Shown in pieces: positions 1-53,433 of a DNA stretch of 53,433 nucleotides. The translations under genes were made by a program, and so were the position numbers. Position 1 is the stretch's first letter. Each line of letters begins with the position of its first letter. Under the pieces are notes generated by a model that did not search any database, was not told the DNA's origin, and was given only the letters and a program-made list of their open reading frames with translations. Source of the DNA: Rudanella paleaurantiibacter (GTDB lineage Bacteria; Bacteroidota; Bacteroidia; Cytophagales; Spirosomataceae); the NCBI RefSeq assembly GCF_009184635.1, contig NZ_WELI01000018.1, positions 1 to 53,433 on the forward strand, written 5' to 3'.

Positions 1-71
1 GAGCCTGCCTGTCCTGGTAGAAGAGGGGTGATTTTAGTCCATTCCTGCTCGGTGATCTCATAGCGTCTCAT
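1..71 (-). CDS. IS5-family transposase, N-terminal fragment (runs off the window)
   Basis: Read on the minus strand from an ATG at 71, the sequence encodes MRRYEITEQEW followed by TKITPLLPGQAG. This is the characteristic start of IS5/IS4-type transposases carrying the DUF4096 N-terminal domain. Only 23 codons lie inside the window; the DDE catalytic part would be to the left. The element's end and terminal inverted repeat should lie somewhere in 72-130, but I cannot fix the boundary without the other end. Family assignment rests on this short but distinctive N-terminus. Confidence 0.75.
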   Translation of the reverse strand, partial: MRRYEITEQEWTKITPLLPGQAG

Positions 72-148
72 GCCACAAAGATCGTAGGATTGGGTAAGTT
101 TATCCTAATTGTCCACACACTCTAAAACCACCCAAAGCCAATAGGACC

Positions 149-156
149 TATTTTCG
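149..156 (+). promoter_or_regulatory. Possible -7 promoter element (TATTTTCG) ahead of the histidine kinase
   Basis: TATTTTCG differs from the Bacteroidota -7 consensus TAnnTTTG at one base and lies about 35-40 bases before the kinase start. No clear -33 TTG is visible at the expected spacing. Otherwise 72-190 holds only the presumed end of the upstream IS element. Confidence 0.3.
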
Positions 157-190
157 TACTCATGCCGCGTATTGGCTTCCCCTAACCCCT

Positions 191-3100
191 TTGCCTGTGC
201 ATCGTATCTGGTCTATAGCGCTCTGGCTTCTGTTACAGCTCACCGCTGAGAGTCGAGCCCAAAACAGTCTGCGTTTTGAGCACCTGAACGTCAATCAGGG
301 GCTGTCGAACCACATCATCTACGCGATGATTCAGGACAGCAAGGGGTATCTGTGGTTTGCTACCGACAACGGCCTGAATAAGTACGACGGCTATACGCTG
401 ACCACCTACCACAAAAACCCCAACGACACCACCTCGCTGGTGGGCAATGCCGTGGTACGGCTGATGGAAGACCGGGAGGGTACAATCTGGATCGGAATGA
501 TGGGCCAGGGCATTTGCCGGTTCGATCGGCGGACGGAACGATTCACCAACTACCCTCCGAACTCCAAAACCCTCCAACAAGGCACCATTCACACGATGGG
601 CGAAGACCAGTACGGGTACCTGTGGGTGTCGAACGGGCGGGCCGAGTTACGCCGATTTGACAAAAAAACGGGCCAGTACTCGCGGTTCAACTACGCGACC
701 CTGCTGGTCAACAAAACACCAACCGGCCCGGCCGTCACGCCCGTTGTGCATTCCGTTTACTGCGACCGCCGGGGCACTGTGTGGGCCTGCACCGATAATG
801 GCCTGCACCGGCTGCAACCGAGCGCAACCGAAGGGCAGGCGCAACTGACCCACTACCGACACACCCCCACCAACCCGCGTAGCCTGAGCCATAATCGAGT
901 TTGGGAAATTTACGAAGACCCAGGCGGTACTTTGTGGGTCAGCACCGACAACGGCCTCAACCGACTCGACCCCAACACCCAAACCTTTACCCAGTACACG
1001 TACACCCAAAAAACCGAAGCTGCGGCCAATACGGTAATCAATCAGGGCTTTCGATACCTTACAAGCGACAGGCAAGGTTACCTCTGGATGGGCACGGGCA
1101 ACGACGGCCTGTTTCGGTTCGACCCGCGCGGAGGGCAGTTTACCCAATTCGTGCACGATCCGGTTGACCCAACGGGGCTTAGTAGCGATCATATCCGGGC
1201 GTTGCTCGTCGACCGGTCGGGGCTACTTTGGGTAGGCACCTACGGCGAAGGCATCGACAAAGCCAACCCCGCCCAGCTGCCGTTTCGGCACTACCGCCCC
1301 CTGCCCTATCGGCCCGAAACGCTCAGCTACAAGTTTGTGAGTGCTATTCTGGAAGACCGAACCGGCACCGTTTGGGTAGGAACCGGCCAGGGCCTCAACC
1401 GGCTCAACAAACGCACCGGCACCTTTACGCACTACTGGCACGACCCCGCCAACCCCCGCAGCCTGCCCAACCGAAACGTGGAGAGCCTCTTTGAAGACCG
1501 ACAGGGACGCTTGTGGGTCGCCAGCCGGGGGGTACTGGCACTGCTCGACTCGAAAACAGGCTTGTTTACCAACCTCACCCAAGATACCCTCGGCTACCCC
1601 GGTCTGGGTGGGCAGTCGCGCATTTTCACCATTTACCAGGATCGACAAGGCAGCCTTTGGCTGGGCACCGATATGGGGGCTAAACGCTTCGACCCGGCTA
1701 CCCGACAGGTGATTCACTACCCCTACGACCCGCAACGCACTGATGGCCTGAGCGACGGCTGGGTGCTGTCGATCCGGGAAGACCGGCAGGGTTATATCTG
1801 GATGGGAACCGGCAGTGTAGCCCTGAACCGACTCGACCCGAAAACAGGCGGCTTCAAACACTACCGACCCGACCGACAACGGCCCGGCAGCATCACGGCC
1901 GACGCCATTTCGGCCATTCTGGAAGATTCGCGGGGAGTGCTCTGGTTTGGCACTTCGGGCGGGGGGCTGTGCCGCTTCGATCCTAAAACCGAAACCTTCC
2001 GGGCGTTTACGCAACGCGACGGCTTGGCCGACAATTCAATTCTTGCCATTGAAGAGACCCCACAGGGTGATTTCTGGCTTGGTACCTCCAGGGGGCTCTC
2101 CCGGTTTTCGCCAACCCGCCTGACGTTTACCAACTACGACGCCAACGACGGCTTGCAACGCTACGGTTTTCGGGCAGCCCACTGCCGGGGTCGCGACGGA
2201 ACCCTGTATTTCGGCGGAGACGACGGATTCACAGCCTTCGATCCGGGTGGGCTGTCCATCAACCTATACACTCCCCCGGTAGTAGTCACGCAGATTAAAT
2301 TATTCGACAAAGCCATTGCGGGACAAGGCGGCACCCAAACACTCGACCTGAACTACGACGAGAATTTTCTTTCGTTCGATTTCGCGGCTCTCGATTTTCA
2401 CAACCCGTCGAAAAACCGGTATGCCTATCAGCTGGTCGGGCTCGAACCCAACTGGGTGTACAGTGGTACCCGGCGGTACGTTAATTACACCAATCTAGCT
2501 CCCGGCACCTACACATTTCGGGTCAAAGGGTCGAATAACGATGGGGTCTGGAACGAAAGCGGTACGTCGATCCAGATTGTGATTCGGCCTCCCTGGTGGC
2601 AAACAACCCTTTTTCGACTGTTGGCGGGGGGCAGCCTCATCGCGTTGCTGGTCTTCGGCATCAGGCTCTACACCAAAGCCCGGCTGCGTCGGCAACAGCA
2701 AGACATCACCCGCATAATTCGCACGCAGGAAACCGAGCGTCGGCGGCTGGCGGCTGACCTCCACGACGACCTTGGCGGGACACTGGCTACCGTCCGTCGG
2801 CGGTTGTCCGACATTCGGCAGCGGCTTCGCGACGTGGAGGCCGCCCGCGAAATCGACGCCCTTGAACCCCTCATTCAGAAAAGCAGCCACGACCTCCGGC
2901 GCATCGCCCACAACCTGATGCCACCCGAGTTTGAACGCATCGGCCTGCGCTACGCCCTACAGCAACTGGTGGAGAGCCAACCGGCCCAACCAACCCGTTT
3001 TTCGTTTCTGGTGGCTGGTCAGGTTCGGAGTTTGCAACTCGAGACCGAGCTTAACATATACCGCATTGTGTCGGAACTGGTACAGAACGTACATAAGCAT

Positions 3101-3388
3101 GCTCAGGCCCGGCAGGCGGCCGTTCAATTGCTTTATTACGATGATTATCTGAGCGTTACAGTCGAAGACGACGGTTTGGGTAGCCGAGCCGCAAAAACGG
3201 AGAACCCGCAGGTAGGAATTGGGCTAAAAAGTAGTAGTTTACGGGCTGAATACATCGGGGCTAAGCTGTGGCGCGAAGCAAGTGAACAGGGTACGCTGGT
3301 GGTTCTCGATGTACCTTACACAACCGTACCGCATGTTGCCGTCCGAGCCGACCCGAATTTTGCTGATCGACGACCATCACCTGTTTAA
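191..3388 (+). CDS. Ligand-propeller sensor histidine kinase (HisKA_3 type)
   Basis: Membrane sensor kinase of a two-component system paired with the response regulator that overlaps its 3' end. A signal peptide (about residues 1-23, ending near AESRAQ) is followed by a long series of two-component regulator propeller repeats (about 30-690, recurring GxLWxGTxxGLxRxD). A Y_Y_Y domain (about 743-803), one membrane helix (about 805-825), a HisKA_3 dimerisation region (phospho-acceptor His about 858 in DLHDDLGG) and a HATPase domain (ELVQNVHKHA, EDDGLG, GIGLKSS) follow. It lacks a fused receiver and AraC domain, so it is a classical kinase, not a hybrid one-protein system. The start is TTG at 191 or GTG at 197; no in-frame ATG lies upstream and either start preserves the signal peptide. 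The ligand is unknown; relatives often sense polysaccharides or envelope state. Confidence 0.93.
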   Translation: MPVHRIWSIALWLLLQLTAESRAQNSLRFEHLNVNQGLSNHIIYAMIQDSKGYLWFATDNGLNKYDGYTLTTYHKNPNDTTSLVGNAVVRLMEDREGTIWIGMMGQGICRFDRRTERFTNYPPNSKTLQQGTIHTMGEDQYGYLWVSNGRAELRRFDKKTGQYSRFNYATLLVNKTPTGPAVTPVVHSVYCDRRGTVWACTDNGLHRLQPSATEGQAQLTHYRHTPTNPRSLSHNRVWEIYEDPGGTLWVSTDNGLNRLDPNTQTFTQYTYTQKTEAAANTVINQGFRYLTSDRQGYLWMGTGNDGLFRFDPRGGQFTQFVHDPVDPTGLSSDHIRALLVDRSGLLWVGTYGEGIDKANPAQLPFRHYRPLPYRPETLSYKFVSAILEDRTGTVWVGTGQGLNRLNKRTGTFTHYWHDPANPRSLPNRNVESLFEDRQGRLWVASRGVLALLDSKTGLFTNLTQDTLGYPGLGGQSRIFTIYQDRQGSLWLGTDMGAKRFDPATRQVIHYPYDPQRTDGLSDGWVLSIREDRQGYIWMGTGSVALNRLDPKTGGFKHYRPDRQRPGSITADAISAILEDSRGVLWFGTSGGGLCRFDPKTETFRAFTQRDGLADNSILAIEETPQGDFWLGTSRGLSRFSPTRLTFTNYDANDGLQRYGFRAAHCRGRDGTLYFGGDDGFTAFDPGGLSINLYTPPVVVTQIKLFDKAIAGQGGTQTLDLNYDENFLSFDFAALDFHNPSKNRYAYQLVGLEPNWVYSGTRRYVNYTNLAPGTYTFRVKGSNNDGVWNESGTSIQIVIRPPWWQTTLFRLLAGGSLIALLVFGIRLYTKARLRRQQQDITRIIRTQETERRRLAADLHDDLGGTLATVRRRLSDIRQRLRDVEAAREIDALEPLIQKSSHDLRRIAHNLMPPEFERIGLRYALQQLVESQPAQPTRFSFLVAGQVRSLQLETELNIYRIVSELVQNVHKHAQARQAAVQLLYYDDYLSVTVEDDGLGSRAAKTENPQVGIGLKSSSLRAEYIGAKLWREASEQGTLVVLDVPYTTVPHVAVRADPNFADRRPSPV

Positions 3389-3977
3389 CGATGGCCTGAA
3401 GAGTCTGCTGGATGAACAGCCGGGCCTGCACGTTTGCGGGCAGGTGTTTAACCCGGCCGAGGCTTTACCCGCTATTCAGCGGACCTCGCCCCACCTGATT
3501 TTGCTCGATGCCAATTTACAGGGCACCAATGGTATCGACCTGGCCCGTACCATTCTGAGCAGCTTCGCCCTCGTTCGGATTCTGATGCTGACGATGTACA
3601 ATCAGCCCAAACTGGTTGAAGAGGCCCGGCGGGCAGGGTTGCACGGTTACCTGCTCAAAGATGCCACCACAGCCGAACTGATGCGCGGTATCCGGGCGGT
3701 ACTGGAAGGGGGCACCTACTTCGATCCTAACCTGACCCCGCAGGCACCGCCTGCCAGCAGCACGTTTGACGATGACTTTGCCCGGCGGCTCAACCTTACC
3801 TTTCGCGAGGTCGAGATTATTCGATTGATCCGGCAGGGGCTAAACAACGAACAGATTGCCGAGCATCTGCACGTGAGTTACGAGACCGTCAAGACCCACC
3901 GCAAAAACATTCACTTCAAACTGGGCATCAGCAAAATAACCGACCTGATTCAGTTCGCTATTCGGCACGGGTTATGA
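3333..3977 (+). CDS. NarL/FixJ-type response regulator (receiver plus LuxR HTH)
   Basis: Cytoplasmic DNA-binding partner of the preceding kinase. The receiver domain has the acidic pair in IDDHH (residues 13-14), the phospho-acceptor Asp59 in LLDANL and the conserved Lys in YLLKDAT. A C-terminal LuxR-type helix-turn-helix follows (LTFREVEIIRLI, NNEQIAEHL, YETVKTHRKNI). I chose ATG 3333 because the receiver begins almost at once. It lies 56 bases inside the kinase gene, so the pair is translationally overlapped. ATGs at 3282 and 3309 are in frame but would add residues without family homology. Target genes are unknown; the adjacent surface-protein operon is convergent and not obviously controlled. 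Confidence 0.92.
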   Translation: MLPSEPTRILLIDDHHLFNDGLKSLLDEQPGLHVCGQVFNPAEALPAIQRTSPHLILLDANLQGTNGIDLARTILSSFALVRILMLTMYNQPKLVEEARRAGLHGYLLKDATTAELMRGIRAVLEGGTYFDPNLTPQAPPASSTFDDDFARRLNLTFREVEIIRLIRQGLNNEQIAEHLHVSYETVKTHRKNIHFKLGISKITDLIQFAIRHGL

Positions 3978-3995
3978 GAATGGAAAGTCACGTAT

Positions 3996-5174
3996 TTACT
4001 TTTTTAGCTTTCTGACTGCCCGTTTCAGCTCATCGAGTTCTGCCCGCTGCTGTCGGTTATTTTTTTCGAGTTGAATGGTGTAAAGGGTCAGTTCCTCTAT
4101 CTTCTCCAGCAAGGTAGCCGTAAGTTTGGCTACATCGGCTCCCTCCCGAGCAACCTCCTGCGCTGAGGGCACCCCCGGTAAGTGACCATGCTGTTGTGTG
4201 TAAGCCTCTACCTGCGCTAATGACCGCAACCGATACCCCGGTGCAAATACCTTATCGGCCCATTGGCTGGCATCACCAATGCTGATCCGGTATCGGGCCA
4301 TAACGGTCTCGCCCTGCTCGTTGACCGTCAGAAATTGGTCAGTTGCGCCATGACGCAGGTTAGGGTTACTCAGGTGGCTAAATTTGATGGTACCCCGGTT
4401 GCGGAGATTGATAATGCCCCGAACATCAAGTGGAAACTGAGGGGAGTCAGTCCCGATGCCAACAGCCATGCTCGTGTTCGTCGGATCGCCCAGTACGATG
4501 GCGTTAGAAACAGCCACACGGGCATTAGCACCGATGGCAGCTGCGTTGGTGAGACTATTGCTGACAACATCGGCAGCATAACCAATCAATGTATTTAGAT
4601 TGCCTGTACTGTTGTTGATTCCGGCAGTCCATCCCACGAAAGTGTTTGAACTACCCGTACCCGTAGCACTGCCGCCATAGCCTGCTTTAAATCCCAGAAA
4701 AGTATTTCTCGCACCATTCACACCTTCCTGACCCGCTTGAGTGCCTACCATCGTATTCTCAGAGCCGGTTTGATTTTTCAAACCAGCACTTGCACCCAGA
4801 AAGATGTTTGAAGTTCCGGTAGTATTAGCCCACCCTGCATAGGAACCTAAAAATGAATTAACCCCTCCTGTATTATTACGTCCTACATAAGACCCGATAA
4901 AGGTATTATCGTTAGCAGATGTGTTACCTTCACCAGCAAATGCACCGATAAACGTGTTATTATTTCCTGTAGAAATATTCAGACCTGTATTACGGCCGAT
5001 AAAGGTGTTTTGTTGACCTGCACCTACAGAGATATTATTTCCGCTGTTGATACCTAAAAATAGGTTACTACTCCCTGTTATGTGCAGTACTCGGTTACCA
5101 CCAAAACTAATTTGTTGGGCCGCTAACGGCTCGTTAGTAAGCGAAAGAAAAAAGACAAGCAGATACTTTCTCAT
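3996..5174 (-). CDS. Secreted head-repeat (TMF-family-like) surface or tail-fibre protein
   Basis: A signal peptide (MRKYLLVFFLSL, ending near LAAQQ) precedes about 14 short repeats of the type GNNNTFIGxxAG (residues about 25-235). These resemble the left-handed head repeats of trimeric autotransporter adhesins and phage tail fibres. A linker (GIGTDSPQFPLDV) leads to a C-terminal segment with APGYRLRSLAQVE, HLPGVPSAQEV and a final coiled coil (about 350-392). That segment is found at the end of many Bacteroidota TMF/tail-fibre-like proteins and probably drives trimerisation. The gene begins 3 bases after the stop of the subtilisin-like protease, so the two are co-transcribed. The protein is probably exported; no type IX sorting domain is apparent. 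Confidence 0.8.
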   Translation of the reverse strand: MRKYLLVFFLSLTNEPLAAQQISFGGNRVLHITGSSNLFLGINSGNNISVGAGQQNTFIGRNTGLNISTGNNNTFIGAFAGEGNTSANDNTFIGSYVGRNNTGGVNSFLGSYAGWANTTGTSNIFLGASAGLKNQTGSENTMVGTQAGQEGVNGARNTFLGFKAGYGGSATGTGSSNTFVGWTAGINNSTGNLNTLIGYAADVVSNSLTNAAAIGANARVAVSNAIVLGDPTNTSMAVGIGTDSPQFPLDVRGIINLRNRGTIKFSHLSNPNLRHGATDQFLTVNEQGETVMARYRISIGDASQWADKVFAPGYRLRSLAQVEAYTQQHGHLPGVPSAQEVAREGADVAKLTATLLEKIEELTLYTIQLEKNNRQQRAELDELKRAVRKLKK

Positions 5175-5177
5175 CGG

Positions 5178-6620
5178 TCAGTTATTATTGATGTTCAGTA
5201 CTGAACTGGTGGTTGAAAGATCAAGGGTGCCGTTGATGTTAAGTGTATTCCTAACGGGGTACGTCCCACTTGGCACGGTGACAGTATGCCCGGCCTGAAT
5301 AACCGGGTTCGTGTGTTGCGAGGGTGCCTGATAGGTCCAGTTACTGCCTGTCCAGGAGCCACTGGCAGTAGAGTAAACGGTTGCGGCCCAGTTTACGGCA
5401 TTGAACGCATTGATACGGCCCGCGCCCAACTGCCCGATATAATTGGGGTTCTGAGCGTTGATGTTATCAGCAGTTGCTTTGATGCCAGCTTCTACCTGGG
5501 TTCGGTTCATCGTCGGATTAACCGATAGCATCAGCCCAGCCAGGCTGGCGACCAACGGAGATGCCATTGAGGTGCCACCAATAAGACCGTATGTGTTGTT
5601 AAGCAACGTACTTAGAATAGCACTACCTGGCGCGGCAATGTCAATCCAGCTACCGAAATTGGAAAAAAAGCTACGCACGTCGGCTATATCCGTGCTTGCT
5701 ACTGAAATTACGTTATCGTATGCAGCCGGGTAGTTAAACGAACTTGCTGCATCATTTCCAGCAGAAGCTACCAAGACGCAACCCCGAGAAGCAGCGTAAT
5801 TGATCACGTCCTGATTGCTTTGGCTAAAGGTTGGCGAACCCCAAGACATATTGATAACCCGTGCGCCATTGTCAGCGGCCCATCTTACGCCTTTATACGC
5901 CTGTATCAAACGCCCCTGATTATCGGCAATCTTAACAGGCATTACTTTTATACTGAAGCCTAGTGACGCAATGCCTCTGTTATTGTCTGTTGTGGCTGAA
6001 ACGATGCCGGCCACATGAGTTCCATGATCGTCGTCAGACCGGTCGGGGTTGGGGTCGTTGTCATCATAAACCACATCACGTCCGGCAACCAGATTGGCGG
6101 CTAAATCAACGTGAGAAGTGGCAACACCATCATCCGTAACGGCCACCACTATGGCTCCACTTCCACGCGTAATATCCCACGCCCGTATGGCGTTAATAAT
6201 TTCCAGATTATACTGTCCAACAAAATAACCGTTTGGAGGTGTGTAATCATTCGGGACATAGACCTTACGATCAACCGGAACCCGTTCGGCGTATTCAACG
6301 GCAGGGTCCTGAAGGAGTTTTGATATAACCTCTTGAACCTGTTCTGGTAAAAGGAATTCAATTTTGTAAATTCGCTGTAATCGCTCTGAATTAGGCGTGT
6401 AGAATGGCTTTTCAATTTTCGAAGCCGACTTGTTTCCCAACAAGGCCTGAATAAATGACAATTCACCTCGTTTATTAAGCGTTTCGCTTTTTCCAGCATC
6501 ATGTATAGTGATGTTATCTCTGAGCTTAATATAGATCTGTCCTCTGGCGTAGCTTGAGTCAGCGATTTGCCCAAACCCTAAAACCGGTAAAAGGCAAAAA
6601 CAGGTAAAGATTAGTCTCAT
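5178..6620 (-). CDS. Secreted S8-family subtilisin-like serine protease
   Basis: A signal peptide (MRLIFTCFCLLPVLGFGQ) is followed by a propeptide-like region (about 20-115) and a peptidase S8 domain. Catalytic residues are Asp163 (VTDDGV), His199 (DHGTHVAG) and Ser351 (GGTSMASP), with oxyanion Asn289 (ASAGND). After the catalytic domain there is a short beta-rich tail (about 415-480) ending in an asparagine run, with no recognisable type IX CTD. It is the first gene of a two-gene operon with the head-repeat protein, and an exact -7 promoter match sits 31 bases upstream. The pairing suggests that the protease could process its neighbour or other exported proteins, which is inference. Confidence 0.92.
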   Translation of the reverse strand: MRLIFTCFCLLPVLGFGQIADSSYARGQIYIKLRDNITIHDAGKSETLNKRGELSFIQALLGNKSASKIEKPFYTPNSERLQRIYKIEFLLPEQVQEVISKLLQDPAVEYAERVPVDRKVYVPNDYTPPNGYFVGQYNLEIINAIRAWDITRGSGAIVVAVTDDGVATSHVDLAANLVAGRDVVYDDNDPNPDRSDDDHGTHVAGIVSATTDNNRGIASLGFSIKVMPVKIADNQGRLIQAYKGVRWAADNGARVINMSWGSPTFSQSNQDVINYAASRGCVLVASAGNDAASSFNYPAAYDNVISVASTDIADVRSFFSNFGSWIDIAAPGSAILSTLLNNTYGLIGGTSMASPLVASLAGLMLSVNPTMNRTQVEAGIKATADNINAQNPNYIGQLGAGRINAFNAVNWAATVYSTASGSWTGSNWTYQAPSQHTNPVIQAGHTVTVPSGTYPVRNTLNINGTLDLSTTSSVLNINNN

Positions 6621-6651
6621 AGAGCGCGGTTAAGTTCGATACAGCGAGCAC

Positions 6652-6659
6652 CAAAAATA
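6652..6659 (-). promoter_or_regulatory. -7 promoter element TATTTTTG for the protease/head-repeat operon
   Basis: On the minus strand the sequence is TATTTTTG, an exact fit to the Bacteroidota TAnnTTTG element, 31 bases before the protease ATG. That distance suits a short 5' leader. No convincing -33 TTG is seen. Confidence 0.5.
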
Positions 6660-6776
6660 GACCGCCGACACCCCACATGGAATACCCCTTTCGGGGGATT
6701 TTCTGCATGAAAGAAGTATACGACACTAATTCTGTAATCAGTATTAACCTAGACCACTATTGGTGACCTCAGCCCC

Positions 6777-7217
6777 TTACCCAATTTTCAGCCCGGTCTG
6801 AATCAGGTTGGTACTGCACTTGGCAATAATCTTATCGGTGGAGCCCGTAATCTTACCTTCTACGTGTATGATATTGCGGCCCGCCCGCATAATCCGGGCC
6901 TCGGCCGTGATGGTGTCGCCTACGCGGGCAGGATTGAGAAAGTCGACGTTCAGATTCACCGACGTATAGCCGTATTCGCGACCGAGCGCAAATACCAGCA
7001 TACCGCACAGATCATCGAGAATAGCCGAAGCCGCTCCGCCGTGTAAAACGCCCACTGGATTGGCCATATCGTCGCGAACGACGTATTCCGCCACCATACG
7101 GTCGGGCTCTACTACGCGCAGGGTGCCGCACAGCCAACGGCCTACCCCCGAAATACTCTGGGCCATAGGCTGGCCGATCTGCGACTGAAAATACGCCAGA
7201 CGAGGATTTGTTTGCAT
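6777..7217 (-). CDS. PaaI/YdiI-type hotdog-fold acyl-CoA thioesterase
   Basis: A 146-residue hotdog thioesterase with the signature HGGAASAILDDLCG, in which the acidic residue on the central helix is the usual catalytic base. VNLNVDFLNPARVGD follows, as is typical of the PaaI superfamily. It hydrolyses acyl- or aryl-CoA thioesters in the cytoplasm; the substrate cannot be told from sequence. I use the ATG at 7217. The in-frame ATG at 7232 lies upstream of a perfect -7 promoter element (7221-7228), so it probably would not be transcribed. The gene diverges from phosphosulfolactate synthase. Confidence 0.87.
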   Translation of the reverse strand: MQTNPRLAYFQSQIGQPMAQSISGVGRWLCGTLRVVEPDRMVAEYVVRDDMANPVGVLHGGAASAILDDLCGMLVFALGREYGYTSVNLNVDFLNPARVGDTITAEARIMRAGRNIIHVEGKITGSTDKIIAKCSTNLIQTGLKIG

Positions 7218-7220
7218 GGC

Positions 7221-7228
7221 CAAAAATA
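7221..7228 (-). promoter_or_regulatory. -7 promoter element TATTTTTG touching the thioesterase start
   Basis: Exact TAnnTTTG match on the minus strand with only GCC between it and the ATG at 7217. Transcription would start at or within a few bases of the start codon, implying a leaderless or nearly leaderless mRNA. Confidence 0.4.
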
Positions 7229-7302
7229 GCACTATCCCAAGCCAAAAGGCGCTCTTGTACTCAATTTTCTGTACTTTCCTGTGTCGTTTGGCTAGGTTCT
7301 AT

Positions 7303-7310
7303 TAGCTTTG
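7303..7310 (+). promoter_or_regulatory. -7 promoter element TAGCTTTG for phosphosulfolactate synthase
   Basis: Exact TAnnTTTG match 35 bases before the ATG at 7346, giving a leader of roughly 28-30 bases. A TTTG lies at 7287-7290, but that is closer than the usual -33 spacing. Confidence 0.5.
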
Positions 7311-7345
7311 GGCCATTATTAAGGTAGCCTACCTACTCACAACGA

Positions 7346-8116
7346 ATGAATTACACGCTTACGCAAATCCCCGAACGCACCGCCAAGCCCCGTCATAGTG
7401 GTTTCACGATGGTGATGGATAAAGGCCTCAGCATTCGTCAGGCCGAAGATTTACTGTCAACCTCCGCCGACTACATCGATATTATCAAACTGGGCTGGGC
7501 CACTTCGTTTGTCACGCCTAATCTGCAGGAAAAACTGGACGTGTACGCAGCAGCGGGCATTCCGGTTTATTTCGGCGGTACCTTATTCGAGGCCTTTGTG
7601 GTCCGAAAGCAGTTCGACGATTACCGCCGATTGCTCGACAAGTACAAGATGACCTACGCCGAAGTCTCAGACGGTTCGATCGAAATGGACCCCGACGATA
7701 AGTGCGAGTACATCCGCCAATTGGCCACGCAGGTTACGGTACTGTCGGAAGTGGGCTCTAAAGACGAAGCCAAGATTATTCCGCCCTACAAGTGGATCAA
7801 ACTCATGCAGGCCGAATTGCAGGCCGGTGCCTGGAAAGTGATCGGCGAAGCCCGCGAAGGCGGCAACGTCGGTCTGTTCCGGTCGAGTGGGGAGGTCCGG
7901 CAGGGTCTGGTCGAAGAGATTCTGACGCAGGTGCCCTTCGAAAGTATTATCTGGGAAGCCCCCCAGAAGGCACAGCAAGTTTGGTTTGTCAAGCTGCTCG
8001 GTGCCAACGTGAACCTCGGCAACATTGCCCCGCACGAAGTGATTCCGCTCGAAACCATCCGTCTCGGCCTCCGGGGCGACACGTTCACTCATTTTTTAAA
8101 TCAATCCGAACTGTGA
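7346..8116 (+). CDS. comA: Phosphosulfolactate synthase (ComA family)
   Basis: Enzyme of the ComA family, which adds sulfite to phosphoenolpyruvate to give (2R)-phospho-3-sulfolactate. The 256 residues cover the whole TIM-barrel family: GFTMVMDKGLS near the N-terminus, DIIKLGWATS, YFGGTLFEA, VSDGSIEM, EVGSKD, IGEAREGG, WEAPQKAQQVW and GANVNLGNI. In methanogens the product feeds coenzyme M. Cytophagales do not make coenzyme M but several make sulfonolipids from cysteate, so a role in supplying sulfonate precursors is plausible (inference). DedA and aroE follow on the same strand, 91 and 125 bases apart. Confidence 0.88.
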   Translation: MNYTLTQIPERTAKPRHSGFTMVMDKGLSIRQAEDLLSTSADYIDIIKLGWATSFVTPNLQEKLDVYAAAGIPVYFGGTLFEAFVVRKQFDDYRRLLDKYKMTYAEVSDGSIEMDPDDKCEYIRQLATQVTVLSEVGSKDEAKIIPPYKWIKLMQAELQAGAWKVIGEAREGGNVGLFRSSGEVRQGLVEEILTQVPFESIIWEAPQKAQQVWFVKLLGANVNLGNIAPHEVIPLETIRLGLRGDTFTHFLNQSEL

Positions 8117-8207
8117 TTTACGTGATTGGCGCGGTTGCGCTGTCGGAGACTTCTGACCCGCGTAATCACCCCAATCATACCGGGCCGCCGGTCGGTTCAT
8201 ACAACGT

Positions 8208-8861
8208 ATGGAATTAATAAAAACGCTTCTGGATTTCCTGCTCCACCTCGACCGGTTCCTCGACATGTGGGCCAACGAGTATGGAGTGCTGCTATATGCC
8301 ATCCTGTTTTTGATCGTTTTCACCGAAACGGGTCTGATTGTCATGCCGCTTTTGCCCGGCGACTCGCTGCTGTTTGCCGCGGGTGCCCTGGCTGCTCGAG
8401 ACACCAACGACCTGAGCGTAGCCGTCATTATTCCCCTGCTCATTGTGGCCGCGCTATTGGGCGACAACGTCAATTATTTTGTGGGTAAAACCCTCGGCAA
8501 CAAGATCAAAATGCGCGAGCGGATTCTGTTCTTCAAGCGCGAATACATCACCGAAACTGAGCAATTTTACGCCAAATACGGCGGCCAAACGGTAATCATC
8601 GCCCGGTTTATTCCGATTGTCCGTACTATTGCGCCCTTCGTGGCCGGTGCGGGTAGTATGGAATATGGCCGCTACATTCGGTTCTGCATTATCGGTGCGA
8701 TCGTTTGGGTAGTAAGCATCACGCTGCTGGGTTACTTCTTCGGAAATTTCCCTATTGTGCAGAAAAACTTCGAACTGGTTGTGTTCGGAATTATTGGCCT
8801 GTCAATTATGCCCATGGTGGTTGCTTTCGCTAAGAAAAAGCTTCAGAACCGGCAGAAATAA
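8208..8861 (+). CDS. DedA-family inner-membrane protein
   Basis: A 217-residue integral membrane protein of the DedA/VTT family, whose members include undecaprenyl-phosphate flippases and proteins needed for membrane homeostasis. It shows the family signatures TETGLIVMPLLPGDSLLFAAG and ARFIPIVRTIAPFVAGAGSM (the F-x-R-hydrophobic-R motif) between hydrophobic segments, and a basic C-terminal tail (AKKKLQNRQK). It is followed by a hairpin repeat before aroE. The transported lipid cannot be specified. Confidence 0.92.
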   Translation: MELIKTLLDFLLHLDRFLDMWANEYGVLLYAILFLIVFTETGLIVMPLLPGDSLLFAAGALAARDTNDLSVAVIIPLLIVAALLGDNVNYFVGKTLGNKIKMRERILFFKREYITETEQFYAKYGGQTVIIARFIPIVRTIAPFVAGAGSMEYGRYIRFCIIGAIVWVVSITLLGYFFGNFPIVQKNFELVVFGIIGLSIMPMVVAFAKKKLQNRQK

Positions 8862-8913
8862 ACTATTTTTCAGGTTTGGGGTTGAAGAGACCACAAGCCG
8901 CCTACTTCATCAG

Positions 8914-8961
8914 AAATGGATAATGTGAACGAGCTGTAGTGGCTAATCGCATTATCCATTT
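8914..8961. repeat. TGGATAATG inverted repeat (CATTNNN heptamer family)
   Basis: AAATGGATAATG at 8914-8925 is perfectly complementary to CATTATCCATTT at 8950-8961, with a 24-base loop. The unit CATTATC-CATTNNN is the same heptamer seen in tandem at 31066-31121. It lies between dedA and aroE and could act as a terminator or RNA-stability hairpin. Confidence 0.75.
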
Positions 8962-8986
8962 TTTGTACAATACAACCTAACACCTT

Positions 8987-9754
8987 ATGAACCGCTACGG
9001 ACTCATTGGCTACCCGCTGACGCATTCGTTTTCTAAAAAATACTTCGCCGACAAGTTTGAGCGTGAGGGCATTACCAACGCCCGGTACGACCTCTACGAA
9101 ATGGCCGACGTAGCTACTCATCTGCCCGATTTGCTACAAAGCCCCGGTCTGCGGGGGCTCAACGTGACCATTCCACACAAGCAGGCTGTACTCCCCTTCC
9201 TGAACCGGCTCGACAGTTCAGCCCAGAAAGTCGGGGCGGTTAATGTGATTCGGGTCGAAGCCGACGGGAGTCTTACGGGCTACAACTCCGATTACTACGG
9301 GTTCCGGCAGTCGCTCGAAGAGTGGGTAAGAAGTCAACACCCGGCCGTGCAGAGCCTCGCCGATTTTTTCGAGGGAGCACTCGTCCTGGGCACTGGTGGA
9401 GCTTCTAAAGCCGTTGTCGCGGCCCTGAGCGACCTCGGCATCCGGTACAAACTAGTGTCGCGGACGGCCGCACCCGGTGGGTTAACCTATAACGACCTGC
9501 CCGGCCAACTGGCCCAGTACCCGCTCATTATCAACTGTTCGCCGGTGGGGACTTACCCCAACGTAACGCAGGCACCCGACCTGCCCTACACCGAGCTGAC
9601 GGCCAATCACTGGCTCTACGATCTGGTGTACAACCCCGCCGAAACCGTGTTTATGCGGCAGGCCCTCGACCGGGGTGCCCAAGCCCTCAACGGCTACCGA
9701 ATGCTGGTTCTCCAGGCCGAAAAAGCCTGGTCGATCTGGAACGAAACCCGCTAA
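8987..9754 (+). CDS. aroE: Shikimate dehydrogenase
   Basis: NADPH-dependent reduction of 3-dehydroshikimate to shikimate in the aromatic amino acid pathway. The N-terminus (YGLIGYPLTHSFSKKYFADKF) carries the SxS shikimate-binding motif. LNVTIPHKQAV contains the catalytic Lys, and GAVNVIR, GYNSDYYGFRQSL with the catalytic Asp, and the nucleotide-binding loop VLGTGGASKAV all follow in order. The length (255 aa) is normal. It starts an apparent operon with the small monooxygenase 18 bases downstream and nagA. Confidence 0.95.
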   Translation: MNRYGLIGYPLTHSFSKKYFADKFEREGITNARYDLYEMADVATHLPDLLQSPGLRGLNVTIPHKQAVLPFLNRLDSSAQKVGAVNVIRVEADGSLTGYNSDYYGFRQSLEEWVRSQHPAVQSLADFFEGALVLGTGGASKAVVAALSDLGIRYKLVSRTAAPGGLTYNDLPGQLAQYPLIINCSPVGTYPNVTQAPDLPYTELTANHWLYDLVYNPAETVFMRQALDRGAQALNGYRMLVLQAEKAWSIWNETR

Positions 9755-9772
9755 CCATCAATCCCAAACCTC

Positions 9773-10063
9773 ATGTCTCTTCTCGTTTTTGCCACCATTA
9801 CGGCCAACCCCGGCCAGGAAGAAGCCCTCAAAGCGGCTTTCCATGAACTGATTCCGCTCGTGCGGGCCGAGGCTGCCTGTCAGTTATACGAACTCTACCA
9901 CAGCACCGAAAACCCAACCCGGTTTATCATGCACGAGCGGTGGGACGATGAAGCTGGTCTTCAGGCCCACAGTAATATGCCCCACATGAAGGCGTTCGGT
10001 GAGAAAGCCCGCACCCACGGCTGGCTGGCCAAACCCGCCGAACTGATTCGGGTGCCCGAATAA
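9773..10063 (+). CDS. YgiN/ABM-type putative quinol monooxygenase
   Basis: A 96-residue single-domain member of the antibiotic biosynthesis monooxygenase (ABM) dimeric alpha/beta-barrel superfamily. FATITANPGQEEALKAAF at the start, CQLYELYHSTENPTRF in the middle and HERWDDEAGLQAH with HMKAF are typical. Such proteins are cofactor-free dimers acting on quinols or related compounds, but the substrate here is unknown. It sits between aroE (18 bases) and nagA (6 bases), suggesting co-transcription rather than a shared pathway. Confidence 0.87.
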   Translation: MSLLVFATITANPGQEEALKAAFHELIPLVRAEAACQLYELYHSTENPTRFIMHERWDDEAGLQAHSNMPHMKAFGEKARTHGWLAKPAELIRVPE

Positions 10064-10069
10064 GCGCGA

Positions 10070-11218
10070 ATGCAGATGCTTTTTCGCAACGCCACCGTTT
10101 TCACCGGTACCGAACTGGTTAGCCAGGCGTCGGTACGGGTGGAAAATGGGCGTATTCTGGAAGTAAACACCACCGACGTATCGGAAGCTACTCCCAACAG
10201 CATCGACCTGGCTGGCGACTATCTGGTACCGGGCTTTGTTGACCTTCAGGTGTACGGCGGCACCCAGGTTTTCCTAAACCAGGCGCCCACCGCCAACACC
10301 GTTCGGCATATACTGAACGCCCACCGACGCTGCGGGACCACATCGGTGCTTCCGACCCTGTTTACCGCCCCTCAATCGGTGCTCATGCAGGCGGCCGAAG
10401 CCGTGCGCGAGGTTATGCATGAGCAGCCCTTCGGCGTGCTCGGTTTCCACGCCGAAGGGCCGTACATCAGTCCCGACCGCCGGGGTGTTCATCCGGCAGC
10501 GGCCATCTGCACCCCCAATCTGGATCAGCTGGCGCACCTGTTTGGGCAGTACGGCGATGTACTTTCGCTGATGACTCTGGCCCCCGAGCAATTCACACCC
10601 GAGCAATGGACGTGGTTGCTTGCCCACAAACCCGCCCGATTGCAGCTGTCCATTGGCCACAGCAACGCCACCTACGGGCAGGCTCGGCGAGCCCTCAACG
10701 AGGGGGTTACGCTGGCAACACACCTGTATAACGCCATGCGCGGTTTTGAGAGCCGCGAGCCGGGGGTAGTTGGGGCGGTTTTCGACCACCCGACGGTGCA
10801 GAGTAGCCTTGTGGCCGACGGGTTTCATTGCGACCCCGTCTCCATTCGGCTGGCCCACCGATTGCTGGGCAATCGCCTGTTCCTGATTTCCGACGCGCTA
10901 TTGATTCGACCCCAGCAACATCAGTTCTGGCTCACTGCCGATATGCCCCTGCACTACGAAAATGGGCGCATTCTGAACCACCAAAATCAGTTAGCTGGCT
11001 CGGCTATTACCCTGCTCGATGCCGTCCAGCTCTGCGTGGAGCAAGTCGGTATCTCCCTCCCAAACGCATTGCAAATGGCTTCGACGGTACCCGCCCAAGT
11101 AGCGGGGTTTGGTCACACATTGGGCAAGATCGCGCCCGGCTACGTGGCCAACCTCCTCCGGCTCGATCACAGGCTGGAGCTACAGAACGTGTGGATTGAG
11201 GGTAGCCCAGTGATGTAG
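10070..11218 (+). CDS. nagA: N-acetylglucosamine-6-phosphate deacetylase
   Basis: Amidohydrolase that converts GlcNAc-6-phosphate to glucosamine-6-phosphate and acetate in amino sugar and cell-wall recycling. Visible metal and active-site motifs are GFVDLQVYGG, FHAEGPYISPDRRGVH (metal Glu), IGHSNATY (His), THLYNAMRG (His) and LISDAL with the catalytic Asp in the usual TDA position. The length of 382 residues is normal. It is the last gene of the aroE-monooxygenase-nagA run and converges with ribD, 18 bases away. Confidence 0.92.
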   Translation: MQMLFRNATVFTGTELVSQASVRVENGRILEVNTTDVSEATPNSIDLAGDYLVPGFVDLQVYGGTQVFLNQAPTANTVRHILNAHRRCGTTSVLPTLFTAPQSVLMQAAEAVREVMHEQPFGVLGFHAEGPYISPDRRGVHPAAAICTPNLDQLAHLFGQYGDVLSLMTLAPEQFTPEQWTWLLAHKPARLQLSIGHSNATYGQARRALNEGVTLATHLYNAMRGFESREPGVVGAVFDHPTVQSSLVADGFHCDPVSIRLAHRLLGNRLFLISDALLIRPQQHQFWLTADMPLHYENGRILNHQNQLAGSAITLLDAVQLCVEQVGISLPNALQMASTVPAQVAGFGHTLGKIAPGYVANLLRLDHRLELQNVWIEGSPVM

Positions 11219-11236
11219 GCTACCGGGTGGTTTGGC

Positions 11237-12280
11237 TTAGCGGGCGCGGTAAATACTCAACTCGTCGGGGCCGACCATCTCCCGGCTCACCAACCGCCCA
11301 CTAGGGGCTGGTGCCGGTACACCCGCCCCCAGCATTTTAGGACTCCGAAACACCCGCATCTCATCCCACAGATTCGCCTGTATAAACGAGCTGAGCAGCG
11401 CTACGCCCCCCTCTACCAGTACCGACTGGATATGCCGATGGTGCAAATCGGCTAATAACTGCGACAGGAAGTCTTTACCCGAATTGAGCGTTACACATGT
11501 GGCCTGCATATCGGCCGGTGGCTCGTTATACGTGTAGCATAAAGTTGGCTGCGACCCATCGAATACGTGCAGCGATTGCGGCAATGTCCCCATCTTGTCG
11601 ATCACAATCCGGGTTGGGTTCAGCCCATGCCAGAGCCGGACGTTCAGGCTGGGATTATCGTTACGAGCCGTGTTGGTGCCTACCATAATAGCGGGTTCTT
11701 CGGCACGCCAGCGGTGCACAAGTCGTTGCGCCAGCGGGCCCGATATAGACACCGGTTGCCCACCCGGCCCACCAATGAAGCCATCAGACGTTTCGGCCCA
11801 TTTGAGCAGAATGTAGGGCCGCTGTTGCTCCATTTGCGTAAAGAAGCGCCGGTTCAGCTCGCGGCCGCGCTCGGCCAACACACCCGTTTCGACAGCAATA
11901 CCGGCCTCACGGAGCCGCGTTAGGCCGCGCCCGGCCACCAATGGGTTCGGGTCATCGTTGCAGACTACCACCCGGCTTACCCGCTTCTCCACCAGCAGGT
12001 CGGCGCAGGGGGGCGTTTTGCCGTAGTGCGAGCATGGCTCCAGGGTCACATAAGCCGTGGCCTGGGGCAACAGGTGCTCATCTTCGGGCCGCACCGATCG
12101 AACAGCGTTGACCTCGGCATGAGGCCCACCATAGCGTTGATGCCAGCCCTCGCCGATAATGCGCGGCCCGGTGCGGTCGTCGTACACCAGCACGCAGCCC
12201 ACCATGGGGTTGGGGCTAACAAAACCGCGCCCCAGAGTCGCTAACTCCAGGGCGCGGGTCATATATAGTTCGTGGTTCAT
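11237..12280 (-). CDS. ribD: Bifunctional riboflavin biosynthesis deaminase/reductase
   Basis: Catalyses deamination of the pyrimidine intermediate and NADPH reduction of its ribose side chain in riboflavin synthesis. The N-terminal deaminase has the zinc ligands HAE (GGPHAEVNAV) and PCSHYGKTPPC. The C-terminal RibD reductase domain includes LKWAETSDGFIGG, MVGTNTARNDNPSLNVR and VEGGVALLSSFI. I prefer the ATG at 12280, which gives MNHELYMTRALEL; the in-frame ATG at 12298 adds six non-conserved residues. It lies 27 bases behind the AAA ATPase gene on the same strand and is probably co-transcribed with it. Confidence 0.93.
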   Translation of the reverse strand: MNHELYMTRALELATLGRGFVSPNPMVGCVLVYDDRTGPRIIGEGWHQRYGGPHAEVNAVRSVRPEDEHLLPQATAYVTLEPCSHYGKTPPCADLLVEKRVSRVVVCNDDPNPLVAGRGLTRLREAGIAVETGVLAERGRELNRRFFTQMEQQRPYILLKWAETSDGFIGGPGGQPVSISGPLAQRLVHRWRAEEPAIMVGTNTARNDNPSLNVRLWHGLNPTRIVIDKMGTLPQSLHVFDGSQPTLCYTYNEPPADMQATCVTLNSGKDFLSQLLADLHHRHIQSVLVEGGVALLSSFIQANLWDEMRVFRSPKMLGAGVPAPAPSGRLVSREMVGPDELSIYRAR

Positions 12281-12307
12281 TGGGTAGGCTGTTTGCAAGC
12301 CGCCAAG

Positions 12308-13840
12308 TTAAAACCGATCGTCGTCATCTTCGTCCTCTTCTTCGCCAAAGTGTTTGGTCGGATCGAACATAGAGCCCACCAAATCCTGAAACGACTGCCC
12401 GGTATCCATCGCTTTCTTGCCAATAAGCGAGTATTCGGCAATGCCGTGGAGGGCAAACTCCATCATAAACAGTTTCTCGGCCTTACTCAGGCGCGGGTGC
12501 AGTTCGTCAATCAGATCGTCGAGACCATCAATGGTACGCAGGCGGCTTTCGTAATCGCGGTTGGGCAAATCACTCAGGATTTCCATCGTGTTACCATCAC
12601 CAAACCAGTCGGTGATTTTCTTATAAATGTTGCCGCGCTTTTCCTTCTTAGCCTTTTCGGGGTTCGGAAAGTAGTTCAAAAATTGCGTCCTGATGGATTT
12701 CCCAATCAGGTTTTGGGCCACAATAACCGGGCCTTCTACCTCACCCTCGTACACAAGCTCCACCTTGCCGCAGATAGCCGGCACCACGCCGTACAGGTCG
12801 GCAATGCGCACGTAAGTCTCTTTCTCGCTATTGATCAAAGCCCGGCGCTCAGCCGATGATAACAGGTTTTCGTAGGCTGAAATGGTCATCCGCGCTGATA
12901 CCCCCGACTTGGCGTCCACGTACTCACTTTCGCGGGCTTCCATAGCCACCTGCTCAATCAGGTCGGTAATAAGGTCGTTGGTTTTAACCAGCCCTTTCTG
13001 TTCCGTCTTAACAATGGCCTCCTGCATGGTAATTTTCTTACCCGTTGCAATCGACTTCGGATAGTGCGTCACAATCTGGCTATCAATCCGGTCTTTCAGC
13101 GGAGTTACAATGCTACCCCGGTTGGTGTAATCTTCCGGGTTGGCCGTAAACACGAACTGAATGTCGAGCGGTAACCGCAGCTTGAAACCCCGAATCTGAA
13201 TATCGCCTTCCTGCAAAATATTGAAAAGCGACACCTGAATACGAGCCTGCAAGTCGGGCAACTCGTTAATCACGAAGATGCAGCGGTGCGAGCGTGGAAT
13301 AAGCCCGAAGTGAATCGTCCGCTCGTCGGAGTAAGGCAGTTTGAGCGTCGCAGCCTTGATAGGGTCTACATCGCCAATCAAATCGGCTACCGACACATCG
13401 GGTGTGGCCAGTTTTTCGGTGTACCGGTCACTGCGGTGTAACCAGCCAATGGGGGTTGCATCGCCCAGTTCAGCAATGCGGTCGTGTGCATAGCGCGAGA
13501 GGGGTTGCAGCGGGTCATCGTTCAGTTCGGAGCCCTCTACAACCGGAATATATTCATCGAGCAGGTTGACCATCAGCCGGGCGATCCGGGTTTTGGCCTG
13601 CCCCCGCAAACCAAGCAGGTTGATGTGGTGCATCGACAAAATAGCCCGCTCAACGTCGGGAATAACGGTTTCTTCGTACCCCCAGATTCCGGGGAAAACC
13701 ATCTCTTTTGCCTTAATTTTTTCGATCAGATTATCGCGTAACTCCTGCTTGATGGAGCGTGTCTGGTAACCAGCCGCTTTGAGTTCACCAAGCGTTTTGA
13801 TAGTAAGCAACTCTTTTGCCTTCAGATTGCGGTAACTCAT
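12308..13840 (-). CDS. Magnesium-chelatase/MoxR-type AAA+ ATPase
   Basis: AAA+ ATPase of the chelatase clade, with Walker A GLRGQAKT (residues 77-84), a Walker B-like CIFVINELPDL (Asn192-Glu193 where Asp-Glu is usual) and sensor-1/arginine region FVFTANPEDYTNRGSIVTPLKDR. The C-terminal half carries a helical lid and ends in an acidic run (EEEDEDDDD). It is not part of a chlorophyll or cobalamin locus. In Bacteroidota such ATPases work with a VWA-domain protein; the obvious partner here is the VWA gene at 21705-22808, about 8 kb away. The substrate remodelled is unknown. Confidence 0.85.
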   Translation of the reverse strand: MSYRNLKAKELLTIKTLGELKAAGYQTRSIKQELRDNLIEKIKAKEMVFPGIWGYEETVIPDVERAILSMHHINLLGLRGQAKTRIARLMVNLLDEYIPVVEGSELNDDPLQPLSRYAHDRIAELGDATPIGWLHRSDRYTEKLATPDVSVADLIGDVDPIKAATLKLPYSDERTIHFGLIPRSHRCIFVINELPDLQARIQVSLFNILQEGDIQIRGFKLRLPLDIQFVFTANPEDYTNRGSIVTPLKDRIDSQIVTHYPKSIATGKKITMQEAIVKTEQKGLVKTNDLITDLIEQVAMEARESEYVDAKSGVSARMTISAYENLLSSAERRALINSEKETYVRIADLYGVVPAICGKVELVYEGEVEGPVIVAQNLIGKSIRTQFLNYFPNPEKAKKEKRGNIYKKITDWFGDGNTMEILSDLPNRDYESRLRTIDGLDDLIDELHPRLSKAEKLFMMEFALHGIAEYSLIGKKAMDTGQSFQDLVGSMFDPTKHFGEEEDEDDDDRF

Positions 13841-14092
13841 TCGTAGGGGAGCGTTGTTATTAGATGGTGTATTCCCGAAATCAACAGCCCGCAGGCCCGT
13901 TCAGACCGGACATACATCCTTATGCTAACAGGGTTTTCGGCCAAATGGTTTTTACAAATGTCCTCGGTTTTCCCCTGCATCCTGCATCGCTTTGGCTGCC
14001 CTATTTTTAGGGATTGAGCGTATCGGGTTTCGGTACTTCTGAGGCTCAGCTCGCTTACACCAATCCAAGAAAATCAGGCATTATTCAGTCAA
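13841..14092. other. Intergenic region upstream of the AAA ATPase
   Basis: This is the gene-free stretch between the AAA ATPase start and the infB terminator. I see a small palindrome CCCTATTTTTAGGG near 14000 and no exact TAnnTTTG element on the minus strand, so the ATPase promoter is not identified. No RNA gene or open frame is convincing. Confidence 0.5.
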
Positions 14093-14125
14093 CAAAAAAG
14101 CCCCACCTTGCGAGCAAGGTGGGGC
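14093..14125 (-). terminator. Intrinsic terminator of the rimP-nusA-infB operon
   Basis: On the minus strand an 11-base perfect stem (GCCCCACCTTG with CAAGGTGGGGC, loop of 4) is followed by TTTTTT, beginning about 25 bases after the infB stop. Confidence 0.9.
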
Positions 14126-14149
14126 TTCCCATATGTGTTATGCGGTTGC

Positions 14150-17100
14150 CTACGTCGACGAGAGCGTCCGCTTCACTTCTTTGAACTCGAAACCTTCGAT
14201 GATATCGCCAACCTGAATGTCGTTGAAGTTTTTCACGCTCAAACCACATTCGTAGCCCTGACGAACCTCGCTTACGTCGTCTTTGAAACGTTTCAGCGCG
14301 TCGATGTCGCCAGTATGGATCACGATAAAGTCGCGGATCACGCGGATCTTGTTGTTCCGTTTGATGTTGCCATCCGTCACCATACAGCCGGCTACAGTAC
14401 CGATCTTGCTGATCTTGAAGACTTCGCGTACTTCGATATTGCCCGTAATAACTTCTTCCTGCGTCGGCGCCAACAGACCTTCCATGGCATCCTTCACTTC
14501 GTTGATGGCGTCATAGATGATCGAGTACAAACGAATCTCGATCTGCTCCTGCTCAGCCAGTCGGCGGGCGTTGGCCGACGGACGCACCTGGAAGCCGACG
14601 ATGATAGCATCAGAAGCAGAAGCCAGCAGAATGTCTGATTCTGAAATCTGACCAACCGCTTTGTGAATAATATTCACCTGTACTTCACCTGTCGACAACT
14701 GGAGCAGCGAATCCGAGAGAGCTTCTACCGAACCGTCTACGTCACCTTTCACAATCACGTTCAGTTCTTTGAAGCTTCCGATTGCCTTCCGGCGACCGAT
14801 CTCTTCCAGCGTGATGTGCTTGCGGGTCCGCAGCGACTGCTCACGGAGCAACTGCTCACGCTTGTTGGCAATCTCACGGGCTTCGCGCTCCGTTTCCATC
14901 ACGTTGAACTTATCACCAGCCTGCGGAGCGCCCGGCAGACCCAGAATCTGTACCGGTGTCGACGGGCCGGCTTCTTTGATCCGCTCACCGCGGTCGTTGG
15001 TCATGGCCCGGATACGTCCGTAGTGAGCCCCTACGAGCATCACATCGCCCTGCTTAAGGGTTCCGGTTTCAACCAGTACGGTCGATACGTAACCACGGCC
15101 TTTGTCGAGCTGGGCTTCGATAACGGTACCGATGGCCCGACGGTTCGGGTTAGCTTTCAGTTCAAGGACTTCGGCTTCCAGCAATACTTTTTCGAGCAGA
15201 TCATCGACACCCAGACCGGATTTCGACGAAATCTCCTGCGATTGGTATTTACCACCCCACTCTTCTACCAGAATGTTCATCTGCGAGAGGGCGTTGCGGA
15301 TTTTTTCGGCATCGGCACCCGGCTTATCCACCTTCGAGAAGGCAAACACGATGGGAACACCCGCTACCTGCGCGTGGTTGATAGCCTCGCGGGTTTGGGG
15401 CATGATGCTATCGTCAGCAGCAATCACGATGATAACGACGTCGGTTACTTTCGCACCGCGAGCACGCATGGCCGTAAAGGCTTCGTGACCCGGCGTATCA
15501 AGGAACGTTACCATCCGGCCGTCGGTCGTTTTCACACTGTACGCACCAATGTGCTGTGTGATACCACCGGCTTCACCAGCAGCCACCTTGGTCCGGCGGA
15601 TGTAGTCAAGCAGCGACGTTTTACCGTGGTCAACGTGACCCATGATGGTAACAATCGGAGCACGGGGTTGCAGGTCTTCGGCAGCATCCTGAATTTCTTC
15701 CAGACCCGCTTCAACTTCCTGCTCGGCCGTTACAAACTCCACATCATACCCAAATTCGTCGGCAATAACCGTGATCGCTTCAGCATCGAGACGCTGGTTG
15801 ATCGACACGAACATACCGAGGCTCATACAGGTAGCAATTACCTCGTTGACCGAAACGTCCATCATCGACGCCAGATCGTTGGCCGAGACAAACTCGGTTA
15901 CGCGCAGTGTCTTTGATTCTTCGTTCTCCAGTTCCATCCGTTCGCGCTCGCGTTCGCTGCGCTCCCGACGGCGATCCCGACGACGGTCGGCACCCCGGTT
16001 CTGGTTGTTACCCTGCAAACGGGCGTTGGTAGCCCGAATGTTGGCCCGTACGTCGGCTTCCGAAGGTGTCTCACGACGATCCCGTGTGCCTCCCCGGTTG
16101 TTGTTATTGCCTGTATTACCACCGCGGTTGCCACCCCGGTTGTTGTTATTGTTATTGTTGTTGTTTGGCCGACCGCCGGTGTTGTTATTGCGGTTGCCAC
16201 CACCCTGACCCTGGCCTTGCTGACCCTGGGCATTGTTGTTGTTACCGTCGCGTGGGCCGCGGTCGTTGCGTTGACCACCCTGGCCTTGCTGGCCACCGGC
16301 CGTGTTGGCCTGGCCTTCGCGGGGTCCACGGTCATTGCGCGGACCTCCCTGCCCCTGACGGTTATCGTTCGGGCGATTCTGGTTATTACCGTCGCGTGGA
16401 CCGCGGTCATTGCGTGGACCGCCTTGACCACCTTGTCCCTGGCCTCCGCCCTGTCCACCACCTGCATTAGGCTGTGCTGAGCTGGCCACGCTACCTTCTT
16501 TACCCCGAATCCGCTTCCGCTTACCCCGATCACGATCGCGACCACTGGGTTGACGGTTAAACTGACTCAGGTCAATGGTTCCTTTTACAGTCAGACCCTG
16601 CAGCTGAACTTTACCCTCTGCCCGAATCGTTTCGGGCTCTTTAGGTGGCTCAGGCGCGGCTGGTGGTGTGGTGGCTGGTGCAGCTGGTGGCGTAGCTGGG
16701 CGGGCCGCTTCAGGAGCGGGAGCCGGTTTCGGTTCAGCCGGGCTACGATCAGCCTGCTTCGGTTCAGCCGGGCTGCGATCAGCCGGGCCACGGTCAGCGA
16801 CCGGGGCCGGGGTTGGCTCAGGGGCCTTAGCCACAGGAGCCGGAGCAGCTGGCGCTGGTTTTGCCTGCGCAACAGGAGCGGGCACAGGAGCAGCGGGCTT
16901 CGGTGCCGGTGCTGGCTCAGGGGCCTTGGCCACAGGAGCCGGAGTGGGCTCGGGTGCCTTCACTACAGGAGCAGCCGGAGCCACAGGGGGCTGGGCTGCA
17001 ACCGGTGCCGCAGGCTTTGGTGCCGGAGCAGGCTCAGGTGCTTTCGCTACAGGAGCCGGAGCAACCGGGGGCTGCGGTGTAGCAGGCCGAGGTTGCGGAG

Positions 17101-17548
17101 CCGGTGCGCCAGGCTTAGCATTCAGATCAATTTTACCCAGTACCTTCAGGCCAGGCAGCGTTGAACCACCCGACTCAGGCTTGCGCTCACTCGGAGCGGC
17201 AGAACCAGTATCGGCCGGGCTTTGTGCCTGAGGCTGAACGGCCTCGGGTCGTTTGGCGTCCGATTCGATACGGCGCCCTGCGTCATCACGACGGTAGAGA
17301 ATAACGTCATCGTCCTGCTTGCGGGGAGCTTCAGCCGGTGCCACGGGAGCGGGCTTGGAAGCGCCGTTCAGCAGATCGTTTGATTTGAATTCTTTCGCCA
17401 ACACCTCCAACTGATCCATAGGGATCTTGGTGTTGGGATTACTATCGACCTTATACCCCTTGGCAGACAGCTTGCTCACCACGGTGGATAACCCCACGTG
17501 GAGAACTTTTGCCACTTGGCTTAGTCGCATTGATTTATCTTCTGCCAT
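14150..17548 (-). CDS. infB: Translation initiation factor IF-2 with very long low-complexity N-terminal region
   Basis: GTPase that places initiator tRNA on the 30S subunit and promotes subunit joining. Order: N-terminal IF2_N helix bundle (about 1-55, [13 protein letters not shown]), an Ala/Pro/Glu-rich stretch (about 60-330), an Arg/Gly/Asn/Gln-rich stretch (about 340-510), a second IF2_N module ([15 protein letters not shown]), then the G domain. G1 is GHVDHGKT (about 634-641) and G3 is DTPGHE. G4 reads SKVD at about residue 738, where NKxD is usual. Domains II-IV follow to the C-terminus ([14 protein letters not shown]). At 1132 residues it is longer than most, because of the linker. It is the last gene of the operon and is followed by a strong terminator. 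Confidence 0.97.
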
Positions 17549-17624
17549 ACGTTCGGTATATGATCGGCAAATTTAGCGGTTGTTCCTACGATATGAACAA
17601 CAAGTACTTCAATTAAAATCCCGT

Positions 17625-18869
17625 TTACTCAAACTCTCTACGTAAAATATCGAGTATTTCCTCGATCGTAGCTTCTTCCAGATCGGTCAAACGAACCAAT
17701 TCTTCTTTCGTGCGAGCCAATACGCTCTTGGCAGTATCCAGACCAACGCGCCGGAATTCTTCGATGATCCACTCATCGATTTCGTCCCGGAATTCCATCA
17801 GATCGACATCCTCGTCGTCCTCCTGTCCTTCGTTGTCGCGGAATACATCAATCTCCATATCCACCAGTCGGCCGGCCAGTTTAATGTTCTGCCCACCCCG
17901 CCCAATGGCCAGTGATACCTGGTCGGGCTTCATGAATACAGACACACGCCGGGCCTCCCGGTCAATATTCATCGAACTAACCTTTGCCGGGCTCAGAGCA
18001 CGACTAATGAGCAGTTCGAGGTTTTCGGTATAATTAATAACGTCAATATTTTCGTTGTTCAGCTCCCGCACGATGGCGTGAATCCGCGAGCCTTTCATAC
18101 CTACGCAGGCACCTACGGGGTCGATCCGGTCATCGTACGATTCAACGGCTACCTTGGCACGCTCGCCCGGTTCCCGTACAATCTTCCGAATAGAGATCAG
18201 ACCATCATAGATTTCGGGAATCTCCTGCTCAAACAACCGCTCCAAAAATACAGGCGATGTACGCGACAGGATAATCTTGGGCGTGCCGTTGTTCATATCG
18301 ACCCGGTGAATGACGGCCTTCACGGTATCGCCTTTGCGGGGCCGGTCTTTCGGAATCTGCTCGGTGCGGGGCAGGCTCAGTTCATTACTCTCGTTGTCGA
18401 CCAGAATCGTCTCGTTTTTCACGAGCTGATACACTTCTGCCGTAACCAGGTCGCCTACCTGATCCTTGTATTTCTGATACAGGATTTCTTTTTCGAGATC
18501 CTTAATCTTCTGAATAAGCGTTTGCCGGGCCGTTTGTACTACCCGACGACCAAAGTCTTCGAGTTTTACTTCCTCGGCTACCTGCTCGCCTACTTCAAAG
18601 TCATCCTGAATTTTACGCGCTTCGGCCAGGGGAATCTTATCGTAGTCCCAAATGTCTTCCGAATCATCGTCAACAATCTCGCGGGTGCGCCACATTTCGA
18701 GGTCACCACTATCAGGGTTGATAATGACGTCAAAGTTTTCGTCCGTGCCGTATTTTTTACGAATCATCGTCCGAAACACCTCCTCCAGGACCGCAATCAT
18801 GGTAGGCCGGTCAATATTTTTTGACCGGGCGAAGTCGGAAAACGACTCAATAAGTAAGCTGCTGGTCAT
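17625..18869 (-). CDS. nusA: Transcription termination/antitermination factor NusA
   Basis: Binds RNA polymerase and nascent RNA, controlling pausing, termination and antitermination. The N-terminal polymerase-binding domain (SFSDFARSKNIDRPTMIAVL) is followed by an S1 domain (about 130-200) and tandem KH domains. DPVGACVGMKGSRI and SLAIGRGGQNIKLAGRL are the GxxG RNA-binding loops. The protein ends in one helix-hairpin-like segment (LEEATIEEILDILRREFE), the 414-residue short form common in Bacteroidota, without the two acidic repeats of E. coli NusA. It lies between rimP and infB; the rimP-nusA gap carries a heptamer repeat. Confidence 0.96.
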   Translation of the reverse strand: MTSSLLIESFSDFARSKNIDRPTMIAVLEEVFRTMIRKKYGTDENFDVIINPDSGDLEMWRTREIVDDDSEDIWDYDKIPLAEARKIQDDFEVGEQVAEEVKLEDFGRRVVQTARQTLIQKIKDLEKEILYQKYKDQVGDLVTAEVYQLVKNETILVDNESNELSLPRTEQIPKDRPRKGDTVKAVIHRVDMNNGTPKIILSRTSPVFLERLFEQEIPEIYDGLISIRKIVREPGERAKVAVESYDDRIDPVGACVGMKGSRIHAIVRELNNENIDVINYTENLELLISRALSPAKVSSMNIDREARRVSVFMKPDQVSLAIGRGGQNIKLAGRLVDMEIDVFRDNEGQEDDEDVDLMEFRDEIDEWIIEEFRRVGLDTAKSVLARTKEELVRLTDLEEATIEEILDILRREFE

Positions 18870-18876
18870 TTTTATT

Positions 18877-18985
18877 GTTTACAGTTTCAAGTTTGCAGTT
18901 TATAGTTTCTGGTTTACAGTTCTTGGTTGGGGTTACCTGATGCGGGAAACGCTTCATGCAACGGCAAACTGTAAACAGTAAACTA
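18877..18985. repeat. GTTTNNN heptamer repeat between rimP and nusA
   Basis: Six consecutive 7-base units beginning GTTT (GTTTACA, GTTTCAA, GTTTGCA, GTTTATA, GTTTCTG, GTTTACA) run from 18877 to 18918, followed by decayed copies GTTCTTG and GTTGGGG to about 18932. Inverted copies (GTTTACT, GTTTACA, GTTTGCC on the minus strand) lie at about 18965-18985. The inverted block begins at the TAG stop of rimP. The two blocks can pair to form a hairpin inside the operon mRNA. Confidence 0.8.
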
Positions 18986-19486
18986 TTTAAACGATATTTC
19001 TACAGTAGCCTGTTTGATCTGATCGAACGAAAACGCGGTAGGGCCCTCGGGTCCGGGTGTCAGGCCAGCGGCTTTCATTTTGGTTTTCGACATCTTAACG
19101 GGCTCTACATCAAGTACAATCTGTTCGTCGGTCACGCTATCGAGCTTGCCTTTCACCTGCTTCCCGTCGGTCAGCGTCAGCAGTAATGTCCGGCCGATAT
19201 TGCGCCGAAACTGCCGAATCCGGGTGAGTGGAAAATCAATACCCGGCGACGATACTTCGAGCGTAAACGGCGACTCGCCGAAGAAGTTCATCTCTTCCAG
19301 CTGATTGCCAAACTGACGGCTGATACTCGCGCACTCATCAATGGTAATCCCCTCGTCACTATCTAAAAGGAGCGTGACTTTCAATTTTCCGCCCTGACGA
19401 CCCGCTACCTGTACATCGACTATATAGAAATAATCGTTATTAAGGTATGGTTGAAGCAGTTCAGTTATTTTTGCAACGTCATTCAT
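18983..19486 (-). CDS. rimP: Ribosome maturation factor RimP
   Basis: Assists 30S subunit maturation. The 167-residue protein has the RimP N-terminal alpha/beta domain (LQPYLNNDYFYIVDVQVAGRQGGKLKVTLLLDSDEGITIDECASISR), including the conserved acidic GITIDEC patch and EVSSPGIDFPL. A C-terminal SH3-like domain follows (GRTLLLTLTDGKQVKGKL). It is first in the rimP-nusA-infB operon, with a promoter and a terminator-like hairpin in the leader. The stop codon is formed at the edge of the GTTTNNN repeat. Confidence 0.94.
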   Translation of the reverse strand: MNDVAKITELLQPYLNNDYFYIVDVQVAGRQGGKLKVTLLLDSDEGITIDECASISRQFGNQLEEMNFFGESPFTLEVSSPGIDFPLTRIRQFRRNIGRTLLLTLTDGKQVKGKLDSVTDEQIVLDVEPVKMSKTKMKAAGLTPGPEGPTAFSFDQIKQATVEISFK

Positions 19487-19500
19487 GCCCTATGGCTAAC

Positions 19501-19521
19501 AAAAAAGGGAGTAAAACTCCC
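19501..19521 (-). promoter_or_regulatory. Terminator-like attenuator in the rimP-nusA-infB leader
   Basis: On the minus strand the 5' leader contains GGGAGT-TTT-ACTCCC (6-base stem, 3-base loop) followed at once by TTTTTT. It lies between the exact -7 promoter element (19555-19562) and the rimP ATG (19486). Placed there, it would stop transcription before the operon unless overridden. NusA control of its own operon leader is known in E. coli; control of this hairpin is inference. Confidence 0.55.
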
Positions 19522-19554
19522 CTTGCCGCACACCTTCATGGTTGGTTAACGGTG

Positions 19555-19562
19555 CAAATATA
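19555..19562 (-). promoter_or_regulatory. -7 promoter element TATATTTG for rimP-nusA-infB
   Basis: Exact TAnnTTTG on the minus strand, 68 bases before the rimP ATG, leaving a leader of about 60 bases that includes the terminator-like hairpin. Confidence 0.5.
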
Positions 19563-19573
19563 AGGCATTGAAG

Positions 19574-20743
19574 ATGAAATATCAAGTCTCTACTCCTGCC
19601 ATGCCGTTTGCATTCTCAGTACGCCAACTCATTCGTTTATTTTTCCGGTCGCTACTGTGGTCGCTCAACGTGGTGCTGGCACTTTACACCTTGTTTTTAT
19701 ACTGGCTTCTGGACGATGTGCCCGTTGAACACTGGTCGGCCAGTATGCTCATGATCACCCTGCCAATTGCCTGGGCCCTCAATATTGCCTGCCTGCTGAT
19801 CTGGTTTTTTACCAATGCCTGGCGATGCCTGCTCTCCCTGCTGGTTCTGCTGGCGGGATACTGGCTATGGCCCCGAACCGTGGCCTGGAACGATCCCGTC
19901 TCGAACCTGTACGGTAAGCCTACCCTCACGTTGTTGAGCTACAACCTGATGAATTTCAACGCGGAGGAGTTTTTTCGGAACCCACAGGCCCGGCATGAAA
20001 CCCGACTCCTGACCGACTGGGTGATCCGAAACGAGGCATCCGTGAAATGCTTTCAGGAGTTTTACAACTCGCAACGGCACCAAAGTTTGCGGATGATTGA
20101 GCGGTTCGATTCGTCGGGGTACGCTTACAGAGCCTTGCTCTACCCCGACTACAAACGCCAACCCGACATGTACATTGGGCTGGCTATTTTCTCGCGGTAT
20201 CCGATTTTAAATCAGGGCCGGGAAGCGTTCGGGCCGAGCCATAACGGCATTGTCTGGGCCGACATTAAGATCGGCGCCGACACCGTCCGGGTCATTAACG
20301 TACACCTGGAGTCGATGGGAATTCGGGTTCGGCGGGTGCTCGATCAGCAGGAGATGGCGGGCGTGCGGCTGCAAACCCGGGGCATTCTGTCATCGCTGCG
20401 GGAAGGGTTCATGGCCCGTCAAGCCCAAATCCGAACGGTGGAGCGGTACGTCGACGAGAGTCCTTACCCGGTAGTTGTCACGGGCGATTTCAACGAGACC
20501 CCCTACAGCGTGGTGTACGGGCGTATGCGGGCCAAGCTCCACAATGCGTTTGAGGATGCAGGGCGCGGTTTTGGTTTCTCGCTCAACCGGGCACCGAGCG
20601 TACTACGTATCGACAATCAGTTTTATGATGCCAACGCTCTCACGGCCTTGCGTTTCAAAACGCTCCGGCACGTCCCCTACTCCGATCATTACCCGATTCT
20701 GGGGAGCTATATGTTCGAACGGGCGCGTAAGTCCCGGTTCTGA
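19574..20743 (+). CDS. Membrane-anchored endonuclease/exonuclease/phosphatase (EEP) family protein
   Basis: An N-terminal region with two or three hydrophobic helices (about 15-95) is followed by an EEP-fold domain. Catalytic signatures are SYNLMNFN, VKCFQEFYN (metal Glu), NVHLESMG (His), VVTGDFNETP (Asp and Asn) and YSDHYPILG (Asp-His). The domain probably faces the periplasm, as in similar Bacteroidota proteins annotated as EEP hydrolases; nucleic acid, phospholipid or sugar-phosphate substrates are all possible. ATG 19574 is my choice, with ATG 19601 a good alternative. Its stop codon abuts the moaE stop in the palindrome TGATCA. Confidence 0.87.
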   Translation: MKYQVSTPAMPFAFSVRQLIRLFFRSLLWSLNVVLALYTLFLYWLLDDVPVEHWSASMLMITLPIAWALNIACLLIWFFTNAWRCLLSLLVLLAGYWLWPRTVAWNDPVSNLYGKPTLTLLSYNLMNFNAEEFFRNPQARHETRLLTDWVIRNEASVKCFQEFYNSQRHQSLRMIERFDSSGYAYRALLYPDYKRQPDMYIGLAIFSRYPILNQGREAFGPSHNGIVWADIKIGADTVRVINVHLESMGIRVRRVLDQQEMAGVRLQTRGILSSLREGFMARQAQIRTVERYVDESPYPVVVTGDFNETPYSVVYGRMRAKLHNAFEDAGRGFGFSLNRAPSVLRIDNQFYDANALTALRFKTLRHVPYSDHYPILGSYMFERARKSRF

Positions 20744-21154
20744 TCAGGGCGTTGCATTTACCCACACTTCACCATCGGAAAACACCTCTTTTTTCCAGAT
20801 GGGTACCGTTTGCTTAATGGTATCGATAATGTAGCGGGTAGCCTCAAAGGCATCGGCGCGGTGAGGGGTCGAAACACCAATCAGCACGGCCATTTCGCCA
20901 ATACGCAGCAAACCTGTCCGGTGAATAACCAGGCAGCGCAGAATAGGCCACCGCCGGTGAGCTTCGTCCACTATTTTCTGCATTTCAGAGATGGCCATGC
21001 GGTCGTAGGCTTCGTATTCAAGCCGATCGACGGAGCGGGCCGAGGTATTGTCGCGCACAACGCCCAGAAACAGGTCGATAGCACCGGCCCCATCGGCCTG
21101 TAAAAACTTGTAAGCGGACCCCAGGTCGATTGGGTCTTTGGTTAATGCAATCAT
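20744..21154 (-). CDS. moaE: Molybdopterin synthase catalytic subunit MoaE
   Basis: Large subunit of molybdopterin synthase, which transfers sulfur from MoaD thiocarboxylate to cyclic pyranopterin monophosphate. Family motifs include GAGAIDLFLGVVRDN, LEYEAYDRMA, VIHRTGLLRIGE and PIWKKEVFSDGEVWV, with the catalytic Lys in the KKE motif. It is downstream of moaD on the same strand; the 112-base gap is filled by a GGCAGT-type repeat. No other cofactor genes are in the window. Confidence 0.95.
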   Translation of the reverse strand: MIALTKDPIDLGSAYKFLQADGAGAIDLFLGVVRDNTSARSVDRLEYEAYDRMAISEMQKIVDEAHRRWPILRCLVIHRTGLLRIGEMAVLIGVSTPHRADAFEATRYIIDTIKQTVPIWKKEVFSDGEVWVNATP

Positions 21155-21156
21155 AA

Positions 21157-21259
21157 GTAGCAGTAGGCAGTGGCAGTAAGCAGTAGCAGTGGGCAGTGGG
21201 CAGTGGGCAGTGGCAGTAAGCAGTAGCAGCAGACTGACGCAAGATTACTGCCTACTGCC
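21157..21259. repeat. GGCAGTN repeat between moaD and moaE
   Basis: From 21157 to about 21232 there are about twelve units of 6-7 bases of the type GGCAGT(A/G), including three identical GGGCAGT in a row. A short inverted part ACTGCCTACTGCC lies at about 21247-21259. The array begins two bases from the moaE start codon. The periodicity matches the other heptamer arrays in the window. Confidence 0.8.
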
Positions 21260-21266
21260 GATTTCG

Positions 21267-21515
21267 TTATCCTCCGCTAACGGGCGGAATGAGGGCCACT
21301 TCGTCGGTTGGGGTAAGTGGTGTATCGGGGTCGGCGTATTCTCCGTTAACCGCTACCAGCAACGCCCGGATTTCGCCCAGACGTGGGTATTGATTTTGCA
21401 ACTGCTCCATCAGATCCGAAACGCGGGCCTGGGTCGGTAACGGCTGCTGAATGGTACTCTGACCGGTAATGTCGCGGGTGATACCGAACAGGAGAACTGT
21501 AATGGGTGTATTCAT
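21267..21515 (-). CDS. moaD: Molybdopterin synthase sulfur-carrier subunit MoaD
   Basis: An 82-residue ubiquitin-like sulfur carrier. It begins TPITVLLFGITRDITG, contains LLVAVNGEYAD and ends with the required Gly-Gly (LIPPVSGG), which is adenylated and thiocarboxylated. The ATG at 21515 is chosen because the beta-grasp fold starts there; the open frame extends further upstream but without family sequence. It precedes moaE. Confidence 0.9.
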   Translation of the reverse strand: MNTPITVLLFGITRDITGQSTIQQPLPTQARVSDLMEQLQNQYPRLGEIRALLVAVNGEYADPDTPLTPTDEVALIPPVSGG

Positions 21516-21616
21516 TGACCAAAGAAAAAGAGGAATTTTGTTTGTATCAACGTATAGTGTCTGGAAAAATTGAAGGCAAGCCGGCCATTTAATCGAAAAA
21601 AGGGGCGGCTCGGTTG

Positions 21617-21624
21617 TATCTTTG
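21617..21624 (+). promoter_or_regulatory. -7 promoter element TATCTTTG ahead of the VWA gene
   Basis: Exact TAnnTTTG match 81 bases before the ATG at 21705; transcription would begin about 21631, giving a leader of about 75 bases. Confidence 0.45.
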
Positions 21625-21704
21625 GTAATGCGCAACTGGCCGAACAATTCCGGCTGACGTGCTGTTTTGTCGGAGCATAATGCTCAGTAGTCAACAATTT
21701 CCCC

Positions 21705-22808
21705 ATGAAAGGCTTTCAATTCTCCCAATACGTTCCGCCTGAGCAAAAAGAAGGCAGCAAGTTCGATCAGTTGCTCAACATTTTTCAGCAGTTGCTGCTG
21801 ATTACGTCGGGCGATGTGGAACAGGCCATGTCCTGGATGAATCAGCTTGACCGGCAGTACAGCCTGACCGACGACAAGTACGGCATGGGCGACTTTTTTC
21901 AGGATCTGAAAGACAAAGGCTACCTGACCGAAGAAAAAGGCGAAGGTCGATTGGTGATGACGCCCAAAAGCGAGCAAACCATTCGGCGGTCGGCGCTGGA
22001 CGAGATTTTCGGGAAGCTGAAACGCTCAAAATCGGGCGGGAACCACAACACGCCCTATACCGGTACCGGCGACGAACTCAGCAGCGACCTGCGTACCTAC
22101 CAGTTTGGCGATACACTGGAGCAGATTTCGATGACCGAGTCGATTCGGAATGCGCAAATCAACAGCGGAGTCGAAGAGTTTACGCTCATGGAGCGCGACC
22201 TGGAGGTGACCGAAAAAGAGCAGAAAACTCAAACCTCGACGGTGCTGATGATCGACATTAGCCACTCGATGATTCTGTACGGTGAAGACCGCATTACCCC
22301 GGCCAAAAAGGTAGCCCTTGCGCTAACGGAGCTGGTGAAGCAGAAATACCCGAAAGACACCCTCGACATTGTGGTGTTTGGCAACGATGCCTGGCAGATT
22401 CAGGCTAAAGATCTTCCCTACCTGGAGGTTGGCCCTTACCATACCAATACAGTAGCCGGGCTCCAGTTGGCTATGGATTTGCTCCGCCGTCGGAAGAACA
22501 AGAACAAGCAGATTTTCATGATCACCGACGGGAAACCAACCTGCCTGAAAGAAGGTATCAAGTATTACAAAAACTCGTTTGGCCTCGACCGCAAGGTGGT
22601 GAGCAAGACCCTCACCCTGGCCGCGCAGTGCCGCCGTCTCGATATTCCGATCACGACCTTTATGATTGCCACCGACCCGTACCTGAAGCAGTTTGTGCAG
22701 GAGTTTACGAAGGTCAACAACGGCCGGGCCTATTACAGCGGCCTCCAGGGCCTCGGCAACATGATGTTTGAAGATTTTCAGCGCAACCGCCGGAAGAATA
22801 TTAAATAA
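21705..22808 (+). CDS. VWA-domain protein, probable partner of the chelatase-type AAA ATPase
   Basis: An N-terminal helical region (about 1-175: EQKEGSKFDQLLNIFQQLL, SLTDDKYGMGDFFQDL) is followed by a von Willebrand factor A domain with the MIDAS motif DISHS (MIDISHSMILYGEDRITPAKK) and downstream TDGKPTC. This is the architecture of the VWA partner of MoxR/chelatase ATPases in Bacteroidota, where metal-dependent ligand binding couples to the ATPase. The probable ATPase partner is at 12308-13840. The gene converges with gldG across a long hairpin repeat. Confidence 0.88.
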   Translation: MKGFQFSQYVPPEQKEGSKFDQLLNIFQQLLLITSGDVEQAMSWMNQLDRQYSLTDDKYGMGDFFQDLKDKGYLTEEKGEGRLVMTPKSEQTIRRSALDEIFGKLKRSKSGGNHNTPYTGTGDELSSDLRTYQFGDTLEQISMTESIRNAQINSGVEEFTLMERDLEVTEKEQKTQTSTVLMIDISHSMILYGEDRITPAKKVALALTELVKQKYPKDTLDIVVFGNDAWQIQAKDLPYLEVGPYHTNTVAGLQLAMDLLRRRKNKNKQIFMITDGKPTCLKEGIKYYKNSFGLDRKVVSKTLTLAAQCRRLDIPITTFMIATDPYLKQFVQEFTKVNNGRAYYSGLQGLGNMMFEDFQRNRRKNIK

Positions 22809-22810
22809 CA

Positions 22811-22920
22811 GGGAGGAAAGGAGAAAGCAGGAAGGGAGAAAGGGGTGCGGGCGCGAGATTATAATCCGCCAGGCTTCCTTTCCTCCCTTTCTGCTTTCTC
22901 CTTTTCCTCCTTTCTCCCTA
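22811..22920. repeat. Purine-rich heptamer hairpin between the VWA gene and gldG
   Basis: The left arm (about 22811-22845) is a 7-base-periodic purine run (GGGAGGA, AAGGAGA, AAGCAGG, AAGGGAG, AAAGGGG). The right arm (about 22874-22920) is its near-exact complement, with about 30 bases between. The element fills the space between the two convergent stop codons and could work as a bidirectional terminator. Its right edge reads CTCCCTATTT, as at the related copies. Confidence 0.85.
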
Positions 22921-24600
22921 TTTCCCGTATTTCCGCTTCCGGTTCCACTGCCACACCACGCCGATCAGGCCCACCAGCGCCACGGGGCCAATCAGGTTGA
23001 GCAGTTGCCAGCCGGTGCGCTCGTTTGGCAGCCTAACTTTGTCGAGCGGCCGCAGCGTCACCTGCCGGTTGCGGGCTTCAATAACGCCTTCGGGGTCAGC
23101 GAGGTAGTCGATAGCGTTGAGAGCAAAGTCTTTGTTGGCAAACGTCTGCCGGGTAAACCGGTCGAAGCCCAGCGGATAAGGCGTTTGATTCTGGTAGTTC
23201 ACATCATTGACCACCAAATCGCCATCCGAACACACAATCACCCGCGACTCGGCCGTAGCCTCGGCCCGGAAACCGCGCGCACGCGGGTCAGTTGGTAGAA
23301 TCTGATTGGCAAACAGCGACCGGAACCGCCCTTCGAGCAGGCATCCGACTATGCGGGTTCCCCCATTGTAGGTGCGCGGGTCGGGCTGTTGCCGGGCTTC
23401 GTTGTAGCCCACTACCACGGGGGCCTGCCGAATCTGGGTGTAGGGCGAGGTAAGCAACAGGGGGGTTTTGCGAATAAGACTGTTGCCCGCACCCACCGCC
23501 CGAACCGTATCAATCGAACTGACGAAACGAGTCCAGACCACATCGAGGTTGCGCACAATGGGGTGACTACCCGCGCCGGTTCCACGCCCGAAATTGTTGA
23601 TAACCGGGTAAAACCGCCACGGCACCAGCTGAATATTGGGCTTGTCGCCCACGTTGCCCACGTTGAGCGGAATCACGTTGCAGCTCAGGTCTTTCACTAC
23701 ATCGCGGTTCACCCGAGCGCCCCAGCCAAAAAACAGCTCATCGAGGTTCAGGTTAAGCGGTTGGGCAAACGTACCCTCGGCCCCAACCGAATCGACGCGC
23801 TGCCCATCCACAAAAAACAAGGCCCGCCCGCCATTCACCACAAACTGATCCACTTTAAACAGATCGTCGTCCGAAAACGGTTGGTCGGGTTTGGGTACCA
23901 GCAGCACGTCCAGATTGGCAATGGGGCCGGGCTTACTCAGGTCAACAAAAAAGAGGTCGTAGTTTTCCTGCACCGACGCCAACAGGTCTGAAAACCGCGA
24001 GGGGGGCACGTTGGTGCGGGCCAGCAACCCCACCCGCCGACGGCTACCGGCCGGTTGGGTAAGCCGCCGAATGGCCGACGCCATCGCGTACTCTACGCCC
24101 TCATAGGATTGGTTCAGCTGCTCTTCGGGCGAGGCCGCCTTATTGCCTTTGAGCAGCGGCACGGCTACCTCCTGCCCTTTGTAGGAGACTACAGCGCCCG
24201 GAAAAATGATTTTTTCGGTACGCTTACCGCCTTCGTTGGCAAAGAGGTTGGTGGGCAGCAAGCCCTTCTGACTCAGTTGCTCAATCTGCTTGGCTTTGGC
24301 CTCAGCATTGCCAATGGCGTCGATGTCGATGAAGCGATACGTCACATTCTGCCCAGCGCGGGCGGCAAACTCATCGAGCGTTTCGCGCACGGCGTTTTCG
24401 AGCCGTTTGAAGCCGGGGGGCAGGTCGCCGGTGAGGTACACGTTGACATGCACGTCGTCGTCGAGGCCCGCCAGCAGGTTTTGTGTGGCTGTAGAGAGGG
24501 TATATCGTTTTTCGGCGGTCAGGTCGACCCGAAAGAACAGGAATGCCGACAGCACGTTGATGGCCACCACGGCCAACAAGACCAGAAAGACTTTTTTCAT
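22918..24600 (-). CDS. gldG: Gliding-motility ABC transporter component GldG
   Basis: Auxiliary component of the GldA-GldF-GldG ABC transporter associated with Bacteroidota gliding and type IX secretion. The 560-residue protein has an N-terminal membrane helix (VFLVLLAVVAINVLSAFLFF), the typical DLTAEKRYTLS and a large periplasmic ABC_transp_aux region (VEYAMASAIRRL, LLVPKPDQPFSDDDLFKVDQFV). QVTLRPLDKVRL and a C-terminal membrane helix (LLNLIGPVALVGLIGVVW) follow. gldF normally sits directly upstream but here the upstream neighbour is a divergent endonuclease gene, so gldF is elsewhere or fused. Confidence 0.93.
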   Translation of the reverse strand: MKKVFLVLLAVVAINVLSAFLFFRVDLTAEKRYTLSTATQNLLAGLDDDVHVNVYLTGDLPPGFKRLENAVRETLDEFAARAGQNVTYRFIDIDAIGNAEAKAKQIEQLSQKGLLPTNLFANEGGKRTEKIIFPGAVVSYKGQEVAVPLLKGNKAASPEEQLNQSYEGVEYAMASAIRRLTQPAGSRRRVGLLARTNVPPSRFSDLLASVQENYDLFFVDLSKPGPIANLDVLLVPKPDQPFSDDDLFKVDQFVVNGGRALFFVDGQRVDSVGAEGTFAQPLNLNLDELFFGWGARVNRDVVKDLSCNVIPLNVGNVGDKPNIQLVPWRFYPVINNFGRGTGAGSHPIVRNLDVVWTRFVSSIDTVRAVGAGNSLIRKTPLLLTSPYTQIRQAPVVVGYNEARQQPDPRTYNGGTRIVGCLLEGRFRSLFANQILPTDPRARGFRAEATAESRVIVCSDGDLVVNDVNYQNQTPYPLGFDRFTRQTFANKDFALNAIDYLADPEGVIEARNRQVTLRPLDKVRLPNERTGWQLLNLIGPVALVGLIGVVWQWNRKRKYGK

Positions 24601-24739
24601 TATCTACTAAACGCAAAAGGCATACCCCTTCGCACATTTCGCGGTGCAAGGGGCTAGAGCCGGGCAAGTTACGGAATCAGGTGCTTTTTCGGATATTTGT
24701 CGTCCGCCACTCACCATTAGAAACCCTTTCTCTTGATTC

Positions 24740-25723
24740 ATGTCTGATAAACAAATAGCTTACTTCGTCCACGCTTTCACCCATTTGAATACCGGCGGAG
24801 GGCGTATCAAAGAAAGTGCTCCTCATAAACCGCTGGTGCTTCTTTCGGTTATTCAAGGCTACGAAACCGGTCTCCTGACTGACAACAAAATACCTATTTC
24901 GCCAGAGTTGATTAGCCTGTTCAAAACGAACTGGAACCAGTTGGTCACTACCGGTCATACGTTGGGGTTCGCGATGCCGTTTTTCCGGTTGAAAAACGAG
25001 CCCGGAGCGTGGTGGCAGTTGGTGGCCAATCCGGGTTGCGAGCGGTGGGTACAAACCGGCGACTTATCCAACTTCAACAGCCTGAGTAATGCGGTAGCCT
25101 ATGCCGAAATTGACCCAAAACTTGCCCAGCTTCTGCTGCACGATATATCCCGCACGGTTCTCCGACAAACGCTACTTGAGCGCTACTTTCCGGGTCAACA
25201 AATCAGTACTCCGGCCAATTCGGAGGTAACGATGGAGGCTATCAAACGCGAAATGTTTGACGAACCACCCGCCGATAACAGTCATAGGATGAAGGGCCTG
25301 AAGAAGCGTCTCAACGGCGAAACGTACGAGATTGAACTCTACACCCGAGAGGCCGTTTTTCGGCGCGAAGTTGTTCGGATATACAATGACACCTGCTGTG
25401 TAACAGGGGCGCGTGTTTCGGGTCCTTATTCATTCTCGATGGTCGATGCGTGTCACATCATCCCCTTTTACAAAACGTTTAACAACCATCCCACCAACGG
25501 TATTGCGCTCTGCCCAAATCTCCACCGGGCCTTTGATAAGGGAGCTATTTCAATTGACGACCATTACCGGGTTGTTGTCTCCCGCACGTTTGTAGAAAAC
25601 GAAAGCAGCGTGTACAGCCTGAACGCGTTAACCGGGAAACCAATTGAACTCCCGAAAGACGAACGGTTTTTACCTGACCGCGAAGCCTTTGCCTGGCATC
25701 GGGAGCATGTATTCAGGCAGTAA
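24740..25723 (+). CDS. HNH endonuclease with probable ScoMcrA-like sulfur-binding domain
   Basis: The C-terminal third is an HNH nuclease: CCVTG (about 219-223), VDACHIIPF with catalytic His239, NGIALCPNLHRAFD with Asn253 and His262. The N-terminal half (HKPLVLLSVIQGYETG, ISPELISLFKTNW, MPFFRLKNEPGAWWQL) resembles the SBD domain of ScoMcrA-type enzymes. In those enzymes this domain reads phosphorothioate-modified DNA. The likely role is therefore a type IV restriction enzyme cutting modified foreign DNA; the specificity is inference. No dnd genes are visible in the window, as expected for a PT-restricting host. It starts a small accessory cluster (HNH, Fic, PIN pair). Confidence 0.8.
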   Translation: MSDKQIAYFVHAFTHLNTGGGRIKESAPHKPLVLLSVIQGYETGLLTDNKIPISPELISLFKTNWNQLVTTGHTLGFAMPFFRLKNEPGAWWQLVANPGCERWVQTGDLSNFNSLSNAVAYAEIDPKLAQLLLHDISRTVLRQTLLERYFPGQQISTPANSEVTMEAIKREMFDEPPADNSHRMKGLKKRLNGETYEIELYTREAVFRREVVRIYNDTCCVTGARVSGPYSFSMVDACHIIPFYKTFNNHPTNGIALCPNLHRAFDKGAISIDDHYRVVVSRTFVENESSVYSLNALTGKPIELPKDERFLPDREAFAWHREHVFRQ

Positions 25724-25818
25724 AACGAACAGCGCCTAATTTTGAGCAACTCATTGTAGAAGGTATCAAAAGATTACCTCATTGGTGGCTTTCGACCAGC
25801 GGTACCCCAAAGAATAGT

Positions 25819-25920
25819 TCAATACACTGCCGGAGCCACATACCCCTGATGCAGTTGTGAAACGGGGAAAATCATATCCCAATCCCGGCCCCAGACCACG
25901 TTGCCCCGCTCAATGATCAT
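25819..25920 (-). pseudogene. Short open frame, possible gene remnant between HNH and Fic genes
   Basis: A 33-codon frame from ATG 25920 to TGA 25819 reads MIIERGNVVWGRDWDMIF and then PVSQLHQGYVAPAVY. Codon use resembles the surrounding genes, but the frame is too short to assign. It may be a genuine small antitoxin-like protein or the tail of a decayed gene. The rest of 25724-25949 has no other feature apart from TGTAC-type motifs. Confidence 0.25.
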
Positions 25921-25948
25921 GTACACGAAATGTACGCGACACCTGGGT

Positions 25949-25979
25949 CATGTACAAAAAAGGCGTATTATTGTACATG
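25949..25979. promoter_or_regulatory. Perfect inverted repeat overlapping the Fic gene start (candidate operator)
   Basis: CATGTACAA (25949-25957) and TTGTACATG (25971-25979) are exact reverse complements separated by 13 bases. The right arm contains the preferred Fic start codon at 25977. Further TGTAC motifs lie at about 25919-25935. This placement suits a repressor site, and the Fic protein has a C-terminal winged-helix-like region that could bind it. Confidence 0.6.
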
Positions 25980-27071
25980 ATAGATCTCCTACCTGAACAG
26001 CCTTATAATCAGTTGCCTCTGTTGCCTCCTCCGCGCGAGCATGTAGAGAGCGTACCTATTCTTCGGCAGGAAAGCCGTGCCATGCGGGCGTTAGCCGAGT
26101 TGAAAGGAATGACCCGGTTATTACCAAACCCCGCCATACTGGTCGATGCGCTGGTGCTTAAAGAAGCAAAAGCCAGTTCTGAGATTGAAAACATCATTAC
26201 AACCAGTGATCGACTCTACCAGGCTTTAGCAGCGAAAGAGCCGAATACAGACAATGCCACAAAAGAAGTCCTTCGGTATCGTCAGGCTTTGTATACGGGC
26301 CATCGATTTATCCAGAGTCGCGGCTTTTTGAGTACAAACGGGATTGTTTCCATTCAGCAGGAACTTGAAGCCAATCAGGCGGGTATCCGGCGGCTGCCGG
26401 GAACAGCTTTGCGGAACGACCGGACGCAGGAAACCATTTATACGCCCCCCGATGACCCGCATACGCTTCAGACATTGATGCATAATCTGGAACTCTATTT
26501 GAATACAAATACAGAAGATGACGTTTCGCCCCTGATCAAATTGGCTATTCAGCATTATCAGTTTGAAAGTATTCATCCCTTTTATGACGGCAATGGTCGA
26601 ACAGGACGAATTATGAATGTGTTGTATCTGATCTTACAGGAGCTGCTAACCGAGCCGGTTCTTTACCTGAGTGGATACATTATCCGCAATAAGGCTGACT
26701 ATTATCGCTTATTACAGGAGGTTCGAACGCGGCAAAATTGGGCAGACTGGATTTTGTTCATGCTAAAGGCGGTTGAGGAAACAGCCCGGCAAACCATTGG
26801 ACAAATTCTTCAGATTCAAGCTCTTTTTGAGCAGACAGCAGAGCATATTCGGCGGGACGCACCCAATGTGTACAGTAAAGAGTTGGTCGAGGTTTTATTT
26901 CTTTACCCGTACAGCAAGATCGAATACGTTGTTGATAGGCTGGCCGTTGACCGACGGACCGCATCGAAATACCTACGTACGATTGAAAAGATAGGCTTGC
27001 TGCGTTCGGAGCAGAAGTGGAAGGAAACGTTGTTTATCAACACACGTTTGTTTGACTTATTAAAGGAATAG
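25977..27071 (+). CDS. Fic-domain protein (class II, N-terminal inhibitory motif, C-terminal winged helix)
   Basis: Probable AMP-transferase that modifies target proteins. The core motif HPFYDGNGRTGR (residues 200-211) is intact, including catalytic His200 and both Arg. An N-terminal Fic_N region precedes it and contains the inhibitory motif S67-xxx-E71-N72 (in KASSEIENIIT), so the protein restrains itself (class II). The C-terminus (YPYSKIEYVVDRLAVDRRTASKYLRTIEKIG) looks like a winged helix-turn-helix. I choose ATG 25977 because it begins the family-like MIDLLPEQPYN; ATG 25950 in the same frame is possible. No separate antitoxin gene is present. Confidence 0.9.
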   Translation: MIDLLPEQPYNQLPLLPPPREHVESVPILRQESRAMRALAELKGMTRLLPNPAILVDALVLKEAKASSEIENIITTSDRLYQALAAKEPNTDNATKEVLRYRQALYTGHRFIQSRGFLSTNGIVSIQQELEANQAGIRRLPGTALRNDRTQETIYTPPDDPHTLQTLMHNLELYLNTNTEDDVSPLIKLAIQHYQFESIHPFYDGNGRTGRIMNVLYLILQELLTEPVLYLSGYIIRNKADYYRLLQEVRTRQNWADWILFMLKAVEETARQTIGQILQIQALFEQTAEHIRRDAPNVYSKELVEVLFLYPYSKIEYVVDRLAVDRRTASKYLRTIEKIGLLRSEQKWKETLFINTRLFDLLKE

Positions 27072-27319
27072 AAATTGATGCCAGTTGAAGTTGGCTAAAC
27101 GACGATATTTATTATGTTGTGGATGCGGGTGGTTATGCAGAAAAGGACCAAAATGGACAAGCTGCGAGGCTCCATCCGAAAAACTCAGCCGTAAACGGTG
27201 CTTTTCTACATGCTCTGCTCCTGTTACTGCCAGGGAAAGCATCCTTATCTGTTTGGGTCTATCAAGCACAAAGAACCTCAATTTTTCGTTATCTTGCTGA
27301 CAGCAAAGCGAACCCAAGT

Positions 27320-27589
27320 ATGGAAGCAACGTTTGTAGTAAAGCCTGAAGAATTAACCTCTGAATGGTTAGAGCAGTTGAAAAGCCATTTTGCAGATGAT
27401 GGAACAATAACGATCACGGCAACTGGCCCAGATAAATCTTTATCTGCTGAAGAGCAGAGGGCTGTTAATCAACGGGCTATGTTTAAACGCTTACAGGAAA
27501 CAAAAAAAATATACCCTACCCGTACCATAGAGGCTGACGTTGATATCAATAAGCTTATTGATAAAATGCACTGGGAAGGAAACCACTGA
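27320..27589 (+). CDS. Antitoxin-like protein paired with PIN toxin (copy 1)
   Basis: An 89-residue protein ending one base into the following PIN-domain gene (TGATG overlap), the usual arrangement for VapBC-type modules. It is not a recognisable AbrB or RHH protein. The N-terminal part (VVKPEELTSEWLEQLKSHF) is followed by a charged linker and a C-terminal segment YPTRTIEADVDINKLID. That segment resembles the end of the partner in the second module (YPPQKIPLEVEINTLSN), so it is probably the toxin-binding tail. The frame stays open upstream to 27089 with coding-like but unassigned sequence. Confidence 0.7.
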   Translation: MEATFVVKPEELTSEWLEQLKSHFADDGTITITATGPDKSLSAEEQRAVNQRAMFKRLQETKKIYPTRTIEADVDINKLIDKMHWEGNH

Positions 27590-28005
27590 TGATCTATTTT
27601 GACACCGATGTTCTGGTTAACTTCTTTGTTAAACAGAAAAAAGCTGAGCATTTACATCCAATTGCTATCAATGCAATGGAAGAGGCCACTACTAGCGGCC
27701 TCTTTTTTATTTCTATCCACTCGCTCAACGAACTCGGCTTTGCGCTTGCCAAATGTGGTGAAAAACGTGATGCAATAACGCAGTACGTGACAAGTCTCTA
27801 TGCAGCGGACCCTGTCGGTATTACGCTCGATCACTTGAAACGAGCCACAAAAATCGCTTATAATGTAAGCTTTCACCACACCAGTGATTGTCTGCACACA
27901 GCCATTGCCGAAGAATTCTGTGATGAACTCATCACATTTAACGGGTCTGATTTCAACCTCATTAGGCATCATACCAAGTTGAAAATCACGATTTTGGCGC
28001 AGTAA
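27589..28005 (+). CDS. PIN-domain toxin (copy 1)
   Basis: A 138-residue PIN-domain ribonuclease of VapC type. Acidic residues are Asp7 (MIYFDTDVLVN), Glu in HSLNELGFAL and Asp in SDCLHTAIAEE, with the terminal FNGSDF. Predicted to cleave RNA when its antitoxin is lost. It overlaps the antitoxin gene by one base and converges with the cysteine desulfurase (2 bases between stops). The second module at 32054 encodes a clear paralogue. Confidence 0.87.
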   Translation: MIYFDTDVLVNFFVKQKKAEHLHPIAINAMEEATTSGLFFISIHSLNELGFALAKCGEKRDAITQYVTSLYAADPVGITLDHLKRATKIAYNVSFHHTSDCLHTAIAEEFCDELITFNGSDFNLIRHHTKLKITILAQ

Positions 28006-28007
28006 TC

Positions 28008-29165
28008 TTACACCAGCGCCCGCAGGCTCTCCACCACTTCCTTTACCGCTTTTACGGTATTTTCAATATCCGCTTCCGTCGTGAAGCGTCCCAGGCTGAA
28101 GCGCAGGCAGGAAAAAGCCTCGGTTTCGGTCAGGCCCATAGCCAGCAACACATGCGATGGGTCGATACTCGCGGCTGTACAGGCTGAGCCATTGGAAACG
28201 GCAATGCCCTCCAATCCCATAATTAGGGCATCTGAATCACAGTTTTCAAAGTAGATGTTGGTGGTGTTGTACAAACGGTGGTCACGGTTTCCATTTACGC
28301 GGGTGCCGGGGATCTGGAGTAGTTCAGTTTCCAGCTGGTCGCGCAACAACCCAACCCGTTTCATTTCCGTTAGGTCAGCCACCGGTGCCAATTCGGCCGC
28401 CTTTCCCATGCCTACAATGCCCGGCACATTCAGGGTGCCGCTGCGGAGGCCGCGCTCGTGCCCGCCCCCGTGTACCAAGGCTTCCAGTTTTACTTTGTTT
28501 GGTCGCCGTTGGCGGACAAACAGCCCGCCAATGCCCTTGGGGCCATAAAACTTGTGAGCCGAGAAAGTGAGCAAGTCAATATGGATGTTATCCACATCAA
28601 TCGGCAACTTACCCACCGCCTGTGTGGCATCGGTCATGAATAGGGCACCCGCTTCGTGGGCGAGTTGGGCAATCTCGCGGATGGACTGAATGACGCCCGT
28701 TTCGTTGTTTACCCACATCACCGACACCAGTATGGTATCCGGTCGAAGGGCCGCCTTCAGGTCGTTCAAGTCTAACAGCCCCGCGCCGACGCTTCGGTCG
28801 GGTTGAACGGGCAGATACGTTACGTCGTAGCCGCGTTTTTCCAGATATTGACAAACGTCCAGCACGGCTTTGTGCTCAGTCTGCACCGTAACAATATGCT
28901 TTCCCTTGTGCTGATAATTTTCAGCGACACCTTTTATTGCCAAATTGATAGCCTCCGTAGCCCCAGACGTAAACACCAGTTCGTGGGTTTCGCAGCCCAG
29001 CAAATCGGCCAATTGCTGCCGGGCCGTTTTCACCGCTTCGTGGGCCGATACGCCAAACGGGTGCGTACTAGCCGCATTGGCGAAGTTATCGGTCAGAAAC
29101 GGCATCATGGCGTCCAGTACGCGCGGGTCAATACGCGTTGTGGCGTTGTTATCCAGGTAAATCAT
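28008..29165 (-). CDS. Cysteine desulfurase (IscS/NifS type)
   Basis: PLP-dependent enzyme releasing sulfur from cysteine for Fe-S clusters, tRNA thiolation and other uses. Motifs: IYLDNNATTRIDP, FTSGATEAINLAI, QTEHKAVLD, WVNNETGVIQ, SAHKFYGPKGIGG with the PLP-binding Lys, RSGTLNVPGIVG and SNGSACTAASIDPSHVL with the catalytic Cys. The start is ATG 29165. A longer upstream frame exists only because it translates the GGAGAA heptamer repeat. Without iscU or iscA beside it, the specific role is open. Confidence 0.93.
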   Translation of the reverse strand: MIYLDNNATTRIDPRVLDAMMPFLTDNFANAASTHPFGVSAHEAVKTARQQLADLLGCETHELVFTSGATEAINLAIKGVAENYQHKGKHIVTVQTEHKAVLDVCQYLEKRGYDVTYLPVQPDRSVGAGLLDLNDLKAALRPDTILVSVMWVNNETGVIQSIREIAQLAHEAGALFMTDATQAVGKLPIDVDNIHIDLLTFSAHKFYGPKGIGGLFVRQRRPNKVKLEALVHGGGHERGLRSGTLNVPGIVGMGKAAELAPVADLTEMKRVGLLRDQLETELLQIPGTRVNGNRDHRLYNTTNIYFENCDSDALIMGLEGIAVSNGSACTAASIDPSHVLLAMGLTETEAFSCLRFSLGRFTTEADIENTVKAVKEVVESLRALV

Positions 29166-29176
29166 ATACGAAAATA

Positions 29177-29208
29177 GGGAGAAGGGAGGAAAGGAAGAAA
29201 GGAGAAGG
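29177..29208. repeat. Purine-rich heptamer repeat upstream of cysteine desulfurase
   Basis: A single-armed array of GGGAGAA/GGGAGGA-like 7-base units, the same family as 22811-22920 and 41048-41151. Its edge reads, on the minus strand, CTCCCTATTTTCG. TATTTTCG is one base from the -7 promoter consensus, so the repeat may have landed next to, or carry, a promoter for the desulfurase. Confidence 0.7.
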
Positions 29209-29293
29209 CCCAAGTCCCCCAGGGTCGGTTGGGTAAACATACCCACCGGGGCGATGTTTGAGAAACAGCCCCTCTATAATCAGTTTTGTGACC

Positions 29294-30769
29294 ATGAATG
29301 TAACAAACCAGGCGTCGTTGCCCCCCAATAAATGGCTTGTACTGGCCACGCTAGCCTTCGGTACGTTTATGGCGACGCTCGATAGCAGCATCGTCAACAT
29401 TGCCCTGCCAACCATCCGGCGCGAACTGAATGCGGGCGATAGCGTGGAGTGGGTGGTGCTGAGCTACCTGATTACCACCACCAGTACCCTGCTCATCATG
29501 GGTAAACTCTCCGACTGGCTCGGTCGGCGGCCCATGTACATTACCGGGTTTATCATTTTTGTGCTGGGCTCGCTGCTGTGCGGGCTGTCGTGGAGCAGTG
29601 CGTCGCTCATTGGGTTTCGGGTGGTGCAGGGGTTGGGCGCATCCATGCTGTTTGCTATTGGACCGGCCATTATCTCGGATACGTTTGCACCGGCCGAGCG
29701 GGGTCAGGCCCTGGGGCTGATGGGGGCCGTGGTGGCAGCTGGTTCCAGCACCGGGCCAGTGGTAGGCGGCTTGTTGCTGGGCAAATTTGGCTGGTCGAGT
29801 ATCTTTTTTGTCAATGTCCCGGTTGGGCTTATCGCCATCTGGCGAGCGTCGGTGGTGCTGCCTCCAAGTCTTAAACAGACTGGGCATAGCTTACGCCAGT
29901 TCGATTTGGTGGGGGCGGGCCTGTTTCTGGTGGGCGTTACTACCTTGCTGACGGGGCTTGATTTTGGCCCCGAACCCGACTACGGCTGGCGACATCCGCT
30001 GGTACTGGGGCTCATGGGTTCGGGAATGGTGCTGCTTACGGGCTTTTTCATCTGGGAAAACCGTACTCCCCTCCCCATGCTCCAGTTGAGCCTGTTTCGG
30101 ATTCGGCCCTACACCTCGGCCATTGTGGCGGCCTGGTTGGGGTTTGTGGCCTCGGGCGGCAACCTGTTTGTTATTCCGTTCTTCCTACAACAACTCCTGG
30201 GCTTTACGCCCCAGCAGGCCGGGCTGGTACTACTGGCCGGGCCGCTCACGCTGAGCATTGTGGCCCCCATTGGCGGGTATCTCTCCAGTAGGGTCAGTAC
30301 GCGGTGGCTGGCCAGTACGGGGCTGTTGATTACGGCTTCGGGCTACTTTGCTTTTTCGTTTCTGAGCACCGACTGGGACTGGCACGATGTGGTCTGGCGC
30401 AGCGCGCTAGTGAGCCTGGGCTTTGCCCTGTTCCAATCGCCCAACAGCAGTAGCGCGCTCAATGCGGCTCCGTTAGATCAACGCGGCATTGCCAGCAGTA
30501 TGATTGCCTTTATGCGCAACATGGGGCTGGTGATGGGCATTGCCGTGGCCGCGGCCGTTTGGTACAGCGCCCGGAACGGGTATGCCCAACGCGCACACAC
30601 CGACCCTACCCATACGGCCGCACAACTCGCCGGTATGCGCACGGTGTACTGGGTGCTGAGCGGATTGGTGCTCACGGCGGCCGGAGTCTCCTTGGGGCGG
30701 GGGTCGTTATCGCCAGACAAGCCCCGGCCCGACGGGGTTGAGGAGCAACTGAGCACGCCCGTCAGTTAA
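29294..30769 (+). CDS. DHA2-family MFS multidrug exporter (14 helices)
   Basis: A 491-residue major facilitator with about 14 hydrophobic segments. Motif C-like and D1 signatures of drug-proton antiporters are present: FMATLDSSIVNIALPTIRREL, GKLSDWLGRRPMYI (motif A, GxLsDrxGRr) and GPVVGGLLLGKFGWSSIFFVNVPVGL. Located in the inner membrane; the substrate is unknown. ATG 29294 is used, since the upstream in-frame start is TTG and adds a non-conserved leader. A terminator follows the gene. Confidence 0.9.
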   Translation: MNVTNQASLPPNKWLVLATLAFGTFMATLDSSIVNIALPTIRRELNAGDSVEWVVLSYLITTTSTLLIMGKLSDWLGRRPMYITGFIIFVLGSLLCGLSWSSASLIGFRVVQGLGASMLFAIGPAIISDTFAPAERGQALGLMGAVVAAGSSTGPVVGGLLLGKFGWSSIFFVNVPVGLIAIWRASVVLPPSLKQTGHSLRQFDLVGAGLFLVGVTTLLTGLDFGPEPDYGWRHPLVLGLMGSGMVLLTGFFIWENRTPLPMLQLSLFRIRPYTSAIVAAWLGFVASGGNLFVIPFFLQQLLGFTPQQAGLVLLAGPLTLSIVAPIGGYLSSRVSTRWLASTGLLITASGYFAFSFLSTDWDWHDVVWRSALVSLGFALFQSPNSSSALNAAPLDQRGIASSMIAFMRNMGLVMGIAVAAAVWYSARNGYAQRAHTDPTHTAAQLAGMRTVYWVLSGLVLTAAGVSLGRGSLSPDKPRPDGVEEQLSTPVS

Positions 30770-30778
30770 ACGAACACC

Positions 30779-30814
30779 AAAAAGCCGCATCAGAACACAT
30801 CCGACGCGGCTTTT
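30779..30814. terminator. Bidirectional intrinsic terminator after the MFS exporter
   Basis: AAAAAGCCGC and GCGGCTTTT form a stem flanked by A and T runs, about 10 bases after the exporter stop. Confidence 0.8.
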
Positions 30815-30841
30815 CTATTTTAACGTGAATTATGGATAATG

Positions 30842-30946
30842 GCTGACGCGTATGCCTTCGACAAGCTCAACCGCACGTGGTCCGGGCTGACCACACATTT
30901 GCGAGCTGCCCGTCAGCCTGAGCCTATCGAAGGCCTATGCGTCAGC
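30842..30946. repeat. Long imperfect inverted repeat (REP/MITE-like) with CCTTCGA core
   Basis: Two 28-base arms (30842-30869 and 30919-30946) match at 24 positions when one is reverse-complemented: GCTGACGC..TA..GCCTTCGA....GCTCA. The loop is 49 bases. CCTTCGACAAGCTCA-type sequences occur as dispersed intergenic repeats in many bacteria. It is flanked by CATTATC/CATT units at about 30830, so it may be nested in a second repeat. Confidence 0.75.
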
Positions 30947-31065
30947 AACTATCTGTTTAACAGCTGATTGATACTCGTTTTACCCTTAACTCACGTTATT
31001 TTACAAGTTAGGCAATGAGGTAAAAATTAATGGATAACGCATGACCTGATAACCAACGGGAAACT

Positions 31066-31121
31066 CATTTTACATTATCCATTCTACATTGTACATTATC
31101 CATTCCACATTACCCATTCAC
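31066..31121. repeat. Eight tandem CATTNNN heptamers
   Basis: CATTTTA, CATTATC, CATTCTA, CATTGTA, CATTATC, CATTCCA, CATTACC and CATTCAC follow one another without gaps. An inverted copy (minus-strand CGTTATC-CATTAAT) lies at about 31026-31040. The array ends 6 bases before the stop of the small periplasmic protein gene. Together with the long inverted repeat it accounts for most of the gene-free stretch 30770-31127. Confidence 0.85.
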
Positions 31122-31127
31122 TAACAA

Positions 31128-31529
31128 TTACCCCCGGCGGTATGGGCCACCCGGCCGACGTCCGTACGATTGTTGAGCATCAAACAGACGGTCGCGTTGG
31201 GCGGAGGTGAGCACGGCCAGCATATCCTGACGCTTACGCAGTTGCAGGTCGCGGTAAGCACGGGGTGTCAGCCGCGAAGTATTCATCATCCGGTCGTACT
31301 GGTCTTCAATTTTGTGCAGTTGTTTTTCCTGACGGCGCGACAAGCCAACTATAGCGTCGATCCGGTCAATTTTCAGCTCTTCACGGTATTCATCGCGGGC
31401 ATCGTTGTACTGAGGTTGCGGCCCCCGGCGGTCCCGATTGTCGGGGTAGCCGTAACCGCGATGTTGGGCAAACGTAGCGCCCGTGGTGAGGGCCATTAAC
31501 AGAAGGGCGGCAGCAAGTGTCTTGTTCAT
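31128..31529 (-). CDS. Small exported helical protein, Spy/CpxP-like appearance
   Basis: 133 residues with a signal peptide (MNKTLAAALLLMALTTGATFAQ) followed by a basic, Gly/Tyr/Arg-rich linker and a helical region. LSRRQEKQLHKIEDQYDRMM and LTPRAYRDLQLRKRQDMLAVLTSAQRDRL carry two LTxxQ-like motifs (the second LTSAQR). This resembles periplasmic Spy/CpxP-type proteins, though similarity is only at the level of signal peptide plus LTxxQ pattern. No neighbouring sigma or sensor gene indicates its regulation. Confidence 0.6.
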   Translation of the reverse strand: MNKTLAAALLLMALTTGATFAQHRGYGYPDNRDRRGPQPQYNDARDEYREELKIDRIDAIVGLSRRQEKQLHKIEDQYDRMMNTSRLTPRAYRDLQLRKRQDMLAVLTSAQRDRLFDAQQSYGRRPGGPYRRG

Positions 31530-31793
31530 GAGTACTGGTTGTGTTTATGTGGTATTTGTCTCTTGGAGGGCCAAACCGGGTCAGGGTTTAACAGGAGCTT
31601 AAAATAACCTTAATCGCCGTACAACCAGAGGCTATTCCGGGGCTATTTAATTTCTAACGCAGAGCCATTATATCAGGCACTTTTGTAACTCATTCTCTGG
31701 ACTTTATGCGCTACTCCATTCGCTAAGAAGATAGCCGCGGGCTGTCCGTTTTGGAGACGCTTTTGTTATAAAGCAAACATACTCTCACTGGTT
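31530..31793. other. Intergenic region between the small exported protein and the second PIN module
   Basis: About 260 bases separating divergent genes. No exact TAnnTTTG, hairpin with T-run, RNA gene or open frame stands out. Confidence 0.4.
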
Positions 31794-32054
31794 ATGAAAA
31801 CGACGTTTGACATCAATGCCAATGAATTAGACGAGCAATTCTTCGAGCGGTTCCGGTATTTTTTTGCCGGGCGACAGGTACGCATTACCGTTGAAGAAGC
31901 CACGCTGAGTCAGCCTGCGCCCACCCTGCCCGACCAACGGCAGTGGTTTGCCGAAATGGAAGATCTGCAGAAGGCTTATCCACCCCAGAAAATTCCATTG
32001 GAAGTGGAGATCAACACCCTGAGCAATAGTTTGTACGGACGCGCCATACGCTAA
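31794..32054 (+). CDS. Antitoxin-like protein paired with PIN toxin (copy 2)
   Basis: An 86-residue protein whose TAA stop overlaps the ATG of the PIN gene by one base (TAATG). The N-terminus (KTTFDINANELDEQFFERFRYFFAGRQVRI) differs from that of copy 1. The C-terminal YPPQKIPLEVEINTLSNSLYG aligns with YPTRTIEADVDINKLIDKMHW of copy 1, consistent with a shared toxin-binding tail. The N-terminal part is probably the DNA-binding or dimerisation module. Function is inferred from gene order. Confidence 0.7.
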   Translation: MKTTFDINANELDEQFFERFRYFFAGRQVRITVEEATLSQPAPTLPDQRQWFAEMEDLQKAYPPQKIPLEVEINTLSNSLYGRAIR

Positions 32055-32458
32055 TGATCTACTTCTCTACCGACGTTCTGGTCAACTACCACGTTGAGCA
32101 GGTTCCGGTGCAGCATCAGCAAGCCCGGCATTTATACCAGCAAGCCATTCAGCGGGGGCAGGCCTTTATATCCCTGCTCACGCTGAATGAGCTGGTGTTT
32201 GTGTTGACCCAACTCCATGTCGACGAGCACGACATTGCTCTCAAAATGAGCAAGTATCACGCGCTAACACCCGCCGGAGTCTCGGCTGAGCATTTCAAAC
32301 GGGCCGTGCAACTTGCCGAGCGGGTTGGCTTTGGGCATATTACCGAGTGCCTGCATACGGCCATTGCCGAAAGCCACTGCCACGAGCTATACACCTACAA
32401 TCGCCCGGTTTTTACCCGGATTCAGCCGTACAGCCCACTCAATATTGTTTGTTTTTAG
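32054..32458 (+). CDS. PIN-domain toxin (copy 2)
   Basis: 134-residue PIN-domain ribonuclease, paralogous to 27589-28005: MIYFSTDVLVN (Asp7), TLNELVFVLTQ (Glu) and TECLHTAIAES align directly, with Glu replacing Asp at the third acidic position. FKRAVQLAERVGFGHI is also shared. Predicted toxin of a VapBC-like pair. The different third acidic residue may leave it active, as PIN nucleases tolerate Asp/Glu changes in places. Confidence 0.85.
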   Translation: MIYFSTDVLVNYHVEQVPVQHQQARHLYQQAIQRGQAFISLLTLNELVFVLTQLHVDEHDIALKMSKYHALTPAGVSAEHFKRAVQLAERVGFGHITECLHTAIAESHCHELYTYNRPVFTRIQPYSPLNIVCF

Positions 32459-32537
32459 GAACAGATAGAGCCAACAGAAAAATACCCCATCGGTGCGAGA
32501 ACTCCCCGTATCTTTCTCCTTGTTGTTTTCTCGCCCG

Positions 32538-32545
32538 TATATTTG
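32538..32545 (+). promoter_or_regulatory. -7 promoter element TATATTTG for nuoL-nuoM
   Basis: Exact TAnnTTTG match 22 bases before the ATG at 32567. It implies a leader of about 15 bases and argues against the in-frame TTG at 32543 as the start. Confidence 0.5.
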
Positions 32546-32566
32546 CGGCCAAATCAATTGGCTTTC

Positions 32567-34477
32567 ATGCACGACCCGCTCGCAACCACCCTCCTTACGC
32601 TGATTCTGCTACTGCCTTTTGCGGGTTTTTTAGGCGTTCGGATGAGTTCGCGACAGGTGGCCGGTCCCTTGGCTATCGTGCTCACGGGCATTGGTTTACT
32701 CTTGTCGGGCGTGGTGCTGGTTGGTACCACCGGGCCCGCTGTCCCGATTCTGGCCGAGTGGCTCAACATGTCGGGGGTGTCTATCCCAATCGGTTTCCGG
32801 TACGACGGCCCCACGGCCATTATTCTCGTATTGGCCCACTTTGTAGCCTTGCTGGTACAGATTTACTCCCTCTCGTACCTGGATGCCGACGCCGACAAAC
32901 CCCGCTACTTTGGGTATCTCCAGCTGTTTGTGGGAGCCAAAGCCGGTATTTTGCTCGCCAGCAACCTGATTGTCATGTACGCATTCTGGGAGTTGGTAGG
33001 TCTGGCCTCGTACCTGCTTATCGGCTTCTGGTACGAGAAACCACAGGCCGCCCGGGCTGCTCAGAAAGCCTTTTTGTACAACCGCGTAGGCGATGTCGGT
33101 TTCCTCATCGGGATACTACTCACCTACCGAATCTTTGGCACGGTTGAGTTTGCCCAACTCACCGCCGAGGCCCCTACTGTGGTGGGGCTCTTGCTCTTTA
33201 TGGGCTGTATGGGCAAGTCGGCACAGTTTCCGCTCATTGGCTGGCTTCCCGATGCCATGGAGGGCCCCACACCCGTTTCGGCCCTGTTGCACGCGGCCAC
33301 TATGGTAGCGGCCGGTATTTTTCTGCTGGCCCGCATTCACCCGCTGCTCTCGCCCGACGCCCTTGTCGTGATTGCCCTCATCGGCACCGTCACCACCCTC
33401 TGGGGCGGCTATTCGGCCTTGTTCCAAACCGACATCAAAAAAGTATTGGCCTTCTCAACCGTCAGCCAACTGGGGCTGATGGTAGCCGCTATGGGTACCG
33501 ACAACCTGAACGGGGGCCTGTTTCACCTGCTCACCCACGCCTTTTTTAAGGCCGGGCTGTTTCTGGGAGCTGGTGCCGTCATTCACGCCCTGCACACGCA
33601 GGATATGCGGCAAATGGGCGGCCTGCGCCGGTCCATGCCCGTCACGTTCTGGGCGTACACCATTTGCGCGGCTGCTCTGGCGGGGGTGCCGTTTCTGTCG
33701 GGTTTTCTGTCGAAAGAAAGTATTCTGGCCGGGGCCTTCGCCTGGGCTTCGGGCCAACATAGCCCATTAGCCTACGGCATTCCGGTGGCCCTGCTGCTCT
33801 CATCGGGTCTCACGGCCCTGTACATGGCCCGGCAGGTACGGCTGGTGTTTCTGGGCGAAAGCCACGCCCCCACTCAGGCGCATCCGCACGAGCCCGACCG
33901 CCTGCTGTTAGGCCCAGTGGTGTTACTGGCGGTACTGTCAGCTTGGGTTTGGTTTGCGCTCAATCCATTGTCAGCGCACGGTAGCTGGCCCGATACCCTA
34001 TTTTCGGCCGGGCAACTGGGCCAACCCGTCAACCCGGCTGCGGCTGCCCATATCGTACCCGTTTGGCTGGCTCCGCTTTCTATTGCCCTCGTATTGCTGG
34101 GGGGCTGGCTCGGCTTCCGGCTCCGCGACCCGGCCCCCGACCAACTGGTCGTGCGGGCTTCGGTGCAGTACGGATTCCTCGACGAGTTTCTGAACTGGCT
34201 CGTGGTGAAGCCCGTCGTTCGGTTGGCGCATGGCCTCTACCGGGCCGATACGCGGGTGGTCGACGGAGCGGTGAACGGTGGCGGAATCGGGGTGGTTGTG
34301 CTGGCGCACATTGCCAGCGCTGTCGACCGGTTCGGGGTCGATGGGGTGGTTAACGGCGGGGCCTGGCTCGCCAACCGATTGGGCGGCCTGACGCGCTCCG
34401 TTGGGGGCGGGCGCGTGCAATCGTACATCACGGCGGCCGTTGTGGGATTGTTATTATTGATTTGGTGGTTGGTTTAA
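32567..34477 (+). CDS. nuoL: NADH-quinone oxidoreductase subunit L
   Basis: Antiporter-like proton-pumping membrane subunit of complex I. The 636-residue length includes the C-terminal lateral helix and last membrane helix (VVDGAVNGGG, ASAVDRFGVDGVVNGG, VQSYITAAVVGLLLLIWW) that separate NuoL from Mrp or DabB relatives. Core motifs are FWELVGLASYLLIGFWY (key Glu), FLYNRVGDVGFLIG, GKSAQFPLIGWLPDAMEGPTPVSALLHAATMV and DIKKVLAFSTVSQLG with the pumping Lys. nuoM follows after 9 bases. No other nuo genes are in the window. Confidence 0.95.
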   Translation: MHDPLATTLLTLILLLPFAGFLGVRMSSRQVAGPLAIVLTGIGLLLSGVVLVGTTGPAVPILAEWLNMSGVSIPIGFRYDGPTAIILVLAHFVALLVQIYSLSYLDADADKPRYFGYLQLFVGAKAGILLASNLIVMYAFWELVGLASYLLIGFWYEKPQAARAAQKAFLYNRVGDVGFLIGILLTYRIFGTVEFAQLTAEAPTVVGLLLFMGCMGKSAQFPLIGWLPDAMEGPTPVSALLHAATMVAAGIFLLARIHPLLSPDALVVIALIGTVTTLWGGYSALFQTDIKKVLAFSTVSQLGLMVAAMGTDNLNGGLFHLLTHAFFKAGLFLGAGAVIHALHTQDMRQMGGLRRSMPVTFWAYTICAAALAGVPFLSGFLSKESILAGAFAWASGQHSPLAYGIPVALLLSSGLTALYMARQVRLVFLGESHAPTQAHPHEPDRLLLGPVVLLAVLSAWVWFALNPLSAHGSWPDTLFSAGQLGQPVNPAAAAHIVPVWLAPLSIALVLLGGWLGFRLRDPAPDQLVVRASVQYGFLDEFLNWLVVKPVVRLAHGLYRADTRVVDGAVNGGGIGVVVLAHIASAVDRFGVDGVVNGGAWLANRLGGLTRSVGGGRVQSYITAAVVGLLLLIWWLV

Positions 34478-34486
34478 CGACGCGAT

Positions 34487-36148
34487 ATGCTGCTCTCTTT
34501 ACTGATATTTCTTCCGCTGGTTGGTGCGCTGGTTATTGCACTCCTGCCCGACACCCTGCGCCCGCAGTTCCGCCTGATTGCGCTGGGCGTGACGGTGGCC
34601 GAACTCTTCATCAGCGGACTGGTTTACGCGGCCTTCGACCCGGCCAACCCCGGCTATCAGCTACTCCAGCAAACCGACTGGATTACCCTCGCGCTGGGCA
34701 GTATCGGTTCGGTTTCGATTGATTATCTGGTTGGTATCGACGGTATCAGCCTGCCGCTGGTCATTCTGTCGGCGGTGGTGATGCTGGTGGGCGTGGTCTC
34801 TTCGTGGAACATAGTTGAGCGGCAACGGGCGTATTTTTCGCTATATCTGCTCCTGACCGGCACCGTAATGGGCTGTTTTGTGGCCCTCGATTTCTTCCTG
34901 TTCTTCCTGTTTTTCGAGTTCATGCTGCTGCCCATGTACTTCCTCATCGGGTTGTGGGGCGGCCCCCGGCGCGAGTACGCCAGTATCAAGTTTTTCCTGT
35001 ACACCCTGCTCGGTTCGGTACTGATTCTGCTGGTGATGATTGGCCTGTCGATGTCGGTTATGGACCCGGTAAGCACGGCCCTGGCCACAGGCCTCATCAA
35101 CAGCCCCGAACTGGCCGACACCAACATCATCCGGCTCGTTCAGGCGCAACTGGCCAATGGGCAAATCGACCCCGGTCAGCTGGTGCACACGTTTGATTTC
35201 CGGTACCTGAGCGATGGCGGCAACTACCTGCCGAGCGCGTTTCTGAGCGTATCGGGCGAAACCCTGCCGCTCGGAATACCCGCCCGGATGCTCGCGTTCT
35301 GGGCCGTTTTTATCGGGTTTGCCATCAAACTACCCATTGTGCCGCTGCACACCTGGCTACCCGACGCCCACGTTGAAGCGCCCACGCCGGTGTCGGTGGT
35401 GCTGGCGGGGGTACTGCTCAAAATTGGCGGTTACGGCTTTCTGCGGATTGCCTGGGGCTTTTTCCCCGATGGCGGGGCCGAGTACGCCCGCGTACTGGCG
35501 GGGCTGGGTGTGCTGTCTATCATCTACGGCGGTCTGAATGCACTGGCGCAGAACGACGTGAAGAAAATGATTGCCTACTCGTCGGTTTCCCACATGGGTT
35601 TTGTATTGCTGGGGGTTGCCGCCCTCACGCCCGAAGGCATCAACGGAGCCATTTACCAGATGGTGAGCCACGGGGTGCTGTCGGCCATGCTGTTTTTGAT
35701 TGCCGGGGTGGTGTATGACCGCACCCACGACCGGCGCATCGATTCGTACCGGGGCCTTAACAAAACCATGCCGCAATACGCCACGCTGACAACCATCGCC
35801 TTTTTCGGGTCGCTGGGTCTGCCGGGGTTTTCGGGATTTGTGGGTGAGCTGTTTACCCTGATGGGCAGTATGCAGTCGGCCTGGTTACCGGGCTGGTTTA
35901 CGGCTGCGGCCACGCTGGGCATTGCGCTGGCAGCGGGTTATTTTCTCTGGACGCTTCAGCGTATGTTTTTCGGGCCGTACTGGAGTCGGCATGAGGCCTC
36001 AGCCCTCCCCGACCTGACCCCTCGCGAGCGCCTGCTACTGATACCACTCGGTTTGCTGGCGTTGGTGCTGGGCTTGTTTCCAAATCTGATTTTCGACCTG
36101 ACCCATGCGTCGGTGGGCGAGTGGCTCAAGCGGTTTCTGGTTAGTTAA
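34487..36148 (+). CDS. nuoM: NADH-quinone oxidoreductase subunit M
   Basis: Second antiporter-like membrane subunit of complex I. Motifs are GIDGISLPLVILSAVVM, FFLFFLFFEFMLLPMYFLIG (key Glu), KLPIVPLHTWLPDAHVEAPTPVSVVLAGVLLKIGGYGF and NDVKKMIAYSSVSHMGFV with conserved Lys. The loop between helices, about residues 205-260, is longer than in E. coli and hydrophilic (ELADTNIIRLVQAQLANGQ). It is co-transcribed with nuoL, and the permease ATG lies 2 bases beyond its stop where nuoN would usually be found. Confidence 0.95.
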   Translation: MLLSLLIFLPLVGALVIALLPDTLRPQFRLIALGVTVAELFISGLVYAAFDPANPGYQLLQQTDWITLALGSIGSVSIDYLVGIDGISLPLVILSAVVMLVGVVSSWNIVERQRAYFSLYLLLTGTVMGCFVALDFFLFFLFFEFMLLPMYFLIGLWGGPRREYASIKFFLYTLLGSVLILLVMIGLSMSVMDPVSTALATGLINSPELADTNIIRLVQAQLANGQIDPGQLVHTFDFRYLSDGGNYLPSAFLSVSGETLPLGIPARMLAFWAVFIGFAIKLPIVPLHTWLPDAHVEAPTPVSVVLAGVLLKIGGYGFLRIAWGFFPDGGAEYARVLAGLGVLSIIYGGLNALAQNDVKKMIAYSSVSHMGFVLLGVAALTPEGINGAIYQMVSHGVLSAMLFLIAGVVYDRTHDRRIDSYRGLNKTMPQYATLTTIAFFGSLGLPGFSGFVGELFTLMGSMQSAWLPGWFTAAATLGIALAAGYFLWTLQRMFFGPYWSRHEASALPDLTPRERLLLIPLGLLALVLGLFPNLIFDLTHASVGEWLKRFLVS

Positions 36149-36150
36149 CA

Positions 36151-37434
36151 ATGGCCCCACCGATTCATAAAATTGGCTGGCGAACGGCCTGCTCTCTGGT
36201 GATTGCCAACATGGTGGGCACGGGCGTGTTTACGAGTCTGGGCTTTCAGCTGGCGGCCGTACAAAACACCTGGTCCATTTTGTTGCTCTGGACACTGGGC
36301 GGGGTACTGGCCCTGATTGGGGCGTTTACCTTTGCCGAGCTGGGCACCCACTACCCCGACGAAAAAGGGGGCGACTACGTTTTTATCTCCAAAGGACTCC
36401 ACCCGTTGCTGGGCTACCTGTCGGCCTGGGTATCGCTGGTGGGTGGGTTTGCCGCCCCGGTTGCCATTGCGGGCAAGGCGATGGAGTCGTACCTCGAACC
36501 GTTTGAACTGGCCTACCCGCGTCTGCTTACGGTGGGGCTGATTCTGGTCATTGGCGTCATTCACTCCATTACCCTCCGTCACAGCAGCCTGTTCCAGAAC
36601 GCCACTACGCTCATCAAAATGGCGTTTGTGGGCGTGGTGCTGGTCATTGGTTTTTACGTAGCTCCCCTGGCGGGCAACGCCCTCGACTGGAGCAGCAGCT
36701 ACCAGCAGGAAGTATTCACGAGTCCCTTTGCCGTTTCGTTGCTGTACGTCACCTACGCCTACACCGGCTGGAACGCAGCCGCCTACATCGTTTCTGAAAT
36801 TCGGGAGCCGGGCCGTAACCTACCCAAAGCGCTGTTGCTGGGTTCGCTGGTGGTTACGGTGCTGTACGTGGCGCTGCAACTGGTGTTTTTGCGGTTGTCG
36901 TCGGTTCAGCAGCTCACCGGTCAGGCCGACGTAGCCGTGGTGGCTTTTGGCGGGCGTTTCGGGGCTACGGCAGGCCGCTGGATTAGCATTGGCATCGCTT
37001 TTCAGCTGGTGGCTACCATGAGTTCGTACATCTGGATTGGGGGGCGCGTTACGAGCCGCATGGCCCGCGACTTTCCGCTTTGGTACTATTTCCGGCACGA
37101 AAACAGCCATAATATCCCCGTACGGGCCATTTGGTTACAGATTTTACTCACGTTGGTGCTACTTTTTTCGGGAACACTGGAACAGGTTCTACTGTGTACA
37201 TCGTTTGTTCTGCAACTGATGGGAACACTGGCCATCGCCAGCCTGCTCCGTACCGAACGCCTACCCACCGACTTCCCGAGCCCGTTTCGCCCCTGGTTGC
37301 AGTGGGCCTACATTGCCTTCAGCCTGTGTGTGCTGGGGTTCATTGCCTACGACCGACCGGTAGAAAGCTTTACGGGGCTGGGGATTGTAGGAGTTGGTAG
37401 TCTGACGTACTGGATAAAGCGGCCTACGGCTTAG
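36151..37434 (+). CDS. APC-superfamily amino acid permease (first copy)
   Basis: 427 residues with about 12 hydrophobic segments and the APC signature at helix 1 (IANMVGTGVFTSLGFQL) and helix 2-3 (FAELGTHYPDEKGGDYVF). VTYAYTGWNAAAYIVSEIREPGRNLPKALLLGS is the typical helix 6 region. Inner-membrane amino acid or polyamine transporter; the substrate cannot be read. It starts 2 bases after nuoM, so it is transcribed with complex I genes, which is unusual for this family. Only distantly similar to the permease at 43310. Confidence 0.9.
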   Translation: MAPPIHKIGWRTACSLVIANMVGTGVFTSLGFQLAAVQNTWSILLLWTLGGVLALIGAFTFAELGTHYPDEKGGDYVFISKGLHPLLGYLSAWVSLVGGFAAPVAIAGKAMESYLEPFELAYPRLLTVGLILVIGVIHSITLRHSSLFQNATTLIKMAFVGVVLVIGFYVAPLAGNALDWSSSYQQEVFTSPFAVSLLYVTYAYTGWNAAAYIVSEIREPGRNLPKALLLGSLVVTVLYVALQLVFLRLSSVQQLTGQADVAVVAFGGRFGATAGRWISIGIAFQLVATMSSYIWIGGRVTSRMARDFPLWYYFRHENSHNIPVRAIWLQILLTLVLLFSGTLEQVLLCTSFVLQLMGTLAIASLLRTERLPTDFPSPFRPWLQWAYIAFSLCVLGFIAYDRPVESFTGLGIVGVGSLTYWIKRPTA

Positions 37435-37496
37435 CCGAAGGGGTTGTGCGAGCCGACAGGGTTTCCGGTCAGGTATGGATCATTCTCAACCAACCG

Positions 37497-40211
37497 ATGA
37501 AGCACGTATTCTCCGTTCTTTTATGGCTAATCTCGCTGGGAGCGTTTGCCCAGCAGCCCGAACTCCGGGGCCAGGTAATCGACGCCACCACTAATGCGCC
37601 CCTACCCGGCGCTACCATTCAGGCCACCGGCAACCGGGGCGCAGCCGCCAATGAGCAGGGTCAGTTTACACTCCGCGTGGGCGCGGGCGAAACCATCACG
37701 GTGTCGAGCGTAGGCTACACCACGCAGCGCGTAGTGGTACCGGCCGGAGGTACCCTCACCATTGCCCTGCAACCAGGCGAAAACCTCCTCGACAACGTCG
37801 TGGTGGTCGGGTCGCGGAGTAGCTCGCGCACGGTACTCAACTCGGCCGTTCCGGTCGATGTACTGCCCATGGGTACATTGCAGCGCACCCTGCCTCAGAA
37901 CGACCTCAACCAGCTGATAACCTATGTGGCCCCGTCGTTCCAGTCGAACCGGCAGTCGTCGTCCGATGGTACCGAACACATCGACCCCGCTTCGTTGCGC
38001 GGTCTCGGCCCTGATCAGACGCTCGTGCTGGTCAACGGCAAACGGCGGCACACTACTTCGCTGCTCAACAATCAGGGCACGTTTGGCAACGGAACCGTGG
38101 GCACCGACCTCAACGCCATTCCGGTATCGGCCATTGAGCGTATCGAGGTTCTCCGCGACGGGGCTTCGGCGCAGTACGGCTCCGACGCCATTGCGGGGGT
38201 TATCAACATTGTGCTGAAGAAAAACACCAACGCGCTGGAGCAACAGCTCACGGGCGGCATCACTAAAGTGGGCGATGGCAAACTGCTGCGCTACAACGCC
38301 AACTACGGCACGGGCCTCGGCACCAAAGGGGGATTCCTGAACGTCTCACTCGAAGCGTACACCCGCGAGGCTACCACCCGGACCCAAAACCATAACCTGC
38401 TGCTGTTCGATCAGTCGGCGCAGGGCAACTTCTTCGCCTACGACTTTACCGACAACCCGGCGGCCTCGCGCGCCATCGACGATCAGATTCTGGCGCAACG
38501 GGGTCTCTCGCGCGACGATTTCAACTTCCACGTGGGCGATGCAGGCATCAAAAACGCCAATCTGTTTGCCAACCTGAGCCTGCCACTGGCCAACGGCAAA
38601 GGCGAGTTTTACGCCTTTGGCGGGTACAACTACCGCCGTGGGGAGGGCTACGGATTCCGGCGGCTCCCCAGCTCACCCAACCAGATGGTCTATTCTATTT
38701 TCCCGAATGGCTTTCAGCCCAACACCCTTTCCGATATTCAGGACCGGTCTATCGCGGCCGGGCTTCGGTACCGGCTGGGCGAGTGGCAAATGGACCTGAG
38801 CAACACCCTCGGCAACAACCGGTTCGATTTTGGAGTGAGCAATACTGTGAATGCGTCGTTGCAACAACGCTCACCAACGGAGTTTAAGGCTGGGGGTCAT
38901 GCCTTCACCCAAAACACGGTCAACCTCGACTTCTCGCGGTATCTGAAAGGCGTAGCCAACGGCCTGAACCTCGCACTGGGGGCCGAGTTCCGGGCCGAGC
39001 AGTACCGAATCCGGGCCGGTCAGGAAGAAAGCTGGCGTAATTACGGCCTGCAAACCGCGCCCAACGGCGAAGTGACCAACCCCTCGGGGCTGGCGGGCGG
39101 AGCGCAGTCGTTTATTGGTTTCTCACCGGCCAATGCGGGAACGTTTGGCCGGCAAAACGTGGCCCTCTACGCCGACACCGAGCTCGACCTGACCCGCCGT
39201 TGGCTAGTGAGCGCAGCCGGCCGGTTCGAGAACTACACTGACTTTGGCAGTACGTTCAACTACAAACTGGCGTCGCGGTACACCGTTACAGAAGGGTTCA
39301 ACCTGCGCGGGGCATTCAGCACGGGCTTCCGGGCACCCAGCCTCCACCAGCAGCATTTCAGCTACGTGAGCACCACCATTCTGAGCAATGGCCGACTGGG
39401 CAACACGGGCTTTTTCACCAACGACTCTCCACTGGCGCAGGCCCTCGGCGTGCCTAAACTCGCGCAGGAAACCTCGCGTAACCTGAGCTTAGGCTTCACA
39501 TTACGACCCAGCAGCCAGTTCAGCCTGTCGGTGGATGCGTACCGGATTCGGGTCGAAAACCGGATTGTGCTGACAGGTTTGTTCGGTTTCGATCCGTTTG
39601 GCGAGCCCGTACCGGCTATCCAGAACCTGCTATTACCGTTCGAAGCCAGTGGTGCCCGGTTCTTTGCCAACGCCATTAACACCACCACGCAGGGCATTGA
39701 TGTGGTGGCTACCTCCCAGAACACGCTCGGCCAGGGACGCCTGAACGCTACACTGTCGGCCAACCTGAACCGCACGTTAGCTGACGATCAGTTTAACGTA
39801 CCGGCCCGGCTCGAAGGGCAGGAGGATGTTTTCTTCAGCCCCAACGAACGCGGCCTGATCGAAACCGTTAACCCACGTCAGAAAATTAACCTTTTGCTGA
39901 CGTACTCACTCGGCCGATTCAGTGCCACGCTGGCCAACATCTATTTCGGCGAGGTAACCCGTAACGGTTTTCCGTTTGGTCCCGTTCAGACATTTGGCGG
40001 CAAAGTCGTTACCGACGTTTCGGTGTCGTACAACCTCCTGAAGAACCTCACCCTCACGGCGGGGGCCAACAATCTGCTCAACGTGTACCCAGACGCCCAG
40101 GCCTATGGCAACAGCTACTTTGGCGTGTTCAAGTACGCGCCGGTGCAGATGGGCATGAACGGGGCTTCGTACTTTGTTCGGATCACGTCGGTACTTGGCA
40201 AACAAAAGTAA
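37497..40211 (+). CDS. TonB-dependent outer-membrane receptor with CarboxypepD-reg domain
   Basis: A signal peptide (KHVFSVLLWLISLGAFAQQ) and carboxypeptidase-regulatory-like domain (LRGQVIDATTNAPLPGATI, about 20-100) lead to a plug domain. The plug shows NDLNQLITYVAPSFQSN, LRGLGPDQTLVLVNGKRRH and IERIEVLRDGASAQYGSDAIAGVINIVLKK, and is followed by a beta-barrel ending in a typical C-terminal strand (SYFVRITSVLGKQK). There is no SusD partner, so it is a classical TonB receptor rather than a SusC pair. The ligand is unknown; NGKRRH-type plugs occur in receptors for varied organic compounds. ATG 37497 is 62 bases after the permease stop; an in-frame upstream start at 37446 lacks signal-peptide logic. 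Confidence 0.92.
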   Translation: MKHVFSVLLWLISLGAFAQQPELRGQVIDATTNAPLPGATIQATGNRGAAANEQGQFTLRVGAGETITVSSVGYTTQRVVVPAGGTLTIALQPGENLLDNVVVVGSRSSSRTVLNSAVPVDVLPMGTLQRTLPQNDLNQLITYVAPSFQSNRQSSSDGTEHIDPASLRGLGPDQTLVLVNGKRRHTTSLLNNQGTFGNGTVGTDLNAIPVSAIERIEVLRDGASAQYGSDAIAGVINIVLKKNTNALEQQLTGGITKVGDGKLLRYNANYGTGLGTKGGFLNVSLEAYTREATTRTQNHNLLLFDQSAQGNFFAYDFTDNPAASRAIDDQILAQRGLSRDDFNFHVGDAGIKNANLFANLSLPLANGKGEFYAFGGYNYRRGEGYGFRRLPSSPNQMVYSIFPNGFQPNTLSDIQDRSIAAGLRYRLGEWQMDLSNTLGNNRFDFGVSNTVNASLQQRSPTEFKAGGHAFTQNTVNLDFSRYLKGVANGLNLALGAEFRAEQYRIRAGQEESWRNYGLQTAPNGEVTNPSGLAGGAQSFIGFSPANAGTFGRQNVALYADTELDLTRRWLVSAAGRFENYTDFGSTFNYKLASRYTVTEGFNLRGAFSTGFRAPSLHQQHFSYVSTTILSNGRLGNTGFFTNDSPLAQALGVPKLAQETSRNLSLGFTLRPSSQFSLSVDAYRIRVENRIVLTGLFGFDPFGEPVPAIQNLLLPFEASGARFFANAINTTTQGIDVVATSQNTLGQGRLNATLSANLNRTLADDQFNVPARLEGQEDVFFSPNERGLIETVNPRQKINLLLTYSLGRFSATLANIYFGEVTRNGFPFGPVQTFGGKVVTDVSVSYNLLKNLTLTAGANNLLNVYPDAQAYGNSYFGVFKYAPVQMGMNGASYFVRITSVLGKQK

Positions 40212-40299
40212 GGTACGAGACAGGCTTGCCATTCGCTCACAAACGTCAACCTTTGCCAAATACTCTTGTTGTTTTGTGGAATAACCAAAGACAACGATC

Positions 40300-41046
40300 A
40301 TGGCAAAGAAACACAAGCAGTCGAAAGCCAAACTGCCGGCGATGGCGCAAGTAGAGCCCATTCCGAGCGGATCGAGTAAGATTAACGTGGGCGATAGCGA
40401 ACGGGTCCTGTCGGTGGCAGGGGGCGCCCTGCTGGCTACCATTGGTATCCGGCAGGGCGGTCTCGGCGGCATGTTGCTCGCCGTACTGGGCAGTACCATT
40501 GCGTACCGGGGCGTGTCGGGGTATTGCCCGGTCAACGATTTTGTGGGCCGCGACACCTCGGAAGCCAAAGCCCAAACCGACGTGATTGAAATTTCTCAGG
40601 TCGTAACCATTAACAAGCCCCGGGCCGAGGTGTACCAATACTGGCGGCACCTCGAAAACCTGCCTGAGTTCATGACGCACCTCCAGTCGGTCACGCAAAT
40701 CGACGATAAGCGGTCGCACTGGGTAGCGCCGGTTCCGGGCACCGAAAAATTCGAAAACTTCGGCAACATCGAGTGGGATGCCGAGATCACGGAAGAAGTA
40801 GAAAACAGCCGCTTGGTATGGCGGTCGGTGCCTGGTGCGAGCATCGACAATGCGGGCGAGGTGCGTTTTACCGATGCCCCCCAGGGCCGGGGAACCGAAC
40901 TCCACGCCGTAATCAAATACCGCCCACCGCAGGGCATTGTCGGCGAGCTAGTGTCTAAACTTCTCAACCCGGCCTTCAAAAGCATGGTCGAAGCCGAAAT
41001 CCGCCGGTTCAAGCGACTCCTCGAAACGAATAGTGTACCGGTTTAA
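40300..41046 (+). CDS. SRPBCC-domain protein with N-terminal YgaP-like membrane segment
   Basis: The N-terminal part (about 25-85: NVGDSERVLSVAGGALLATIG, GGLGGMLLAVLGSTIAYRGVSGYCPV) matches the DUF2892/YgaP two-helix membrane module. The C-terminal part is a polyketide-cyclase/START-like SRPBCC domain (INKPRAEVYQYWRHLENLPEFM, RLVWRSVPGASIDNAGEVRF). Such proteins are common near stress genes in Bacteroidota and proteobacteria; a lipid or small-molecule binding role is suspected but not shown. It converges with the lytic transglycosylase across a long hairpin. A one-mismatch -7 element TACTCTTG lies at 40261-40268. Confidence 0.82.
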   Translation: MAKKHKQSKAKLPAMAQVEPIPSGSSKINVGDSERVLSVAGGALLATIGIRQGGLGGMLLAVLGSTIAYRGVSGYCPVNDFVGRDTSEAKAQTDVIEISQVVTINKPRAEVYQYWRHLENLPEFMTHLQSVTQIDDKRSHWVAPVPGTEKFENFGNIEWDAEITEEVENSRLVWRSVPGASIDNAGEVRFTDAPQGRGTELHAVIKYRPPQGIVGELVSKLLNPAFKSMVEAEIRRFKRLLETNSVPV

Positions 41047-41047
41047 A

Positions 41048-41151
41048 GGGAGGAAGGAGGAAAGGAGAAGGGAGGAAAGGGAAAAAGAATGACCGCGCTT
41101 GCGTCCCTTTCCTCCTTCCTCCCTTCTCCTTTCCTCCTTTACTCCCCTATT
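41048..41151. repeat. Purine-rich heptamer hairpin between SRPBCC gene and lytic transglycosylase
   Basis: The left arm (about 41048-41081) consists of 7-base units GGGAGGA, AGGAGGA, AAGGAGA, AGGGAGG, AAAGGGA. The right arm (about 41104-41149) contains the complement over more than 20 bases without mismatch. It spans exactly from one stop codon to the other of two convergent genes and ends in CTCCCCTATTT. It should form a very stable hairpin and may serve as a bidirectional terminator. Confidence 0.85.
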
Positions 41152-42369
41152 TCATATTTTCTCCCATTCGAGCCGCCAGCCACTGGCGAGTTCGGAAACG
41201 GGGGGCAGGGTTACACCGGGTTGTTTGGGCTTTTCAACGGCCACCAGCCGCAGGTTGATAGATGCTTGCGTTTCGGCCACAACCAGCCGGTCGGTGTGCA
41301 GAAACACCCGGCCCGTGGTCGGCTCAATCATGTCGACGTAGGCATAGACCATATCGCCTACTGACACTTTCTGCCCGTTTACTTCGCTCGGGCGCACCAC
41401 TTCAAACAACACCAGCTTACCTTCCGTCAGCGACTCCTCACCCAGTCGGCGGGTAAACAGGCGGGGACCAGCCGGGACTGACCCGGCTTCGGTTCCGTTG
41501 GGGGCGCCTACTTCAACCACCGGCGCGCCAGCCACAGCCTCCTCGTCGATGTCGATATCGGTAATCAGCGTCACCTCTTCAACCGGCTTTGGGACCACCG
41601 TAGCGGTCAGGTTCTCAACCACAAATGCTTCGGGAGTAGTGTACGAAGCCAGAATAGCCTCGCGCTCCTGCGTGGTTACCTCTTCGGCTTCGGTCTTGCT
41701 CAGCTGGGCCAGAATATGCTCGCTGAAATACTGCCGGTAATGCAAAGGCCGGGTGAGCAACTCCTTAATGGCCATTGCCTGATACACATACGCCTGCGTT
41801 TCGGCCGCGCGGTACGGCATCGCCATCGGGTGCTGATCGGGGTAGCGTCTCCGAAGCTGCTGAATGTAGTTAGGGCCGGCATTGTAAGCCGCAGCTACCA
41901 GCATCCAGGAGCCCAGCTGCGCGTGCAATTGCTTGATGTAGCGGCAGGCCGCGTGGGTAGCTTTCAGCAGGTCGTAGCGTTCATCGCGGCCTTTACCAAC
42001 CCGCAGCCCCAATACCCGCCCCGTTTCGGGCATGATTTGCCAGAAACCCGCAGCCCCCCGGCGCGACACCGCCCGGTTCACGGCCGCACTCTCGAGCAGG
42101 GGCAGAAACTTAAAATCGGCCGGAATGCCGTAGCTGGCAATAATCGGGTCGATGACCGGAAACACCACCGAAGCCCGGCGCTTGAGGGTGGTCAGGTGGG
42201 TAGGCTGAGCAGCCTGCCGGTTCAGAATCCGGAACCACCGTTGTTTCACGGCGGGCAGATGGTCGGGTAATGATTCGCCACAAAACGCGACGTCGGCCGT
42301 CATTTGGGCAAACAGCGGGAAGGCAAGAAATACGGTGAAGAGTACGGTTGCGAGTACGTTTTTAATCAT
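41152..42369 (-). CDS. Exported lytic transglycosylase (MltD-like SLT domain)
   Basis: Cleaves peptidoglycan glycan strands, forming 1,6-anhydro ends. A signal peptide (MIKNVLATVLFTVFLAFPLFAQ) precedes an SLT domain with FKFLPLLESAAV (catalytic Glu93), SRRGAAGFWQIMPETGRVLGL and AAYNAGPNYIQQL. The C-terminal half (about 220-405) is Pro/Val/Glu-rich and ends in a beta-rich segment (GQKVSVGDMVYAYVDM). That segment is not a LysM repeat, unlike E. coli MltD, and its role is unknown. Confidence 0.9.
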   Translation of the reverse strand: MIKNVLATVLFTVFLAFPLFAQMTADVAFCGESLPDHLPAVKQRWFRILNRQAAQPTHLTTLKRRASVVFPVIDPIIASYGIPADFKFLPLLESAAVNRAVSRRGAAGFWQIMPETGRVLGLRVGKGRDERYDLLKATHAACRYIKQLHAQLGSWMLVAAAYNAGPNYIQQLRRRYPDQHPMAMPYRAAETQAYVYQAMAIKELLTRPLHYRQYFSEHILAQLSKTEAEEVTTQEREAILASYTTPEAFVVENLTATVVPKPVEEVTLITDIDIDEEAVAGAPVVEVGAPNGTEAGSVPAGPRLFTRRLGEESLTEGKLVLFEVVRPSEVNGQKVSVGDMVYAYVDMIEPTTGRVFLHTDRLVVAETQASINLRLVAVEKPKQPGVTLPPVSELASGWRLEWEKI

Positions 42370-42589
42370 CAGAAAACGGTTTAACCGCTGGGTCTATCCT
42401 CCCGGACCTGACCCATTCGGCGAAATGGCACATTTGACATGACCACCTGTGCTGCCCAAACAGGCCTTGCACAGAGACTCCAAAACGGCCGCTTTCCCCT
42501 CTCTTTTCGGTTTATTCGCTCTCCACACCTGCTGCCCTGTTGGCCCTGTAACCCATCGTGTACCGAGGGGTCAGAGCGGAGCGGGCAGA

Positions 42590-43180
42590 CTACTCTAACA
42601 GCCGTATAACAAAATTTTTAATGGCGTTTTTCTTAATAATCCGCGTCAGGCGTCCCCCTTCATAAATGTACTCGTCTTCCCGATCATCGAACTGCGCCCG
42701 GTAGGTACCTTTGGGGGTTTTGCTCATCAAAAAATAGTCGCCAAAATACTCCGCGAACACCCGGTTACGCCCAACCGGCTCGCTAAAGTACAGATTAGCA
42801 ACCGAATAATCAATATTTGCGGTCTGCCGGGTCTGCCGTTCGTACTTGTACTGACTCGCTTTGATGTCGTAATGATCGCCATTCCAGACAGTGCTGGAGG
42901 CAAAATCGCCCCGGTTTGTTTTGGCTTCTACCACCGCTGATAAGAGCTTATTCCCCTCGTACCGACACACGGTTTTGTAATAGATTTTAACCTTGTACAC
43001 CAGCAGATTCACGAGCACATCGCTGATAATGGTGTATTGAGTGGTAGCCCCCTGAGTCTGGCGAGTGGCAGTCATCGTACCCACGCGGGCACCCGCAATT
43101 TCGATAGCGTACCGGTGCGTTTCGGGCTGGGCGCTGGCCAGATTAGCCAGCAGCATAAAGGCGATAAAAAAAAGACGCAT
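42590..43180 (-). CDS. Exported protein of unknown function (DUF6134-like pattern)
   Basis: 196 residues with a signal peptide (MRLFFIAFMLLANLASAQP). The mature part is predicted as beta-rich, with YAIEIAGARVGTMTATR, VKIYYKTVCRYEG and TANIDYSVANLYFSEPVGRNRVFAEYFGDYF. This is the pattern of small Bacteroidota secreted lipocalin-like DUF6134 proteins, though I cannot confirm the family. ATG 43180 is used because the signal peptide begins there. It is divergent from the permease at 43310. Confidence 0.6.
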   Translation of the reverse strand: MRLFFIAFMLLANLASAQPETHRYAIEIAGARVGTMTATRQTQGATTQYTIISDVLVNLLVYKVKIYYKTVCRYEGNKLLSAVVEAKTNRGDFASSTVWNGDHYDIKASQYKYERQTRQTANIDYSVANLYFSEPVGRNRVFAEYFGDYFLMSKTPKGTYRAQFDDREDEYIYEGGRLTRIIKKNAIKNFVIRLLE

Positions 43181-43309
43181 ATGGGTAAAATTAGTGAAAA
43201 AGGAAGCACCAATGCTCTCGGCCACCAACTCGACCGAGGGAGCAGGTGTTACGTACCGAGTTTTTCCGTTTCTTGCAGGATAAAGCCCCTCCTTTGTTAA
43301 CAAATCTAC

Positions 43310-44764
43310 ATGGCACAACCCCTACTTGCAGACGAAAAAACTGAGTTTAAGCGTTCGCTCGGCCTCACCGACTCCACGCTGATTGTATCCGGCTCCATGA
43401 TTGGGTCCGGTATTTTTATTGTTTCGGCCGATATGGCCCGCAACCTCGGGTCGTCGGGCTGGTTGCTCATGCTTTGGGTCATGACGGGCGTGCTAACCGT
43501 TTCGGCCGCCCTGAGCTACGGCGAACTGGCCGGTATGATGCCCAAAGCCGGCGGGCAGTACGTGTACATTCAACGCGCATACGGTAAGCTGCTTGGCTTT
43601 GTGTACGGCTGGACGGTGTTTACCGTGATTCAGACCGGCACCATTGCTGCCGTAGCCGTAGCGTTCACGAAGTTTACGGCGGTGTTTATTCCGGCCCTCA
43701 ACCCCGAGCTGGCGTTTTTCACGATGGGAAAGATCAAGATCTCGCTGGGGTCGTTGTACGCCATCGGTAGCCTTGTTTTCCTGACCTGGCTCAACAACCA
43801 GGGCGTACAAAGCGGCAAACTGATTCAGAACGTATTTACCTCGGCCAAGCTGGTGGCCCTCTTCGGGGTTATTCTGCTGGGTATCGGCATGGGCCTGAGC
43901 GACGGCACCCTGTCGGCCAATTTCGAAAATGCCTGGACCGCGAGCAGCACCAGTGCCGATGGGTCGGTGGTACCGCTGGCGGGGATGGCCCTGTTGCTGG
44001 CGTTCGGGGTGTCGATGATTGGTTCTCTGTTTTCGGCCGATGCCTGGAACAACGTGACCTTTATTGCCGGTGAAATCAAAAACCCACGCCGGAACATTCC
44101 GCTCGCTCTGTTTTTCGGTACTTTGATCGTGACGGTCATTTACGCCTTAGCCAACGTCGCGTATCTGTCGATGTTGCCCCTGAAAGGATCGCCCGAAGCC
44201 ACCGACGTACTGAGCCGGGGGATTCAGTTTGCCGAGTACGACCGGGTAGCAACGGCGGCCGTGTCGACTATCTTCGGCGATGTGGCCGTGGCGATTATGG
44301 CCGTTTTGATTATGGTTTCGACGTTTGGGTGCAACAATGGCCTTATTCTGGCGGGGGCCCGCCTATATTATGCCATGGCTAAAGATGGGCTGTTTATCAA
44401 GCAGGCAGCTACGCTTAACAAGAACTCGGTGCCTTCAACGGCGCTGTGGTTACAGTGCCTGTGGGCATCGTTGCTTTGCCTTTCGGGCACCTACGGCGAC
44501 CTGCTCGATTACTGCACGTTTACCTCGCTCCTGTTTTACATTGTTACCATCGGGGGGCTGTTTATCCTGCGCCGGAAAGAGCCCACAGCCGAGCGGCCTT
44601 ACCGGGCATTTGGATACCCGCTGGTTCCGGCCCTGTACATCATTGCCGGCACAGCGATCTGCGTGATTCTGCTCACCCAGAAAACCTTCAACACCGGCAT
44701 GGGCCTACTTATTGCCGGTCTGGGCGTACCTGTGTTTTATTTCACCCAACGCCGAAAAGACTGA
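43310..44764 (+). CDS. APC-superfamily amino acid permease (second copy)
   Basis: 484 residues, about 12 hydrophobic segments. The helix 1 unwound motif is SGSMIGSGIFIVSADMARNLG, helix 2-3 has ALSYGELAGMMPKAGGQYVYIQRAYG, and helix 6 reads LFSADAWNNVTFIAGEIKNPRRNIPLAL. It is closer to the LAT/YjeH-type antiporters than to the permease at 36151. Inner membrane; substrate unknown. It is monocistronic and followed by several hairpins. Confidence 0.9.
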   Translation: MAQPLLADEKTEFKRSLGLTDSTLIVSGSMIGSGIFIVSADMARNLGSSGWLLMLWVMTGVLTVSAALSYGELAGMMPKAGGQYVYIQRAYGKLLGFVYGWTVFTVIQTGTIAAVAVAFTKFTAVFIPALNPELAFFTMGKIKISLGSLYAIGSLVFLTWLNNQGVQSGKLIQNVFTSAKLVALFGVILLGIGMGLSDGTLSANFENAWTASSTSADGSVVPLAGMALLLAFGVSMIGSLFSADAWNNVTFIAGEIKNPRRNIPLALFFGTLIVTVIYALANVAYLSMLPLKGSPEATDVLSRGIQFAEYDRVATAAVSTIFGDVAVAIMAVLIMVSTFGCNNGLILAGARLYYAMAKDGLFIKQAATLNKNSVPSTALWLQCLWASLLCLSGTYGDLLDYCTFTSLLFYIVTIGGLFILRRKEPTAERPYRAFGYPLVPALYIIAGTAICVILLTQKTFNTGMGLLIAGLGVPVFYFTQRRKD

Positions 44765-44826
44765 CCACTTACTCGAAAAACAACAGTGGACGTTGCATGA
44801 CATTTTAATTCCTTTTTTATTTGTGG

Positions 44827-44850
44827 CACGTTCTTTGAAAAGAGAACGTG
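44827..44850. other. Hairpin in the gene-free stretch after the permease
   Basis: CACGTTCT and AGAACGTG form an 8-base perfect stem with an 8-base loop. It has no T-run and could be the 5' domain of a small RNA whose 3' end is the terminator at 44875-44912, or an mRNA 3' structure. Confidence 0.45.
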
Positions 44851-44874
44851 TACAATAGTACAAGTTACGGTGGG

Positions 44875-44912
44875 TAAAAAAGAGCTGGCGGATTGACCAG
44901 CTTATTTTTTTG
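44875..44912. terminator. Intrinsic terminator
   Basis: AGCTGG and CCAGCT form a stem preceded by an A-run and followed by TTATTTTTTT. It lies about 115 bases after the permease stop and could terminate the permease or a short transcript. Confidence 0.75.
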
Positions 44913-44974
44913 TCCATCCCCCAAGGTTTTCAGACATAGACAACCCATTTAGCCCGTTTTAGGCCTAAGAATGC

Positions 44975-45006
44975 AAAAAGCCGCCTGTTGAAGGGCGGCT
45001 TTTTTT
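44975..45006. terminator. Bidirectional intrinsic terminator
   Basis: AAAAAGCCGCC and GGCGGCTTTTTTT form a strong stem with a loop of 8. Between here and the 5'-nucleotidase stop (45197) I see no further feature. Confidence 0.85.
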
Positions 45007-45196
45007 ATAGTTACAGTGAGTAAAGAATTCTACGGATTGTGGCAGAGACTGTGTACAAATATACACGCCTGTTCCCCAATAATCCCAGTACTACCCTATT
45101 GAATTAATATACATTTAACAAAATCTGCATCCTGCCTGTGTTTTGGGGCAAACTTTTAGCGGAGTTTAATGGGAAGGGTTTGCGGGGCATCCCCTC

Positions 45197-46717
45197 CTAC
45201 TGCCGCAAATGATTAATAAGCACTTTGCGGATGTCGGTTCGGGGGTCGTTGGGGTCGGGTTTTACAACGGCCTTCACACCAGCATTGGCGGGCGTTAGGT
45301 AATTCAGCCCGAACTCCTTACCAGTCATCAGAAAGTCGCTGATGGCAACCTCGTAATCGCGGTCGGTTTGGAGGGGCTTGTCGTTGATAAACCACGTGCT
45401 TGTGGGTTCATCGTAGCGGGCACCAGCCATTTGCAGAAACCCGCCCCGCCCTTTGTTGAGCCGCCCCGTATGGAGTAAACTATTCAAAAGTCGGCCGGTC
45501 ATGGCAACGCGCTGAATTCCTCCGCCGAACGGTAGCATCCGAACAATATCATACTGGGTGATATTGCCCCGCACCACATCGTCGATTCGGATAGAGCCCC
45601 CGTTGAACAGGGCCACGTCGGCGGTTGGGTACGCGGCCCGCATGGCCTGGGCAATGGCGTCGGTCATGGCCGTTGCCTGCCGACGAACGGCGGCTTCGCG
45701 ACCATCCCACGGCTCTTTGGCCACCGTGACCACTTGTGTAGGGTCGAATCTGAGCGCCTTAAAACTTTGATCGGCTATCTTCTGCCACCGGTTTACCACC
45801 ACTTGCGTCAGGCTATCGTCGGGTGTAGAGGGGTCAATCGCTTTCAGCTCCGACTCTACCTGCAATTGCTTGTTGGTATCGAACCGGAGCCGGTGAATAT
45901 AGGCCGTTTTGGCGTTGGCATCGGCTTTGGCAATCACCACATTACCCACCCGTTCGAGCATATGATCGTGGTCGTGGCCACCCATAATGAGTGCGAGGCC
46001 CGGCAGTGCCTGCGCCAGCCGCCGGTCGTCGACCATGTCGATATGCGTCAGGGCCACCACCGCATCGCACTGCGGTTTGAGCCGCTCGTATTCAGCGCGG
46101 GCGGCCTCAATGGGATCGGTAATCTGTACGTAGGGTTTATTAACGGGAATAGTTACGGCCATAACGCCGATTTTGCCGCCGGGTGTTTGCAGAATCACCG
46201 AAGCCGGAAATGGGCGAGCCTGCCCCCCTGCCTGCTTGGTAAAGGGCACAAAGTCGCCCCCCTGTTTCTGGCGGGCATTGGCCACAATCCAGTCGAAGGT
46301 CGACTCGTTGATACGCTCCTGTAGATTAGTGGGCTGCTCGTCGTCGAGGTCGAACTCATGATTCCCAAAGGTGACGTACTGGACCCCAGCCGCGTTCATG
46401 ACATCGACCATTTGTCGCCCCCGAATGGTTTTACCCTCGCTTTTGAGCGTACCAATCACCGACGGGCTCACAAAATCACCGGCATGAAAAAAGTAGGTGT
46501 TTGGGTTATCCTTTTTCAGGCCCCGAAACACGGTGGCCACGCGGGCCATACCGCCCACTTTCCCGTTGTCGAGGGGGGTAATTTCGTACACATCGTTGAT
46601 GTGCAGAAACGTAATGGGTTTGCCCGAAGCCGACGGGGCCAACTGCGAAACCGGCTGGGTTGTGCGGCAGCCCGCTATGGACAACCCTACAAGACAAGTA
46701 TACAAAAACCGCTTCAT
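45197..46717 (-). CDS. Lipoprotein 5'-nucleotidase/metallophosphatase (UshA-like)
   Basis: A lipobox (GLSIAGC) marks it as a lipoprotein. The N-terminal metallophosphatase domain has ITFLHINDVYE (Asp retained, Tyr where UshA has His), FHAGDF, TFGNHEFDLD and IMGGHDHD. The C-terminal 5'-nucleotidase domain has TVAKEPWDGREAAVR, DVALFNGGSIRID and QYDIVRMLPFGG. It hydrolyses nucleotides or related phosphoesters in the envelope. The start is ATG 46717, directly before the lipoprotein signal; the upstream in-frame start at 46807 has no signal peptide. Confidence 0.9.
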   Translation of the reverse strand: MKRFLYTCLVGLSIAGCRTTQPVSQLAPSASGKPITFLHINDVYEITPLDNGKVGGMARVATVFRGLKKDNPNTYFFHAGDFVSPSVIGTLKSEGKTIRGRQMVDVMNAAGVQYVTFGNHEFDLDDEQPTNLQERINESTFDWIVANARQKQGGDFVPFTKQAGGQARPFPASVILQTPGGKIGVMAVTIPVNKPYVQITDPIEAARAEYERLKPQCDAVVALTHIDMVDDRRLAQALPGLALIMGGHDHDHMLERVGNVVIAKADANAKTAYIHRLRFDTNKQLQVESELKAIDPSTPDDSLTQVVVNRWQKIADQSFKALRFDPTQVVTVAKEPWDGREAAVRRQATAMTDAIAQAMRAAYPTADVALFNGGSIRIDDVVRGNITQYDIVRMLPFGGGIQRVAMTGRLLNSLLHTGRLNKGRGGFLQMAGARYDEPTSTWFINDKPLQTDRDYEVAISDFLMTGKEFGLNYLTPANAGVKAVVKPDPNDPRTDIRKVLINHLRQ

Positions 46718-46818
46718 GGGCGAAATAGTCGTTTGGTGGTAAGGCGAAAGTAGGTAATCCCTGATTAAAGTCATCTGAAAGAGCCGTTGAAACCGCCGAA
46801 AAATCACATCCGATCTGT

Positions 46819-46826
46819 TAATTTTG
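46819..46826 (+). promoter_or_regulatory. -7 promoter element TAATTTTG for the haloperoxidase-like gene
   Basis: Exact TAnnTTTG match, 116 bases before the ATG at 46942; transcription would start near 46833, giving a leader of about 110 bases. Confidence 0.45.
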
Positions 46827-46941
46827 TAAGTCAGTAGCTCATGAGTGCCCTGTGTCCGGGAACCGGTTTACAGGTATCTGATTTTGATGTGCGTGCCTAT
46901 TGTATGCACTTCTGAGCTGCCCACACAAACCACTGGAACTT

Positions 46942-48297
46942 ATGCAAAAAACGTTTCTGTATAGCTGGATACTCGCCCTGTTTCTGATCGGCCTGGCTGG
47001 TTGCCAGAAAGCCGGTAACCCATCCGAATACAACGCCAAAGCGGCCGACCCTACCCGCTACGACGCGGCCGTCAACAAACTCACGCAGGTGGTGGTGCAC
47101 GATATTTTTTCGCCCCCGGTTGCCAGCCGGATTTACGGGTACGCCAACCTGGCCGGGTACGAAGCTCTGGTGCCTTTTGACCCTAATTATGAGTCGTTGG
47201 GGGGTAAAATGAAGCGCTTTTCGGCGGGGCCACAGCCCGAAGCTGGTGCTGAATACTGTTTCCCGCTGGCTTCGGCCAAGGCGTTTATGACGGTGGCCCG
47301 CGCCCTGACGTTCTCGACCAATTTCTACGACGAGTTTGAGCCCGCCTTTTTTGAGCAATATAAGAAGGACGGCGTTCCCGACGACGTATACGACCGGTCG
47401 GTGGCCTACGGAGAAGCTGTTGCGAAGCATATTCTCGATTATGCCGCCAAAGACTCGTACAAGCAGACGCGGGGTTTTAAGCACACCGTGACAAACGAAG
47501 AAGGTACGTGGGTACCTACACCCCCGGCGTACATGGACGCGGCCGAGCCTCAGTGGAACAAGATCCGCTGCTGGGTGATGGACACCTGCAATCAGTTTCA
47601 GCCGCCCAAGCCCTTTGCTTACAGCCTCGCCAAAGGCAGCCCCTACGAGAAAGAGGTAATGGAAGTGTATAACGTAGGTAAGAACCTTACGAAAGAACAA
47701 CGTGACATTGCTTATTTCTGGGACGACAACGCGTTTGTGATGAATGTAGCCGGACACGTATCGTATGCGTCGAAGAAAATGACACCCGGCGGCCACTGGA
47801 TGCACATTGCGCAGACCGTAGCCCGCCAGCAAAAACTCAACCTGATGCAGAGCGTAGAGGCTTATACCCTCACCTCATTTGCCGTTGCCGACGGGTTTAT
47901 TGCCTGCTGGGATGAGAAATACCGCAGTAAAACGGTACGCCCCGAAACGGTGATCAACAAGTCGATGGACCCGAAATGGACGCCTTTCCTGCAAACACCC
48001 CCCTTCCCCGAATACCCAAGCGGGCACAGCACCATTACGGCCGCAGCCGCTACCGTACTGACAGGGCTCATGGGCGACAACATTGCCTTCACCGACTCCA
48101 CTGAGTTTAAATACGGGCATGGCGTTCGGAAATTCACGTCGTTTAAACATGCCGCGCAGGAGGCTTCGGTTAGCCGGTTGTACGGCGGTATTCACTACCG
48201 GTCGGCGCTCGACAATGGCGCGGCTATGGGCGAGAAAGTAGGCCAATGGGTACTGCAAAAAGCCCGCACCCGTAAGGGCGCCGTGGCGCAGAAGTAA
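46942..48297 (+). CDS. Vanadium-haloperoxidase/PAP2-type phosphatase lipoprotein
   Basis: A lipoprotein signal (LALFLIGLAGC) precedes an all-helical domain of the vanadium-dependent haloperoxidase/PAP2 superfamily. Key oxyanion-pocket motifs are KYRSKTVRPETVI (Lys, Arg), FPEYPSGHSTITAAAATVL (SGH) and SRLYGGIHYRSALDNG (RxxxxxHxxS/D). Members either oxidise halides or act as acid phosphatases; sequence alone does not decide. The start is ATG 46942, immediately before the lipoprotein signal. A perfect-stem terminator follows the gene. Confidence 0.87.
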   Translation: MQKTFLYSWILALFLIGLAGCQKAGNPSEYNAKAADPTRYDAAVNKLTQVVVHDIFSPPVASRIYGYANLAGYEALVPFDPNYESLGGKMKRFSAGPQPEAGAEYCFPLASAKAFMTVARALTFSTNFYDEFEPAFFEQYKKDGVPDDVYDRSVAYGEAVAKHILDYAAKDSYKQTRGFKHTVTNEEGTWVPTPPAYMDAAEPQWNKIRCWVMDTCNQFQPPKPFAYSLAKGSPYEKEVMEVYNVGKNLTKEQRDIAYFWDDNAFVMNVAGHVSYASKKMTPGGHWMHIAQTVARQQKLNLMQSVEAYTLTSFAVADGFIACWDEKYRSKTVRPETVINKSMDPKWTPFLQTPPFPEYPSGHSTITAAAATVLTGLMGDNIAFTDSTEFKYGHGVRKFTSFKHAAQEASVSRLYGGIHYRSALDNGAAMGEKVGQWVLQKARTRKGAVAQK

Positions 48298-48325
48298 CAC
48301 AGATTTGCCATTAAGCAGCTTGACT

Positions 48326-48364
48326 GACGCGTGGGGTTTTGGTAGACCCCACGCGTCTTTTTTT
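48326..48364 (+). terminator. Strong intrinsic terminator after the haloperoxidase-like gene
   Basis: GACGCGTGGGG and CCCCACGCGTC form an 11-base perfect stem (loop of 10) followed by TTTTTTT. It isolates the downstream four-gene operon transcriptionally. Confidence 0.93.
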
Positions 48365-48461
48365 ATCTGTGAAAGTCCAAATTGACTTTAATATTTCTCT
48401 GTCAGCTTTCCTGATACAGACAAATTGTTTACTTCGCATTTTGTAGCTAACCCGTACACAA

Positions 48462-49673
48462 TTGGCTCTCACACCTATCTTCCATGACATTGACGACACC
48501 ATCCGTCAGCAAATAAAGACAGCCACCACCGAAATTATAGTCAACGTACCTTGGTTTACAGATGAGTCATTGTTCAATGAATTAGTTGCGAAAGCCCGCG
48601 TTGGAGTTGCTGTATCTATTGGCATAGAAGATGACCAAATCAACAGAGGGGCCGCTATAAACCATAATCAACTGGCACAGATCGGCGGTTGGGTTTATTG
48701 GCACAATGCCGGTAATAAAGGAGGCCTGAACCACGAAAAGTACTGCATCATTGACCGCTGTAGGGTGCTGTTTGGTAGCTACAATTGGACGTATCGGGCT
48801 GCCACTCATAACCGCGAAAGCATCCTCATGATGGAGGATGCCCAAATGGCCGAACAATACTTCCTGCGTTTTCTGGAAATGACTCAACTACCTACGGTTC
48901 GTTGTGTTGGGCCAACACCACCCATTGCTGAGGCTAAGAGCAGGTCGGTGATCGATGTCTCTTTTTTCCTCAAAGCCGAAATCCTAGTGTTGGAAGCAGA
49001 AGTTACCCAACTCGAAACTGAAAAGGCAGACCTCGAACAACGGCTGGAGTACACAGCCAATCAGATTCAGATGGCGTTACATACGCTGCTAGTAGAGAAA
49101 CTGAACCTTGAAACCCAACTAGCGGCAAAACGTGCCAAAGAAACGGATAAAGCCGCTGACCGCCAGAAAGCAGACAAGCAACAACAACGACTTGAGGAAG
49201 CAGAGGAAACTTTTCGACGGGTAGCAGAGCGGCAGCAAATACTTGATATGCCCGTGGACGAAGCTTTACTGAAAAAACTCTATCGTGAAGCCTGCATGCT
49301 AGCCCATCCCGATAAGTTTATGGATACGCCCGAAAAACAAGAGAGAGCCAACAACCTAATGGCACAGATAGCCGATGCGTACCGTAACAAAGATCTCGAC
49401 ACGGTACGGGCTATCTGGCAGCGGTTGCAAGATGGGACAGCCTTTGGGTTTGACTGGAACACCCCCCGCAACGCTTCCGTCTTGAACCAGATACGAGGAA
49501 CGCTACAAGCCCGAAAAGATGAACTAACGGCTACTATCCATCGACTTCAACAGTCATTTATATACACCATCATTACCCAATATCCCGATTTGAGCGAATA
49601 TATTGCCTCCCAACGACAACAGCTACAACAAGACATCGCTATACTTCGCCAATCGCTATCTGCCCAGCCATGA
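48462..49673 (+). CDS. PLD-family nuclease-like protein fused through a coiled coil to a J-domain
   Basis: First gene of the four-gene module. The N-terminal 140 residues form a single phospholipase-D-type domain with an intact HKD motif (His91-x-Lys93-x4-Asp98 in NHEKYCIID) followed by FGSYNWTYRA. Single-HKD proteins such as Nuc and BfiI act as dimers on DNA. A long coiled coil (about 170-258) leads to a J-domain-like segment with the HPD motif at 282-284 (REACMLAHPDKF, NLMAQIADAYRNKD), suggesting DnaK recruitment. A C-terminal coiled coil (about 340-400) ends the protein. The start is probably TTG 48462, since no in-frame ATG precedes the domain. The stop overlaps the VWA gene's ATG (ATGA). 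Confidence 0.8.
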   Translation: MALTPIFHDIDDTIRQQIKTATTEIIVNVPWFTDESLFNELVAKARVGVAVSIGIEDDQINRGAAINHNQLAQIGGWVYWHNAGNKGGLNHEKYCIIDRCRVLFGSYNWTYRAATHNRESILMMEDAQMAEQYFLRFLEMTQLPTVRCVGPTPPIAEAKSRSVIDVSFFLKAEILVLEAEVTQLETEKADLEQRLEYTANQIQMALHTLLVEKLNLETQLAAKRAKETDKAADRQKADKQQQRLEEAEETFRRVAERQQILDMPVDEALLKKLYREACMLAHPDKFMDTPEKQERANNLMAQIADAYRNKDLDTVRAIWQRLQDGTAFGFDWNTPRNASVLNQIRGTLQARKDELTATIHRLQQSFIYTIITQYPDLSEYIASQRQQLQQDIAILRQSLSAQP

Positions 49674-50596
49674 GTGACTTAATTTACACCGGCAATCGGC
49701 TGCCCTCCAACCACTTACTTCAGTTCGCCGATATGCTGGCGAAAGCGTCCAGCCCAACCGTTAAACCCCGTCCATACACAGCCCGCGTGTCGCGCACCAC
49801 GCCCACGGCATTTATGTTTCTGCTCGACCAATCGGGTAGTATGGACAAGGAAGTGACCGTGAAGGGGCAAACCGTGAGCAAAGCGACCTTGTTGGCCAAT
49901 TCGGTCAACGACTTGCTCAATCAACTCATTTCGGAATGCCGACGCGAAGGCGAATACCGCAATTATATCGACGTATGTGTGATTGGCTACGGAGCCGATA
50001 ACGATGCAACCGCCAAATATGCCTGGCAAGGAAATCTGGAAGGGCAAAGCATGGTCACGATTCAGGCCCTGAAAGATAATGCTGTAGAACGGCAGGGAAC
50101 CAAAGGTAAGTGGATTTCGCCTAAAGCTGGTGGCCTTACCCCCATGAGGCAGGCCCTCGACCTGGCTCACGATACGCTGGTGCAGTGGCTGGCGAGCCAT
50201 GCTGGCAAAGACATCTACCCGCCCGTTGTCATCAACATCACCGACGGAGTAGCTACCGATGCCGATGCGGCCGGACTGATTGCAGCCGCCCGTAAACTAA
50301 GAAACCTCCGCACTGTCGACGGCAACGTACTGTTATACAACGTTCATCTGACCGCCGGGCATGAAGAGCCATTCCTATTCCCCTGCCAAAAAGAGGAACT
50401 ACCCGAGGACGAGTACGCATACCTGCTGTTTGACATGAGTAGCGATTTGCCTGCTCTGTACAATGCGCCGATTGCGAAAATTACGAACCGTGATGCCAAT
50501 CCGTCCTATACCGCCATGGCCCTGAACGCCAACCCCATTCAGCTTGTTCAACTGCTCAACATTGGTACCAGTGTATCTCGACGCCAACACGTCTGA
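49670..50596 (+). CDS. VWA-domain protein, TerY-like
   Basis: 308 residues made mostly of one von Willebrand factor A domain. The MIDAS is complete: DQSGSMD (Asp53, Ser55, Ser57), GGLTPMRQAL (Thr) and NITDGVATDADAAG (Asp). Length and arrangement match TerY-type VWA proteins, which occur with PP2C and kinase genes in TerY-P systems. It has no signal peptide, so it acts in the cytoplasm. It begins inside the stop of the PLD-J gene (4-base overlap) and overlaps the phosphatase gene by about 26 bases, indicating coupled translation. Confidence 0.88.
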   Translation: MSDLIYTGNRLPSNHLLQFADMLAKASSPTVKPRPYTARVSRTTPTAFMFLLDQSGSMDKEVTVKGQTVSKATLLANSVNDLLNQLISECRREGEYRNYIDVCVIGYGADNDATAKYAWQGNLEGQSMVTIQALKDNAVERQGTKGKWISPKAGGLTPMRQALDLAHDTLVQWLASHAGKDIYPPVVINITDGVATDADAAGLIAAARKLRNLRTVDGNVLLYNVHLTAGHEEPFLFPCQKEELPEDEYAYLLFDMSSDLPALYNAPIAKITNRDANPSYTAMALNANPIQLVQLLNIGTSVSRRQHV

Positions 50597-51422
50597 CCCC
50601 GGCTGGCAATCTGTTTGGCAGAGTGTAGCAAAACCTGATGGCGATTATGTCCCCCACAATCAGGATGCGGCTCACCCAGTGCGTTGGTTTCTGAGTGATG
50701 GGGCTGGCGGCACAGGCTTTTTTGCCGCCGACTGGGCCCGGCACCTTTGTGAGCACCTGCCCGCCAAACCATTTCAGACCAAAGAGGCTGTTACGGAATG
50801 GTTTGAGAAATTGCGTGTGCCATTTTTCAACGCCAAACGCTCAGAAGCCGCACAATCTTTTTCCGATATTCTGGATGACTACGATCGCGAAGGCTCCTCG
50901 GCAACTTTACTCGCTGTATGGCCAATTGCCAATAAGCAGATACAGGTACTACACTATGGCGACAGTGCGGCTTTTCTGCTCGACAGACAAGGCCACCTGA
51001 AACAACGTACTACGGCCCTAATAGACTTTACCGAGCCTCCTTGGCTGTTGCACTCCAACGAGAGCCTTTTGCCCGAACACCTGCATCTGAACATCTGGCC
51101 CGTGGCCGAAGGCGATACGCTGCTGCTGGCCTCAGATGCACTGGCTCAATGGCTTCTAATCCAGTTTACTTTGCGCGAACCGGCTCTGCAACCCGAACTG
51201 GATGCCGTGTTGGCTACACCCTACGGGCTGGGTAATCAGATTATCTATTGCCAGCAACAGCACGAACCGGCCCTTACATTACCCGACCTGCTGCATCACT
51301 TGGCTGAGATGTGCGCAACCGAAGCCGCCTTCTGCACCTTTACCACCAATCTATACCAACGCGGCCAATTGGCCCTCGACGACTATACCCTACGCCTATG
51401 TTTGCGAACACCGACCTCATAG
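50571..51422 (+). CDS. PP2C-like serine/threonine phosphatase
   Basis: A PP2C fold with metal-binding motifs FLSDGAGGTGF (SDGxGG), SSATLLAVW, VLHYGDSAAFLLD (GDS) and GDTLLLASDALAQWL (SDG equivalent is SDA). It presumably reverses phosphorylation by the downstream kinase. No ATG is available at the 5' end: GTG 50571 gives the shortest plausible N-terminus, with TTG 50544 and 50562 as alternatives. All overlap the VWA gene. Its 3' end overlaps the kinase start by 25 bases. Confidence 0.85.
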   Translation: MYLDANTSDPGWQSVWQSVAKPDGDYVPHNQDAAHPVRWFLSDGAGGTGFFAADWARHLCEHLPAKPFQTKEAVTEWFEKLRVPFFNAKRSEAAQSFSDILDDYDREGSSATLLAVWPIANKQIQVLHYGDSAAFLLDRQGHLKQRTTALIDFTEPPWLLHSNESLLPEHLHLNIWPVAEGDTLLLASDALAQWLLIQFTLREPALQPELDAVLATPYGLGNQIIYCQQQHEPALTLPDLLHHLAEMCATEAAFCTFTTNLYQRGQLALDDYTLRLCLRTPTS

Positions 51423-53380
51423 AAGCCGTAGCCAACCGGCATTTCTCCTCCCTGACACACATGGAGCCGGTTTGGGATGAACAGTACGACGAGCCCTGGT
51501 ACAGCACAGGCAAAATGGGCATTGTTTTTAAACTTGCGGACCCTGAAACAGGCCAACGCTTTGCCTTAAAGGTGTTTAAAGAGCGCGACACCGAGCGCGA
51601 AGAGCGCCTACGGCAACTTGCCGAACAGTTAGCGGCTTATCCTTCTCCTTACTGGGTATCGTACCGGTTTCTGCCCGACGAGTTACGAATTGAGTCGACA
51701 TTTGGGGAAGCCGAAAGGGCCTGTGTACTGCTCATGGATTGGATTGAAGGCCAAACGCTGGGGCAGTTTGTGCGCGATGCCTGCCAACAGCACGACCGGG
51801 CTACCCTCTACAAACTAACCTATGCATTTGACCAAATGGCCCTGTGGCTGCTGGCCAACCCCTTTGCCCACGGCGACCTTAAACACGACAATATTCTGAT
51901 CCGGCCCAATGGCGTACCGGCACTGGTGGATTATGATGGGATGTTCTTTCCCGTTTTCACCAACCTGAAAGCCCTGGAACTGGGCACCCCCGACTACCAG
52001 CACCCTAAACGAAACCTCAACCACTACGGCCCGTATCTGGACGATTTTAGCCTACTCGTTATCTCGTTGAGCCTGTATGCCCTGGCCCACCACCCGTCTC
52101 TCTACGCCGAGTACAACACGGGCGAAAACCTAATTCTGACCCAGACTAACTTTGAGCAACCTCGCCAAAGCGCCTTGCTCAGTACCTTACAGGAACTGGA
52201 TGTTCCCGGTCTGCGGCAGCGCCTTGCCCTCCTCGACTATGCCCTCGCTCTCCCTCCTCAATCCGTGCCGGGGCTCGACGTACTGCTGAAAGATAAATTC
52301 ACCCACTACGCCACCCTGCAAACGTTAACTTACCCACCAACCCCTGATCTGATTCCGTACCGAAAGGGAAACAAATGGGGCTTCTGCGACCGGAATAAGA
52401 AAATTGTGATTGAGTGTGTTTATGATGATGCAGGACCATTCGAGGAGGTACTGGCAAGGGTGAAACAAGGTGGGAAATATGGCTTTATTGATCAAACTGG
52501 TAAGCAAGTGGTTCCGTTTCAATATGAGTATGCGTCACATTTCTCTGAAGGGCTGGCAAAGGTGAAGCAGTATAGGCAATGGGGATTTGTTGATAAAATG
52601 GGGCGACTAGTCATTCGTGACCGGTTTGATGATGCTTGTGATTTCTCCGAGGGGATGGCGAAGGTAAAACAGTATGGAAAATGGGGTTTTATTGATAGAA
52701 CGGGCCAACTTGTAATTCCATATCAGTTTGAGGATGTTTCGAGTTTCTCTGACAGTTTGGCGAGGATGCAACAGTATAGATATGGGGGATATGGCTACAT
52801 TAATAAAACAGGTCAACTGGTTATTCCCTGTCAGTTTGTGCTTGCTTGGAGGTTCTCCGAAGGGATGGCAAGTGTGCGTCTGCATGAGAAGCTAGACTTA
52901 AAGTGGGGATTTATTGATAAAACGGGTCAACTGGTTATTCCCTGTCAGTTCAATAATGCTGGTTATTTCTCAGAAGGGTTGGCCAGGGTAGAAGAATATA
53001 GAAAGTATGGCTTTGATACGAAGTATGGCTTTATAAATAATACGGGAGAACTGGTTATTCCCTATCAGTTTAGCCATGCTGGCGATTTCTCAGAAGGGTT
53101 AGCATGGGTACAAAAAGAAGGGCAGTATGGTTTTATTAACAAGGTTGGACAATTGATTATCCCATATAAATTTGGGGGTGCTTCAAATTATTCCAATGGT
53201 CTGGCTAGAGTCGGACGGCATTTAAAAGTTGGTTATATAGACCGAGAAGGCAACCAATACTGGGAGGAAGAGGAAAGTCAAGAAGCTGAACCAAGTTCGT
53301 TCGGTATGTCTTTGCCCCCTTTCGTGAGCCAGTTTGCACTGGAGTTTAAGCCGCCTGTCGGTACTCGACAGGTGTCATGA
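51398..53380 (+). CDS. Protein kinase with C-terminal WG repeats, 3' end altered by an IS element
   Basis: An N-terminal kinase-like domain has TGKMGIVF (short glycine loop), Lys58 in FALKVFK and catalytic HGDLKHDNILI (Asp160, Asn165; HGD instead of HRD). VDYDGMFFPVF stands in place of DFG. From about residue 322 nine WG repeats follow (WGFCD, YGFID, WGFVD, WGFID, YGYIN, WGFID, YGFIN, YGFIN, VGYID), each near 35-40 residues and linked by VIPxQFxxAxxFSEGLAxV. These probably form a binding platform. ATG 51398 begins inside the phosphatase gene. The last roughly 23 residues (from MSLPPF) appear to be read from the IS3 element, so the native C-terminus is lost or changed. The repeat part is visibly more AT-rich than the kinase part. 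Confidence 0.85.
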   Translation: MFANTDLIEAVANRHFSSLTHMEPVWDEQYDEPWYSTGKMGIVFKLADPETGQRFALKVFKERDTEREERLRQLAEQLAAYPSPYWVSYRFLPDELRIESTFGEAERACVLLMDWIEGQTLGQFVRDACQQHDRATLYKLTYAFDQMALWLLANPFAHGDLKHDNILIRPNGVPALVDYDGMFFPVFTNLKALELGTPDYQHPKRNLNHYGPYLDDFSLLVISLSLYALAHHPSLYAEYNTGENLILTQTNFEQPRQSALLSTLQELDVPGLRQRLALLDYALALPPQSVPGLDVLLKDKFTHYATLQTLTYPPTPDLIPYRKGNKWGFCDRNKKIVIECVYDDAGPFEEVLARVKQGGKYGFIDQTGKQVVPFQYEYASHFSEGLAKVKQYRQWGFVDKMGRLVIRDRFDDACDFSEGMAKVKQYGKWGFIDRTGQLVIPYQFEDVSSFSDSLARMQQYRYGGYGYINKTGQLVIPCQFVLAWRFSEGMASVRLHEKLDLKWGFIDKTGQLVIPCQFNNAGYFSEGLARVEEYRKYGFDTKYGFINNTGELVIPYQFSHAGDFSEGLAWVQKEGQYGFINKVGQLIIPYKFGGASNYSNGLARVGRHLKVGYIDREGNQYWEEEESQEAEPSSFGMSLPPFVSQFALEFKPPVGTRQVS

Positions 53381-53433
53381 ACCTCAAGGCCTGGTGAGGG
53401 CGTTCCGTGTTGTATTCGACCAACCATTCATCC
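53307..53433 (-). mobile_element. IS3-family insertion sequence, right end (runs off the window)
   Basis: The transposase gene end on the minus strand and a TG-initiated stretch at about 53307 (TGTCTTTGCCCCC) suggest that the element's terminal repeat lies inside the 3' end of the kinase frame. The boundary is an estimate (53300-53345), as the other terminus and target duplication are outside the window. Confidence 0.5.
53346..53433 (-). CDS. IS3-family transposase (orfB), C-terminal fragment
   Basis: On the minus strand the frame ends DEWLVEYNTERPHQAL, RFMTPVEYRQAA, stop at 53346-53348. YNxxRPHxxLxxxTPxEY is the hallmark C-terminus of IS3-family integrase-core transposases. Only 28 codons are in the window; the rest lies to the right. 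It overlaps the annotated kinase frame on the opposite strand. Confidence 0.88.
   Translation of the reverse strand, partial: DEWLVEYNTERPHQALRFMTPVEYRQAA

Follow-up and report, generated by a model that had tools for sequence, protein, structure and literature searches.

TerY-P is an experimentally supported anti-phage triad of adjacent genes encoding a VWA protein, a PP2C phosphatase and a kinase (Gao et al. 2020, cited through PMC7699616). According to the accessible parts of PMC11090510, type II and III-A CoCoNuTs carry this triad as a module beside other nucleases, and there is a link between Ter genes and stress from chemicals. Two further groups of systems are similar to the locus reported here in other respects. 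First, bNACHT25 senses phage through a J-domain protein, but it needs the host's own DnaJ and has a NACHT domain (PMC12169576), whereas the present operon encodes a dedicated J protein and no NACHT. Second, the VMAP/TRADD-N/EAD conflict systems described by the Aravind group similarly use short adaptors and superstructure-forming repeats as proposed sensors, and also feature vWA-PP2C-kinase and DnaJ themes; the accessible parts of their descriptions (PMC7159879, PMC8195603) contain neither a J hub joined to TerY-P nor the present adaptors.

Layout of the operon and its TerY-P-like triad

The window, i.e. the whole stretch of 53,433 nucleotides analysed here (Rudanella paleaurantiibacter, contig NZ_WELI01000018.1), harbours four overlapping + strand ORFs that fill positions 48462-53380. 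The features are as follows:

48326..48357, + strand: intrinsic terminator closing the upstream gene, ahead of the operon (14-pair stem with 9 G-C pairs, then a T run)
48462..49673, + strand: gene 1, PLD, coiled-coil hairpin and J-domain, TTG start (profiles, alignment, predicted helices)
49670..50596, + strand: gene 2, TerY-like VWA with MIDAS (PADLOC TerY, invariant residues)
50571..51422, + strand: gene 3, PP2C-like phosphatase, start at GTG 50571 or TTG 50544 (PADLOC PP2C, Pfam PP2C_2)
51398..53380, + strand: gene 4, Ser/Thr kinase with WG repeats, ATG start (PADLOC STK_OB, Pfam WG_beta_rep)
53307..53433, - strand: IS3-like insertion sequence end, at the contig end (identity to five other places in the genome)

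On rereading the ORFs, the overlaps given in the initial annotation were recovered (4, 26 and 25 bases, the second growing to 53 with the TTG 50544 start of gene 3), as was the terminator ahead of the operon, which only its stem length distinguishes among the four sites of a scan whose shuffled mean was 5.9. The window ends with the contig, the far side of the operon lying beyond it.

Judged from their profile matches, genes 2-4 form a TerY-P-like triad, as first annotated. Gene 2 matches PADLOC TerY (7.7e-53; Pfam VWA, about 0.005) and has the intact MIDAS ascribed to it (DQSGS 53-57, T157 and D192), the residues of which are invariant in 15 aligned rows. Gene 3, the annotated PP2C-like gene, matches PADLOC PP2C (4.2e-13) and Pfam PP2C_2 (2.8e-4). 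The kinase domain of gene 4 spans residues about 37-300 (Pfam Pkinase, 2.1e-8), and its match to PADLOC STK_OB (6.2e-44; residues 52-300, profile positions 55-297 of 562) covers this kinase part alone. Residues about 326-635 consist of WG repeats (Pfam WG_beta_rep, 1.5e-95 in 8 stretches), of which eight full and a partial ninth are seen by eye, in agreement with the nine initially reported. No OB-fold or zinc ribbon was recognised at the C-terminus of gene 4, and since the WG repeats occupy this place we classify genes 2-4, on sequence grounds, as TerY-P-like and not as canonical TerY-P. The other triad of the same genome (G000:C23) matches STK_OB as far as position 453 of 562 and has no J gene.

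The triad shares with TerY-P homologous, adjacent VWA, PP2C and kinase domains, and differs from it by its WG repeats, its fourth gene (PLD-J) and its VWA of a separate clade. Unlike the CoCoNuTs, as far as the accessible parts of their description go (PMC11090510), the window showed no McrB/McrC-type or cnu genes, and the effector proposed here is the PLD-J protein. Because TerY-P is already a known anti-phage triad (PMC7699616, in part), three of the four genes are of a known kind and the J protein is the new part.

At the contig end, positions 53307-53433 are 100% identical over 118-127 bases to five other places in the same genome, and their minus strand reads as what we take to be the C-terminus of an IS3-type transposase. 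Native coding of gene 4 ends near 53306. As this segment is an insertion sequence end, we assign, from this identity, roughly the last 24 residues encoded by the kinase ORF to the insertion sequence. No WG repeat seems to have been lost, because the nearest homologue of gene 4 stops at the equivalent point (NQYWED), and for the same reason we rejected a shortening of the kinase by the insertion sequence.

Gene 1, a PLD, coiled-coil and J-domain protein

The proposed fusion of a single-HKD PLD to a J-domain is borne out. Gene 1 comprises a PLD domain (residues about 1-145; Pfam PLDc_2, 1.1e-20) with its HKD motif at H91/K93/D98, a coiled-coil hairpin (residues about 166-259) and a J-domain (residues about 267-323; HPD at 282-284) followed by C-terminal helices. 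The Pfam DnaJ match (2e-4, 21.8 bits) lies under the cut-off of 27.8, and the J-domain assignment is based on the match of the gene 1 family profile to the auxilin J-domain (2.9e-6), the HPD motif intact in 24/24 aligned J rows and the helices flanking it in the predicted structure model of the J protein. From these data, gene 1 is predicted to carry a J-domain fold with HPD between helices.

In profile and fold searches, the closest relatives of the PLD domain are MitoPLD/Zucchini, Nuc and NucT; the HKD motif and the fold are common to these proteins, to DISARM's DrmC (the PADLOC model of which matches gene 1 weakly, 9.8e-11) and to gene 1, where the PLD is fused to a coiled coil and a J-domain. 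None of the DISARM partners (DrmA/DrmB, methylase) was found among the 14 window proteins scanned, genes 2-4 being judged from the matches listed.

FAM83 domains dock CK1, and the Pfam name SACK1 reflects the same. By analogy, the PLD-like domain might be a kinase-docking scaffold and not a nuclease, a proposal that could draw on the SACK1 match of gene 1 (2.6e-10), on the first rank by E-value of FAM83 chains among the matches listed in the fold search, and on the kinase encoded in the same operon. We consider it improbable for four reasons. First, both HKD and GSxN are complete in 19/19 PLD-J rows. Second, the profile matches to MitoPLD (6.5e-22) and Nuc (2.9e-18) outscore that to FAM83B (2e-14). 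Third, Nuc (1byr) has the highest TM by target (0.82) among the 50 matches listed, in a structure reading that left out the model of L066, a J row truncated where its contig begins. Fourth, PLD is also found in kinase-less loci, and several J proteins alongside a kinase have no PLD. With its single HKD motif and Nuc-like predicted fold, the PLD domain is thus a putative nuclease. It cannot be the sole effector, since many J proteins lack it, the coiled-coil/J part being the constant element of the gene 1 homologues.

Linkage, neighbours and exchangeable recognisers

In a survey of 200 genomes of the window's family, 17 of the 19 VWAs of the clade to which gene 2 belongs (E below 1e-110) adjoin a J gene; the other two belong to genomes with J and PP2C on another contig. 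None of the five weaker TerY VWAs of these genomes adjoins a J gene. The J-linked VWAs form one side of a branch, with a support of 97/98 in a tree that excludes the divergent L153 and uses the correct L071 ORF (70/55 with L153 and an incorrect L071 ORF). J-less TerY-P triads exist, one of them in the same genome (G000:C23), but it is most improbable that the window shows a triad lying by chance beside an unrelated J gene, given the adjacency within one VWA clade, the overlap of the genes and the recurrence of the association despite varying gene order and PLD content.

The four genes were seen linked within the window's family and, at the level of its class, in L148 and L153 (two further genomes), with a patchy distribution (31/200 family genomes); in L044 neither PP2C nor kinase was seen. 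Phylum-wide J matches (E 1e-8 to about 1e-24) had no triad gene nearby in the fetched regions, and were taken as other J/coiled-coil proteins and left uncounted. Other candidates were also set aside. The sole match of a genome-contig search (L002) lies, by eye, inside an ABC-type ATPase; those in viral contigs (L143-L145) and in Enterobacter and Salmonella plasmids are J proteins with no recognisable partner; plasmid matches to gene 1 cover the PLD part alone; and TerY on two cyanobacterial plasmids belongs to triads with no J. Viral contigs and phage records yielded no VWA homologue, and the annotation of viral-contig PLD loci covers the best 5 of 15.

The suggested defence-island setting applies to relatives, among loci picked by hand with no random control: the quartet is located within a BREX operon in one genome (G110), in another (G705) its neighbours include Argonaute and genes for type I restriction, and some relatives adjoin HEC/PDC candidates. 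PADLOC families were found near 4/6 adaptor loci scanned. Around the window copy, the ten proteins upstream of the operon gave no PADLOC match.

Most of the triad-less J proteins are encoded next to a gene whose product joins a short common N-terminal adaptor (~35 residues) to a body that differs between loci (WG, TPR, LRR-like, PQQ- or gyrase-type propeller, FISUMP or W-repeat). At 2/11 class-level triad-less J loci no adaptor was found, L152 being accepted by eye at E 0.39 and matches inside unrelated proteins (L159 8397-11024, L155 7096-8031) being dropped. The kinase C-terminus varies as well: between G096 and G104 the kinase domain, VWA and PLD-J are 95.7%, 93.7% and 89.4% identical, and despite this kinship one kinase ends in TPR (G096) and the other in W-repeats (G104). 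In G001, a reverse transcriptase stands at the recogniser place. The PLD-J proteins of G127 and G073 are 98.0% identical and their WG partners 56.9%; WG does not appear to evolve faster everywhere, because in L039/L040 the kinase is 92.1% and WG 85.8% identical. The J tree forces no more than one triad/adaptor partner switch. By these comparisons, the four-part composition first described recurs with intact motifs, but with PLD optional, WG as one of several exchangeable modules and the coiled-coil/J part constant. As the adaptor-paired loci combine J protein and recogniser with no kinase, VWA or PP2C, these two appear to make up the core, TerY-P apparently serving as one layer of control.

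Could the locus be a switch for proteostasis or chemical stress, in which the J protein, together with its recogniser, directs DnaK towards damaged clients, with the kinase/phosphatase pair tuning the response? The constant J-domain with optional PLD, the lack of any defence gene among the ten upstream proteins and the chemical-stress link of Ter genes (PMC11090510, in part) would fit such a role, which we nevertheless regard as unlikely in view of the nuclease head with HKD intact (19/19 rows), the BREX and Argonaute neighbours of relatives, the recognisers swapped between near-relatives and the patchy distribution.

Proposed working and significance

Taking together which genes are present, their intact motifs, their conserved linkage, the exchange of recognisers and the defence genes near some relatives, we propose, at about even confidence, that the operon couples a TerY-P-like triad for anti-phage signalling to a J-domain hub bearing a nuclease head, as a chaperone-gated module with exchangeable sensors. 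A precedent for phage sensing through a J-domain protein is bNACHT25 (PMC12169576). In the proposed system, the WG part of the kinase would bind a protein born of, or changed by, infection. The kinase, the PP2C and the metal-binding VWA would then act as a reversible switch setting the threshold. This switch would free or assemble the coiled-coil J protein, which would recruit the host DnaK through HPD, either for complex remodelling or with the chaperone load itself as the signal. Finally, the PLD head, as a dimeric single-HKD nuclease, would cut nucleic acid.

With a confidence somewhat short of even, we further propose that the locus belongs to an undescribed modular immune family, in which a dedicated J-domain/coiled-coil hub, often PLD-headed, is combined with an exchangeable recogniser (any of the adaptor-gene bodies listed above, or a reverse transcriptase) through the N-terminal adaptor or the C-terminus of a TerY-P kinase, sensing proceeding through the Hsp70 cycle. 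If the J-domain does sense chaperone load, the operon would have built into it what bNACHT25 achieves with the host DnaJ. To our knowledge, TerY-P has no settled trigger or effector. With a putative nuclease head, a chaperone link and an exchangeable recogniser of its own, the present variant would allow both to be probed through simple deletions, which should be easier still in the adaptor pairs of only two genes.

Architecture of the operon and its proteins

The four genes reported in the initial annotation are real and occupy positions 48462-53380 of the window, with overlaps of 4, 26 (counted from GTG 50571) and 25 bases. A 14-pair terminator precedes the operon, and these overlaps suggest that genes 1-4 form a single transcription unit behind it. 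Their predicted domain make-up was also recovered, as follows:

Gene 1: PLD-like domain, long helical hairpin and J-domain (PLD-J protein)
Gene 2: VWA protein
Gene 3: PP2C phosphatase
Gene 4: kinase with WG repeats
53307-53433: insertion-sequence end (last 127 bases of the window)

The contig ends with the window, and this insertion-sequence end, which is 100% identical at five other sites in the genome, is probably the reason for the assembly break. Gene 4 therefore ends in ~24 non-native residues; the same-genus homologue stops at the equivalent point.

In profile matches to solved chains, the PLD part is nearest to MitoPLD/Zucchini (6.5e-22), Nuc (2.9e-18) and NucT, then FAM83B (2e-14), and the J part matches the J-domain of auxilin (2.9e-6). 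The HKD motif of the PLD is intact in 19 of 19 PLD-J rows, and the HPD motif of the J-domain in 24 of 24 J rows. With the AlphaFold model of the PLD-J protein (mean pLDDT 84.3, pTM 0.60), Foldseek places FAM83 on top by E-value, while TM by target is highest for Nuc (0.82, rmsd 2.7) among the 50 matches listed. The VWA metal site is intact, its metal residues being invariant in 15 rows, and we take the PP2C and kinase motifs, inspected by eye, to be complete.

The proposed likeness of the VWA-PP2C-kinase triad to TerY-P was borne out by the PADLOC models TerY (7.7e-53), PP2C (4.2e-13) and STK_OB (6.2e-44), although the window kinase matches STK_OB over its kinase part only. According to passages in PMC7699616 and PMC11090510 that summarise Gao et al. 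2020, TerY-P is anti-phage, as it also is in Pseudomonas according to PMC10889362. The window's genome contains a second triad (G000:C23, L125:7642-10857), which lacks a J gene and whose kinase is OB-type (STK_OB 1.6e-106, matched as far as profile position 453). Another PLD-linked TerY-P arrangement occurs at loci L131 and L070, where VWA, PP2C and kinase genes are followed by a stand-alone PLD gene (~190 aa) and a second kinase, with no J.

Linkage of the J gene to the triad

Gene 1 belongs with the triad. First, J and VWA profiles searched against 200 family genomes found 30 strong J places (E < 1e-60, the next only at 1e-20) and 19 VWA places below 1e-110, plus five weaker ones. A J gene is near 17 of the 19 strong VWAs (16 directly adjoining, that of genome G001 about 5 kb off), and the remaining two (G096, G104) are in fragmented genomes with J and PP2C on another contig; no J lies beside the five weaker VWAs in the fetched regions, all ORFs searched. 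Second, all four genes are in the neighbourhood of 15 of these 17 VWAs, counting L034 (kinase cut by the contig end), L046 (kinase on the opposite strand) and L035 (VWA and PP2C broken); at L044 neither PP2C nor kinase was seen, and L047 is cut by the contig end. Third, in a VWA tree of 32 rows, the J-linked VWAs make up one side of a branch with support 97/98. L035 (G038:C26) is a decaying third J-type copy of the same-genus genome G038.

The other 13 J places comprise three with PP2C only alongside (G096, G104 and G087, the VWA profile finding no match at all in G087) and ten that are triad-less. In a search of 395 phylum genomes, the VWA matches beyond the family (16 genomes) were of the weaker kind. 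The expected co-occurrence of the four genes held at the 15 family loci and, at class level, at L148 and L153, and failed in the 12 VWA regions fetched outside the family (L131-L142), where a search of all ORFs found no J gene.

The PLD is optional in the J protein. Gene 1 has it in the window, L032-L038, L041 and L057, and lacks it in L039, L040, L042-L048 and L071; all ten triad-less J places of the family have it, and several triad-less J proteins at class level (L154-L158) do not. Two plasmid records, from Enterobacter and Salmonella (L161, L162), hold a lone DnaJ-like protein of ~390 aa whose coiled-coil/J part resembles this J-protein family, with no partner gene seen.

Kinase C-termini and adaptor-recogniser pairs

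At the 15 loci with all four genes, the C-terminal part of the kinase consists of WG repeats in ten and is absent in three (L042, L043, L048); it is a reverse transcriptase at L041 (RVT_1 4.6e-7; PADLOC RT_UG34 8.2e-27) and is beta-rich, by eye, at L057. G096 carries TPR (1.4e-24) and G104 a W-rich repeat with no Pfam match; these C-termini are unrelated (24.6%), whereas identity between the two genomes is 95.7% for the kinase domain, 93.7% for VWA, 89.4% for PLD-J and 88.5% for PP2C. Between the window and G038, identity is 48.6% for WG and 78.7% for the kinase domain; the values for L039/L040 (kinase 92.1%, WG 85.8%) count against recogniser divergence being faster everywhere. In the L041 protein (L041:2848-5364, genome G001), a kinase of the TerY-P type is thus joined to a UG/DRT-type reverse transcriptase, and its locus also holds VWA, PP2C and PLD-J genes.

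Most triad-less J genes adjoin a partner gene with a common N-terminus, the adaptor (consensus around NQIAITNKLL), and differing bodies:

Adaptor bodies and their loci
WG: L049, L054, L066
TPR: L059, L154, L158, L159
PQQ-type propeller: L151
FISUMP: L150
Gyrase-A propeller: L101
LRR, under Pfam cut-offs: L152, L155
No Pfam match, W-repeats: L102, L156
No Pfam match, LRR-like by eye: L157
No Pfam match: L058

A Pfam-less W-rich repeat (~WDWxxLSxNxxLPWS) is shared by a kinase and adaptor proteins (L126:112-1956, L102:708-2048, L156:5975-7294).

A first adaptor profile, built from seven partner genes, additionally picked up L050 and L053 and had no match in the triad loci of the same set; when 24 triad loci were checked again, a single match appeared, at E 0.23. 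In a fresh test on 13 further J loci out of 295 class-level genomes, an adaptor gene adjoins J in nine (eight at E < 0.01, and L152 at 0.39, accepted by eye), two have VWA-PP2C-kinase (L148, and L153 with divergent VWA and PP2C assigned partly by eye and position) and two have neither (L149, and L160, a weak homologue). Of 23 genomes whose J is triad-less, 20 have the adaptor at E < 1e-6 with a 19-row profile, a count that is partly circular since 16 of the 20 supplied rows; none of 19 genomes with J linked to triad genes has it. The adaptor genomes outside the row suppliers are G127, G109, G193 and G181, the last two with adaptors near contig ends, as predicted by their cut PLD-J loci. Strong adaptors occur in 5 of 198 class genomes, all J genomes that supplied rows. 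Between G127 and G073, identity is 98.0% for PLD-J and 56.9% for the recogniser.

Defence neighbourhoods and proposed mechanism

Defence genes were found around some loci and not around the window copy, where PADLOC finds nothing in ten upstream proteins. The G110 quartet sits within a BREX operon, in the order brxA, brxB, brxC, 236-aa gene, pglX, PLD-J, VWA, PP2C, kinase, DUF4407, Schlafen/AlbA gene, pglZ, brxL. Genes for AlbA, a type I restriction subunit (4.3e-43) and Argonaute (2e-261) precede the G705 quartet, with DUF4407 downstream. PADLOC families are close to four of six scanned adaptor loci (HEC-01A/B at L155, PDC-S15 at L154, PDC-S11 at L150, PDC-S32 at L152), with none near L156 or L158. 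These defence neighbours were hand-picked, without a random control, and the scan covers a minority of triad loci. On viral contigs, 5 of 15 loci were annotated, and PLD-J was found in two, its neighbour being a WG gene in the first (adaptor E 0.038) and an LRR-like gene, by eye, in the second.

From anatomy and linkage, we propose that the recogniser would bind the trigger, the kinase/phosphatase/VWA switch would set the threshold, the J hub would recruit DnaK and the PLD head would cut. According to PMC12169576, bNACHT25 requires DnaJ and DnaJ-DnaK contact, a precedent for a chaperone route to phage sensing. Around GAP1-N2 GTPases, PMC7159879 describes a kinase-PP2C-vWA theme and, apart from it, an HSP70/DnaJ theme; for TRADD-N systems, PMC8195603 puts forward a sensor role of repeats. 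The full-text literature searched, Anantharaman 2012 and Gao 2020 being outside its reach, yielded no recognisable account of a J-domain partner of TerY-P or of adaptor-recogniser pairs, though there may be an earlier mention. Taken as a whole, the J-hub family may go beyond a variation on TerY-P.
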